Positions 1 to 64,000 of a stretch of DNA of 64,000 nt are shown piece after piece; positions within the stretch are counted from its first letter, which is position 1, and each line of letters starts with the position of its first letter. Source of the DNA: Powellomyces hirtus. Lineage: Eukaryota > Chytridiomycota > Chytridiomycetes > Spizellomycetales > Powellomycetaceae. Location: the NCBI GenBank assembly GCA_025526995.1, contig JAHLKG010000004.1, forward strand, positions 930,001-994,000, written 5' to 3'. The notes under the pieces are model-generated. The model worked only from the letters and a program-made list of their open reading frames with translations. It did not search any database and had not been told where the DNA came from. The translations under genes were made by a program, and so were the position numbers.

Positions 1-3000
1 GTCAAAGCTCTTGGGGTTCTTTTCGGTCGCCAAGTCCTCGTATTCAATTGCGACGAAGGCATTGACTACAAAAGTATGGGCAGGATCTTCGTTGGTCTTG
101 TAAAGTGCGGAGCTTGGGGCTGTTTCGATGAGTTCAATCGACTGGAAGAAGCCGTGCTTTCCGCCGTCTCGCAACAGATTCAAATCATTCAAGCTGCATT
201 GAAGGCAAAGTCAAAGGAAGTGGAGCTCCTCAGCAAAACCGTCGACCTCGACGCAAACTCGGGAATTTTCGTCACTCTAAATCCAGCAGGAAAGGGCTAT
301 GGCGGACGCCAAAAACTGCCCGACAATCTCAAACAATTGTTCCGCTCTATTGCAATGACACATCCAGACAACGAACTCATCTCGGAAGTCATCTTGTTTT
401 CTGAGGGATTCCACGAAGGGAAAGAGCTGGGAAGCAAGGTTGTGTCGGTTTTCACATTATGCAAACAACTCCTGTCTCAGCAACAACATTACGATTGGGG
501 TCTGCGACCTCTGAAAGCTGTACTGGGTCTAGCTGGTCGTCTTCTGCACGACGAAGAGCGGAAAGGTCCGATCGACAAGCTACGAGAAGGAGCTATACTT
601 GTCAAAGCGCTCAGAGTGAATACGTTGTCCAAACTGACGTTTGCGGATAGTTTGCGTTTCAATGGATTGATGAAAGACATCTTTCCCGAAGTTCCCCTGG
701 AGGAAGTGGACTATGCGGATTTGTCGAAAGCCGTCAAGGAGTCCTACGCCGAGCTGAATTTGATATACATTGAATCACAGGCCGAAAAAATTCATCAGTT
801 CTATCAGGCTTGTAGACAACGAATGGGCGTCGTTGTGGTTGGCCCATCAGGCTCCGGAAAAAGCACCCTTTGGCGTGTATTGCGATTGGCTTGGCAGAAG
901 GTTGGACAGACATTGCGCCAACACACAGTTAACCCAAAAGCCATTGATCGCAATTCTCTACTGGGACACATGGACATGGACACCCGTGAATGGTTCGATG
1001 GTGTCATAACAGCCGCTTCTCGACAAGCAGTGAAAGAAACTAGCGACGTTCATACCTGGATTGTGTCAGATGGGGACATTGACCCAGAATGGGTAGAGTC
1101 TCTGAACTCTGTGCTGGACGACAACCGTCTTCTGACGATGCCAAATGGCGAGCGTATACAATTTGGTCCCAACGTCAACTTCATTTTCGAAACTCATAAT
1201 CTGAAGTTTGCGTCTCCGGCAACCGTGAGCCGCATGGGAATGATCTACCTATCAGACGAAACCCTCGATGTCAAGGCTCTCGTGCAAGGGTGGCTCATGA
1301 AGCAACCGGAAAACATCAGGGAAAGCCTTGCCGATTGGATCGGCGACTTTTTCTACAAGAGCATTGACTGGATGGCTCAGAACGCGGAAATGGTTGTTGA
1401 AACCACTAAAGTAGGTCTTGTCATGAATGGATTGTCCCATCTGACGAATGTGAACAGCCGTACGGAGTTCCTCTACAGTTTAATACGAGGACTAGGGGCA
1501 AATATGTACCCAGACAAACGCCTCACTTTTGCCAACGAACTGCTACTGTGGGCAAGTGAACCATCCCCGGATCCTAAGCGCACATTGGATTACTATGTGG
1601 ACAGAAATGGTCGCCTTGAATCATACGTACTACAAGAGACAGAAAACCTTACAATTGATGATTTTGACACTGAGGAACACATCCCCGTCATCGAAACTGT
1701 GGACGTCCGGAAGGCTGTTGATGTACTCATGCCGTGGATCAGTGGCGGCCAACCTTTTCTGCTCGTCGGCCCAGAAGGGGCAGGAAAACACATGCTCCTA
1801 CGCCACTGCTTTTCAAAACTCAGATCGACATCGATTGCAACCATTCACTGTAGCGCCCAAACTCGCTCCTCTCATGTGCTACAACGCTTGAAACAGACAT
1901 GTACCGCCGCCCAAACTACAGCTGGAAGGATCATGCGACCTCGTGAGGCTGAGAGATTGATCTTGTATCTGAAGGATATCAACCTTCCAAAACCTGACAA
2001 GTATGCTACTGTTGAGCTGGTGCAATTTTTGCAACAGCTTCTAACTTACCAAGGATTCTATGACCATAATCTGGAATGGGTGGGGATTGAAAATGTACAG
2101 ATTGTCGCTTCCATGAACCCGTCTACGACAATGGGTAGACATGAACTTTCTACTCGCTTTACATCTGTCATTCGACAAGGCTACATGGCATACCCTGATC
2201 AGGAGCAGCTCCAGGCGATCTATCGGATTTTGGTGCAACCAATCCTATTCCACTCGGTTCCGGGTCATAAAACTTGGAGCTTGCCACGCAACGTGCAGAA
2301 GCTCGCCACCACGATGATCAGTATTTACGATGAGATCAGCAAGCGATTCACACCTGACGTCAAAGCACACTATCTTTTCACTCCTCGTGATGTTACGCGT
2401 TGGATACTCGGGCTCGCTCGCTATGAATACACAGACTCGGAACCAGGGGAACTTCTGAACGTTGTGGCTCACGAAGCTCAACGACTCTTCCAAGATAGGC
2501 TTGTGGGAAATGAGGCGAAACAGAAGTTTGACATGATCATTTCAACGGTATTGCGCAATGATTGGGATCATCAAATCAGCCTCGACGACAAGGTTTTCAC
2601 AAGCGCCGCGCGGGGGTCGTCCTTGAATTTGCACGCCGCAAGAGGATTAGTCAAAACCTCGCTGGCTGACTACAAGCAGACTGTGGAGAGTGCACTCAAA
2701 GTGTTTGAACGTGACTCCCGAACTCTCCATCTTTCACTGGTACCAGAAGCTCTGGCCCAGATCGCGCGGGTGGAGCGAGTACTGGGACATCAGGGGGGCT
2801 CACTGCTTTTGGCGGGTCGGCCTGGGGTCGGTCGCCTGCACACGGTACTTCTCGTATCTCACATGCTGGGAATCAAGCTGTTTTCCCCGAGCGTTGGGCG
2901 GTCTTATGGAATCAAAGGATTTGCGGCGGACATCAAGCAAATACTGCAGACTGTTGGGGTCGCTGGCGAAGACTCAGTGCTGGTGATTGAGGATCATCAA

Positions 3001-6000
3001 CTACCGGATGCGGCATTTTTGGAAAGCATAAATAGCATCCTCAGCAGCGGCGAGGTGCCAGGACTATATGCGCCCGATGAAATGGACGTGTTGCTCTCTT
3101 CCTTGAAGGACAAGCACTCTGAGGAAGGGTTCCGGGGAACGCTCTTTGAGTACTTTGCGGTGAGAATCCGCAAATACCTCCACGTCGTACTGCTACTGGA
3201 TTCGGCGTCTTCAGAATTCATTCCACGCTGCGAAGCCAATCCCGCACTTTATACGCGGTGCGAGATTGGGTGGATGGACAGCTGGTCGTCAGAGAGTATG
3301 CTCCGCATTGCTAAGAGCAATTTTTCGGCCAGCCCGGTGCTTTCAAACCTGAAAGATCAAGATCAGCTCGTAAAGCAGATGATTCAAGTTCACTCAACAT
3401 ACATTGAGCAAGGCGCAACACCGAAGCACTTCGCGGACTACGTGAAGACTTACGAACGTGTGTTTTGCTCCAAAAGAGATTCCTTTGAGAGCAAGTTGAA
3501 GTACCTCGGCGGTGGATTGACGAAAATGACGGAAGCAGCAAAATATGTTGATACGCTATCAGCTGAGGCCAAGAAGCAAGGGGCGGAGCTGGCTGAAAAG
3601 CAGAAAGAGGCCGATGCCGCTCTCAAGCAGATCACGGACAGTATGGTAAACGCGTCTGAACAGAAAAAAGAAATGGAAGAGCTTAGCATCCAATTGAAAG
3701 ATGAGGAAGAAAATCTTCTGAAGCGGAAGAAGGTCATTGAGGAGGAGCTGGCAGAAGTGGAGCCCATTGTACGTGCATCAAAAGCTGCTGTTGGAGAAAT
3801 CCGATCAGATAGTTTAGCGGAGATTAGATCGCTGCGCGCACCACCGCCAGCCATTCGCGACGTTCTGGAAGGTGTGCTCAAGATCATGGGAATTTTGGAC
3901 ATGTCCTGGAACAGCATGAAGTCATTCTTAGGCAAGCGGACGGTAAAGGATGAGATTATGAACTTTGATGCCCGAAACATCACCAAGCAAGTAAGAGAAT
4001 CCGTTGGAGAGCTTTTGAAGCAGAAGAAAGACTCATTCGAGGAGGCGACAATTAAACGGGTGTCGGTTGCTGCTGCTCCGCTTGCCACATGGGTGAAAGC
4101 AAATCTGCAATATTCCTCGATTTTGGAAAAAATTCAACCTCTGGAAGCTGACCTTGCCAGACTTACTAAATCGCTGGACACTTCACGAGAGCGGGTAAAC
4201 AGTTTGAAGAAAGAGCTGGCGGTTGTGGATGACAAAGTCGCAACACTGAAAGAAGACTTCAGTGGCCGAACCCGAGAAGCAGAGACTCTGCGGGCAAATC
4301 TCGAGAAAGCGAAGGCGACGATCTCATCTGCGCAAGGATTGCTCGGCAAGCTATCGGGTGAAGGCAAACGATGGGGCAGTCAGGCCCAAGAGATCAAGGT
4401 GTCTTTGGAAAGCTTACCTTATAATTGTCTCTTGGCATCGGGTTTCATAACGTACCTGGCCGCGGCGCCCGAAGACGGCCGCATGAAGGCTATGGCAGAA
4501 TGGCAGGCAATCACTGGCGTCGATAATTTTGCATTCCGGGCCGTGATGAGCACGGAAAGCGAGCACTTGATCTGGAAATCTCAGGGACTTCCAGCAGATG
4601 CTCTGTCCAATGAGAACGCTATCATTATTCTCAACGATAACCGCACTCCGTTGATTATTGACCCGTCTGGTCAAGCGGTCACATGGCTCAAAACGCTTCT
4701 GGCCGACAGAAAGCCGGAGATCATCAACCAGCACGACGAAAATTTCGTCAGATCAGTCGAACTTGCCGTGCGTTTCGGTAAAACGCTCATCATTCAAGAA
4801 GTGACCAATATCGAGCCATTCTTGTATCCTGTAATTCGCAAAGATATTCAAAAGCAAGGCCCGCGTTCTGTCCTTCAGCTCGGAGAGAAAGTTGTGGACT
4901 ATAATGAAGATTTCCACTTATATCTCGTGACCAGCCGCTCTGAGTTCACAATACCATCCGATGCCCATGGCTATGTACAAGGCGTGAACTTCACCGTAAC
5001 AAGGGCCGGACTAGCGGGACAACTCCTGGGCGTGACTCTGAAGCATGAACAACCGGAACTCGAACTAGAAAAAATGAAACTACTGAAGAAGGAAGATGAA
5101 CTCAAAATCCAACTCGCACAGCTCGAAGAGTCTCTACTGGGGGAACTTGCCAATTCACAAGGCAATATTCTGGAAAACAAGACTCTGATTGCATCCTTGA
5201 ACGAAACCCGTGACAAAAGCAGCACGATTGCTACTGGTTTGGAGGAATCGCGGCGACTGCAAATGTCTTTGGATGCCGAACGGGACAAGTTTACGCCGCT
5301 GTCTGATTTTGGCAGTGCTCTTTACTTTGTGGTCAGCGATCTCGGCAAATTCAATAATATGTATGTGTTTTCTCTCGCTTCCTTCCTCCGGCTGTATGCG
5401 CAAGCCCTGAGGTCCGAGGGTTCATCTTCAAATGACGGAACGGAACTGCGGATACAGCTGTTGATGAGCACTCTTGAAAAGCTTGTCTATAACTACATAT
5501 CACGATCCCTGTTCAAAGGTGATCGACAGATGTTTGCACTTCACCTTACCCATCTGCTCCACCCAACTCTGTTTGAAGACGACGAGTGGAATCTCTTCAC
5601 TGGACTGGTCGTTACTGCGGAAGAAGAAGGAGGAATTGAAATACCTCAGTGGGTGCCAGCGGAAAGAGTCCCAATGATGAGGCAATTGGTGGTACGCTTG
5701 GCAATTGTTGGTATTATCTCATTCGTCATCTCGCTAACACTTCTGTGGAAGATAATGCTGCCAGCTTTATCGCAATCATTAGGTTTGTCAGACTCAGAGA
5801 CCTGGACTGGATGGATGAGGCATCCAGCTTGCGAAACTTCGTTATCCAGGCCGAGCTTCAGGTACTCAATAATGAGGGGCTAAAGTGAAAGACTCCATCT
5901 GCTAACCTTAGACTTCTTTAGTGGCTTCCAAAACTTGCTTCTTGTTCAGGCACTTCGCCCGGATCGACTTCTGAGTGCCAGTAAGCAATAAACTGCAATC

Positions 6001-8447
6001 ACATTGTCTTAGCTCGTGCTGAGTCTAACTGTTCACAGTGAACAACTTTTGCTGTACCGTGCTCGGGATGAGTAGCTTGGCACCGCCGCCGCTGAATCTG
6101 GAACGACTGTTCACTCAGGAGTCCCTGCCGAAAGAGCCTATTCTTTTCATCACAACCGCTGGCGCAGACCCCTCACAAGAACTGAAAGAATTTGCATCAC
6201 GCACCGTGGGAGATGATCACTATCATCAGGTTTGGTCATTTGTGTTGTAGGTCGTGATTTATACCTCGTAATCTTATGGCTTTTTCGCGAATGTCCAGGT
6301 TGCAATGGGACAGGGACAAGGGGACGTAGCTATCGCTCTCCTTCGCCAAACTGCTCCGAAAGGAGGTTGGCTGTGTCTTCAAAATGTGCATTTAGTCACC
6401 AGCTGGCTCCCCACACTGGAAAAGGAGCTAGGCTCCGTTGCAACGCATCCGAGGTTTCGGCTTTGGATGACGTCCGAGGCTCACACGAAGTTCCCGGCTA
6501 GTTTGTTGCAAAACAGTCTGAAAATTACTGTTGAGTCTCCTCCAGGTAGGAAATTGGAATAATTGATGCCCGAGCTTTACCTTTTCAAACCCTCGCGGTT
6601 TTTATCTTAGGTGTCAAGAAGAATCTGCAAAGAACCTATGAAGCGTGGTCTCCGCAGTTCATATCCTCCGGTCCAGTTCACCGAGCACAAGCCTTGTTTG
6701 CACTTGCCTGGTTCCATGCTGTGGTTCAAGAACGAAGAACGTACATTCCGCAGGGCTGGAACAAGTTCTATGAGTTTTCTGCAGCGGATCTCCGCTCTAG
6801 TGCTGAAGTTGTTGCGGTACGTTCGGAGAACATTTTGGTGTCAGTTCTTATAATTCATCTAATGGGGCAATTTGTAGGACATGTGCACATCGGCCAAGAC
6901 ACCTCAATGGGCGGTATTGCATGGGCTACTGGAAAACGCTATATATGGTGGTCGTATTGATGATGTTCACGACGCAATAAAATTGCGCACGTATTTGGCT
7001 CAATTCTTCAACGATGGTGCGGAAATCTTTGAATCCAACCCCCAGGGAACACACATTTGACAATCCAATTCTATAGATGTGTTCACACTGGGCGGCCGCA
7101 GCCCTTCTCGGAAATTGGCGAAAGGGTTGAGCTTGCCCAGCACAGCAGACCATGCTGCGTATCAATCCTTAATCATGGAGCTACCCGAGATAGATAATGT
7201 CACATCCTTCGGCTTGCCCGCTAACATTGACCGCACGCTACAACGCAATAGCAGTCAGATGGTAATTGGTCAACTGAAAGTGTTGGTACGTACCCGGGCA
7301 CGGTGCATCGCAACAGCTTTCACAACCGTCACTCACGACGGTCGCGTAAACAGCGTCAGGTCGATGTGCAAGGCCAAAGGTTTGACAAGGAGAAGTGGAC
7401 ACGAGAGTTGTCACCTTTCCTTCTGCTGTGGAGAAAGGTATGGACCACTAGCAGCAGCTTACTATTGTTGGAGGAACTAAAGTACGATGCAGTTAACCAC
7501 TGGAAGCGATCTCGCACAACGCAAAATCAATCAAAACCCAGATGCGAACCCAATCACAGCTTTCTTGGAATTGGTGAGTATGGTCACCACTTGAACGTCA
7601 TGGTGTTATTTGTGCTGAAGGTGAAAGTAAACAGGAATTGACCAATGCCATAACCCTACTGCGGCGCATCCAAGCCGATCTTGCCGCAATCTCAAAGGTT
7701 ATTCGCGGCACCCTGCTTCTCACCAACGATATCGTGGCCGTCGCTCATGATCTTTTGAATGGAGAAACCCCAAAGAGGTATGCATATGGACCCTGCTGTC
7801 TAAGAAACCTTCGAACGCTGAAACGCCCTGCAACGGTAGTTGGCTCGGCATTTGGGAGGGACCAGAAAGGCCGCAGCACTTCCTGCGGGAAACTATGTCT
7901 AATAGTTTGGCTGTGGAATCGTGGCTGGAAAGAGAGGGATCCGGCACTCTTTTCCAAAGCCCGGTAAAAATGGCTGGGTTGTTCAATCCAGTCACTTTTT
8001 TAAATGCGTTGAGACAGCAAAGCTCAAGAATGCGTGAGTGAGACTCGGGTGGGATTTACAATTGCAACATGCGGCTTATTTGATGTTTGATACTTAGTTA
8101 GGGTTCCAATGGATGGTCTTCGACTCACGACAACCTGGGGATCTAGCTCCAGCTCATCGGATTCGCTTTCCGTCACGATAGATGGGTTACTTTTGCAAGG
8201 CTGTGCTTTTGACGGGAAACGGCTGTCAGAAGCGCATGCTGAGGATCCAACGTTCCTAGCCGCACCATTATGCAAAGTGGCATGGTCACCCAAAAACAAC
8301 GATCAAGAGGCCAGAAATATTCTCAAGGTGCCTATGTACACAGGGCCGATGCGGGAGAAGATCATTTGTAACGTGGACATGCCAGTCGATGGAGACAAAG
8401 ACACTTGGATATTAGCCGGGGTTGCCTTGTTCTTGAAGGCTGAATGA
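1..8447 (+). CDS. DYNC2H1: Cytoplasmic dynein-2 heavy chain (IFT dynein), 5' partial
   Basis: Motor subunit of the retrograde intraflagellar transport dynein, which moves cargo from flagellar tip to base. The reading frame is open from base 1, so the tail and start of AAA1 lie upstream. Seen: AAA1 GAWGCFDEFNR near 109-141, AAA2 P-loop GPSGSGKST (841-867), a weak AAA3 P-loop GPEGAGKH (1768-1791), a degenerate AAA4 loop GRPGVGRLH with K replaced by R (2815-2841), stalk coiled coils around 3470-3800 and 4110-4400 flanking the microtubule-binding domain, AAA5/6 and the C-terminal domain. Exons: 1-5691, 5752-5861, 5922-5980, 6039-6229, 6299-6545, 6611-6816, 6878-7016, 7077-7285, 7354-7437, 7493-7573, 7635-7777, 7840-8033, 8098-8447. 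Every junction keeps frame. All 12 introns fall in the last 2.8 kb. Dynein-2 rather than axonemal assignment rests on the C-terminal segments (e.g. SWLGIWEGPE) and lack of axonemal signatures. Confidence 0.93.
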
Positions 8448-8506
8448 TTGGCGATTTGTACAGCGTATATTTTGTAATTTATACAGAGTAAACAAAAAAT
8501 CCAAAA

Positions 8507-11500
8507 TCAAACTGGTGCGACTTGGCGCTTTGGCAATATCGAGGCGGAAAATGATCCGTCCTCATTTGTGATCATTGGCGTGACATTCAAGACAGCAGCC
8601 TTCGGCGCTTTCTTGCCGCATTTTGCTCTTTTCGGACCAACTGCCGGGGATGTATCGGGATGATTTAGGTCTTCGGGGCAAGACTCAGACTCGGGAGTAC
8701 GGACCTTGGCATTCTTGGTTCCTAGTATTGATTGCGGCCCTGCCTTCGTGGCCCCAGCCAATGGGCCAGCTGTCACCGACTTGGTTTCGGTTGATGCCAG
8801 CATAGCCCTCCCCTGCACAGAGTCGTTCCCACGCATCCGATCTGCTGTGGCTTCATCAGGTTCCATCTCTTCCTTCTGCATTCTTTGCTTGTTTTCTTTG
8901 CGTTTGTTATTCGCAGCGCTGCCGCCTTCCAAAAGTTTTCTTAATCGTCGATAGTCGGCTGCAAGACTGTTCAGCCTCTGTTCATGAACTTCCAAATCGA
9001 GAGGATCAGCCGCCATTTGCATGTCCAGACGGACATTATCGATGGCATCATAGACGTCAATGATGTCCTTGGCAGCTTGTGTACTTCGATCAACGTCACG
9101 CTTGCTTGAGGAACCTGAGTCGTCCAAGGGAGTGTTTATCGCAGGGGCGGGAACAGGTGTCTGCTGGCACGTGACCTCTGCGATAGAGAACAGTTCCTCG
9201 CCCCACATATCGGATATCCCGTTGTCCTCCTTCCATCTTTCGATTTCTTTCACCACAGTATACACGTCGACACTTCGACCAACGTTCACTGGCTTCGTGT
9301 TGCTTGGGGTCAAGCAGTCCATGTCCACTTCTTTGCGAAGACAATGATCGATGTCCACGGAAGAAAAAAAAGCGGCCGACTAGAAGTTTATTACTTGAAC
9401 TTAGCCCAGTGGTGGCGAAAAGAGGAACGCTACAGCTGAAACCTTAACTCACCGCAGGAACATCATGAATGCCAACGCTTGCCGAGAAGGCAGTTCGGAC
9501 CCACAGATTGGCGATTTGCAGGCAAAAGGCGACCAGCATGCTTTGCTCTTCTTTCGCAAGGTATCTGACTTCATCATGTATAGACACCATAAATCGGCCA
9601 TCAATATGGAGTCGGCGCATGAGATAGTCCATGGAGACTAGAAGCAGATGGAGGTAGTCGACCCCAGACGATTGTACAGCCCAGTTCACGCGTGATGTCA
9701 TATACTAAGGCAATCTATGTGAGTAGGAAGGCATGACTTGATTTCGAATTGATAAGTCCTTACCTTATCCTTCACATACTTGGGCATCAGACTGTTAGGT
9801 ATCACACATCCCAAAACGGGTGTGGTGGGTGTCTCGGAAACAGCGATCTTTTCCAGCTGATTGAACATGAAAGATTCACTGCCACCATGCCAGATTGGTG
9901 TCAATCTTCTAGCCGATCCAGGTCTTTGCCACATGTTCTTTACTGTGGAGCGCTGTCCTTTAGTTTTGGCATACAGCTCGTTTGCTTTCTCCTCAGCATC
10001 CGCTTTGTCCATCCCAGGGGAGTGTTGAAGTAAGAGTTGAATCGCATATTTAAGACCGGCGCCATAAATTCGTCCATAGTTGAAAATTTTGGCAGAATCA
10101 CGCGAGATTCCAAGAATTTTGCCAGTCACCGTATGAAGATCTGTTCCTTGCGTCTTTGTTCCTTGAAGAGTCATGAAACCAATCGCCGTTGCACCATGCA
10201 TCTTGAATTGCGCATCTCCGAGTAAGCTAGCAATCCAGAGCTCTTCGGAATCCACATCAGCCCCGACGATTTTGTACCCAGCCGGAGCCTGCACTTGAGC
10301 TTTGAGCTCTGAACCGATCCGGTTCTTCTTTGCGTTGGCCGCGGTCATCCACGTAGCTTCCACAGCTCTTCTCGTGACCGTGCCCATGACAATAGATTGT
10401 GGTAGGATCACTCCATACTCTCTGCCATTTGCAGCCGCCACGTTCTGTTCCGGGATGTCTTTTCCCCAACATTTAAATTGGCCCAATATGCGTTGCTTGG
10501 CACTCGTCCAGTATGTGCATTGAGCATTGAGTGTCAAAATATGCTTGGCAGCCTCGTACTGTGAGGTAAGCGTGCCATTTTCAAAGGCCGAGATATACGA
10601 CTTTGACAACGGTGACCCGCAGTTCTTGCCTGCACCACCAGGATGTGGTATTCGATAGTAAACATGATCCTTGTCGTGCGACGCGCGAGAATCATAAGGT
10701 ATTTCAGGGCTGGCTTCTTGTTCTATGGAGGTAAACCTCAAAGACTTGTCATTGAATTTGTATTGCTCGTCTTTGGGAACGACGAACGTCCATCCGAACG
10801 ATTTGGTCCAGTAAACTGGGAAATTCTTCCATTTCAGCCTCAACAGATATGGGGTAATCCGTTTGCTGAGTGTGATCCAGAGTTTCTTGTCCAGTTTGTC
10901 AACCAAGTCCAAATACCAGTTAGGCTTCCCATCCCCTCCCCGTTGATTCCGATACGGTCGCGCTGGTTCTGTCACGAATCCATTCTTCTTCACTTTCGGT
11001 TTCGTCATCCTGACAGCAGGGACCTCCCAGTCCAGGTTCGAAAGCCATGGATCAGTTTTCCAGCTTCCATCCTTGCCCTTTGCGAGAGCGCTCTCGGCTA
11101 AAGTTGCTAATCTCTGAGATATGTCGCTTTGAAATTCATTGTATTTGCTTTCGGATTGACTGATGTAGTCGTTCCAGTCGCTAGAGATAGGCAGGTATCC
11201 TTTACCCATATGCAACATGCCAGCAAACGATGCAGGATGAGGGCATTTGTCCAGAAATCTCGGTAGCAGCGCGCGAAACAATTCGTGAGTAGCGGCGACG
11301 TCATTGGCGCAATAAGTCATTAGTGACTGAAAGTTGTCCAATATCGTCTGGACATCAGTCGTAGCGAAGTGATCCCGAGTGGATTTGTCTAAAGATTGTC
11401 CCAGATACAGATTTGCTACTTTTTCCAAGCTGTTGAGCGAGCTAACATCTTCCCAGTCAACATCCACTTTTTTCAAGCTGTTGAGCGCGCTAACATCTTT

Positions 11501-12715
11501 CCTTTCCATATTTTCAACGTCCGGAAATGAAGACGTGATGTTCCCATTTGCCACTTTTTCCAAGCTATTGAGCGAGCTAGCATCTTTCCTTTCCATATTT
11601 TCAACGTCCGGAAATGATGACGTGATGTTCCCATTTGCCACTTTTTCCAAGCTATTGACCGAGCCAACATCTTCCCTTTCCATATTTTCAACGCCCGGAG
11701 ATGAAGACGTGCTTTTCTTATCCTCTACCGGGCACTCCTTTTCTTCTTGATCCTTTTTTTTCTTTTTGAGCCAGGCTGGTCGTTGCTGAGAGGATAGGCC
11801 TCCGACAGCTGAATGTATGCTCATTGTGTCGATGAACCCCAACTGAGTTGGGCGGAGCCTGTACTCTTCGCGCACGCGCGCACGGTCGTATGCAATGTGA
11901 TGACCGATTACCACACGGACCTGATCAGGATCCCCCAACGAAATGAGCTTGCTTGGAAGGAACGGTTGCGATTCAGAATGGGAGAACAATCCAGGCGCAA
12001 TCCACGAGTACCAGTAATCTTTCGACACTGCCGCGGCCATCACAGGGTAATCGCTCAGCTTGTACAAAACTTCTGTGTCGAACACTAGCGCGTCATCAGA
12101 AGGTGCTTCCACAACCTGAGGTCGCGCGGTCGGATTTCGAGTATCGTACCGGACCCATCCTTCCGCGGACTTTCCAGTTTGCCATGAAGTCGGGCGAGGT
12201 GGAAGCTCACACTCTGCCATTTCCCGCGCCTTTTCCAGGTGACATCCTGCTTGCTCTCCGCCAAGGACCTGAAAGTGTTCGAGTATCGACTTCCCAGCGA
12301 GGTTCGGTATGTCAACTTGAACATCTGGAAGTGCATCCAGGGTCTTTCCTAGAAGATTCCATTGCGTTAAGTGCTGTTTTGCCTTTTCTTCCTGGAGCAG
12401 TGAGGGTCCCGGAACACGTTCTGATGGAAAGAGTTGTTTGTGGAGATCTTTGGAGATCATTTGAATTCCTACAGCATTTCGACGAACTACAGCTGCTGAC
12501 AACAGATAAAAAATGACAGATTTAAGAGAGCACAAGTGTATTCCATGAAGTGGACTGGATAACTTACGAGTTTGTTGGCTGTGGCTGGCTGTGAATCGCC
12601 TCCGTTTCAACAGGAATTTGCGAGGTAAGGATTGAAAAGACATGCATCGTGGCGCACGTCTCTGGTCAAGTCGAGAAAATTGATACCAATCCAGTTGATG
12701 GAATCTTGGGGTCAT
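8507..12715 (-). CDS. MIP1: Mitochondrial DNA polymerase gamma catalytic subunit
   Basis: Family A replicative polymerase of mitochondrial DNA. Exons on the minus strand: 12715-12568, 12495-9764, 9704-9453, 9379-8507 (1334 codons in frame). The N-terminus is rich in Arg/Lys with few acids, fitting a mitochondrial presequence. The 3'-5' exonuclease is present: Exo I VFDTEV, Exo II VIGHHIAYDR, Exo III YCANDVAATH. Polymerase motif A is GADVDSEELWIASLLGD, motif B RDSAKIFNYGRIYGAG, motif C VSIHDEV. After the catalytic core (FFSSVDIDHCLRKEVDMD) there is an extension of about 270 residues, lysine-rich and of low complexity towards the end, recalling the fungal Mip1 C-terminal extension. Odd feature: 29-residue tandem repeats between Exo II and Exo III (11408-11720). 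Its start lies 337 nt from the Mtr3 stop. Confidence 0.93.
11408..11720 (-). repeat. 87-bp tandem repeat inside the POLG exonuclease domain
   Basis: About three to four copies, two of them nearly identical and exactly 87 nt apart (compare positions 11546 and 11633). Each unit codes for 29 residues containing SLNSLEKVANG and DVENMERKD; the most C-terminal copy is degenerate. The period is a multiple of three, so the copy number can change without breaking the frame. Confidence 0.9.
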
Positions 12716-13051
12716 CGAGTTTGACCGGTTAAAGGGACTTTTTTGCGGGTATCGTTACAGTTTTTGGTCTTTTGAGAATAGCAGAGAGTGATCAGTCGTC
12801 CAATGGAACATAACCCGCCGAGGACCCTTTCCGCAGCTAGCGAGACCAGGCAGCTACAGAGGCAGACTGCACTTTGCAGCACAACACAACACTGGCTTTC
12901 TTGAATGGTCTAAAAAGTGCAGAAGGTAGCGCCTTTTTACACAAACCAAGATTCAAAGAACATTAACACGTTGATAACGTGTCACAGCGATCACGCGCTA
13001 AACAGCGTCTCTCAGGTCTCAGGTGGACCTCAACGATGTTGAGCTATTGCA
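12716..13051. promoter_or_regulatory. Intergenic region, POLG promoter and Mtr3 3' flank
   Basis: 336 nt between the POLG start codon and the Mtr3 stop, both on the minus strand. It must hold the POLG 5' control region and the Mtr3 terminator. No ORF, RNA gene or clear TATA box was found. Confidence 0.5.
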
Positions 13052-14138
13052 TTATACATTGGCAGCCAAACTTTGCTGCATCACAGTGTGAATCTGCGAG
13101 CAGGCATCCACGCAAAGTTCCAATGCCTTGACCGTTGTCGCTGTGGAAGTCTCCCCACTTTGTATAACGTGCGTGACCTCATTCAGAGACGGCATATATG
13201 AAAGAACAAGCGACCCTCCTTCGTAACCTTCTTCCTCCTCAGTTGGATCCAGACATATTGTAGAGCCAAAGTATCCCTAAGTATGGTGGAAAGCAGCGTC
13301 AGGATAGGACTGATGGTGGTCATCAATCACGTCTTACCGCAGCACAAGCGGCGACCGCATCCACCATCTCAATTCCGGCATCAGCAAGCGCCAGAGAAGC
13401 GCAGGTAATAGCCGCTGCCAAACATGCCGCAGACCCGTCACTTTCCAGAATCTGTACAAATACGTCGATCGTTGACTTTGGCATCAAGTCTAATCGAACT
13501 GCCGGTGACAATGCCTGCTCCAGCACAAGTGAATATTCACGCTCTTGGCTATCCTGATGGTCATAAAGTTGCAATTGCGATGAGATATCAAAGCGCTTCC
13601 ATCGTCTGCCCAGGACTATCCAGTGTGCACCTTCATGTATCCTCGCCTTCGCCCTCCGGAGAAAGGGGAAAATTTGAAGTCACATCCCAAAGTTCCGCGA
13701 GTCGAGACTTTGCTCTTCAGATTTTGACGAGGCCCATAGCTACAATCCAAAGGTCAGATGAATCTTCATCGCTTTCTTGCGTCCAGTACTTACACAGCAC
13801 AGGCTACTTTCAGCTTTCCTGCCTCCATGTATGCACTTCCGTTTGCCTGCCGTACGACTCCCGTTTTCATAACTATATAAGGAGTTTAGCGTTGCTAAAC
13901 TCCAAAACGCTTCCTGCTTATTGCACTACTTACAAACAGGCCGTATCCGATCGACGTTTCTTCCGTCTTTTCTCCGGTTTGGGTCAAAGGTGAATGCAAC
14001 AAACGACCCTGGCTCCAGCAGGGGAACAACCGACTTCTCTGGTCCCTAAATACGGCAACGTGCAGATGTTAGACATGCAGTATGGGCGGCATACATTCGC
14101 TCTGTTGTGCTTACAACTACACGTTTCCGGTCCGCCAT
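13052..14138 (-). CDS. MTR3: Exosome complex subunit Mtr3 (RNase PH-like)
   Basis: Ring subunit of the RNA exosome that forms part of the RNA channel, in nucleus and cytoplasm. Six exons: 14138-14115, 14045-13934, 13872-13794, 13739-13631, 13553-13338, 13276-13052, giving 254 residues in frame. Seen: RKDGRNVDRIRPV near the N-terminus, GSAYMEAG, VYGPRQN, GGRRRGYMK, then EQALSPAVRLDLMPKS and SLALADAGIEMVD, and a C-terminal LDPTEEEEG. The block QEREYSLVLEQALSPAVRLD followed by PKSTIDVF fits Mtr3/EXOSC6 better than Rrp41 or Rrp46. No catalytic RNase PH residues are expected in this family. Divergent from the TFIIIC gene across 352 nt. The first exon is only 24 nt. Confidence 0.9.
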
Positions 14139-14490
14139 GATCTGTGGTTGTGAAGGAATTCGCAATCGCTAAAAACATGGGCCATGCAGGTTTTCACGGT
14201 GGGTGCGCTGAATGCTACCGTACTAAGTCTAGGACCACAAGCCACGCCCCCCGACGTGTCATCCGCGTCTCCTTCGATTCGGACAAGGGCTTGCTCAACT
14301 TGCTTTCCCAAAACGGGCTAGCTGTACAAGGTTGCCATTTCGCATACGGAGTCACTCTGAAACCTTTGTCCAAGGCCGTTATTCCACGGGCAGCTTTCGC
14401 TTCGATGTTGCTAGACTGCTGTTGAACTGCTGTTGAACAAAAGCATCTTGAACGACCCTCCGCTGAAGCTCTGGCAATCTATTTCAAGTT
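14139..14490. promoter_or_regulatory. Divergent promoter between Mtr3 and TFIIIC subunit
   Basis: 352 nt between two start codons that face away from each other. A 93-codon frame runs through it on the plus strand but shows no family resemblance, and I treat it as chance. Confidence 0.5.
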
Positions 14491-17400
14491 ATGAGGAGGA
14501 GTGCGAGGAAGTCCGCAAAACCCATAGAAAACAACCCTCACTCAATATCATCAGACGGCGGGAGCAGAGAACGTGATAGTATCTCGCTATCTGAACGGAA
14601 TGCTGATCTTGAGGTGACGATGGCGAGCGCTGAAACGCAAAACGATGGATCAGTAACGAGAGCTATTGAAAAGGATTCCCCTGCTTTGGCTTTGGGCTCT
14701 GTACAAGCGTCAGAGGCCGCCGACAGAGGGAGGGACGGGGGTCGTGGACGTGGACGTGGGCGCGGGCGAGGACGAGGACGAGGTCGAGGTCATTCGGCCC
14801 CTTCAGGGAAGCAGGGCCAAAAAGCGAAGCGAAAGCGTGGAAACGCGGAGTCAGATTTCTCAGACGACTCGGAGGGTTTATCGGTACATAGTGATAGAAG
14901 TGAATCAGATGCATCTCTTGAAGGGGGTGAAGAGGTCACGACATCGCGATCTAGACGAATGGCGCCATTAAGAAGGACAGGCCGCCATCGTATTGATTCG
15001 ACGGGGACCGCAAACCACGTTGCTAGTGATAAAGCGACGGTTTCTGAAGCGACTCCTGGTCCTCAACCAGAAGCAGGTGATACTGCAATGCTTCGTCTCA
15101 CACAGATGATCAAGAGTCGATTAGAACAACGTGTACTCGTGGAACTTACCCCAGCGCGACTGGAATCAAACAAACACGGGTCCAAAACCCCGCCGGCACA
15201 AATCGCTCTTGCAAAGCAGCTATCCACAGATTCGGTTGAGGTACAGTATACATACTTCTATTGATTTGTCGTCGATGAAACATCGTACATTGAACCTATT
15301 ACTTTGACAATCTTGTAGCCGAATCACATTGACGATCCGCTGGTCACTCCTGCTCAAGAAGGAGGATCGGAACAACCGATTGCCGATCCAGAAATCAGTC
15401 CAAAAACCTATCCATTGGTATTCCAAGTATTGCAGAATGGTCCACGATACAAGTGCGTCATTCCGACATGCAGCAAGGACTTTCTTAATGTGCAGGGTCT
15501 TCGATACCACACAGCACATCACGTACATGATGCTATTGATCTCCTTGCTTGGGCGTATCCCAAGATGTCATGCGCTGGCCTTACGTCTACGAGCAGTTTG
15601 GCGTCGCCGCCACCGGCTTCTGCATCAAACGCGACACCTACTGAAACTGATACGCGCGATCTGATTGATTCAGATGTGATACAACTATATGATCAGACCG
15701 CCTTCGATTCTTGGCCCATCACAATGGATGACTATAAATCACTACTGCCTGGATCTCGCAAGACGTCCACAATGTCCGTGCTCATCGGATGTGGGAAGGA
15801 AAGGGAATCATCCGAGTATCAAATAGGAAGCCCATCGCAAAGATCAACCCCAGTAACATCACGAAAGAAAAGGAAAGCTAACGATATGAGTACAGCCCCC
15901 GTCCCGTTTTTGAGAATGGTCGATACATCAGATAGAAATGCATCGGTTGACGCAACGAACTTTGACGAAGCTTTGATACATCTCCTCCAGTCGGAAATCG
16001 AGCTTTCCAGCATTTCAATCGTCAATGAAAGGTGCGAGCGCGTAGGATATCGGGGAACATTTGGGTCACGATCAAAATCCTGACGCCTGCCATATGCAGT
16101 GAAGCTGGAGAATACCTGTCATCAACGTCAGACATGAGGTTTACAACTCACACTACATCGGTGGAAAACTCCACAATCGTACCCACTTACCAATCAAGCG
16201 CGATTTGTAAGTACTTCTTCGAACCTGTTGATATTGCTTGAACTGATCGACATCCAGTTGCACCGCGGCCCAAATCAATGCGAAAACGATATGTATGTAA
16301 CGTTGGAGGGTCCGTGTGGGGTTTAGACTGGTGCCCTGTCTCAAACGGCGAAGGTAATACTCGCGACCAGTTACTCTTGCAGCATTAAGATTGATCTGCG
16401 CCAACAATATCAGAAACTCCACAGTACTTCGCAGTAGGTGGCTACAAAGGCACTATCGAGGAACACCATGTCGTTGGCGTCCGCCAAGACCTAGCCTCGG
16501 GGTCAGACATGAAGGGTTGTATTCAAATTTGGGATGCTGGGTTCATGAGCGACCACTCTACCAGCGATGCCGAGCCACAATTGAACCTATGTCTCCTGCA
16601 CGCTTACGGATGCGTTTTTGATTTGAAGTGGGCCCCTGGCGCATTTTTTCAAACACCTGCAAAGGTTGGCAAAATCGCATTTGTGTATGTCACGGTCATC
16701 GCAATGGGTAACCAGCTGTTCCAACAAACAGCAAAGTTCTCCTGGAAAAGTCCGTCGACTTGGGCTACTTGCAGCCACATTTGGCGATGGCCAAATGCGA
16801 ATCTTTGAAGTTCCACATCCAAGTTCTCTCAGGGCAGGTCTCGCCATAGTCGCCGGATCCGCGACATTGTTTGGTAAGTTATCTACATGCAAACGAGCAA
16901 TCTGAGCTTAATATTTACGTTTTGACATGATCACAGCCAAACTTCACCCTCCTCTATTCGAGGCGTCAATCTCTGACACAATGCTATGGAAGATTGCTTG
17001 GTGTGGACTGGAACAGATCGCAACTGGTTGCACAAACGGTATGCTCCATATGCTCGATTCGTATAATGTACACCTGTCCTCACAAATCAGGGCTAGGCAA
17101 CATAGCTATCTGGACCATGAGGGATTCATTACAACGTCGATTGAGTTCTGAGTTCAGCGGAGAGTCTATGGCGACATCACGGGACCGGCTTGAGCCCCTA
17201 ACCAACAGTCCTTCTGGTGAGGGATTCGTGTGCTTTGGAAACTCGCATCTGTCGCGTACAACTAAATTCGGATTTTAGAACCAGAGCCCATCTGTTACTT
17301 TCCAGCTCACGATTCTTGCGTCCAAGGAATTACATATAGCACTTCCCCTGCATGTCCGCCAGCCGAACCCTGGACACGTACTCCCACTGCCCTGATCACA

Positions 17401-18208
17401 TGCGGAGCCGACGGGAAATTGCTCAGTCGCGACGTGCGAAATCCCTGGATGGGCGGCTTGTTGAATCGCATTCGGGGCATGATGACTCACTGTACCTACA
17501 TGTCAGCATCGAACGCTGTTCTCTTTGCTGATGCCGAGAACGCCGTGCGATTTTGCCGACCCGGTGATGAAGATGGGAAAGGAAAACGGGATGAAGACGA
17601 TCAATTACTGTACTTCCCTCAAAAATCCGGAGGACTGGCCATACACAAAGCTGCTATCTGGGTAACGGGTTTCGTCCGTAATTACCTCATTTGTCATTTT
17701 CTTATGCATACGTATACAGAGTATTAGCGCGGCACCTCATTTCCCGTTCGCAGCGAGTGCGAGTGCTGACGGAACCGTGAAAATCAGCAATGTGAATCGG
17801 CTGTACTCAAGGAGCCTGGTAGGCATTAAGCCGTGTGACCTTATAATGCAATATCTAATGCTGGACGCGTATGCAGAAACCCCTTCAAGTCGACCTCTAC
17901 CGTCTGCAATACGATAATGCCTCGGGAACGTTTATATTCGAGGAAGGACTTCAGCCGGAGGTATGAGCTGATGTAAACGTCAAACAAGCTTGATTGACCA
18001 ACCCCTTTCCCTCCTGCCCCCTCCTGCCCATACATAGAGCGTTGCTTCTGCAACTCCTCGGGGGGGAGACAACGCCCTGATGAAGTTTTATGGGCCAGAG
18101 GTTGCTATACAAAAAGTGGCGTGGAATGTCAATAGTCGCGCAGCGTCATGGATTGCTTCGGGGGGGACCGGTGGCTTTGTGAGAATTGAAAGCTGCTTTG
18201 GCATTTAA
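14491..18208 (+). CDS. TFC6: TFIIIC WD40 subunit (GTF3C2 / Tfc6-like) with RG box and C2H2 finger
   Basis: Subunit of transcription factor IIIC, which binds tRNA-gene B boxes for RNA polymerase III. Twelve exons: 14491-15240, 15319-16031, 16100-16206, 16258-16353, 16414-16664, 16732-16873, 16937-17038, 17091-17216, 17279-17661, 17720-17818, 17877-17960, 18038-18208; 1007 residues in frame. The disordered N-terminus carries an Arg-Gly run (14737-14790, AT-hook/RGG-like) and acidic-serine stretches. A C2H2-type finger CVIPTC...HTAHH sits at 15450-15525. WD40 blades follow, including GGSVWGLDWCP, GGYKGTIEEHHVVGVRQDLA, GCIQIWDAG, ATFGDGQMRIFEV, GLGNIAIWTMR and ASADGTVKIS. The order finger-AT hook-WD40 resembles yeast tau91 and human TFIIIC110. 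The assignment comes from architecture and blade motifs; another WD40 regulator is possible. Confidence 0.8.
14737..14790 (+). repeat. Arg-Gly coding microsatellite
   Basis: Hexanucleotide-like repeat encoding alternating Gly and Arg in the N-terminus of the TFIIIC subunit. It produces an RG box suited to nucleic-acid binding. Confidence 0.85.
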
Positions 18209-18300
18209 GGCAAACCGTAAATAAGTACACTTTTTATAAATACAACCTCTCTTTCTTTTGAGCTACCTGCCCCGCTACTTGAAAATTGGCCTTCCCCTAT

Positions 18301-18612
18301 CCTACCCTGCAGGGTTTTCGAGCCCTGAAGAATGGATTTAATCAATACTTCTGTATCGCAGCTGAACACCTTTCTTTTCAATGAAGGGTGTCTCTATGTC
18401 GACTATTCAACTACGATTGCCCTACTGCAACTCAACAACTCGTCAACTCATCCATCAGGACCAAGAGCCTCATTCGTGGATTATTTCGTAGTCTGGAAAC
18501 CCGGACACGCTTGAGTCGAGTTTCCGATTTCTCTTGGCAGCTCGAAAGCGTAATCAAAGATGACAACGTTGAGGTTGTTGAGGTGCTCGCTCCTCCAGTA
18601 TACGGGTGTTAG
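18301..18612 (+). other. COMM-domain-like coding fragment
   Basis: One plus-strand frame contains SDFSWQLESVIKDDN preceded by a helix-like SIRTKSLIRGLFRSL. This resembles the start of the COMM domain of COMMD3 (DVSWRLEY...), a small partner of the CCC complex in endosomal recycling. A possible upstream exon reads LQGFRALKNGFNQ. The rest of the COMM domain was not found: the frame stops at 18612, and splicing at 18598 gives no convincing continuation. It may be a truncated gene, a pseudogene or a chance match. Confidence 0.3.
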
Positions 18613-19588
18613 TTGCTGGCTGAATACGGCGCTAATATTACTTCTGGAAAAGGGACCACATCCGAGTCCACGCAGACGGCCCGGAGAGCTGTCTTGCCTG
18701 AACATCGGCATCACGAAAGGCGACGTTGTGCTATCATGACACTCCTCATTGGGGCAGAGGCTGTAGTCAGCTTTAAAGAAACTGAAGAGAAGCATACAGC
18801 GTACAGAATCTATTCACACGAATTTACAGATGCAGCAGCTTCATAAGACTCACCCCGCGGGCTGCACAGCCTGCCGGAATTGCAATACACACCCCAATGT
18901 ACATTAACAGCTCGATAATGGTGATCTGCGGCTCTAATCTTCAAAGATTAATCATTGATTATATATGTACAGATTCCCTAATAAAGACCCGTCTCTTCTC
19001 TCTGCAAATGTATATGCTCCTCCAATTGAGGTTCCTATGGCCCTTTGCACCGTATCCCGCGTGCCATTCTCGTCGCCTTTGCCGAACTCACAATCTTTTC
19101 GTTGTACACGAGTGAACCGGTGTTAACTTATCTATGCGGAAAATGAGGATGCGGAAAGATGTCGAGAGGGAAAAAGAAGGAACGGAAAGAGGTTAAAAAT
19201 GGTGGGTAAATCGACACACAAAAAGAAGAGCCTTTCACAACATCTAAGATTCATCATTCAAAGCCTTCCAGGGACAATAACCCCGGCAGTGTGATCCTGC
19301 CGATTCCTTTTGTTCCCTTAAGTTTGCCCACCTACCTCCTGACGATTCGTACCGCAAGAAAGCAGATAATGCATACCGATAAATAAGTTGAGTATGTGGC
19401 AAAGTATTGATGAAAGCGCAGTTCATTGGGAATGGCATCGAGGTTCGCCAGGAGGGGCAAGGGTACGGAAGGGAACAAAACAGTCGGTGGTTCGGTGGAC
19501 AGAAGAGCAAAAGGACAAGGGAAGGAGGAAGGGGTGGGGAGCAGTCTTAGGCGCTTTGACGTACACAAGCCACGGAGACGTACTAGCG
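18613..19588. other. Gap without a supported gene
   Basis: Between the COMM-like fragment and the small minus-strand gene. Several overlapping frames of 60-140 codons exist on both strands, but none shows a domain, consistent splice sites or biased composition. Confidence 0.4.
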
Positions 19589-20075
19589 TCAGCTTCCATT
19601 GATATAGCGAAGATGGCCATCCGGAAAGTTCGTGCCCTTCCTGGCCGCTTCTCACAACACTTCCTTCTATCCCATCTGGGGAAACGGGAATCAGAACAGA
19701 GTACTTACGTATCGTCTTCCATGAGCCACGAGGTGAAGGTGTGAACTCCACGAGCGCGGAAAGTTCCCAGAGAGCCTGTACTTGTCACAGTCTGGAAACA
19801 CCGTGTCAGCGAAAATCGACGTTGTGACAAGTCGCGGGCAAACATACCGATTTGACGAGTCCGGACGAAAGAACACCGGCGAGCGATGGTGCAGCAGCTG
19901 AGGCCGAGGAGGAGTTTGGGGTTGCGGAGGAAGCGGAAAAGGAAGCGGAGGGCTGCTGTGGCGGAGGAACCGCCGATGCTGTGGCACCGGGAGTTGGACG
20001 TACAAAAGATGCGGACGGGGAAGCGGATGCTCTTGAGAAGTTTCTAGCTGTTCTTCGTGCGGCTCCGGCAAACAT
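19589..20075 (-). CDS. Small protein, probably mitochondrial, unknown function
   Basis: Not recognised. Three exons join in frame: 20075-19848, 19791-19709, 19640-19589 (120 residues). Both introns (56 and 68 nt) have GT..AG ends. The N-terminus begins MFAGAARRTARNFSRASAS, rich in Arg, Ala and Ser with no acidic residue, typical of a mitochondrial presequence. A Pro/Ser/Ala-rich stretch follows, then a hydrophobic turn SLAGVLSSGLV, and a C-terminus with FTSWLMEDD and FPDGHLRY. The upstream region has two CACGTG palindromes. A mitochondrial small subunit or assembly factor is a reasonable guess only. Confidence 0.5.
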
Positions 20076-20191
20076 CTTGACGCTTGGGATGTTCGGTCAA
20101 GGATTTTCTGGACTGGATTAGAGTGGGATCTGCGGTCGGAGTGGACAGGAGGAAGCGAGGCAGGCAACGACCACCTCCGGTTTCTGCGAAA

Positions 20192-20201
20192 GTCACGTGA
20201 C
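20192..20201. promoter_or_regulatory. E-box palindrome GTCACGTGAC
   Basis: Perfect 10-nt palindrome with core CACGTG, 117 nt upstream of the small mitochondrial gene's start. A second CACGTG lies at 20315-20320. In fungi this core is bound by bHLH factors such as Cbf1 or SREBP-type proteins; whether it acts here is inferred. Confidence 0.4.
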
Positions 20202-20337
20202 TTGCGTGCGTTGCTACGCCTCACGAACGCCACTGCAAGTTGGGCGAGAGTCTCGTCGCCGTGTGAGGAGAACGATGCGGTCGTGGCGCAGCCGCCACTT
20301 ACGCGACCGCATATCACGTGTTTTGCTTTTTCTTAGC

Positions 20338-20345
20338 TATAAAAG
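20338..20345 (+). promoter_or_regulatory. TATA box TATAAAAG
   Basis: Consensus TATA element on the plus strand. A 50-codon frame starting at 20433 follows but has no recognisable product, so the transcript it might drive is unknown. Confidence 0.4.
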
Positions 20346-21988
20346 GCTGAGTCCTGCAAAGAGAAAGAGGTTCCCCATTTCGCGACACCCCTTCCAGTTC
20401 TGAGACCAAGCAATCATTGCTGTATCATAGAAGATGCAACAAATAGACGAGATCCCCTCCGATGTATCAGTGGGACTACCCAGACTAGCATCTTCGGTCC
20501 TCCTTTATTTGATTTCTTCTTCTGTCAGAAGCAGAGTTCTCCAGCGACGTATCCTGATACTTGCCGTGGAAAGAAAGCGCATATGATGAAACTTTTCGCT
20601 GGCACCAGTCGGAGAACATAATGCCGACAACCTTTTGCAGGGCTGTCAATACGCAGAGGGCCCCTGATGCGCTTTCTTTCCAACTTTCTTTTTCTCGCCA
20701 TGTCACTGAGCACTGACTGTATGTGGCATCAAATGTACCGATGACAGGACAAACTGCTTGCACGGTCGCATTTGGCGGGGACGCTCGGAAATGAGTGTTC
20801 CCTTGATAGCGTTTTGTAACACAGATTTATCAAGGTTTACCACCATCACTGCAAGAACGGTTTACATCTATGTTGAGCCCATCGCACAGGAATGGGGCCC
20901 GGTTTCTAATGTCGTTCATTGCGTACAACTCAGGCTATCTTCGCACTCGTGCTTCCATAAATCTCTAGAGTGCGAACCCCACCCCAAGGCCATCCATACT
21001 CGGTATTGACGGTAGGCGGGAAGCCGTATACTTGAGCAGGTTTGCGGCGTTTCCCTATAGGCAGCACTCCACGTTGCCCTTTAGATAGGGACGACGAGTT
21101 CGGTCGCGACGCCGCTCCCGCCGTGGTTTGTTGCGTGAGGTAATGCGCCCTATTTCCGGTGATCTTATCTGTCACTGGCACGAAGGAATGCGAGGACGGT
21201 GGGACGTGACCTGAAGGGTCGCCGGATGGGGCTTTAAGGACGCTGAAGGGGCTGTATTTGATCTGGTGACAGTAGTGATGGCGGCACGGATCAGGAAATG
21301 TGCGGGGTGCAATTGTACAACGATCATCCGGACGGACCTACCGCCGATTTATCCTCCCAGCAACGCCTCTGACGGTCGGAATACAGTCTCGGATCAACGA
21401 GTGAACCCCACTTATCACTCCACTCGCGCTGACATTGCAATTCATTTGCTATCCGATCAACCCTTTTGTGTCAAGTGCCATAACATGGTTAGATTGTGAG
21501 CCAGATATGCAGGATTGCAAAGTTTGTAGCATCAGCTCGTCATTTCATCATATACCGCACCAATTTTGATTGCTGGCACGCCTTCTATCATCCACCTCCT
21601 TTGCCCGATTAATGTTGTCGGCTTTATAGGCTACTTTGCCTGGGTAGAGTCGTGATGTGACATCGGAAGCCTTCGAGCTCTTGGCCGATCTGACATTCGA
21701 TTTCGAGGAATTTAACGAATTTGAAGATTGTCGTTGCTGGGCATTTGTTTTTGATGGTAGGGGTGGGATACTATGTATTTTTTGCATTTTTACCTCACAT
21801 TTTTGGTTGTTGCGGAGCCTTTCGGCGGACATCCCAGAAGGCATGCTGAGTAAGCAATGTGGAACGCGCGCGATTGTGAAAGTGAGCTCGCCTGCATTCT
21901 GATTGAATCAAGGAATGTACAAGTAACGACAATGAAGTAGTATGGAAAATGAATTTGTACAAGATGCGTGGAAATGTAGAATGGCGCA
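20346..21988. other. Gap without a supported gene
   Basis: About 1.6 kb. Short frames include a Ser/Lys-rich minus-strand one (21548-21844) and a plus-strand one with scattered Cys pairs (21266-21499). Neither has a partner exon or motif that I could support. Confidence 0.4.
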
Positions 21989-24214
21989 TCAGACAAGCTT
22001 GTGATTGCGAGCCCACCAGTAGACCGCACCGGCTATCCCGATCATGCCTACCACAATCCCGAAAAACCAGACCAACGATTCATTATCGGCTCCCGGGACC
22101 GTAACGTTCATACCAAACAAACCTGATAATACCAATGCGTGAGCAGCCAAGGCCGACGAGGTGCTCAAGAGCAGGGCAATCAAAGGTACATACCCGTTAC
22201 GACGTTGAGTGGGAGCAGAATACTGGCCATGGCGGTCATTTTCATTACCACGTCGTTCGTACGGTTAGATGCAACTGTGATCTCGATCGAAATCTGAGCC
22301 AGATAGTTCGAGTGCGCTCGAGCCAAGGTTTTCTCATAGTGTGATAGGTTTTGCACCATGGTGATAGCATGGTCTAAACACGGACGAGTTGAGTTGGTAA
22401 TATCTCCAATCATGGTTGTTGACACTATGCATACCTTGAATGTCCCCGAGGTAAAGACTAGTCTCGCTGTCGGCTGGTAACCTTTCACCGCATCGCTTTA
22501 TAACTGTTTTCAAGACGTCGGCCTTGGTACTCAAGAGACGCAGAAGCTGCATAACCTTTTTCCGCGCATGTCCGATACGTCGCAGCATATCACTCTGCTC
22601 CGATTCTTTGAGAATCAGGACGAGATCGTCAATTGAGTCAACTTCCAACTCAATGAACTTGAGCAACGGCATGAAGCCATCCGTAATGTCGTCTATCAGT
22701 GCGTAATTGATCCAGTCTGGAGCACGGCATCGGGGAGATGATTTTCAGTAACGTTTCTATCTGACGTGGAATCTAAGTGCTCACATACCGGGTGTTATGT
22801 GCAGACCGTACGATTTCAGTTGCTGGATTCGCTTCAGTACATTGTCGGTGTGTTCTACTGCTTTGCAATGGAACTTTGACCATGCGACATCGTTAGTTTC
22901 CAAACAGAGAGGGAAGAGATGGCAACAGAAGTGAGGATTTGGGCCTCACCGATAAAACACACTCGCGCAAAACAACAATGAAGACATTTATCGGCTGCAT
23001 ATACAGCCCACTATATTCATCATTATCGAAAGTCCGAATGCAGATAAAGTAGTAGTTGAGGAACATCTCGCATTTCTCGCGTGTTTCTTCAGTTTGGATG
23101 TCCTCGGTGGTAAGCGGATGAATACCAAAGAGCTATGGGAAAGCGATAGGGTGTCTCCGGATGTCAATCCCATGCTGGAAGTTGTTGTTGCCGAACGTCC
23201 CAAACTTACCCGACTGAAAGCCACCATTTCGGAATGTGTAGGTTCTGTTACGTCTATCCAGAAAGGCCCGTTCCGTAAGATGTCAATTACAGGTCCTCCG
23301 GATGGAGGAATCGCCATCGCCTCCAAGCTATCCGCCCGCAGAGCACCCGTTTTTTCCGAGTAAAACACGAATCTTGGTGGCTCTGGCGGATCCGTATACT
23401 TCTTCCAGCTATCCTTCGCATCGGGTCCACCTGCACCAATCACCTCTGCGAGACCTTCGAAGTCTAACCCATATGCGATCGACGGCGCGGGGACGCAGAC
23501 GTCTTCATCACTCTCTTCCTCATAAGGTGTGCCTTTAGGTTCCTCTTTCGTGGATACGTGAAGCGTGTCGTGTGTTCCTGTCGAATCTCCATCGCGATTC
23601 AGCCAGCTTTCTGATTGTCGTCGGAGCTGCTGACGAAGGGGTGACTGAGCAGACGGTGTGCTGTCCTCAGTACCCATACGTCGTGGGCGGAAGGAAGTTG
23701 TCATCGCATTGCGGTTTGAATCCACTGACGATCCTTGGCTCTGCGGAAATGATCTGCCTCTTTCCAAGGTGGTTGGCTGAACAAGCTCGGGTAATTGTTC
23801 CCCCTCAAAAGCAATGGGTGAAGCGACTGCTGGTGCCGGAAACCAAGGCTCTCCCATCAAACATGGATCCAAAGTTCCTGCATTATCCATTGAAGGACGC
23901 CCGTCTCTTCGCCCGGCAACTCCCATTCCGCTCTCGCCCCGCTGTATTGATCCTCGGGCCCCGTGGCCAGTGACTGAGGGCACAAGATTTGGGGAAGATA
24001 GCGAGTATTCGACGTCTGCCGAAAACGAGGCAGCAGACGCAGCATTTGGGTCAGTGAAGGTATAATGAGATGGGCGGCGGCCGGCCTGTCCTGTGAATTG
24101 AGGGTATCCACCCTCTAGAGGAGGGCTACTGCGCAAATTGCGGGGTGCTCCTCCTTGGGAATGTCCATTTCCTTGCGAAGTGGGGTCGGACGGCGGACTG
24201 GTCGAGGGGGACAT
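21989..24214 (-). CDS. CorA-family magnesium transporter (Alr1/Mnr2 type)
   Basis: Membrane Mg2+ channel of the CorA superfamily. Exons: 24214-23210, 23132-22950, 22873-22789, 22716-22435, 22373-22194, 22122-21989; 622 residues in frame. A disordered Ser/Pro-rich N-terminal half precedes the CorA cytoplasmic domain (GPFWIDVTEP, GIHPLTTEDIQ, INYALIDDITDGFMPL). A long helix with LSHYEKTLARAHSNY leads into TM1 (MASILLPLNVVTGLFG). The diagnostic GMN motif follows (FGMNV), then an acidic loop and TM2 (LVWFFGIVVGMIGIAGAVYW). The tail after TM2 is short and basic. The long N-terminus points to the fungal Alr/Mnr2 branch rather than mitochondrial Mrs2; plasma membrane versus vacuole cannot be decided. 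Divergent from the RhoGEF gene. Confidence 0.92.
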
Positions 24215-25136
24215 TAGCCAAATCGGGCTCCTCAGAGCGAGGGTATTGCAAAACGGGGGAGCTACTTCTTTTAGTTCCTGCTAACGAAAGGAGGGAGCGG
24301 ATTTGTTTATTCGCCAGGAGACGACAGACGACAGGCCACAAAGTGTTAATCCACAAAGAAGGATGAGTGGTTTCGCTTGTTTCCTTCCGTCCTTCCTTCT
24401 TGGTTAGATAATAACGATAATAACGATTGTTTGTTCTAAAATCGAATTCTGGTGAATCGCACCAAACACGCACACTTTTTTTGCTTAGAATAACTGCCCA
24501 TCTTAGTTCTACTCCCAAAAATCACAATTGACACATGCAATTTGATGATTGATGATATCGCACCTCGTCGCGCGTCCCACATGTATTCCCCACCCACCTG
24601 CTGTAGGTCCCCCTCAACCCCTATGGGATAGCTACTGTAGACCCCACACGACATCTTCCCGCGCAAACAATAACACTCTCCGTGGCCTCATCAAACACCA
24701 TCTCGCTCGGTTTTCAAGTACCGCACTGAGGCTGCCTGTCGCCATCCCGCTCGCTCGCTCGCGCGTTTCACATCGCGTGATCACGCCCTTCACCGCCATC
24801 TAGACTTACGACCCGGACGGTAGAGCCAGCCGGTTATCTGTTGAAGCTCGCGCGTGGAAAAGACAGGAAGCACTCGCAGGGAATTGCGGCTGTTCAGAGG
24901 GGCACACAAGCAACAAGCCTTTGTAGCTCCTTGATTTGAGGCCCCCATAGCCTTCATCGTCTCTGACGTGCCATTCGTTTGACACCACCCAGCGGTCTGC
25001 GTCAAACAATTGACGCGCAGGTATGGGTGGACTCTGGCGGCTAGCGAAAAGGAGTGGATTGAGCACCAATGTTAATACTATTCGGAACGTTTGCAGCGTG
25101 GAGGGTGAAATCTCGTGAAACTGACCTATCCAAGAA
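24215..25136. promoter_or_regulatory. Divergent promoter, CorA / RhoGEF
   Basis: 0.9 kb between two start codons pointing apart. It contains AT-rich stretches around 24405-24500. Upstream non-coding exons of the RhoGEF gene cannot be excluded. Confidence 0.45.
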
Positions 25137-28100
25137 ATGCTTGGAAGTGACGATTTCAAGTACGTAAACGCTCCGTCGCATGTCCGTGACGGCAAAGCAA
25201 GCGTGCCTTTGAGCCATCTTGAAGGCCCGGTGGTGGAAGATGTCAAAACGGCTTCGGCCTCATTCACAGGGAAGCCATATCCCGGCATCCGGAGAGGACT
25301 GGACAGACCACGGACGGGGTCTCCCCCGCTACTGGCACGATCTACTACCGTCCCTCGATCGCCACGTATCGAAGAAAGTGCAGATGAGCAATGTCTTCTA
25401 GAGCCGACGTACCGAATACTGTGCATCTCAACTTATCCATATACCGCTGACAAGAACGACGAGCTTTCCTTTGTTGAAGGACAAGTGATTCGAGTTGTCC
25501 GTCAAGTAGACGGGGGATGGTGGGAAGGTCAGCTTGGGCAACAAGTCGGATGGTTCCCAGCCAATCATGTCGAAGAGTATGTCGTTCCGCCCGAGGATGC
25601 CGCGGAAGACTTGTTTGATAGGTTTGCGAATACATCCGTGGAATTGGACGATTTGAGACTTCGTACGATCATGCGCAACAACGAGATACGAGGCAGTACC
25701 ATTCCAATGGAATCCGAGCTGGTATCCACTGGGAGTGACCAAGGCACTGAGAGGATGCGCCTGCTTGGACATATTTTGTTGACAGAGAAACAGTACATAG
25801 AGTCACTTCAGCGCTTCATGGATGTAAGTGTGTTGTTTTGCTCCACGTGGCAAGCATCGCATTTAAGCGGTGCCACTTCAAATCAGGAATTTGTTTATCC
25901 CCTGTATCAAGTGGATTGGTTTCCTCCTCAAGATCATCACGCGATTTTTAGCAACATCGAAGATATCCTCGATTTCGAAAAGGACTTCTTTTCCACTCTG
26001 GATCGAAATATTGCGGATGACCGAATGGTTGGACACTGCTTTTTAAGCATGGTAAGGACATAAGCCTTCTCTCGTCTCTCCCCCAATGACTCACTTCCGC
26101 TTTCATCGCCTTTTCAGGCAGATCGCTTCAAAGATGTTTATGCTGAGTATTGTACCAATTTGTCCCATGCCGTTACCGTCTCCACCCAATACGTTCACCA
26201 TGTGCCAATGACACGATTCCTTCAGGTTTGGATGTGCTGAAATGAATGGATAAATTTTGTACAAGGATAACACGACGGTTCTAGTCCACGAGTGCGAATT
26301 CATCTCCACCGATTCTGCACATGGTTTCTACTCTTCACAAACCTGCGCAGTGGCAGAATCGCTATCAAGCGGCTCTGCGCGAGCTTTTGAAGGCCACTGA
26401 CGAATGTCATCCTGATCACGAAAATCTGAAGGCTGCCTGCCACAAGCTTGATAGCATCGTGAAGCACATCGAACGTCTCAAGAGGTGGAACGAAAATCAC
26501 GAGATGGTACGGGGTCTTGTGACGCAGATCATCGGATGGGAGGTGAGATTTTTGATCTTCAGATGCAGACTTTAGTAAGCTCAGGCGCTGACATTGGAGC
26601 TGCATAGGGTCCGAGACTTGAACTTTACGGCGACCTCATCTTGGAAGGCAATTTGAAGCTTCTAGAGGGAGTTCGCAAAAGAGAACGGCGTTTTTATCTC
26701 CTTGCGCGGGTCTTGATCATTGTGAAGCCAGAACAACACAGCAAAACTGCGGACATCAAGTTGAGACTGATTGAGAAGCTTCCGTTGACGAGCACGGTGC
26801 TCATCTCCGTCCCGGATTCTCATGAGGACGGTAAGAGATCACCTGTGCAATCCGTCCATCCGACAGCATACTGATGGCACTTCACGGATGCTTCAGGATC
26901 GAATCTTGCTTTCCAACTTTCGTATCAAAGTGATGACAGCAAGGTGAAGACACTATCCATCACAGCATTCAATTCAGAGCAGAAGGATAAATGGATCGCC
27001 TCAATCACGCGGCAACTGGAGCAGAACGTAGGGGCTGCACCTGTGCAGGGAGAGGATGTCGATCAAATACAAGTCGGCGAGCCGAAGTTCGATGGGAAGT
27101 CGGGAAGAAATCTAAAATGGTTTGCGTCATGGAGCGGGAGAATTCGCAAGAAACGTCCCAGTCTCCCGAATCTGAAAGATTATATGTCGCACGCAAGGGA
27201 AGCTGAGGACTTAATTGCAGGCAATTTTCCATCTACGCACACACAAAAAGATAACGTGAATGTTGACTTGTCTGCTGCGAAGAACGCAAATGAAGAACCG
27301 TCCTCAGGAACAAAAGACAAACTATGTAGCCATGGAGCAGAGCCTCAATCAACGACGCCGTTCACTTCCCCAGCGGACGCAAAGCCCACCGCTTCGAAGA
27401 AAGGGCAAATCTCTGAGCCTCAGGATATGTCGCCTCCAAAGTCCCTTCTGTCGTCAAGTCTTGAGGAATCCTTTGGCAGGACTCGGCGCCGGCGGATATA
27501 TAGTGGAAGTACCACAAGAATCAGCAGCACGGTGATTGGTACAACCCTTGAAGTCGTGGAGCACTCCCGATCCTGCTCATCCTTGTCAGCGCTGAATTCT
27601 CGGAAATCGGGCGACAATGTGGGCAAAGCCTCGAAGCAGCACTTCGAAAATACCGCTAGAATGCATGAGGCGACTCAATCTAGCAGACCGCAGTCATCAC
27701 TCACTACCATTACGAGATCACTGTCGAGCAGCCCTGCTAGTTTCTTATGGATGCACTCCCCGAAAACATTAGTCGGAGACGATAGTGGTTCGTCGGCTCC
27801 CTCGATACCGGAAGTTTCAACCCTTGTTCATCAATGCGTAGCTGATCAAGATGGTCGACATGCGAAGTCAAATGTGTTGCAACATCTTGCAGCTCCTGTT
27901 GCAAAAACGCTGCAGAGCTTGCCGGTCAAATCACTGGAACACCAGGCTACAATTCAGACTCACGTGGATTTGGAAGAGCTGCAGAGCGCTGACTTGCAGT
28001 CACGCTCGAGTAGTTGGAAAGGGGAAGCATCGTCTCACATCGGGCACCTTGGAAAATCCGTCAACCCCACGGCTCTCCTGAACTCAACGCAATTGCCATC

Positions 28101-29793
28101 GAGGTCTGACAAAGCGCTGCATTCCACCAACCGGCAGCTAGATCGAGAGAATGCCTCGATATCCAACGCAACCATTGTCAATGTCTCACACGAAAACCGC
28201 TCACCTTCGCAACCATATATTGAACATCCCCACGGCGACGCAAAGGTCACATCACAGCAACTTCAGGTCGGGCCATCGAGGTCTGCCATCGATGCAGTTG
28301 GAGCAGGGCATCAGCCAATATACCTAGCCTCAAATTCGAGACCGTCTGAGTTTTTCATATATCCCAACGTGAGCAAGGGCAACAATCCGTCCGTTCCCGA
28401 TCTTCCCAGCACCTTCTCCTACGCGACCAGTAGTAAACGATTACCATACCACTTGAACTCGTCGATGTCTATGGCCGATCTTGGCGCATTCAACAAGGCA
28501 CCGCAACGGAAGTCCTCAGTTGCCAATCTGGTTTCAGCCTTAAGGGGATCTGTGAAATCGCTGTTCCGTCGAAGCCAGTCTACGAACACTCTCCAGACCC
28601 CAAGAGCAATGGAAGAAACTGACTTTCGAAGGATTGAGATGACCAGGGAGCATCGCAAGTCCAGTTTGATGGATGTGAAGGACTTATTCTTCAAATCAAA
28701 GCGAAAAGGTCAAAGTGCTGCTCCGGCCGCGGAATCAACGCAAGCAACGAGCATTCGGAAATTCTCAACAAACACTGCCTCATCCTCCAAATTATCACTC
28801 GTTGAAGTCCCGACCCCAGTTGTCTTACAGCAGCCATCTCACATCCTGTCTCCCCCACAAAGTACGAGGACGTCGGCTGAGAAAGCCCGCACTTCGGACT
28901 CTTACTCACGGTTCAGTTCAAACCAGGCAGTGCCCCTGCCGTCTCCCCTCCCATCGGCTCCAACTGCAACCGCGCGTGCATGTACCCCACCGAGAAGTCG
29001 GGAACCTGTTGCGCCCACCAAAGCTGACGAAGATGTGTCAGATCCGATGCTGCGTATTGCTCCAGACAGTGGAATATATGGGTTAGTGACAGGAGGCGCA
29101 ACCAAGATGAAAGCGGACATTCCCAAGAATTTTCCATTTCACCTTGATGTCCGCATTTCTAACGAGATGCAGCCGAAATGCCCCGGCTGTTGCGGACCCG
29201 ACCATCCTGGAAGTGCCAATGAACAGAATCCTGGATCACCATCTTCTGTTATCAACACGGGACCTGCCGGAGATGAAACGCTTCTACAATCCCGTCGATC
29301 ATTGTCCATCCGGTCAGGGAAACACGAAGCATCCACACATGGAAGCGCTGCGCAAGGACGCCTGCGAAGCTCAAGCTTGACAGCTGGAGTATCCTCGTCA
29401 TGGCCCATCGATGCAGAAGTATGTAACCCAAGACCGACATCGCATCCCCACCGGGTGCTAAGGAGAGCTCGAAGTAACATAGCAAGATCTACGAAAGCAC
29501 CGGCACGCCTACAAATGACATTGGCTGCCCACACGCGGAACACGCGACACGAGGACGCAAGCTCAACCTGTAGTAGCGCTCCCGCCCCGTCCAAAGTCGA
29601 AACGCAATCGGAGACGCCATCAGAGACAAGCAGCAAAGATGGTCAGACGGAAGAGTTTGGACCCGTCATTGGCCACTTAACTCATTTGGAACGGACATGG
29701 TACGTGGATCTGGCCCAGAAATGTGAGGCCATGTCACACGAAATTAGGGAGCTCAAATGCCACTTGAAGGCCATGGAAGACCAAGTAAAATAG
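25137..29793 (+). CDS. SH3-DH-PH Rho guanine nucleotide exchange factor
   Basis: Activates Rho/Rac/Cdc42 GTPases by GDP release. Six exons: 25137-25823, 25887-26051, 26118-26225, 26285-26542, 26608-26830, 26897-29793; 1445 residues in frame. An SH3 domain (ALYDY-like TYPYTADKNDELSFVEG ... GGWWEGQLG ... GWFPANHVEEY) is followed by a DH domain (LLGHILLTEKQYIESLQRFM, LDFEKDFF, MTRFLQ...), then a PH domain (LILEGNLKLLEGVRKRERRFYLL, FNSEQKDKWIASI). The last 850 residues are Ser/Thr/Pro-rich and disordered, with a small CPGCCG cluster at 29179-29196 and a short C-terminal helix with coiled-coil character. The start is the first ATG in the SH3 frame; an upstream exon is possible. Target GTPase unknown. 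Confidence 0.88.
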
Positions 29794-30097
29794 TGAATGG
29801 GACTGTATACGGTAGATAGTGCTTAGACTCCTATGAGGTCTTGATGTTTGTACATTCTTTCTTTTTTTTTCCAACATAGTAGTTTTGAGCCATTATTAAT
29901 CTTAATGATCGGAATTTGTAACTAAGCTAATTAAACGGTAATTTCAGACGAATCTCCGACGCGCAGTCTGCGGAGACGCGGAGGGGAAGTCCTCGAGTCT
30001 TCTTTTCTGTCCCATTATTTTTATTGCCTCCCGCACTCACTTTCGTCCAGACGTACATCCCACCCAGACGCAACACTCACAAATACAGCTAGGCACA
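29794..30097. promoter_or_regulatory. Intergenic: RhoGEF 3' end and Rcf2 promoter
   Basis: 304 nt. It is AT-rich just after the RhoGEF stop (29850-29945) and pyrimidine-rich before the Rcf2 start, with no gene. Confidence 0.45.
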
Positions 30098-30933
30098 ATG
30101 GCAACTGAACAGCAGCAGCGAACTGCCAAGATAGACCACGAGGCCCGTCACAACCAGGTGCTCAGGGAAGGCGCTACCTCTGTGGCCATCTCAGCACCGC
30201 TGGGCCTGGCAGCAGCATTGCTGGCCCAGAAACACATCAAGTTCTTCCAGCGCCTGAGTATGCCGTTCAAGGTAAAGCGAGCTCTTGATGCTGTTAGGCT
30301 TATTCAAGATGTGGAGCCAATTCGACGGTTAGCTTACACATGCAACTTGACCTCTCCAGACCTTTCTGGTATTGATGGTCCCCACAGCTACGTTCTTCAC
30401 AGTGACTGGTATGGATATATCTGCTGAACACTACAGTTTGACTGAGTATTGATGTGGTATCGGATCTTGGTTCCATCTATAGATCGAGCGGCGATGCGAT
30501 GGGATCGAGAACTGTCATACAAGTACTCTGTGACTCGGAAGGAAGACCTCGCGCCGGTCGGCCCGATAATTCCTCATGACGAGGGAATCAGCCAGATGAT
30601 CCACCGTTACCGGTATCAGATCATTGGTTGGGGATGGCTTGGAACTATGGGAGCGACTTTGTTGTATAACTACAGGCGAACGGACATCACACGGGCGCTG
30701 AAGATCATCAATGCGCGTATGACGGCGCAGGCGTTTGGTAAGGGCCAGGGTAGACGTGCATTGTCACAGTGTTTGACTTTTGTCGAAATGGGTTCACCAA
30801 CGTTTACTATGAATTTATAGCTTTGGTCGGTGTTGCCGCAATTGCGGGACTTGCAGCGACTGCCCCTGAGACGCAGAAGAATGACCTGTACTATGATCGC
30901 ATTATGAAGGGAAACGAGGGAAACGCGGCTTGA
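30098..30933 (+). CDS. RCF2: Respiratory supercomplex factor 2-like (HIG1 domain)
   Basis: Inner mitochondrial membrane protein that associates with the cytochrome bc1-oxidase supercomplex. Four exons: 30098-30271, 30360-30408, 30483-30737, 30821-30933; 196 residues in frame. An N-terminal soluble helix (DHEARHNQVLREGA) leads to a hydrophobic segment (VAISAPLGLAAALLAQ), then a second one (TFLVLMVPTATFFTV). The C-terminal HIG1-type pair begins RYQIIGWGWLGTMGATLLY, followed by ALKIINARMTAQAFALVGV. The order and spacing match yeast Rcf2 (helix, two TMs, then the KIxxARMxAQ signature). The RxxxQ part of the HIG1 motif is present (ARMTAQ). Confidence 0.8.
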
Positions 30934-31810
30934 ACCCATGTTCAATGTACGACACCCAGTTCAGTGCAGTATTATCTTCACTAGGAGGAGCATGTCTCCG
31001 AAATGCATAGAGAGTACGCAGCGTCGGCCGTTCATAGCGAGTCTGATTTGTGTATAACTGTAACTCCTACCCGTGAAAGGGGTTATGACCCACCTTCATT
31101 AAATATATGGTTACGTTCGGAATCTCATTTATCTGATTTGACTACTGGAGCCTTTCATGCGTCTGTCGGTCGCTTGACCTTTCCGCAGCGGACAAGTTCT
31201 TGAGGGAAGGTGTCAAGTCCAGCGACAGTCTTTACTTCCACAGTCATGACAAGACTTCAGGGGCTTATTTGACGGCGATGCAGGCTCCGATACTGTGCTT
31301 TATAACACTAATGATGTGCACATCACGATCAATGTCAAGGAGCGTCTGCATCAACCGACCGATCGCAGAACACCCATGGAAATGAATAGTTGGCACTCCC
31401 AACTGCCGTGTTGCAAGCACTACTGTAAGATAGGTAGGTAGGTCGAAGTCACGTGAGCCTCAAACGTCTCAAGCCGGGTTGGTGGTATTCGCGAAACGAG
31501 GCGTGGAATGGCAAAGAAAAGACGGAAGGCATTGCAGCACAAGCAAAAACGACGTCCCATCTCGTCATGAATTAGTAACTCACGCACGTCATTGGCAATA
31601 CGCTCACCTGCCTCTTGTGGCCTTGTCGACGGCGCTGCTTCCACCCCATAACGGTCTCAAAATCCGAACGGTATTCCTCAGAAAGAGTCATCCCTGGTCC
31701 TACTATTGTCATCAGCCAGGGCGCCAAAGGGGCCAGCGAGGCTTTTACAAAGTAGCAACGTCACTCACCTCCGTCGTCACCGGTATCCGTAACATTAAAA
31801 AAAAAAAATC
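30934..31810. promoter_or_regulatory. Intergenic: Rcf2 3' flank and bZIP promoter
   Basis: 0.88 kb without a supported ORF. A CACGTG E-box lies at 31450-31455. An A9-A10 run immediately precedes the bZIP start codon. Confidence 0.45.
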
Positions 31811-33361
31811 ATGTCCGACCTCTCTCTCGGCGGCGACCCTGTCTCGAATTCACTTCTGTCCGACCTCAACTTTCTTGGGGGTAAGGACCTGTCGCCCCAC
31901 CGGAGACGAGTATGCCACTGAATAACTGACTCACGTCACTTGCGCCTCTCTCCGTGTTGTCATTTCCCTTGTTGAACTCCAGGCACCGAAGTCGAAACAC
32001 CAACCCGATTCCTAAAAGAGTTCATCAACTTTCAATGCACCCCTGGACTTGTTACCCGTTACCTTTCCGGCGACTTCAACCCTTTTGAACAAAGTTTCAG
32101 GGACAAGGTCGAACCGACTGGCATTCCTGCAGACACGTCGAGTGTACATGGTCCCACTGTTGTTTCCACTGTACCGATGGGAGGCGCAGCTGTTCCTGCT
32201 CTCAATCAGACGCTCTGGAATCCCGATGCATTCCCTGCTCCGTCCTTTCCTGGGATGAGTACCACCCTTCCGAACTCAGTCATGCCATACTCTTCCAATC
32301 GTATGGACCTCTCTGCAGTCACAAACGTCGATACTTCGAACTTTGTCCCGCCGCCGGTCGTTGCTCCTGCCGCCACGGAAGAGGTTTTCATCTCTCCATA
32401 CCCAGTCCCACAGTTTTCTGCTGCCGTACCTGCCATATCTGCACCGGTGGGATCGCAGCAGTTTGGTTTGCACTTGCCCGATAAGCGCCAGAGAGTCCAT
32501 TCTGTAGACAGACCGCTACCAATGCCATCAGCTTCGTATGCTTCTTCTCTCCAACCACAAATGCTTCAAACGCAAATATCACAACAACAGCTGCCTGGGG
32601 TAGCTCCTCCGCAAATGGTTATGCCGGACCTGGCAATGCCGATGCACATGTCCGCACACCCTCCCCAGGTCCCAGAAAGCCAGCAACCCTTTTTTCAGCC
32701 TCCTCAGCACGTACAATCACAAGCAGCGCCGGCCCATAGTGAAACACCAGCGCAGCGTGGCGATTCGAATTGGTCTTCCACGAACCCAACTCGTTCGAGA
32801 AAGCCAAAAAGCGAAGAGTTAGAGCGCAAAAGCTCAACAGTCGGTACGAACGCCTCGTCGCCGGAAGCCGCTGCCAGCAAAAATGATGAAGGAGACAAAG
32901 AAGAAGGCAGCACGTCAAAACGGAAACGCAAAGGACCACCTACCGAGGATGAGCAAGACGAGAAGCGCAAACGATTTTTAGAGCGTAATCGAGTTGCCGC
33001 TTCTAAGTGTCGAATGAAGAAGAAGCAATGGTTGCAAGACTTGGAGACGAAATCGTCTGAAATTGGACAGAGCAACCGACAGCTGCAGGCGATTGTCACA
33101 CAGCTCAAGGAAGAAGTGATGTTGCTCAAGAGCCAGCTGTTGCTGCATCGGAACTGCACATGCAACGTGATTCAACAGTACATCTCCACATCGCCCCAGG
33201 TCAGTAACGCGCCACTTGCTCACCAAGTTCTTGACCCGCTTGGAAGGCAATCCCGCTGACTCTTCCTTTCTTTTTAATCCTCGCAGTTTTCTCAACAAAT
33301 TCAGCCAGTGGACGCTGCCCATCAACAACATCAGCAGAGGCATCACCCTCTGCACCAATGA
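31811..33361 (+). CDS. ATF/CREB-type bZIP transcription factor (Atf1-like)
   Basis: Stress-type bZIP activator expected to bind CRE sites as a dimer in the nucleus. Three exons: 31811-31880, 31983-33199, 33287-33361; 453 residues in frame. The N-terminal region has TPTRFLKEF and NPFEQSF, short motifs shared by fungal Atf1/Atf21 regulators, consistent with a MAP-kinase-responsive osmotic-stress domain. A Pro/Gln/Met-rich activation region follows. The basic region is RKRFLERNRVAASKCRMKKK (around 32961-33025) with the invariant N-x2-AAxxC-R pattern, and a leucine zipper extends to about 33150. The C-terminus is Gln/His-rich. Without the last splice the frame would end 60 nt after the zipper exon. 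Confidence 0.88.
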
Positions 33362-33569
33362 ACTTTTACAATTCGCATTACATGCCCAGCATTGTTGTCC
33401 AAAGACGTGTATGGAGTACACCTGTCGTGTAGCTTTTTGTGTGCTCGAGAAGATAGTAACTCTATTGTGATCTAATCGCATCAAAAAAAGATTGTCTCTA
33501 TCCGACCATGATTGACAGAGAAGCTTTACAGAGGAGAGGAGTTGTACCGACTATTGGACACAGCAATCC

Positions 33570-34492
33570 TTATTGCCATCTGAACGCTGTTATGTTATGG
33601 GCATTAGCAGATGTGTGGACCAGGGACAACTTCAGCGTCCTTACCTTCCGTGATGAGTGATTGGCAGTATTCTGCGTTTGTCGTTTGATGGCAGCAGCCG
33701 CAGTGGCGCTCATATTGGCAAGGCGGGATTGGGATTGGGGCTGAGATTGACGTGGAGGTTGAGGAGAGTTCCTGCCGGATCCAGGTTTGGATGCGGCGGG
33801 ACATTTGTGGTCGACTTCATTTCGATGCCGTATACAGAACGTTTTCCCGCACCGCGGACATTTTATCGGAACAAGCTCCCGCTTTTCGCATCCCCGAAAC
33901 GTGCACGCATTGACGTAAGCCTGAACCTTCTCGGGTTCGGGACAGCCGGCCTGGATATGTTCATTGACGTTTTTATTTGGGTCTTCTCCGCGTCGTGTGG
34001 GAATGACTCGGGAGCATACAGGACACGTCACTGCCCGTGCGTCAGCTTTGTGTGCAGGGAAAGCAGCGCAGAGATGACCCGCTTCTAGGTTTTGGTTGCG
34101 GGATGTTGGGTCGATGGGTATAGCTGGGAAATGCGGTTGACTGGTGGCGAGGAAGGCAACTTCGCATGAGAAAAAAAGGACGCCGAGAGCATAGTCGGCA
34201 GCTCGCAAGGTCACATGGCGGCAATAAATTTTTAAACCTGTCAACAAGACCTACCAGAAGATCTGATGTCTCGATCAGCTTTTCTATCTTTCATAACGGA
34301 CGCAGGAGAGGGTCAAGGTACCTGCTTGCAATTCTTGCAGTCGAATGGAAGAAAGTCTGCAGCCGCCAGGTGATGACAAACGAGGTCAGGAGCCATGAAC
34401 CGCTTATCTCCTTCTACCGCAGGCTCCAAAAACTCACCAAACTGGTTGCAGGAAGCGACCGAGCAGTGTTCGCCGAGATGTGGTAGTTCCAT
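33570..34492 (-). CDS. AN1-type zinc finger protein (ZFAND1/Cuz1-like)
   Basis: Family members link ubiquitinated cargo and p97/Cdc48 to the proteasome under arsenite or heat stress. Exons read as 34492-34438, 34356-34322, 34250-33570 (256 residues in frame). The first finger starts normally (GEHCSVASCNQF, DFLPFDCKNCKQ) and its last HxC is seen (AGHLC). The middle FCxxH piece is missing, replaced by an in-frame stretch of about 55 residues (34085-34250) unlike the family. The second finger is complete (TCPVCSRVIPTRRGE, VNEHIQAGC, CTFRGCEKRE, CPRCGKTFCIRHR...DHKC). The C-terminus is Pro/Gln/Ser-rich; a last intron near 33645 is possible. Either an exon is mis-modelled or the first finger is damaged. 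Confidence 0.75.
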
Positions 34493-35297
34493 TATTATTG
34501 GATGTCCTGCTTGTCGAAAACGTGGTTCATGGATAGCAAATTCAAAGCGGACGCGACGAGCGAAACGTGGTCGCCCTCGCAAAGTAAAACATGGTTCGCA
34601 GCTATCCTTTGCACGAGGGCTTCTCGTTCAAACCGATCGACCGGAAGATTAATCGACGGCGTTGAATGTCGCAAGGAACGCCCGGAGTTTTACAGCGACT
34701 GTGGCACTCACACCGGGCTTGCGAATGTGAGCAGGTTCGAATGGTAAAGCTCTCGCAAAGCAATGGAATGCCGACCATTTTTCTCCGTTAGAATCCGGAC
34801 CGGTACAAAACGGCGGCGAAAGGGATCCCGATAGCTGCAACCTCGCGACGCCTGGCTGTTCTCAAAGAATGGACTCAATATCACATGAAGGAGCCTCCGA
34901 AAGGCCTTTGTCATGTAATCGATACCTCTGCTTGGACTTATACGAATATGATAGCGAGCAGTTGCAGACCATTCTTGGTCACGAGCGCTGACAGTAGAAT
35001 CGTACCACTGTCTTGAGTATAAAGCAATTATTCCGACCGAAACAAACTCATCGCCAAACCACATACAATTACAAGACTAAGACTCTAACGAAACGAATGA
35101 ACATCTACATCTACACCAATTTCAGAAGGCACGTTTCTACAGAGAGCTGAGAGGGTCCGAGAAGGCTGACTTACTGACCTTGTTGTGCGAGTGCGAGGAT
35201 GCCAAAGCTATGCAACACTTCATACTACAGGAAGCAAGCGAAGGATTGGGGATGATTGCCGTTCGCTCCCATGCGCAAAGACGTCGAACATCTCAAT
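34493..35297. other. Gap without a supported gene
   Basis: 0.8 kb upstream of the AN1 gene. A plus-strand frame ending near 35300 contains RFYRELRGSEKADLLTLL, faintly like the helix-rich tail of catalases, but no other catalase part is nearby. A 118-codon minus-strand frame (34708-35064) has no recognised domain. Confidence 0.35.
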
Positions 35298-35611
35298 CTA
35301 GGTAAATTCTTGACTTGAGCTAGATGCTCCCACTTGTGAGACGTTTTGACGTAGCTGATATGATGCTTGGACGGGCACTGTTGCGTGCTGAGCTACGATC
35401 TTGTCATCATCATACAAGATGACAAGAAAGTTTTGAAAGTTAGCGATCTCCGTCTCCGCAACAAGGGTATTGTCGATGATGAGGCAATGTTCGTGGTAAC
35501 GATGACCATGCTCTGATACGGGCAAGTGGAACGGGCATCTTGAAGTAGTTCGATACCTGGTGTCACTTGGAGGGCGATGTCGCCAGACAAGAGCTGACAG
35601 GGGAGGGCCAT
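35298..35611 (-). CDS. Small ORF of unknown function
   Basis: Not recognised. Two exons (35611-35557, 35512-35298) separated by a 44-nt GT..AG intron give 89 residues in frame. The sequence alternates predicted beta strands (NFLVILYDDDKIVAQHATVPV) and ends in a Ser/Gln tail. It starts only 12 nt after the stop of the SGNH gene on the same strand, so it could be a read-through 3' UTR frame rather than a gene. Confidence 0.28.
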
Positions 35612-35623
35612 AAACTGGCTAGA

Positions 35624-36313
35624 TCAGGCCTCTGTTGATGTGCGCTCCTCTCCTATCAAGCTAGAAAGCAGTGGATCCCAAGCAGAATAGCTGGCCGAAT
35701 CCATATGTATGTGATCGTCCAGAGATACGGGGAAGGGTGGGACGTACACACACCCTTGGTCCCGCGCGATGGTCTCCAACAGGTCGTTCACTATGTTTAC
35801 TTCGGCAGCGTCCACGTCTGTTCGTTGAAACAAGCCAGTAATGTAGATGCGGACCGAGCTCGCATAGTGTGCGCGGATGTGGCTTAACAGAGCCTTGTAA
35901 GCAGGCGGAAAGCTTTTTGAGATGGTTCTTTTGCCAAAGTTGTTGGTTCCCACGTGCAGGAAAACCGTCTGAAGTTTTGGAAGCATGTGGAAGAGTCCTT
36001 CTTCGACACGGTAGATGACGTTCTCCACCTTGTCGCCACCCACACCGGCGTTGAAGACGGTTTCGTTTTTGTTGAGAACCGTTTCGCTGCCGGTGGTCTT
36101 GAAGCGCTCCAACATCGAATCTCCCAACAGTAGGGTTCCATAGTCGTCTTTCGTCTGGAGCTGTTGTAGGTGCTCAGTGTGCGTCGTGGCACTTCGTTCT
36201 TTCCACTTGCCCCAACCGGACTTTGTCAATTCATTTGCAAGCATGGTATTGTCTGGGAACGGTATATTACTATGAAGATGGTCTGTTGGGTTCTGCTGTT
36301 GTTGGGACGCCAT
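35624..36313 (-). CDS. SGNH/GDSL hydrolase (PAF-acetylhydrolase-like)
   Basis: Esterase or lipase of the SGNH fold. Single exon, 229 residues. Block I LLLGDSMLERF carries the nucleophile Ser, block II is NAGVGGDKVENV, block III HVGTNNFGKR (oxyanion Asn), and block V DDHIHMD the Asp-x-x-His pair. The GDSMxER...NAGVGGDK spacing is that of the PAF-AH Ib alpha subgroup. No signal peptide or TM is seen, so a cytosolic enzyme is likely; the substrate is unknown. I placed the start at the ATG opening MASQQQQ (36313) because the upstream 20 residues of the frame look unrelated. Its promoter is shared with the MFS gene, 318 nt away. Confidence 0.8.
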   Translation of the reverse strand: MASQQQQNPTDHLHSNIPFPDNTMLANELTKSGWGKWKERSATTHTEHLQQLQTKDDYGTLLLGDSMLERFKTTGSETVLNKNETVFNAGVGGDKVENVIYRVEEGLFHMLPKLQTVFLHVGTNNFGKRTISKSFPPAYKALLSHIRAHYASSVRIYITGLFQRTDVDAAEVNIVNDLLETIARDQGCVYVPPFPVSLDDHIHMDSASYSAWDPLLSSLIGEERTSTEA

Positions 36314-36631
36314 AGAACTTATGGGCGGGGCATAACGCAGGAAACAAACAAAAAGGGAATGAAAATGCTCCAAGATGAACTCTTAGCTGTAATATCGGGA
36401 GCTGCTGTGCTGCGCTTTCGCGTCTGGAATAATTGGATGGAACCAGGCGGGGGTGTTTACGATAACTGCAACTTAAACCGCACGCGTCTCTCCTCCTCAA
36501 GCAACACCATCGAGGCGCCGCCCATTCGCGTTCCATTTCCCAAACTCGCAGTAAAATTGACAGCTACAAGCATCCTCACTGCAGTGTCTAGATATCCGTA
36601 GGACGCTTTATTTATCTCTACCTTTGCACCA
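36314..36631. promoter_or_regulatory. Divergent promoter, SGNH hydrolase / MFSD5-like
   Basis: 318 nt between opposing start codons, with no TATA consensus and no other feature seen. Confidence 0.45.
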
Positions 36632-38544
36632 ATGGCCGAGAATCCCGTGTATCGCACCGGCTTCGGTCTGCTCGTGATAACATGTGCTGCGGCGAGCTAC
36701 TATTCTCGTGAGAGCGCAGCTCCCGACTCGAAGGCGATTAATATGAGGCGCAATTCAGCTGGGAGCAACGGCAATCAAGAAGATGAGCTCAACAACGAAA
36801 CGGAAGAGCTGCCGTCTCCCGTGAGTGCCGAGAAGGAAGCTGCGCTTTATGAGGGGTTCAAGAGAAACTACCTCTTGGTCTATTCGCTGGTGATGAGTAA
36901 GTGCATGGCCTTTGGTAGACAGAGAGAGCTTTGCGCTATCTGTTTCTCTTGACGCTGCATGAATGCGCAGGTCTCGTCTGACATTGTCGTTTGCAGTGGC
37001 GGATTGGCTGCAAGGACCGTCTACGTATCCGCTGTACAAATTTTATGGCTATGAACTGAGCGACATTGCCATCCTCTTTGTCGTGGGGTTCCTGTCATCC
37101 GCTATATTTGGAACTCTCATTGGATCATTTGCCGACAGGGCGTAAGAATCAACAAGCGAAACCCCCAATTGCTGCACACCGAGAATAGGCTGTGTTGACC
37201 CGCTCATTCTCTTGCAGGGGAAGGAAACTGGCGTGTCTGATGTTTTGTGTGATCTACTCGGCATCGTGTTTGACCAAGCTGTCATCAGATTTCTCTGTTT
37301 TGCTTATCGGGCGATTGCTGGGCGGAATTTCTACCTCGTTGCTCTTCTCTGTCTTTGAATCCTGGATGGTCAGCGAGCATCTATCCCGAGGTAAAAATAC
37401 AGACGCGGCCACTAAGACTTTTACTGTATCTCCATCATTGTTGCTCATATTCGATTTCGATTAATAGGTTTTAGAGAAGCGTTGCTGTCAGACACCTTCT
37501 CTTGGTCCACATTCCTCAACGGCCTGGTCGCCATCATGTCGGGAATCTTGGCCAACTTTCTGTCTGAGCAATTTGGCTTCGTTGCCCCGTTCATGGGATC
37601 TATGGCTTTCCTGATTGTGGCTGGCGTTGTAGTCCAGGGGACGTGGAGGGAGAACTACGGAAGCGACAAACCGAGCTCTGGCGGAGGTTCATCCATTCGT
37701 GATGCTGCAAGGGCTATCTGGCAAGGTGACAAATCGTTCGATTCAAGCCTGAGGAAGCTTCTTGAGCTTACACTACACTTGAACTCATTCTGTCAGACCC
37801 CGCCATCCTCGCGGTCGGCGTCATGCAATGCTTTTTCGAATCGGCAATGTACACGTTCGTGTTCCTCTGGTCTCCGGTTCTCGAACACGCTTCTGGTATG
37901 CGGCCAATGCAGATGTTGGCTTTTGCGCTCATCGATCAAAATGCTCACCCCTCTTTGTTTGTGTTTTCAAGCATCCGGCAACATCCCGTTCGGCGTTGTA
38001 TTTGCGGCATTCATGGTCTCGATCATGATTGGATCCGTGATTTTCAAGGTTCTCCTCCGCGGTGGCGCAAAGCATGAGGATATTGCCTTCGGAACATTCG
38101 GACTCGCCACCCTTGCCCTTCTGATTCCCGTCTTTGCAACTGTAAGTCTGACATCTTCTTCACATCCTCACACACTGTCATTTAGTGAATCTCATCCACG
38201 ACGACCTTGGCGGCGCGTTTGCTTAGGACGAGCTCACAATCTTTGTGTCGTTCAACTTGTTCGAGCTGTGCTGCGGGCTCTACTTTCCCACACTCGGGAC
38301 TTTGCGATCAAAACTCGTTCCAGAAGCAACGCGGTCTACCATCATGAACGTGTTCCGCGTCCCGCTCAACCTCATCGTCGTGGTTGCCTTGCTCAAGGTC
38401 GACGCACTCAAGTCCTCCACACTGTTTGCCATCTGCGCCTCCCTCGTCGGTGTAAGCATGGCATTTGCAAACAGGTTGAGGAGTCGCGTCCACAACAGAT
38501 CTGCTAAACATGTGCCTGTGGCGCACGCGGACAATGGGCACTAA
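36632..38544 (+). CDS. MFSD5-like major facilitator (molybdate-anion transporter family)
   Basis: Polytopic transporter of the MFS, group of MFSD5/MOT2. Seven exons: 36632-36896, 36997-37141, 37218-37390, 37468-37725, 37797-37895, 37972-38141, 38227-38544; 475 residues in frame. TM1 is followed by a hydrophilic loop, then the conserved MADWLQGPSTYPLYKFYGY. Seen next are the MFS loop 2-3 motif GSFADRAGRK (37125-37232), LLGGISTSLLFSVFESWMVS, a DPAILAVGVMQCFFESAMY helix, FVFLWSPVLE, and ELCCGLYFPTLGTLRS near TM11. Twelve helices are consistent with the hydrophobic pattern. Substrate specificity (molybdate) is inferred from the family only. Confidence 0.88.
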
Positions 38545-38831
38545 ATGAGATTTTCCAATGTGGAGAAGTCTGGCTAGGACACTTTGTCATACTCTACACC
38601 TGCTATATAGGGTGCTGGACTTTTTCATGGCTCTCTTGTACATTTTCGGACTGGCTGAGCAGAGACTGAAGTGAAAAAGGGTTTTTGAACTAAGAAGTAC
38701 AATATTGAAAACAATATACAATTTTGCAATTACCCCACCACTGCATCTAAAAAAAACCCTTCTAAGAGATATTCCCTTCTCCGCTACTGCCAAGCACATG
38801 CAACCGAGAACAAATGTGGTATGTGTGTGTC

Positions 38832-40670
38832 TCAAAGGTAGCCACCATTATTGCCCAACAGGCCGGCCAAACTCTCCGTCTCCTCCATGGCGCCGAGAAC
38901 ATCGTGGTGCTGGACCATGCCGCCAGCGACGAAAGATCCTACGCCCAATGCACTCCCGCTCTCACCCACAGCAGCAGCGGCCGCAACAGCCGCTGCCCTC
39001 TGCGCCGCACTCTCTCGAGGCGGTCGTGGAGGGTTGCCGCATCGATCTTTGCCAAAGTTGATCCTGTATTGCCCATAGCCTCTGGTCTCGTCGCCCTTCA
39101 GGGTCTCCACCGCCTTGACGGCGCTGGTGAGGTCCACAAAGTTGACGAAACCAATGTTTTTGTCGGCAATGATGTTGACCAGCTCAATGTCTCCAAACTC
39201 GCTGAAGTCTTTGCGCAGACTATCTTCGGAAATGCTATCGTCGATGGCACCAATGTAGACGTTCCGGGACGCACCGGATTGTACCGCGGACGCGATGGAT
39301 GGAGGAAGTGGCGTGGGTTTGCCCCAGCCAATTTTGAGACGCTTGCCTTTCAGCACCAGTCCCTCGTAGCTGCCGCGGTTGTAGAAGTTCAGAGCAGATG
39401 CCGGTTCGATGAAGGTGACAAAGGCAATGTTCTTGTCGGGCATGTATTTGATGTTTTGCAGGATACCTCCACGAATGACCTTGAGGTTATTGAATCCACA
39501 GGTTAACAATGAGCGACCCACTTGAGGGATTCTAAACAGGTTCCCTCTTTTGATGACACTTACATCGCACAGGTCTTTGGTTGTCACATCCGGGTGGATG
39601 CTTCCGAGGTAAACCGTTCTGTTAGCTCCCCCACTGGAATTCAATCCGTTATATGGATCGCCAAAGCCCAGGCCGTAACCAACTCCAACCAGACTCTGTC
39701 CATATGAGACCCCATTTCCATACACCATACCACCAGGAGTTGCGGGGGGCGACGATCGAGAGCTTCCGGACGCACTTTTGAGATGGTACGCACATCGATC
39801 TTTCCCGTAGTTTACACGACGGGTAGCCCATCGTGGATCGTTCGGTAAGCTCTGCACTGCTTTCATGGCGGCAACGATGCTTGCCATATGCACAAATGCG
39901 ATCCGCTTCTCGGAAAGTATCTTGACCTGGTCGATAGGACCAAACCGTCCGAATTCTTGCGCAAGAATCGCTTCAGTGACAGTCTCATCAATGTTTCCAA
40001 CGAAGACGTTTCGGGAAGCACCGCCCTGAACAGCGGCAAGAACTGTAGGCGGGATAGTCGAGTGCTTGCCCCATCCGACCTTAAGCTCCTGGTTTCCGAG
40101 ATGAATGCGTCTGGTTTGGCAGTCGGCATGGAATGTATGTGCTGAAGATGCTTCTACAAATGTTATGAAGGCGCAGTTCTTTTCTTCCAGTATCTTCACT
40201 TGCTCCAAGGACCCGCCTTTCACTAGATTGATGACTTCTTCATAAGTCACAAGAGTAGGCAAATTGCCGAGGTAGATTGTTCGCATCGAATGATTGTAGC
40301 CTTGGGCATTCTGGAATGATTGGCTGCCGTGGAATGGGAGATGAGGGAAGTGGGAGGAGTAACCGTTTGGCGAGAATTGAGGGCCTGATGGGAATTGACT
40401 ATGGCCCATCCCTTGGAACGACGGGAGCCCTTGATTACCGCTCTGGTGCTGCTGATGGCTGGGCATTCCAGCCATTCCACCCATGCCGCTCAAGACATTC
40501 ATATACTGATTCATAGAGCCGAATTGTTGGTAAAGTTCAGCGTTGGACGGGCTAAATCCGTTCGGTGGGCTCGCGCCAAGAGGATATCCGTACGGAGCTT
40601 GCGGGCTGAATCGCGGCTTTTTGTAATTGTCGACAGGTGGCTGCGGACCGTAGTCGTTGCTGCGCTTCAT
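38832..40670 (-). CDS. Four-RRM RNA-binding protein (Nrd1/Msa2-type)
   Basis: Fungal RNA-binding regulator; S. pombe Nrd1 represses differentiation genes and binds myosin mRNA. Two exons, 40670-39564 and 39479-38832, 584 residues; the 84-nt intron (39480-39563) lies in RRM3 and keeps frame if retained. The N-terminus is Gly/Pro/Gln/Met-rich. RRM1 RNP2 is TIYLGNLP with CAFITFVEA as RNP1. RRM2 has NVFVGNI and IAFVHMAS, RRM3 TVYLGSI and IAFVTFIEP, RRM4 NVYIGAI and IGFVNFVD. Each pair of RRMs ends in a GWGKxxxxPP or NFGKDRCxxP spacer, the signature of this family. Ala-rich C-terminus. Confidence 0.9.
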   Translation of the reverse strand: MKRSNDYGPQPPVDNYKKPRFSPQAPYGYPLGASPPNGFSPSNAELYQQFGSMNQYMNVLSGMGGMAGMPSHQQHQSGNQGLPSFQGMGHSQFPSGPQFSPNGYSSHFPHLPFHGSQSFQNAQGYNHSMRTIYLGNLPTLVTYEEVINLVKGGSLEQVKILEEKNCAFITFVEASSAHTFHADCQTRRIHLGNQELKVGWGKHSTIPPTVLAAVQGGASRNVFVGNIDETVTEAILAQEFGRFGPIDQVKILSEKRIAFVHMASIVAAMKAVQSLPNDPRWATRRVNYGKDRCAYHLKSASGSSRSSPPATPGGMVYGNGVSYGQSLVGVGYGLGFGDPYNGLNSSGGANRTVYLGSIHPDVTTKDLCDVSVIKRGNLFRIPQVGRSLLTCGFNNLKVIRGGILQNIKYMPDKNIAFVTFIEPASALNFYNRGSYEGLVLKGKRLKIGWGKPTPLPPSIASAVQSGASRNVYIGAIDDSISEDSLRKDFSEFGDIELVNIIADKNIGFVNFVDLTSAVKAVETLKGDETRGYGQYRINFGKDRCGNPPRPPRESAAQRAAAVAAAAAVGESGSALGVGSFVAGGMVQHHDVLGAMEETESLAGLLGNNGGYL

Positions 40671-43200
40671 AGCGGCAAGTGCCGGAGGAAGTAAAGACGG
40701 CAGTTTGCTAAGCGATGAATGCGATCAACAATCATGCCATTGACAGTTTGTGTGAGCGCAATTACATACCTTTCTTTCGAGTGCGACACCAAGGGGTTGT
40801 CGCGATAAAATTACGATGGCGAAAAAATCAACTATGATACTGTAAACAAAAACATCATGATGAGTGACTGCACTGTAATCAGTAATGATGTGCTGATCTT
40901 TGGAACTCACAGAACTCCACAGATACTATGGTAAAACAACGACCTCTTAATCAGGCTGCTCCGAGAACGGTAGCTGGGAAAAAGGGTGGAACATGTTGAT
41001 TAGAAAGTGTAAACGGAGAAAAGGAGTCCTTATCGTCGTTGGAAAGAAACCACACCTCGGAATACGGCAAAGGGGTATAAAATGTATACAAAAGCGAATG
41101 GAAACTTGACACAAAGAACGTGTGAATGAAAGTAAGGCGTATTTTACTGTGAACGAGCGGATGGAAAAAACCGTGAAGTACAAGGGCAAACAGGGTTAAG
41201 ACAAAGAATTCACAGGATGGTTTGGGGTATGGCCCACTCCAATCAAGTTCCCAAAAACATGAACTCAGGGAGCGGGATGTCATTGCAGGGGGGAAGTGGG
41301 GGTACTCTCTTACCAGGTGCAAGCGTTTACGCACAAACAACTGGAGGAACATAAGCAGGAAAGCAAATGATACCGGAAGCTGACTATCGGGCGGGCGGCA
41401 AGGGTGAGTGCCACTGACGACAGAAAGGTTGCTCAATAGCACACCACTGACATGTCGCACCACTTACCTGTGAGAGATCACTTGCGAGGGGGAGGGAAGC
41501 AGGGCTGGCGCCTGACCGTCAATGTAAATACGTGAGAGCGGCCGAGGAGTCCCAGCAACTTTTGCTTGTAATCAGACCAGCGAGCGTTCGTTCACCACTG
41601 GCAGCAGCAGCAGCAAGTCGAAAAGCGCACACCGTTTTTGCAGGTCGTGCAAGCCGTGTGCGTACCGCCAAACTGACGAGCCGCCAGACTCACTCAAGTC
41701 ACTGGGAAGTCTCTCATCCGAAATTTTCTTATCGCCACAACTAGGCGCTCCTTCGCGTTGACTTTTGCTCTCATTCCATCCAATGTGGAGCCAATCTGGC
41801 GTAGAGTTCCACATCATGCATAAGCGTAATTATCAACACTCCGCCTCTCCGACGATGGGCGCACAGCTTTACAACGCAAACAATGATGATGGGAAAATTA
41901 TGATTTGAGCAGACAAAGTAGATTGTGCAAGTCGCAGAGGAAAACAAATGAGAGCGGATAATAAAAATGAAGGCGCTAGAGCGTTCTACCCGAGCATTCA
42001 TGATACATTGCGCGAGTGCATTCAGTGCGTACTTCTCATATGGAACAAAGCCGCGTGGGATGAGGACAATTTCTCTCAATAAGGTTGGAAGGCAATGTTC
42101 GGTTGTGTTCTTTCGCTCATAGGAAGAGCTCCACACACAGTTGAAGAGTCACAAAGTCTTTTAAAATGACGTAAGGCGTAGATGGTTGCGGAGCTGTCCG
42201 AGCGATGCTTGGAAGGTTTAGCGTAAGTTCTGGTAAACGGGAGCCTCCCGGCCTGATGCTTTGACCGATGGTAGCAGTATGCGGTGAGGAATGGCAAGGG
42301 AAACTGTCTCGGTTATGCCGGCCATCTATCTATCTATCTTTGTGAGAAACTCAGTCGGACTCGAGCAGGAAAGACGTGTTCCCACGCCCTGCAAGTGGTG
42401 GTCCAAAAGATGACTGACTGCCGGTCGCTACCATTTAATGTCGGCCTGAACAATACTTCAGCACATAACACTTGCAAAGCCCTTGTACAATGTGTATTTG
42501 GCGTGGTCTTAGTACGCAAATGCGATAAGCGATCGTGGGAAGACGCGATATGCGAATTCGGCTGACCTCAACAAAGATATTCAGATTGAATCCTTCCAAA
42601 GCAGTGATATCTCTCATGTGGCCACAATGCTGGTTTGCACTTCCGCCCAGGCTCCATTGCATTGTTGAAACTACTTCACGCTGCAAATACGCTATTGCAG
42701 CCGTCTCTTTGTCCTATAAAGACCGCCCTCTAACGTCGACTCAACCAACATATTGCCCTATAAGCCATCACATCCTTCAGAGGCTGTATTCCACTGGATG
42801 GAGAGCCATCGCCCGTCATCCTCAGTACAGTAGTCCCTTCGCTTGTCGCACGTGCCATCGAGAAACCACTTTATGAGAGTGTCTTCCGACGCGTCTTCCG
42901 AGTCCCACCAAAGATGATTACATAGCCCTACCACGCGTTTCCATTCGCTGCTTCATTCCCCTTGCACGCGTAATAACTTCCCCTGGGCCCTCTTTTCGCA
43001 TTCTGGACTCGACTAGACACCACTCTGCTTCCCTAATTCGCCCGATAAAACGTCATCCGCACCACACTGACAAATATGCTTTGGCCAATCGCTGCGTCGC
43101 TGCAACGCACGTTGCCATTGCCCCACCGCTCTGCCTGCCTTTTTTGTTTTCTACATGGCTGGGCCACCCGCAGTCCAGCCCAAACGCACCCAAATCCCCA
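40671..43200. other. Long non-coding or unannotated stretch
   Basis: 2.5 kb between the RRM gene and the CT-rich promoter-like segment. The 513-nt minus-strand frame at 40951-41463 is rich in Phe/Leu/Ser and lacks homology. It probably reflects 5' UTR or intergenic pyrimidine-rich DNA. A CTAT tetranucleotide run sits near 42324-42340. Confidence 0.4.
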
Positions 43201-43233
43201 AATCCCCTCCAACCGCACCAGCTCCAAAATTTC

Positions 43234-43415
43234 TATAAAAGCCTGCCAGTTTTTCGCCCCCCTCCCTTTCTCTCCATCTTCCCTCATTCCACTCTCGAGT
43301 TCCCACTCTACCTACTTCCCTCTCCCTTTCTCTCGACCTCCCTCTCTCCATTCGCCACTCTCGGCTTCTCTCTTCTCACCCCGCTTTCTCACTCGGCATT
43401 GAGCTCTCCGGTCTC
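43234..43415 (+). promoter_or_regulatory. TATA box and CT-rich tract
   Basis: TATAAAAG at 43234-43241 is followed by about 150 nt that is almost wholly C and T on the plus strand (43255-43415). Pyrimidine tracts just downstream of a TATA box are usual at strong fungal transcription starts. No protein frame follows; the structured repeats begin directly after. Confidence 0.5.
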
Positions 43416-43419
43416 GTGA

Positions 43420-44330
43420 CGACCTAAATCTCGGCAAGGCAGTCTTCCAGAATGACTCTAAACTTCTTGGGGTCTGAGCCCGACCTTAAACCTCAGGGTC
43501 GTCTTCGGGCGGCCCGAGTCCTGAGATGACTATAAACTCATCGAACTACCTCGAGTCTGATTCTCCTTCGGGGGATAGGTAGGCAGCGGCCTTCGGGTCG
43601 TCCGACTCGGGTCTAGAGACGACCATAACCTCCGGTTTGACCTCTGGGAATGATCACCGAGTCTTGAGACCTGACTATAAAAGCATCAGAACTACCTCGA
43701 GTCTGATTCTCCTTCGGGGGATAGGTAGGAGCGGCCTGCGGGTCGTCCGACTCGGGTCTAGAGACGACCATAACCTCCGGTGCCCCCCCTCCCCCCACCG
43801 GTCCGCCGATGACGTTAAAGCTCCCGGGCAGTTGGTTGATTGGTTGGTCAGTTGGTTGGTTGGTTGGTCAGTTGGTTGGTTGGTCAGTTGGTTGGTTGGT
43901 CAGTTGGTTGGTTGGTCCGTTGGTTGGTTGGTCAGTTGGTCAGTTGGTTGGTTGGTTGATTGGTTGGTCAAAACTACCTCGAGTCTGATTCCTCTTTAGG
44001 GGGATAGGTAGGCAGCGACATGGGTCGTGCGACTCGGGTCTAGAGACGACCATAACCTCCGGTGTGACCTACGAGGAAGATCATCGAGAACTACCACGAG
44101 TCTGATTCCTCTTTAGGAGGATAGGTAGGCAGCGACATGGGTCGTGCGACTCGGGTCTAGAGAGAACTACTCATATGGTAGGTCTTTTGGCTGGCCCTCA
44201 TTCCCCCACGGGAATACGTAGCGGTCTAGAGACGACCCAAACCTCTGTCCGCCGATGATGTTAAACTCTTGGAGTAGCGAGGGGACCTTTACGCTCGCTC
44301 CGTCCGCTTTATGACGTTGAACTCTTGTTT
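43420..44330 (+). repeat. Array of structured ~90-nt repeats with UUCG hairpins
   Basis: Four copies of one element: 43543-43635, 43689-43781, 43972-44063 and 44088-44163 (last truncated). In copy 1, CTACCT (43546-43551) pairs with AGGTAG (43577-43582). An inner TCTCC/GGGGA stem closes a TTCG loop (43562-43575), and CGGCC/GGTCG closes another TTCG loop (43587-43600). Later copies change bases in both stem arms but keep pairing, for example G-T to A-T in the second stem and T-G to T-A in the first. A further 7-bp stem with a TTCG loop is at 43497-43514. A looser motif of the form GAYGAYnnTAAACTC recurs about ten times. This suggests an RNA with conserved structure rather than coding DNA. Confidence 0.7.
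43829..43970 (+). repeat. TTGG minisatellite
   Basis: About 140 nt built from TTGG steps with CAG, GAT and CCG interruptions, roughly a 16-nt unit of the type TTGGTTGGTTGGTCAG. It lies between copies 2 and 3 of the structured element. Dense GG pairs could form two-tier G-quadruplexes. Confidence 0.9.
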
Positions 44331-45039
44331 GAACCAAGGCAACTGAGAGTCATGCATGGTCATATCTTGTCGCACGGGAGGGTAATGGGCATGCGTTGTC
44401 CTCCAATTACCAAGACATCGCCGCTACGTCGCTTATTGGTCGCTACGTTCCACTCCTCTAGTTTTCGCAAATGCATGTGTGCCGTTTGCTTTCAGTCAGG
44501 CTCATATATCATTGCTCCGCATGTGCCGTTCACCCTAGTCGAATACATTGCTGATACGCATATTCATTTCGGCCGTGCTGATTTTCGGTCTGAATAGCCT
44601 GCAATGCCCATGTTCGTATCCGTAAGTTGATTTTGAACACTTTCGAACGCCACGTATTTCCTGCCGTCCGATTTCCTGCCGTGTACGCTGCGGGTTGCGT
44701 GCCCTTATGAGACTTTCGATGTTGAACGTCTTTGTTGTCGCAGTGTCATGAGCACATTGCATCATTGACAAGGGTATGTCACGACAAACGGCCTTTCTTT
44801 ATGTGGTACGACCGAGTCAGTAGACCAAGGCAAGGCTATTTATGAATTTGTTACGCCATTGTACAACGCAAAAGTGATACAGAAATAGCCCGAATTCCAC
44901 AGGGAGTAGCTGTCCTCTGCCACCATGTTGACGCATGCATGCATGAGACGGAAATGGCTGGAAACTACCAGAACTGTCATGATCGTATTTATTGAGTTGA
45001 TTTTTTGATGCAGGAATAAATTTTGGCTTCACATAAGAT
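44331..45039. other. Gap downstream of the repeat array
   Basis: 0.7 kb up to the end of the Rab11 gene. No supported ORF. It must contain the Rab11 3' UTR near 44900-45039. Confidence 0.4.
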
Positions 45040-46283
<1,244 letters not shown>

Positions 46284-46627
46284 CTTGCTCAGTTCACGAA
46301 GGCAATCGGAATTGTCGCTTGTTCCTTCCGCTTTTGTATTGAACCCAGGTTCTGCTTAGATGCTCGAATCGGGTGATCAGCTATGATCCTTAAGTTGTTG
46401 CAGAGTGTCTAAGATTGCTGAGTAGGTGTGTGGCTGTGTGATAAACGGTTTCGACGGCCTGTTTGACGGCCAGTCCAAACAGGTGACATAATCATAGTGG
46501 CTTGGTCAGGCTATGCAGAATCCCATGGGTTTCTTCCTGCGATGCCGTACGTATTAGATTATGATCTTCTAAATCATTTGATCATGGACAACTTCTAGCA
46601 CAACTACACAGAAATATGTACTCCATT
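46284..46627. promoter_or_regulatory. Rab11 promoter and RecQ 3' flank
   Basis: 344 nt between the Rab11 start and the RecQ stop, both on the minus strand. No further feature seen. Confidence 0.45.
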
Positions 46628-49600
46628 TCAATAGCCGTTCAGCTTGAGGAACTCGCGTTTAAGATCATCCCATACGATCTTCACTGTCGGTTCTTCGTGT
46701 CGAATCTCCTTGACGCGCTGCATCCACTTGTTTTTGTAAACGTTGCATATTTTGCTGGCCAGAAAACACTGGTTTTCGATAGATGCCGCAACGTATTCCA
46801 AGAGTTTCCTTTCATGCACAAGATTGATAAGTTGGTTTGTATGCGATCCGACATTTGTCAGGCGAACGTACCCTCGTTGTTCTTCATCCAATATCCCATC
46901 TAACATACCCCAAGCCCATGACGCGTCGTCGTCCGGTCTCATCGAGATCCCCAGTGCTTTCAACAGTTGCAGGTAGCCTCTCTCGCGATCATCACAGGAG
47001 AGGTCGGCAACGTGATGTGTGTCCGAAATGATCAGCGGATGCTGTGTCTTGGCCATTTCCCTGGCACTGACTGAACCAACGTTCGGTCAGTTTCTGACGA
47101 GGAGCTATGGAGACACCAGTGTTCGTACCAAATGTCACTTCTCTGTTGGTTTGGCGGCCCAGTAATTCGAAGCGCGACACAGTAACATCCTTGATTCGCC
47201 GTCCAGCACCAGTACGGAATCCGAAACCTTCCTCATCCGAACCGCTTCCTATGTTGTCCACGGTGTACCGTGACTTCTTGGACCTGGAATAATCCTCTCC
47301 ACCGACTATGCCAAAGTCCAGCGATGACTCGCCCCCGATGGTCCGTTTCTGCTTGACGGGAGCCACCCAGCTCCCGTCCTTCAACCGCAGATTGCTGCGT
47401 CGCCGGTGAGATTGTGGCTCTTCTCGAGGAAACAAAGAAATGAACCTACCCTCCAGCTTCGAATTGCTTGGCGCTCATGAAACCACCCGCTTCGGCAGGC
47501 GGGGCCAGAGCTTTCGTCTTTGCTTTTGCGAGTGTTTTGGGGTCTTTGCACACATCACATCGCTTGGACGGGCACAAAACTTCTGTTGTTAGCCCACTGG
47601 CGCCAAAATATTGATCTATGAAAACATGTCTGCACGTTTTGACATTTTCGCAGTATTCTACCATCTGCAGGGGCCAAGGTGAGCTGTAGAAGGCCAAGAT
47701 TTGGTTCGGATTTGTACATTACTTTACTGAAGCTTTCGAACGCATTTCTTCGCGTATTTTCGGTCGAACTCGTGTCTTGCTGAAGGAGGTAAATTTGCCG
47801 ATCACGATCTTGGTGACTGTAATAGAGCACGCACCGGGAGGCCTTGCCATCTCGGCCCGCCCGACCGCTCTCCTGATAGTACGCTTTTGAAATATCAGCA
47901 CATCAATAGACCGAGGGAAGATAAATACATCCAGCCACCTACCTTCAAGAGACTTGGAGAGATCCCAATGTATCACGAACCGCACGTCTTTTTTGTCTAT
48001 GCCCATCCCGAAACTGATGGTGGCAACAACCACGTCGACCACATCGATTTGCGGTGTGACGTTCTCCGACACTTTGTCCGAAGGCATGACAGTACTGAAT
48101 GCATCCGTGCCGCTCCAAGCTGTCAACACTGCCCTTCTCTCTGTATCCTTCAGTCCAGCATGATAACTTCTGGCGCGGACTCCATCCGCCCGGAGTTTCT
48201 CACTAACGTCATCGCAACTACTTCGCGTGGCACAATAGATAATGCCGCATACACCCTCCGCCCGCTCCCCAGTCGTGGTGCCCTGAGCCAACCTCTTTTT
48301 CCGATTATCATAGATTGTTTTGAGGAAATGCAGTACGTCCTGATAGGGATCGTTGGACGTATCCGGAGTCTTAAATCTGACCTCATAGTGCAAGTTCGCT
48401 CGGTTGAAGGTAGAGACAAACACAGCAAGCTCGGGTGGAGCGGGCAGATGTAGTTGTTTGATGATGTCTGCACGGACGCTGTGGTAATGTTGGCTCAGGA
48501 ATTTCAAGCGTCGCTGTTCAAATAAGGATTTTTTACCTTTCAGTCGCTGTGGCAGTGAGGGCCATAATGGGTGTAGAAGGAAAGTTATCTTTGAACCATC
48601 GGAGTTTCCGATAATCGGATCTGATTGGTTGATCACTTTGAGTCCGCAAGCAAACTCGGATTCTCGGCTGGTAATATAGTACGCACCGGAAATCATGGCC
48701 CCATTCGGATATGCAGTGTGCCTCATCCACCACCAGTCGTGCAAGCATGGATCGGGTATGAAGTTTGATTAAGGTAGAGCGGAAAGCTTCCGTCGCCATC
48801 AATTCTGGAGTCTGAGTTTGCAGTCAACAGGCAGAACATGTTTGAGAAACGCTTCGGCTGCTTACAACTATTTCGAGACATCAGTGTCTGAACAAACGTG
48901 CCGCCCCAACTGTGTCACTACTTTGCCTACCGTATAATAGTTTGACGGTAGGTTGCGGACGAGTAAGATCTAATAGGACCTGGGAAACCGACCTTGAGCA
49001 CAAGGCACTTTCCAGTTTATGACATGTAGCACACAAACCTCCTTTCTCTCTTTCGCCTTCAGCACAGAGTTGAGAGTCGCAGCATTGACGCCAATCTTGT
49101 TCAACGCGTCCACTTGATTTTGCTATCATTGCCCCAATCAGATCAACCATCTTACGCGGCGGAAAACCCGGCACAAACTCACGATCAGGGCTGGATGGAC
49201 CAGAAGCCATTGTCAGACATACGTAGCATCAAAAAAACATGCTAAACCAGGGAAATACCGAGAAGTGGAGACACCACTAAAGTGACACCGTTATCAACAA
49301 CCGCGGGCAGTTGGTAGGTGAGCGACTTGCCGCCACCTATTGTGTCAATTCGCGGTTGAGGCTCTGGATAGACTCAAGACTTTTCATGCAACATGACGCA
49401 ACCTGTCGGCATGAGTACTAAACAATCTTTGCCTGAGAGCAAGAGTTTAGCCGTCAGTCAGACGGAGAGAGGCGGCCGCTAAATTTCACAAGCATACCAG
49501 CCAGGGTGGCATTTATGACATCTTCTTGCATTCCACGGAAGTCATCCAGACCAAAAACTGCATTGCAACCTAACGTTAACCAATTCGGATAGCATGCTCT

Positions 49601-49752
49601 CCACGATGCGGTTGAGAGACTCGTCAACTACCTTTCTGCAGCGCTTCCCTAATCCCTGGTTTCGAGTTGCATGCTGCTGCCTTGGGCTGTGGACAACTCG
49701 CGAAGGCAAGAGTGGGTCTCTTTGCAAAATACGAGCTGATGGGTCTTGACAT
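46628..49752 (-). CDS. RecQ-family DNA helicase with two microexons
   Basis: 3'-5' DNA helicase for recombination repair in the nucleus. Fifteen exons: 49752-49632, 49557-49498, 49432-49403, 49336-49259, 49190-49183 (8 nt), 49122-49039, 48979-48931, 48867-48866 (2 nt), 48811-48687, 48620-48537, 48478-47943, 47883-47723, 47664-47450, 47394-47129, 47070-46628; 753 residues in frame. Motif 0 [14 protein letters not shown], motif I MPTGGGKS, Ia VVSPLLALIQNQVDAL, YVTPEL, DEAH box [16 protein letters not shown], motif III ALTATAT, motif [45 protein letters not shown]. The RecQ zinc domain follows ([10 protein letters not shown]...CPSKRCDVC). The C-terminal region (about 200 residues) matches no domain I know. 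The short helicase core resembles RECQL5-like forms. Confidence 0.9.
48866..48867 (-). other. Putative 2-nt microexon of the RecQ gene
   Basis: The dinucleotide TT lies between aaatag and gtaagc. It joins G from the upstream exon to make a Val codon, giving LLYVTPEL, the expected RecQ sequence. The alternative single 119-nt intron shifts the frame. The flanking introns would be 63 and 54 nt, each with a CTGAT or TTGAC branch-like site. Confidence 0.6.
49183..49190 (-). other. 8-nt microexon of the RecQ gene
   Basis: CCCTGATC on the coding strand, flanked by ccatccag on the 5' side and gtgagt on the 3' side. With the G left by the upstream exon it encodes Ala-Leu-Ile, restoring the conserved SPLLALIQNQ motif Ia. 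Flanking introns are 68 and 60 nt, both normal for this genome. Confidence 0.8.
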
Positions 49753-50794
49753 GTGTGTCTGTTTATAAAACAAAAACAAAACAAGACCAACAACCGCTCA
49801 AGAAACAAGGTGGGGGTTGGCTGCTGCACGAGCACGGAAGACAAGGGGGGTAACAAGAATGTTAAAGAGTGCGGAGTCATCGCACGTCCTTCCCATTTCT
49901 AGCATGCCTTGTTTTCGGACAACGACGAGGTTGAATTTAGTACACAGAAGATCAATCTAGTTGGGCAGTCCATTACGAATCACATAGAAAAAGAGGATAT
50001 TTACACATTTCTACCACAAGAGCATGAACCATTTGTCATTAGAATGAGCCTATATCCTGCAACGTGCCTGCCTGGCATGACGCAGCATGGCGTCGATGGA
50101 ACCAAATGGATTATTGAAGTCTCTGGCCCCCCGCCATTAGGGGGCCATGTAGTCCTGAAAGTGTATTCCAATTTCGTGAAACTGAAGCAAAGTGTCCGCC
50201 CAGCACCTCGACATGACGGAGAGTGAGGGTGTGGGAAAGTCGAGAACAATACTAACAGAACTAACAACAGACGCGTTTCGTTCGGACAGACGAGAGTAAG
50301 TGGGGGGGAAAGTAAAGACTGCGCAGTCACATTTCATTAGGAGCGTGTTGAGGGCGCGATGATGAGTCTCCTCCTCGCTGCCTCTGTTTTGTTTGTTCCC
50401 ACTGATTAACCCTCAGAAAAGACCCTCACTTTTCAACTCACTTGCGAACGCACATAAGCTCCCCCACAAGGCATATACTATCCCCCCCCCCCACACGTCT
50501 GTCAATATAAAAGCACGTAGCCGCCCCGTCCCCCCGACTCCGCTCTCTTCAGTTTGAACCTGGTCTCACTGTCCCATCTTGCTTCCATCATCTTTCACAA
50601 CATTGTATTGATTTCTTCAACCAAGACCAGTCGCCTCGCATCGTCTCGTCTGGTACTCACCCGACTCGGCATTGAGGTGAGGACATCGTTGCGCCACTGA
50701 AATCGACGCTCCATCGTCATTGACACCTACCCACATTCCCACTTTCCCATCACTAGTCCCTTTGTTGGTCCGTTTGTTCAATATCCCTCCCACG
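49753..50794. promoter_or_regulatory. Divergent promoter, RecQ / NDPK-like gene
   Basis: 1 kb. TATAAAAG at 50506-50513 on the plus strand lies 280 nt before the NDPK-like start, after a C12-C13 run (50481-50493) and a pyrimidine-rich leader. A 105-codon plus frame (49909-50226) has no recognised motif. Confidence 0.5.
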
Positions 50795-53700
50795 ATGCCC
50801 GCTGGACCTCAGCAATCATTTGTTCAGTCTCGTCGAGGTTTCTCAGGAAGCCGTTCGTCAAAAAGTGCCAGTCCTACCAGTTCATTGGAAGCATCCGAAT
50901 GGCTCGGTGACAAGGTACGCTTCCGCATCGTGTGTGGTTGACCGAACGTTTCATTCTCATCTTGCGTGCTTTGTTAGGCTTTTCTCGAGACTACATCCGG
51001 TTCCCGGCGCACGGAATTACCTGTCCACCACGCCGATCTGAGCAACGCCGCCGCATATAAGACCATCATGCCGACGGCCAACTCGTCATTTGCCGTGGAT
51101 TTCCATACAGAGCTGGCGAGAAATGGCCGTCGGGTCGAAAAAGAGCTGGCCATGGCCAGTCGGAAATCGCAACAAAAGAAGACGGATACATTTCCGCTCT
51201 TGTCTAACAATGTGTACCAGTCGTCATCGCGCAACTATGGCCAGTACATACCCAGCTCGTCCCCCACGTTTCGATATGACCGTCTCCAAACACTCAACAT
51301 CGAAACGCTCCTTGACAAAATGGTGGCACCCAGCGACAAAGGGAATTCTCATGACTCTTCGACATCGCCATCCCCAGTCACAACCGTGAATGCGGATTCG
51401 ACCTTGAAGAAAAAGAAGAAGAAGAAACCCAAAAAGAAGCGCTCTATGTCCAATATTGCCAACGGGACAAACAAACCTCTCGAAGACACACATCCTCCCT
51501 TGGCACCTGCTCTACCAGTCGCTGCCAGCCGCGGTTCTTCTCCTATCGCTGCAGCGGTAGCTGCTGAACCCGGATCTTCTTCGAGCACCGCTCGCATAAG
51601 CGCCAATGAACCGGTCTCCCACGAACAACAATTGCGCGTCAAAGAGCCTACCCGTCGAGGATCCTTCGCCAGGAAAGTTACCTCGACGTCGGTCAGTCCC
51701 TCCGGCCCCAGGTCTGGTGCGGAGAGAACGTCTGTGCCAGTCGTGACTGAGCCGACGCTGACCGATCATTTTAATCTGGTCGTGTCACCGATGGTTCCGC
51801 CATCATTCTACGGCTCTCTATTGGAAGAGGTCGCCTCGCTTGGTTACGATTTGGACGGCATTCACAGGTGGGTTCCAACGTACCGCAACATGCTAATGTG
51901 TTTCTGGCTAACGTGCTTGTTCTCAGGAGATCTGAGTACTTCACAAATCTTGAGCGCATTTTCAAAAATGGGGCATGGAAGCCATCCACCGAGTGGAGGG
52001 ACGATCCCAGCAGCACATTGAATTTCAGCATGCAGCTGCAACTCCAGAGAAAAACCGAAACACCAGCCGTGACCGCCACTCAATGTGTTGCATTACTGCG
52101 ACCGCTCGCGCTTCGCGTAGCACAAGCACTTGGAATGAGCAGTGGCGAGCGCGAGGACCCAGGGAGCTCTAAAGTCAGAGATATTTTCCGGGTCATTCGA
52201 GACGTTAAGCCAAAAGGTTCCTCGCCTTTATTTGACTCGACAGAGCGTCGCTTGCCTCCGCGTGACAAAGCCGAGGGTCGCATTCAGCGAGCTCATACCT
52301 TCTATGCGAACCCGGAACTCCCACAGGTATGTGTGCTAACCGATATTGAAAAACTTGCAACCGGGCTAATGAAATGACACAGGTGGCATTTGTCGCATCG
52401 CGAATGACTTTCGCCATTCCGGTTCTAAAAAGAATACTTGATCCCACCTCGGGGTTCGAGTTGCTTGGCATCAAATTCGTCAAAGATCTGAACACCCAGC
52501 TTGCCAAGTATCTCACTCCGCATGAGGTGGGAGACGCGATGTGGCAAGATAGTATCGAGCAGATTTCCCGTACAGCGGTGGACGGTGGCGGTCGCGGCTG
52601 GCTTATCTTTGTTGTGCGCAAGGCCGACGCGCTGGTGGAGGTGGACGCCATAGTTGGTAAGTTATTCGCACTTTTAACCTTCCGGAGAAGCGAGAGATTT
52701 ACTCATATGGGTTACAGACGAGTACCTCAAATCCTATTTGAGCATTTCTGAGACGCTCAAGGGGGCGGACCTAGGCCGCCGTCGTCGCCACCACCACGCC
52801 AAGTTGGAAGCGGCGCAACCGTTGAGAGGGGAGACGTTGGAGTCATTGCGACTTCAGGTCATCGTCTCGCCAAATGTGGAGTCAGCATACCAGCAGACGA
52901 CAATCTTTTTCCGGGATTCGGAACTGGTTCCGCGCGGGACTCGAGCCTGGGAGGACCGAGAGTGCCACCCGCCTTGGTATTTACACGAACCCCATGTTAC
53001 CAAGACCATCACCGACCATGCACCCTTTCTCTCCACCATCTGCATCATCAAGCAATTTTCGGTAAGTTTACTGTAGTTGGTTAACAGCAAGGTGCTGTCC
53101 GTTTGTTAAGCTTTCTTCTTTTATCTCTAGTTCTACTTGTTTGGTGATTTGCTCAATCTGATCAAGAGCGAAGATTTTGATGTATGTGGTGCCAAGTGCA
53201 CACAGGTGAACATGCAAACTGCCAGACGTATGTTCACCAGGGAGGATGCTGCCAAATATCCCGCCGATAAACTGGAGAGCTTCTTTCAGGAGCTGACTGG
53301 AGGGCCGGTTGCAATCCTCTTACTTCAGAGGACTAACGCCATAAAGAAGTGGCAAGAAGTAATAGGTAAGATCTCCATTGATCTCAGCCAAGTCTTGATT
53401 CTACGGGCTGACTCGTGGCATTCCAGGTGCATTGGTGAAGCGATCAAATGCTAGCGCCTCTAAATCTCTCTTCCACGAGGGTATTTATATTGCACCAACG
53501 TGGAACACCGCCCGAACACATCGGCTGGCGTTGTTTCCCGAGGGGCCAACTCTCAAGTTGCGTTACTCTCGGGACAATCATGAGGTATGTGTCATAGCAT
53601 TGCATTGGACATTAGTTTCGTGTTCTGATTCTAGCTGGTTTCAGTTTGGGAAGACCCTATTCCCCACCGAAATGGTTACCGAGGCGCCAATATGTCCTCG

Positions 53701-54604
53701 GACCTTGATATGCAACCGGAGACGGGAAAGCTACCATGCCTTCACCGAGCATCAGCGGGAGCTTGAGCTCGCTCGTCCGGTCTCTGTGACCAGCATCCGA
53801 TCGGACACCGTTGTGTCTCCACCGCCCTCTCCCACATCCACCGCCGAGATCAATCCACCGGAGCTAGTGTGTCTTACTCTGCTCCCAGCGCACCTCACCA
53901 CCGCCGAGACATACGAAAGCTGGGGTGTAGTGTTGAAGGCTCTCCTGCTGAGGGACGAGGGGGATGACGCAGCAGGCGAGCGAGGGGCTGAAAAGGATCG
54001 GGGCGATCATATGTCTCCGGAAGCGTCAACGAAGCCTACGCGTGCGGCATCCAAGCGGCGCAGGAAGCAAAGCCGCCACCAAAAACCTGGTCAAGAGCAA
54101 CATGCCGAAGAATCGGTGCCCACCATCAAGGCCCCACCTCCACCTCCACCTCGTATGGTGGCATGCCGATACGTGGTGTGTGGAGAGTCCGCCATACAGG
54201 AATGGCGAAAACACTCGGGTGGGCGCCGCACTGCACCCAGTGCTCCTGTCGTGCCGTGGGCGACCAGACTCGCCCACCATGAGGACATGACGGTCATTAC
54301 CGATGATGCGCCACCATGGCAGCTGGTGAGTTCATTTAGATCCATGGCTTTACATCACAGCTGGTATCATAACCAACCAATTTTCATTCAGATGCAGCGA
54401 GGGGCATGCCTTGCGATAGCCTTGGAAGTGGACCGCGCCGAACGGGTCCGCGACGTCATTGAGAGTTTGCCGCAACAGCACCGGCGCTGCTCAACCTACA
54501 CGACGACATGCGAGGAAGCTTGCGGACAACTGCCTGTCTTTTTTGGCGAGCTATTTGACTCCTTTTACAAGATTGTCTTGGAAAGGAAACCTGGAAGTAC
54601 TTGA
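50795..54604 (+). CDS. Large protein with degenerate NDPK-like modules
   Basis: Not assigned to a named protein. Nine exons: 50795-50914, 50978-51867, 51927-52326, 52383-52656, 52718-53061, 53131-53365, 53427-53584, 53645-54325, 54392-54604; 1104 residues in frame. The N-terminal third is disordered with a long Lys run (51405-51440). A clear NDPK-like block runs from 53170 to 53550 (FDVCGAKCTQ..., LESFFQELTGGPVAILLLQR, NAIKKWQEVIG), but the NxxHGSDS active-site loop reads IYIAPTWNTA, so the catalytic His is missing. A similar but weaker pattern is at 52450-52660 (GFELLGIKFVKDLNTQLAKY) and a third at 53860-54310 (LVCLTLLP ... AIQEWRKHSG). Multi-NDPK proteins without catalysis occur in flagella (NME5/NME8 relatives); a flagellar role is inferred only. 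Confidence 0.65.
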
Positions 54605-54880
54605 AGCGTTACACATAGCAAATTTGCGTCTTGTAGTAGAACTGCAGAGTTTTATGTGAGCAATGAAAATTCGTAAAAAGTTTGAGAGTTTCCGGTTCGC
54701 TTGAACAAAACGTTTGGCGCGTAGGGCGCGTAAGGGTCCAGTTCTTTCGTACTCCTTCAACTCGAAACAAGGCCTTCCCTACAGAGTAGTACGGTATCGT
54801 CTCAACAAACCAACTCAACAGACCATTTCCTCATTTTAGCTGTCTACAGCCGTACTCGAAATCAAAAAAATCCGCAAAAG

Positions 54881-55675
54881 ATGATCAGACTTTCAGGAAG
54901 CAATCAGAACGTGAGAGCATCAAGCTCGACCGACGCCGTCATTCACAGCATGAAACCCATCAGTGCACACGATCTTATGGCTCCTGGTCCCACGCCAACC
55001 TTGTTTCATAACAACGGGAAGCTCTTCGAAAGGAGAGCTCATGACTCTTTTGACCGGAGGGCTCCTTACTTCAGCCATGGGACGTCTATTGGGAACTACC
55101 CGATCGAAGTATATTGCGACGGCGGCTATGTACACTACACCACATACAATGGAATGGTGGCCCACCTCGCCTCCATTGGCGTATACTTTCCAAGAGAAGA
55201 GAGGGCTCCCATTGCAGAAATGGTGCATGCCACAAGCTCCAACGCAGCTGAAGCCATTGCTGCTAACCGAGCGCTTCAACAAGTCGGAAGCGGCTTCGAT
55301 GTTGTCGTCCATGTGGACTGTGCATCGGTCATCGAATATCTCATCGATGCGCAGGAAAACAACTGGTCTATCAAGATCGACCCCAGGCTGTCAACCGATG
55401 CGCGTCTCGCAGACCTCTGCAAGACTATTAGAAAGCGCAGCGGCCGAACAGTGGTCAAGTGGGTACGAGGCCATGACGGCGACCTATTCAGCGGCAACAC
55501 GAGAGCCGACGCGCTCGCCACCTTTGTCCTGGACTGCCAGCGCAACTCGCTGTTTAACAAGGGTGTCATCATCGGAAGAAGCACGACTGGCGGTCTCCCG
55601 CAATACGACGGGTCCAGGGAACAGACCGAGCAAGGCGTGGCTGCCATATGTGAAACGCTTTACAAGATAGAGTGA
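54881..55675 (+). CDS. RNase H1-like ribonuclease
   Basis: Single exon of 264 residues. The C-terminal RNase HI fold has all active residues in order: Asp in EVYCDGGYV, Glu in SSNAAEAIAANRAL, Asp in VHVDCASVIEYL, the flexible-loop His in VRGHDGDL, and Asp in NTRADALA. It should cut RNA in RNA:DNA hybrids. No N-terminal hybrid-binding domain is seen; the first 75 residues are unrelated and lack a clear presequence. Intronless, unlike most neighbours. Confidence 0.82.
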   Translation: MIRLSGSNQNVRASSSTDAVIHSMKPISAHDLMAPGPTPTLFHNNGKLFERRAHDSFDRRAPYFSHGTSIGNYPIEVYCDGGYVHYTTYNGMVAHLASIGVYFPREERAPIAEMVHATSSNAAEAIAANRALQQVGSGFDVVVHVDCASVIEYLIDAQENNWSIKIDPRLSTDARLADLCKTIRKRSGRTVVKWVRGHDGDLFSGNTRADALATFVLDCQRNSLFNKGVIIGRSTTGGLPQYDGSREQTEQGVAAICETLYKIE

Positions 55676-56010
55676 CCAAAGCTGCGTCTGCAAGCATTCG
55701 ACTGTATGTTTATTCTTTTGTCCCGTTGCAAACTGTATCTGTACTGTACAGTTTGCTTGTAAATATTACGACATTTTCAACAATTCGAACTTTTGCCCCG
55801 TGATTTTTTGACTCCCCAGGATAATCTGTAACAAGATTGAAAGGAGCTGATCCCCGATAAATGCAGCTACCGAACTAATCACAGATGTCAATATCATTCT
55901 CAGCAAAGCCCATACGCGCGCGACCTGACACGAGGGCGCGATCCTCACCGTAGGTGCTAAATCCGGAACCCGTTACCTGCTCGAATTCCACACTATCCCC
56001 CACACACAAA
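55676..56010. promoter_or_regulatory. Intergenic: RNase H 3' flank and Bet1 promoter
   Basis: 335 nt with no gene. An imperfect inverted repeat, actgtacagt, sits near 55741-55751 in the RNase H 3' flank and could be part of its terminator. Confidence 0.4.
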
Positions 56011-56488
56011 ATGTCACATCGAACTCGGCCAACACGACCTCAATATAGCTATGGAGCTGGCGGGAGCGGCTACGACTCTGGTGGCGGTGGTGGAAGCTAT
56101 CATTATGGACTGGAACGCGATAACGATGAACATGTGGGCGTCCTGGGAGACAAGCTGTCGCAATTGAAGCAGGTAACGAGGGGCACAAGATAGCATATCC
56201 TTCAGGAAAAAGACTCCAATGTGCCTTTGGGGGGAGAAACCGGTCATGCTAATGGAAATTTATGGTCTTTTGCAGATTTCCATAGCAATCGGCGACGAGC
56301 TGACATTACAAAAGGACGTCTTGGACGGGCTGGGCAAGGGCTTCGACAACACGGGGAACATTCTGTCTGCGACAATGCGGCGCTTCACCGTGATGGCGCG
56401 GACACAAAACGGACGATGGATGTGGTACCTCATATTATTCGCCGTTTCAGTCTTCCTATATGTGTACCTGTTCCGGTACAAGAAATGA
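56011..56488 (+). CDS. BET1: Bet1-type Qc-SNARE
   Basis: ER-Golgi v-SNARE. Two exons, 56011-56172 and 56276-56488, 124 residues in frame. A Gly/Ser/Tyr-rich N-terminus is followed by the SNARE helix (HVGVLGDKLSQLKQISIAIG ... LDGLGKGFDNT) with a Gln in the expected zero-layer region, then a tail anchor (WYLILFAVSVFLYVYLF) and basic end RYKK. The length and layout match Bet1/Sft1; the sequence favours Bet1. Confidence 0.85.
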
Positions 56489-56598
56489 AAAAGGTGGTCA
56501 CACACGCATGCACTGCTACGCACACGAACAACAACAACCAGAATCTGTCACAACACACGCACTTCTATATTCGAACTAGACTGGCCTACATATCTACA

Positions 56599-58372
<1,774 letters not shown>

Positions 58373-59232
58373 TATTGTGATATGGATGGAAAATATGTCG
58401 GTGCGTTGTTGGAAGTGAAGTTCGGTTGCAACTGCCTCAGATAATGCGAAACGAATTTATGGAATGCTTGAGAGAATTTTGCGAGTTCAAGACCTGAGCG
58501 ACAGATCAGATCAGTTGCGCGTCACAAGAGATTGCCTAAATCTACGCTTCGATCAAACGCGCCATTGTTGACATGGGATGAACCAAGAACATTCCGTCTA
58601 CTCAACGTAAGTCGGTCATGTATAACTCCATAGCAGATGCCTCCGTTGGTAAGGCAGTGAAACGCTCTTCTTAACGTCAAGCTCCTCGGTTTGTTTGACG
58701 CTCAGTCAATTGTAAATGGCGAACAAGTATCATGTTTACACAGAGAGGGTCGAATGCGACAGACATTGAATCGGGGCCACGCCCATCCACATGTGCGACT
58801 CGGCACGGATAAGAAGTTCAACGCTGTCGCGACATGAGCGAGGGAACTTACATTGTGTATTTTGTTCGCATTTCATTCAACTTGATTGATCTCTTGTGTT
58901 CCAGTCCGGCGGCTTGCGCATCCTTCATGATTATGTCTGGTTTCTATGTTAAGACATTAATCTTGCCATGAGGGTTAAGAACTGCTCTAATAACCAGTGT
59001 TTAATGCGGAAAGAGTCTACATTTGGCATTATGTACACAAGTCATTCGCCAACAGTTTCTATTGTCTCTGCCTTTGGCTATCTATGTTGAAGGGGTGGCT
59101 TGATACGGTAAGATGACAAGCTCATCTGCGCCGCGCGAACGCGGTTCCGGAGAACTGGGAAGATGACCGGGAAGCGCCAGACCTCTTGCAGACCAATTTC
59201 TGTCAATTGTCAATTGACACAAGGACGTCATT
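58373..59232. promoter_or_regulatory. Divergent region, ARG4 / WDR7-like
   Basis: 0.86 kb without supported ORFs. I saw no clear TATA box. Confidence 0.4.
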
Positions 59233-62200
59233 ATGACTTCTTTGATTGCCCCTCTGGGCTGTTGGATTGATTCGCCATTTGCGACACCATCAAATGTAAC
59301 GGCAGCTTGCGGGTCGGAGGATGGCAACGTTCTTGTGCTGGGTTTCGAAGCGGGCGTTGCATGGATATTCAATGTCGACAATGAGGACCCTATGAACGTA
59401 TGTGCAGGGTTTATGTAACTAGCCGGAAGTTGAGGTGAAGGGTCGTCGATTGGAAATCACGACGACTTCCTCTGAGCGCGTAAAGAGTTCCTTTGTTTGA
59501 AACTTTGTGGCTGATCTTTTGCATTTCTGTTAGCTCAGGCCCAAGGTTATGTTAGCTGGTCACAAGTCGCGCATATCAGTCATTACCCTGGGGAAGATTG
59601 AGGTTGAAGGCGTGGCCAAACATGAGAACATGATTTTGACCGCATCTGATCTGGGGGAGGCTATAATGTGGGATATCGTTGATGGCCGTTGTCTGCAAGC
59701 AACCACAAACGCGTACGACGGATCAATAACAGCAATGAAGGTGGGTAGGTACACCCCTTGTTCAGCAACGGAGATTATGTCGTCGAATTCCAATGCATTG
59801 TGGTGAGCATAGCCGACATCTTCTGGCAAGCACATAATCTGCGCTGGACAGTCCCCGTATATTGCGATACTGGATTCATCTTCTCTGACTGTAAGTGATG
59901 AATCACAAATACCCTCACATTCCAGCTTTCATAATCCATGCTTATGAGGTATTTGGTGTTGTGGTTAGGTTTTGCGAAGAATTCCTGTTTATGGGGATTG
60001 GATTGAATCTCTATCACTGTACCCAACCGGTATGTCTTAGCGGTGCAATGACGGATTGATGTCGAGCTAACAGCCGGCTGTCTGACCGTAGATACCAAAT
60101 ATGTGGATAGGATATATCATATGACCATTGGTGGAGAGCTTTGTACGTCTATTTTTGACGGACAATCTCTCACACTCGCACGCGAAGCCGTACAAACGAT
60201 AGAACGCAAGAGCCCATCTGCCTGGACTATGGTAGAGATAAATCGCTTCGACAAGTCTACTGCAATGCTTGTATATGCTGAGTGCTGCTCGGTAAGCTGC
60301 TTAGTGACCTATGGCATGCGCAAATTTGCAAGAAAGAAGCTAGTCAAGACTCACGGAATCATGTCAGATATTCACTATCGATAAGAATAAGTTGACATAT
60401 TCTTGCAAGCTACCAAGCCTCGAGGGCAATCATTGGCGTGGCGGGAAGTTTCTTTCGGCCAAAAGCGTGCTTCTCTGGACGGCCAGCTCCACATACCTTT
60501 ACTATATTGGATCAGAGAAGGAAATCATGAAAACGGATCAGATATCGACGCTTCCTGATGACGCTGTGATATTGTTCTCCAGAGGTGGCGCTGGCGTGTA
60601 TGTGAAGCGGATGGAAACTGGGCCGTCGCACAATTCTGAGAGGTATCAAGGGAACAGAATAAAACCGCACTGTCGCATTGCTAACTTGATGCACGCTTAG
60701 ATCATTCAATTTGATCACTGAGCTGGCTGCGGAAAACGCTCAACCAGGAATCGGGTTTTTCATGTGCCATATGCATGCAAAGGTTTCCGGTTTTCATCAT
60801 CAACTGGCTTTTAGTCCAAGTGGAGAGATAGAGTGTTGGAGTTATTTTGCTGGCCAGAATATCAAGCAGCCGTCACATAGTGCTGTAAACCGCGAAGCTA
60901 TTGATTCATTAACTCGGATTTCCCCGGATGCTGGTAAGAAATGAGGAAAGTGTTCAGGCACAAACGAAACTTGATTTTGAATGACTTTGCAGGCTACACG
61001 TTTAACTCGTTATGGCCATTGAAACAAGAATCACACCGTCCAAAAGTGAAGTCAGTTACCTCGTCCCTGAATAGGTTTGTGGCGTTGGGCTACGGTTCGT
61101 AGACAATGAGGCACTAGCAATGATGCATACTTTGTGACTGAAATCCCCGGATTGATACAGACACAGGCGACATTTGCGTCATGCCCATCGCCGCAATATT
61201 CCAGAACGTAGACCAATGGCAGAACGATGTGCAGTTTACACTACGCGGGCACTCCGGTGCGGTGACATGTCTCTTCGCTCCAAACGCGAAAGAAGCTGCC
61301 GGCAAAAACGTGCTCATAAGTGGCGGCGAAGATTGCACCATCAAAATCTGGAATATGGAGTACGAGGTCGCGTACATGCTCGACTAAGTCGCATTCTTGC
61401 TGACTCGTCTCTTTTCAGTGACGGAAAACTGCTCGCCTCTCTCGTCAACCATGCCGGAGATATCCGAGGGATCTTCTCAGCGCCATTGGATGCTGGGCCC
61501 CGCTTCAAAAACACGGTCCTCGCGACTGCCAAGGATAACTCTGTTTCGGTCATTGACATGGAGGAATTGCGATGGTATGTCACACCAACCGCAACGCGAA
61601 GGTGCCATGATTTAGTCCTCACTCTGCAAAACAGCCACTTGCGCCTGTCTGGACATCCAGCTAAAGTCATTGCACTGCATTGGCGAACGCTGGACGACCT
61701 TTTGATTGTTGAATGCGCCGACGGAAATGCATATGTTTGGCAGGTACACTCACATCAACTGACCGATCTCCTTGATCGTTCCCGTTACTAATACGCTCAC
61801 CAGTTAAAAACGGGGCACTTGGATAGAGTACTTCCAGCGGGCCCTGATGCAGACGATATTTTGGAGAGTTGCGACTGTGCAGTGAAGTAAGCTGCTCTTG
61901 CTTCTTTCTTCCAAGTGTGCTTCCACAGCTTCGCTTACGCCATTTCAGTTGTGTAAAATTCAAAATGGGGTACCGTGACGCGAACATCAAGCGAAGTCTT
62001 TCCACTTATCCTTTGTACGCTGCCGAGAATGGTCAGTGTAGCTTTCGCTGGTTGGCTATTCATATCATTTTGACTAAATGTACCTTCGTCTTCTTTGTTT
62101 TGCCAGCACCCCCGGTACTCGTAACCTTCCTTATCAACACCAAACGGCTCATCAATGAGATTTATGGACAGCAAACTGGCACCCCACCCCCAACACCTCC

Positions 62201-64000
62201 ATTAACTGCCACCTCGTCTTCAGCACGCATTGTGCCTGTTCACACCCAGCGGTCGACCTCCTTGCAATCAGAGACAGCGGTTGATCACCAATCCCGGCTC
62301 CCGCCCATGAAAACCAGCACGTCTCAGAATTTTGGACATCAAATGACCCAGAATTTCATGGAGATGTTCAGAAGTCGACCAGGTTCTCCAGCTCCCGGCG
62401 CTTCAAGTAGGACACCGGATAGAGCCAACGCAACCCGCTCCCCAGCACCAAAAGACTCTGGAGAGTCGATGAAAGACCACACGCCGATAGAAGCACCGGA
62501 TATGGACGTCGTTCAGTCTATTTTCGAGGCTCTACTTACATGGGGAGTGGACAAGGAACAGGACGCGGTCTTCCAAGAACGAGCCGAGTTAAGCCCACCA
62601 GGAGATCACATCGCGTTCGGGATGCGAGGGTCAGTATGAGATCCATTTTTCGTTTCTGAGCTAATGAGTCTTCGAATATGGATCCTCACTCGAAGTGATC
62701 TCCCAGGGCCAGCGGTCACCTGTCTTTCATGGCGCCATCGAAGCAGCCAGGATCCCATTGGACGGTATCATCCAGCGTTAGCGCAGCCCGTCTGCTGAAT
62801 ATTTTCGCCTTAGCTCGTGCCATCTTCGTTGCCCGCGGTAGGTTTAAGCCTGGATTTCTCATTAGATGAGCGCGCCTCATGAGAATTGCTTTCCAGGTCT
62901 AGAAGAAGAGCTTGGTTTGCTCATAACTTTCTACGGCGGGTCGCTACCGTCAATCATTGGACGGCATTACGCTTTCCCCTCCTTTTCGTATCTTGCCAAG
63001 TATTGGCAAGACCCAGTTGGTAACTTGTTCCGCATCATCAATCCGATCTAAAATGGCCCTCATATCTGTTTCCTTGCTGTAGCTGATGTGCAAATCGCCG
63101 CTCGCACATTGTTTAGCGCGACCTTGCAAAGAATGAGCGCTGAAGAAAAAGCCGCAGCAATCGAGTACTGGAGGGCGCATTGTGAGTTGTCATTCAGAGT
63201 TTTCACTTACGCTGGCGCCAGACGGGGCCACTATGTGCTGACTGTCTGCATACTTAGTACCTGTTGTTACCAAACACAACAGCAAACTCAATATGCGGGC
63301 GGTCCTCATTCTTGGTATAATCGGGTCCATTCAGCCAGAGCTGCTAGACACCAGGTTAGAAAGTATAGCAGACCGTCAACGATGGCCTTTTCTTCTGAAC
63401 ATCTATACATCAGAGTTTGCAAAGATGTTGCAGAATCCTTGGACCAATTACTGCGGGAGGAAACACCTCGGAACGTGTACCGAATCGCAGCAGTGGAGCT
63501 CCTCGGATCTGGATTTCCTCTGTGGGAACCTCACATCAATGGCACAGCAGTGCTCCGTACGCTCATTGCTTTCTCGGGACTTGCGACACCCAATCTGCCC
63601 GGAAGCGCAGGGTCAGCACCCCCGCCTAACGCTCCTCCTGTGCCGACAGCGAGCCCTGCCGTCATGGTCGCGTCACGGCAGGCTATTGTGCAAATTGCAT
63701 CCTGCAACGCTGCGTTGTTTATCAGCACGCTGACTATGGACCTCATGCACTCTAAGAGTGCGAGTGAGAGAGCTGGCAGTCTGAAGCTTCTCGGAATGTT
63801 CATTGCCAAAGTACGTAAACCAAACTTGTTTGCAGTTCCATCTTTGTTAGTGTGTTAACTAAACAGTTTTCCTTGCAATAGAAACCCCTGGTGTTGCTAC
63901 CACACCTGGGACGTGTTGTGGAAGCAATTGTCAAATGTTTGGATCCCAACTTGCCACACCTCAGAGATGCGCTGCAGGGAATCGTTACCGTCAACTTTGC
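59233..64000 (+). CDS. WDR7 / rabconnectin-3 beta-like, 3' partial
   Basis: Partner of rabconnectin-3 alpha (DMXL/Rav1 class) that promotes V-ATPase assembly on endomembranes. Twenty exons to the window edge: 59233-59397, 59534-59740, 59813-59890, 59969-60029, 60092-60291, 60386-60642, 60701-60933, 60993-61094, 61161-61371, 61419-61574, 61635-61743, 61804-61886, 61949-62031, 62107-62629, 62707-62837, 62897-63019, 63083-63181, 63258-63354, 63414-63810, 63882 onward. Frame is kept at each junction; the exon starting at 60386 is the least certain. N-terminal WD40 blades (AGHKSRISVITLG, EAIMWDIVDGRC, FTLRGHSGAVTCLF, DCTIKIWNM, LSGHPAKVIALHW, ADGNAYVWQ) are followed by a Pro/Ser linker and an alpha-helical part (SAARLLNIFALARAIF, IEYWRAH, LLPHLGRVVEAIVKCLDP). 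About 1140 codons lie in the window. Confidence 0.85.

What the first reader, a model, noticed from the sequence alone, without database searches (positions are those of the whole stretch)
48812..48930. Possible 2-nt microexon in the same RecQ gene
Seen: the 119-nt gap between the codons for LLY and TPEL leaves the frame off by two nucleotides. A TT flanked by aaatag and gtaagc restores LLYVTPEL and makes two ordinary introns of 63 and 54 nt, each with a branch-like site. Inference: either a 2-nt exon or stepwise (recursive) splicing at this point. Exons this short are at the edge of what has been reported.
Basis: partly seen in the sequence, partly recalled or inferred. Interest (0 to 1): 0.82.

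Follow-up and report, generated by a model that had tools for sequence, protein, structure and literature searches.

The report
Two-nucleotide exon in a fungal helicase
A DNA helicase gene of a chytrid fungus appears to contain an exon only two letters long, which gene annotation missed and which is needed to keep a conserved stretch of the protein intact; exons this short are known but very rare.

Summary
On the minus strand a 119-nt gap (48930-48812) separates the codons for LLY from TPEL in an otherwise intact RecQ (RECQ5-like) gene of the chytrid Powellomyces hirtus. The frame is short by two nucleotides. A TT at 48867-48866, between AAATAG and GTAAGC, restores LLY-V-TPEL and leaves introns of 63 and 54 nt (the gene's other 13: 55-74). 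Of 8 one-intron and 27 two-intron in-frame GT-AG solutions (preceding intron fixed), it has the best two-intron splice score and alone gives LLY[V/I]TPEL. Shuffles match it in 0.6-0.8%. The public model of this gene is scrambled exactly here. The models of the two other named Powellomycetaceae found (Geranomyces, Fimicolochytrium) and of Quaeritorhiza also deviate here; 231 of 234 spanning proteins have exactly three residues between Y and E. I favour a real 2-nt exon, spliced by intron definition in two successive steps. Zero-nucleotide recursive splicing and a [D1,2] stwintron fit less well. No RNA was available; splicing is inferred. One-nt exons are known in Arabidopsis and Fusarium: a new member of a known kind. 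In passing: the gene's 8-nt exon matches plant RECQ3's in size and phase.

The parts
46628..49752 (-). RecQ-family (RECQ5-like) helicase gene, 16 exons, 15 GT-AG introns, intact 732-aa product
   Evidence: First model of 736 aa; intron 1 acceptor moved to 49558 to match relatives; the joined exons translate to 732 aa with one terminal stop. RecQ subfamily model TIGR00614 458.5 bits for residues 1-507; best solved relatives human RECQ5
48931..48979 (-). Upstream exon (49 nt), ends ...AAACTATTATACG (K-L-L-Y-G..)
   Evidence: conserved with relatives
48868..48930 (-). First intron, 63 nt, GTAGGC...CGAAATAG; donor score 3.84, acceptor 2.07 (just below the weakest, 2.2, of the 18 other introns)
48880..48884 (-). 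Branch-like CTGAT in the first intron, branch A 13 nt before the 3' splice site
   Evidence: motif match only
48866..48867 (-). Proposed 2-nt exon TT; completes the valine codon G|TT
48812..48865 (-). Second intron, 54 nt, GTAAGC...AAACTCAG; donor 4.08, acceptor 3.67 (intronic bases only)
48823..48827 (-). Branch-like TTGAC in the second intron, branch A 12 nt before the 3' splice site
   Evidence: motif match only
48687..48811 (-). Downstream exon (125 nt), starts ACTCCAGAATTG (TPEL), carries the DEAH box
48805..48811 (-). ACTCCAG: alternative in-frame acceptor CCAG|AA; with donor 48930 it makes one 126-nt intron and LLYEL (VTP lost), the form annotated in Geranomyces and Quaeritorhiza
   Evidence: acceptor score 3.38
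49183..49190 (-). 8-nt exon CCCTGATC of the same gene, phase 1, gives SPLL-ALI-QNQV
   Evidence: of 236 proteins 222 have normal spacing there, 5 deviate and 9 could not be aligned there

Best explanation
A constitutive 2-nt exon (TT, 48867-48866) lies between two ordinary short introns of an intact RecQ helicase gene in the chytrid Powellomyces hirtus. Shown: the sequence, the frame requirement, that this is the only enumerated solution restoring the conserved residues, and deviating gene models at the same junction in related genera. Inferred mechanism: the gene's introns are 54-74 nt and are recognised by intron definition, so exon length does not matter for pairing the sites. Two spliceosomes are unlikely to sit on two nucleotides at once, so the introns are removed one after the other. 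Removing the 63-nt intron first joins G to TT and presents ...ACGTT|GTAAGC as the donor for the second intron. Removing the second intron first would leave AAATAG|TT in competition with the nearby CCAG|AA acceptor. Inclusion is required for the helicase: skipping TT shifts the frame to an early stop, and the in-frame one-intron route with the best splice score (to CCAG|AA) deletes VTP from the conserved YVTPE stretch.
For:: best splice score (13.66, next 12.35) of 27 two-intron solutions and the only one of 35 one- or two-intron solutions that gives LLY[V/I]TPEL; shuffles match it in 0.59-0.79%; of 234 proteins spanning the junction, 231 have exactly three residues between Y and E, the first being V in 199 and I in 19. 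The joined gene is intact. The RecQ model scores 458.5 bits on the proposed product (residues 1-507 given) against 436.7 on the public model P0001. P0001 comes from a contig of the same length as the window's (1,713,957) and equals the proposed 732-aa product except that 17 residues VLLDLTRPQPTVKLLYV are replaced by 13, ILLVRNLPSNYYT: one 119-nt intron, bought by reading the preceding exon in another frame from 48969. Geranomyces variabilis reads LLYELM, what the CCAG|AA acceptor gives; Fimicolochytrium jonesii inserts 14 residues but ends ...Q-V-TPEL, compatible with CAAG|TN as the exon's left edge (inference). Both belong to Powellomycetaceae with Powellomyces.
Against: No RNA evidence. No DNA of the relatives was read, so conservation of the exon itself is inferred from protein models. 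LLYEL is annotated in two genera (P0002, P0022), so real use of the CCAG|AA acceptor cannot be excluded. The acceptor AAATAG scores below all 18 comparison introns, and with exonic positions included the donor GTT|GTAAGC scores lowest of 20; the 18 comparison introns were scored with the matrix they trained, which favours them. The matrix is small. The enumeration kept the preceding intron fixed, so the public model's route is not among the 35. The branch motifs are not specific. A plain AG|NN|GT arises in 20% of shuffles.
Confidence: 0.86

Rival explanations
1. One 126-nt intron from donor 48930 to the acceptor CCAG|AA (48805); the protein reads LLYELMATE and lacks VTP.
For: In frame, canonical GT-AG, best-scoring of the 8 one-intron solutions (7.2), acceptor 3.38. 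The same form is annotated in Geranomyces variabilis (P0002) and Quaeritorhiza haematococci (P0022).
Against: It deletes three residues from a stretch that 231 of 234 spanning proteins keep at full length. The intron would be about twice the gene's usual 55-74 nt. It leaves the AG|TT|GT pair, with branch-like motifs in both halves, unexplained. It is also what an annotation program that cannot place a 2-nt exon might choose (inference).
Confidence: 0.07
2. A 1-2 nt error in the assembly, or a frameshifted gene, with one ordinary intron of about 119 nt.
For: No reads were available to check base quality.
Against: Three other genera (Geranomyces, Fimicolochytrium, Quaeritorhiza) have deviating models at the same junction; the rest of the gene is intact; a single intron would be about twice the gene's norm; chance of so good a valine solution is below 1%.
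Confidence: 0.04
3. A [D1,2] spliceosomal twin intron: the 63-nt intron splits the donor of an outer intron as G|TTGTAA, both steps remove GTT, and the protein reads LLYTPEL without V.
For: The layout fits formally, since G precedes the inner intron and T follows it, and the frame is kept. Such introns are known in fungi (PMC12403724, start of abstract seen in a search listing).
Against: The outer donor GTTGTA scores 0.81 against 4.08 for GTAAGC three bases on. The product lacks the V/I residue: none of the 234 spanning proteins has two residues between Y and E.
Confidence: 0.03

Closest known systems
1-nt exon of Fusarium CYP621A (Nelson and Syed 2026, PMC12940212; parts 1 and 2 of 3 read)
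   Same: Ultra-short exon in a fungus, inside a conserved motif, in an apparent intron of more than twice the usual length (139 against a median of 56 nt), found because flanking exons are out of phase; nearly all public models wrong at the spot
   Different: 1 nt, ascomycete P450, with RNA reads; here 2 nt, chytrid helicase, no RNA
1-nt exons of Arabidopsis APC11 (Guo and Liu 2015, PMC4674806; parts 1 and 2 of 3 read) and of plant APC11 and VPS55 (Yu et al. 2022, PMC8831610; passages read)
   Same: Exon too short for exon definition; Guo and Liu propose intron definition with successive removal of the two introns
   Different: Plants; APC11 exon tested with cDNA and reporter constructs
Stwintrons, [D1,2] type (PMC12403724; start of abstract in a listing only)
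   Same: Two nested introns removed in succession at what looks like one intron position
   Different: In a stwintron no exonic base remains between the introns; here TT is needed in the mRNA
Zero-nucleotide recursive splicing (review PMC13149111, passages read)
   Same: Stepwise removal is likely
   Different: Recursive sites are AG|GT with no base between, typically in introns over 10 kb; here the whole gap is 119 nt
Plant RECQ3 microexons, cluster 18 (8 nt, phase 1) and cluster 5 (4 nt, phase 2) (PMC8831610, passage read)
   Same: Same helicase family carries microexons; the 8-nt phase-1 exon matches the window gene's 8-nt exon in size and phase
   Different: The passage names no 2-nt exon in RECQ3; YVTPE is not among the 15 indel positions listed for 120 plant proteins

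Membership tests
Internal microexon (ultra-short coding exon) | Flanked by AG upstream and GT downstream, with complete introns on both sides | tested here: met
   AAATAG|TT|GTAAGC; introns 63 and 54 nt
Internal microexon (ultra-short coding exon) | Needed to keep frame and a conserved motif | tested here: met
   Skipping gives a frameshift and stop; 231 of 234 spanning proteins keep the Y-to-E spacing
Internal microexon (ultra-short coding exon) | Conserved in orthologues at the DNA level | tested here: inconclusive
   Only proteins were available; both other named Powellomycetaceae models deviate at this junction
Internal microexon (ultra-short coding exon) | Present in mature mRNA | not testable with these tools
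   No RNA data at hand
[D1,2] stwintron | Inner intron splits the outer donor between bases 1 and 2, and no exonic base remains | tested here: not met
   Layout fits formally, but the outer donor GTTGTA is weak (0.81) and the product would lose a residue that the 231 normal-spacing proteins have; only RNA would settle it
Zero-nucleotide recursive splicing | AG immediately followed by GT inside a long intron | tested here: not met
   Two bases lie between AG and GT; the gap is 119 nt
RecQ-family helicase (host gene) | RecQ family model above cut-off; conserved helicase motifs | tested here: met
   TIGR00614 458.5 bits, cut-off 219.8; in 16 aligned sequences GKS, DEAH and GRAGRD are invariant

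The most novel reading that the evidence does not exclude
The 2-nt exon is older than the family Powellomycetaceae (its trace also shows in Quaeritorhiza) and has been kept as an obligatory two-step splicing node inside a helicase motif. The same gene also keeps an 8-nt exon of the same place, size and phase as that inferred for plant RECQ3, so ultra-short exons in one gene family would have persisted since before the split of plants and fungi.
Probability: 0.25. Interest if true: 0.72.

Novelty: new member of a known kind. Interest (0 to 1): 0.52.

Why it matters
It would be a 2-nt exon in an early-diverging fungus and, going by a 2026 paper that calls its 1-nt Fusarium exon the first for a fungal gene (PMC12940212), one of few exons under 3 nt proposed in fungi. 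It sits where a splicing error destroys the protein, in introns short enough for minigene work, so the order of removal and the lower size limit under intron definition become directly testable. It also points to an annotation failure: the public helicase models of three related genera (Powellomyces, Geranomyces, Fimicolochytrium) deviate at one junction, each in a different way.

Tried and rejected
Training a splice model from automatically found introns failed: and the iterated matrices lost the donor consensus and were discarded. Only 18 introns read by hand (13 of this gene, 5 of the neighbouring Rab-type gene, focal pair left out) were used for scoring (first table). A first gene model missed one intron and stopped at residue 153; one search added it. 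Searches used a 736-aa model with intron 1 ending 12 nt too early (GCNA inserted); this was corrected to 732 aa and does not touch the junction. Single introns with non-canonical ends were considered by eye only: none of those tried gives V or I at the junction. The BLM-type paralogue (C6) has YVTPE inside one exon of the public model, so it gives no parallel case. One search covered a motif absent from its reference; redone. In one search the commonest indel positions of plant proteins were 74 (9 of 120; these are one-residue insertions) and 317 (7 of 120, not examined), so the 8-nt exon site (6 of 120) is not the top one. DNA of Geranomyces, Fimicolochytrium, Quaeritorhiza or Spizellomyces was not compared: the collections on offer are described as prokaryotic, viral, plasmid or metagenomic, metagenome scans are capped at zero, and I ran no scan of genome contigs or viral contigs. 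A paper search for a published 2-nt exon under five phrasings returned one paper, unrelated by its title; chytrid + intron + microexon returned two papers, not opened, whose titles and abstract starts do not concern chytrid microexons. [quoted passage not shown]

Full report
What is there. The window lies in contig C4 (1,713,957 bases) of a 29.3-Mb assembly. The best database match of the gene, P0001, is a Powellomyces hirtus protein whose longest contig has the same length. It equals the proposed product in 127 residues before and 588 after one segment, the one discussed here. The gene reads on the minus strand from 49752 to 46628: 16 exons, 15 GT-AG introns, and joined exons that translate to 732 aa with a single terminal stop. 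It belongs to the RecQ family (TIGR00614, 458.5 bits for residues 1-507 against a cut-off of 219.8), and the best solved relatives are human RECQ5.

The gap. Upstream exon ...AAA CTA TTA TAC G; gap 48930-48812; downstream exon ACT CCA GAA TTG. The frame needs 2 nt (mod 3). I enumerated canonical GT-AG solutions between the fixed upstream exon start (48979) and MATEAF, introns at least 40 nt, no stop: 8 with one intron, 27 with two. None of the one-intron solutions gives LLY[V/I]TPEL. Of the two-intron solutions the TT exon has the highest summed splice score (13.66; next 12.35) and is the only one that gives LLYVTPEL. Scores come from matrices of 18 introns with the two focal ones left out. 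The preceding intron was held fixed, so the public model's route (another acceptor there) is outside this list.

Chance. In 20,000 dinucleotide-preserving shuffles of the gap interior, any AG|NN|GT with both introns at least 45 nt occurs in 20.4%, one as good as observed in 1.7%, one encoding valine in 8.0%, and one encoding valine and as good as observed in 0.59% (0.79% with a 40-nt minimum). In 243 genomic 119-mers with donor- and acceptor-like ends, 27 have AG|NN|GT (4 as good as observed), 2 the valine form, 0 the valine form with so good a score. The sites are not all strong: the acceptor CGAAATAG (2.07) is just below the weakest of the 18 others (2.2), and when exonic bases are scored too, the donor GTT|GTAAGC is the weakest of 20. 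Intronic bases alone give it 4.08, in the middle of the range.

Relatives. Of 236 proteins from two searches (the 120 best listed of each), 2 do not span the junction (P0021 Rhizophlyctis, P0040 Neocallimastix) and 234 do. Of these, 231 have exactly three residues between the Y and the E; the first is V in 199, I in 19, T in 4 (one of them the scrambled P0001), A in 4, L in 4, C in 1. Three deviate: Geranomyces variabilis (LLYELM, VTP missing), Quaeritorhiza haematococci (LLYELM) and Fimicolochytrium jonesii (14 residues inserted, then VTPEL). P0001 has normal spacing but the wrong residues: it reads the preceding exon in another frame from 48969, which makes one 119-nt intron fit. Powellomyces, Geranomyces and Fimicolochytrium are genera of one family, Powellomycetaceae; Quaeritorhiza is a chytrid outside it. 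Spizellomyces (P0003, P0005), Phlyctochytrium (P0006) and Gaertneriomyces (P0121) read normally. Not every row had a name, so further members of the family could hide among unnamed rows. The simplest reading (inference) is that the three Powellomycetaceae share the 2-nt exon and each annotation worked round it differently. The Fimicolochytrium insert ends in Q-V, which allows CAAG|TN, the expected left edge of such an exon; its DNA was not seen.

How it probably works (inference from established splicing knowledge and PMC4674806, parts 1 and 2 of 3 read). The introns are short and can be paired by intron definition. Two spliceosomes are unlikely to occupy a 2-nt exon together, so removal is successive. 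Removal of the 63-nt intron first leaves ACGTT|GTAAGC and avoids the competing acceptor CCAG|AA; which order is used is unknown (PMC4674806 cites a potato 9-nt exon where the second intron left first). Skipping TT gives LLYDSRIDGDG... and a stop; retaining either intron also gives a stop.

Rivals. A single 126-nt intron to CCAG|AA (LLYEL) is the serious one because two genera are annotated so; it costs three conserved residues and an intron of about twice the usual length. A [D1,2] stwintron fits formally but needs the donor GTTGTA (0.81 against 4.08) and loses a residue that the normal-spacing proteins keep. An assembly error does not explain why other genera deviate at the same junction.

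What is known. One-nt exons: Arabidopsis APC11 (PMC4674806), plant APC11 and VPS55 (PMC8831610, passages), Fusarium CYP621A with RNA reads (PMC12940212, parts 1 and 2 of 3), the last described by its authors as the first for a fungal gene. [quoted passage not shown] A Trichoderma paper (PMC11121469, passages) calls work on microexons in fungi limited. My searches listed no paper that, by title or abstract start, reports a 2-nt exon in a chytrid. So this is a new member of a known kind.

The 8-nt exon. The same gene has an 8-nt exon, CCCTGATC at 49190-49183, phase 1, giving SPLL-ALI-QNQV. PMC8831610 lists an 8-nt, phase-1 microexon (cluster 18) in plant RECQ3 without giving its place in the passage I read. 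Of the 120 proteins listed for a plant query, 6 have an indel at PLI-ALM-ENQ (P0103, P0237, P0246, P0315, P0331, P0339), several reading like a retained donor (PLI-GK, PLI-GEK, ALM-VR, ALM-VE). This is not the commonest indel position: 74 has 9 (one-residue insertions) and 317 has 7, not examined. Five chytrid models deviate at the same place (P0004, P0005, P0014, P0018, P0037). This suggests that the plant exon sits at the same position, size and phase; shared ancestry or independent gain cannot be told apart here.

Noticed in passing
49183-49190 (introns 49191-49258 and 49123-49182): 8-nt exon, phase 1 (SPLL-ALI-QNQV), same size and phase as the plant RECQ3 microexon cluster 18 of PMC8831610; 6 of 120 plant-query proteins and 5 chytrid models carry indels at the same place. 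Possibly an exon shared by plants and chytrids.
   Followed up: partly
46628-49752, public model P0001: The public Powellomyces hirtus protein for this gene has 13 wrong-frame residues (ILLVRNLPSNYYT) in place of the 17 proposed residues before TPEL, which fits a missed 2-nt exon.
   Followed up: yes
45040-46283, minus strand: A Rab-type GTPase gene (ends read by eye; family recalled) lies about 345 nt downstream of the RecQ gene on the same strand; in Batrachochytrium salamandrivorans a RecQ and a Ras-type domain are annotated as one protein (P0008), so the gene pair may be conserved and the fusion a model error.
   Followed up: no
48805-48811 and Quaeritorhiza P0022: Quaeritorhiza haematococci, outside Powellomycetaceae, is annotated with the same LLYEL form as Geranomyces; either the 2-nt exon is older than the family or the CCAG|AA acceptor is really used there.
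   Followed up: partly
P0021 (Rhizophlyctis rosea): The model jumps from KLLY to DF-SVREDIIKQL, losing the DEAH region; again the break begins right after LLY.
   Followed up: no
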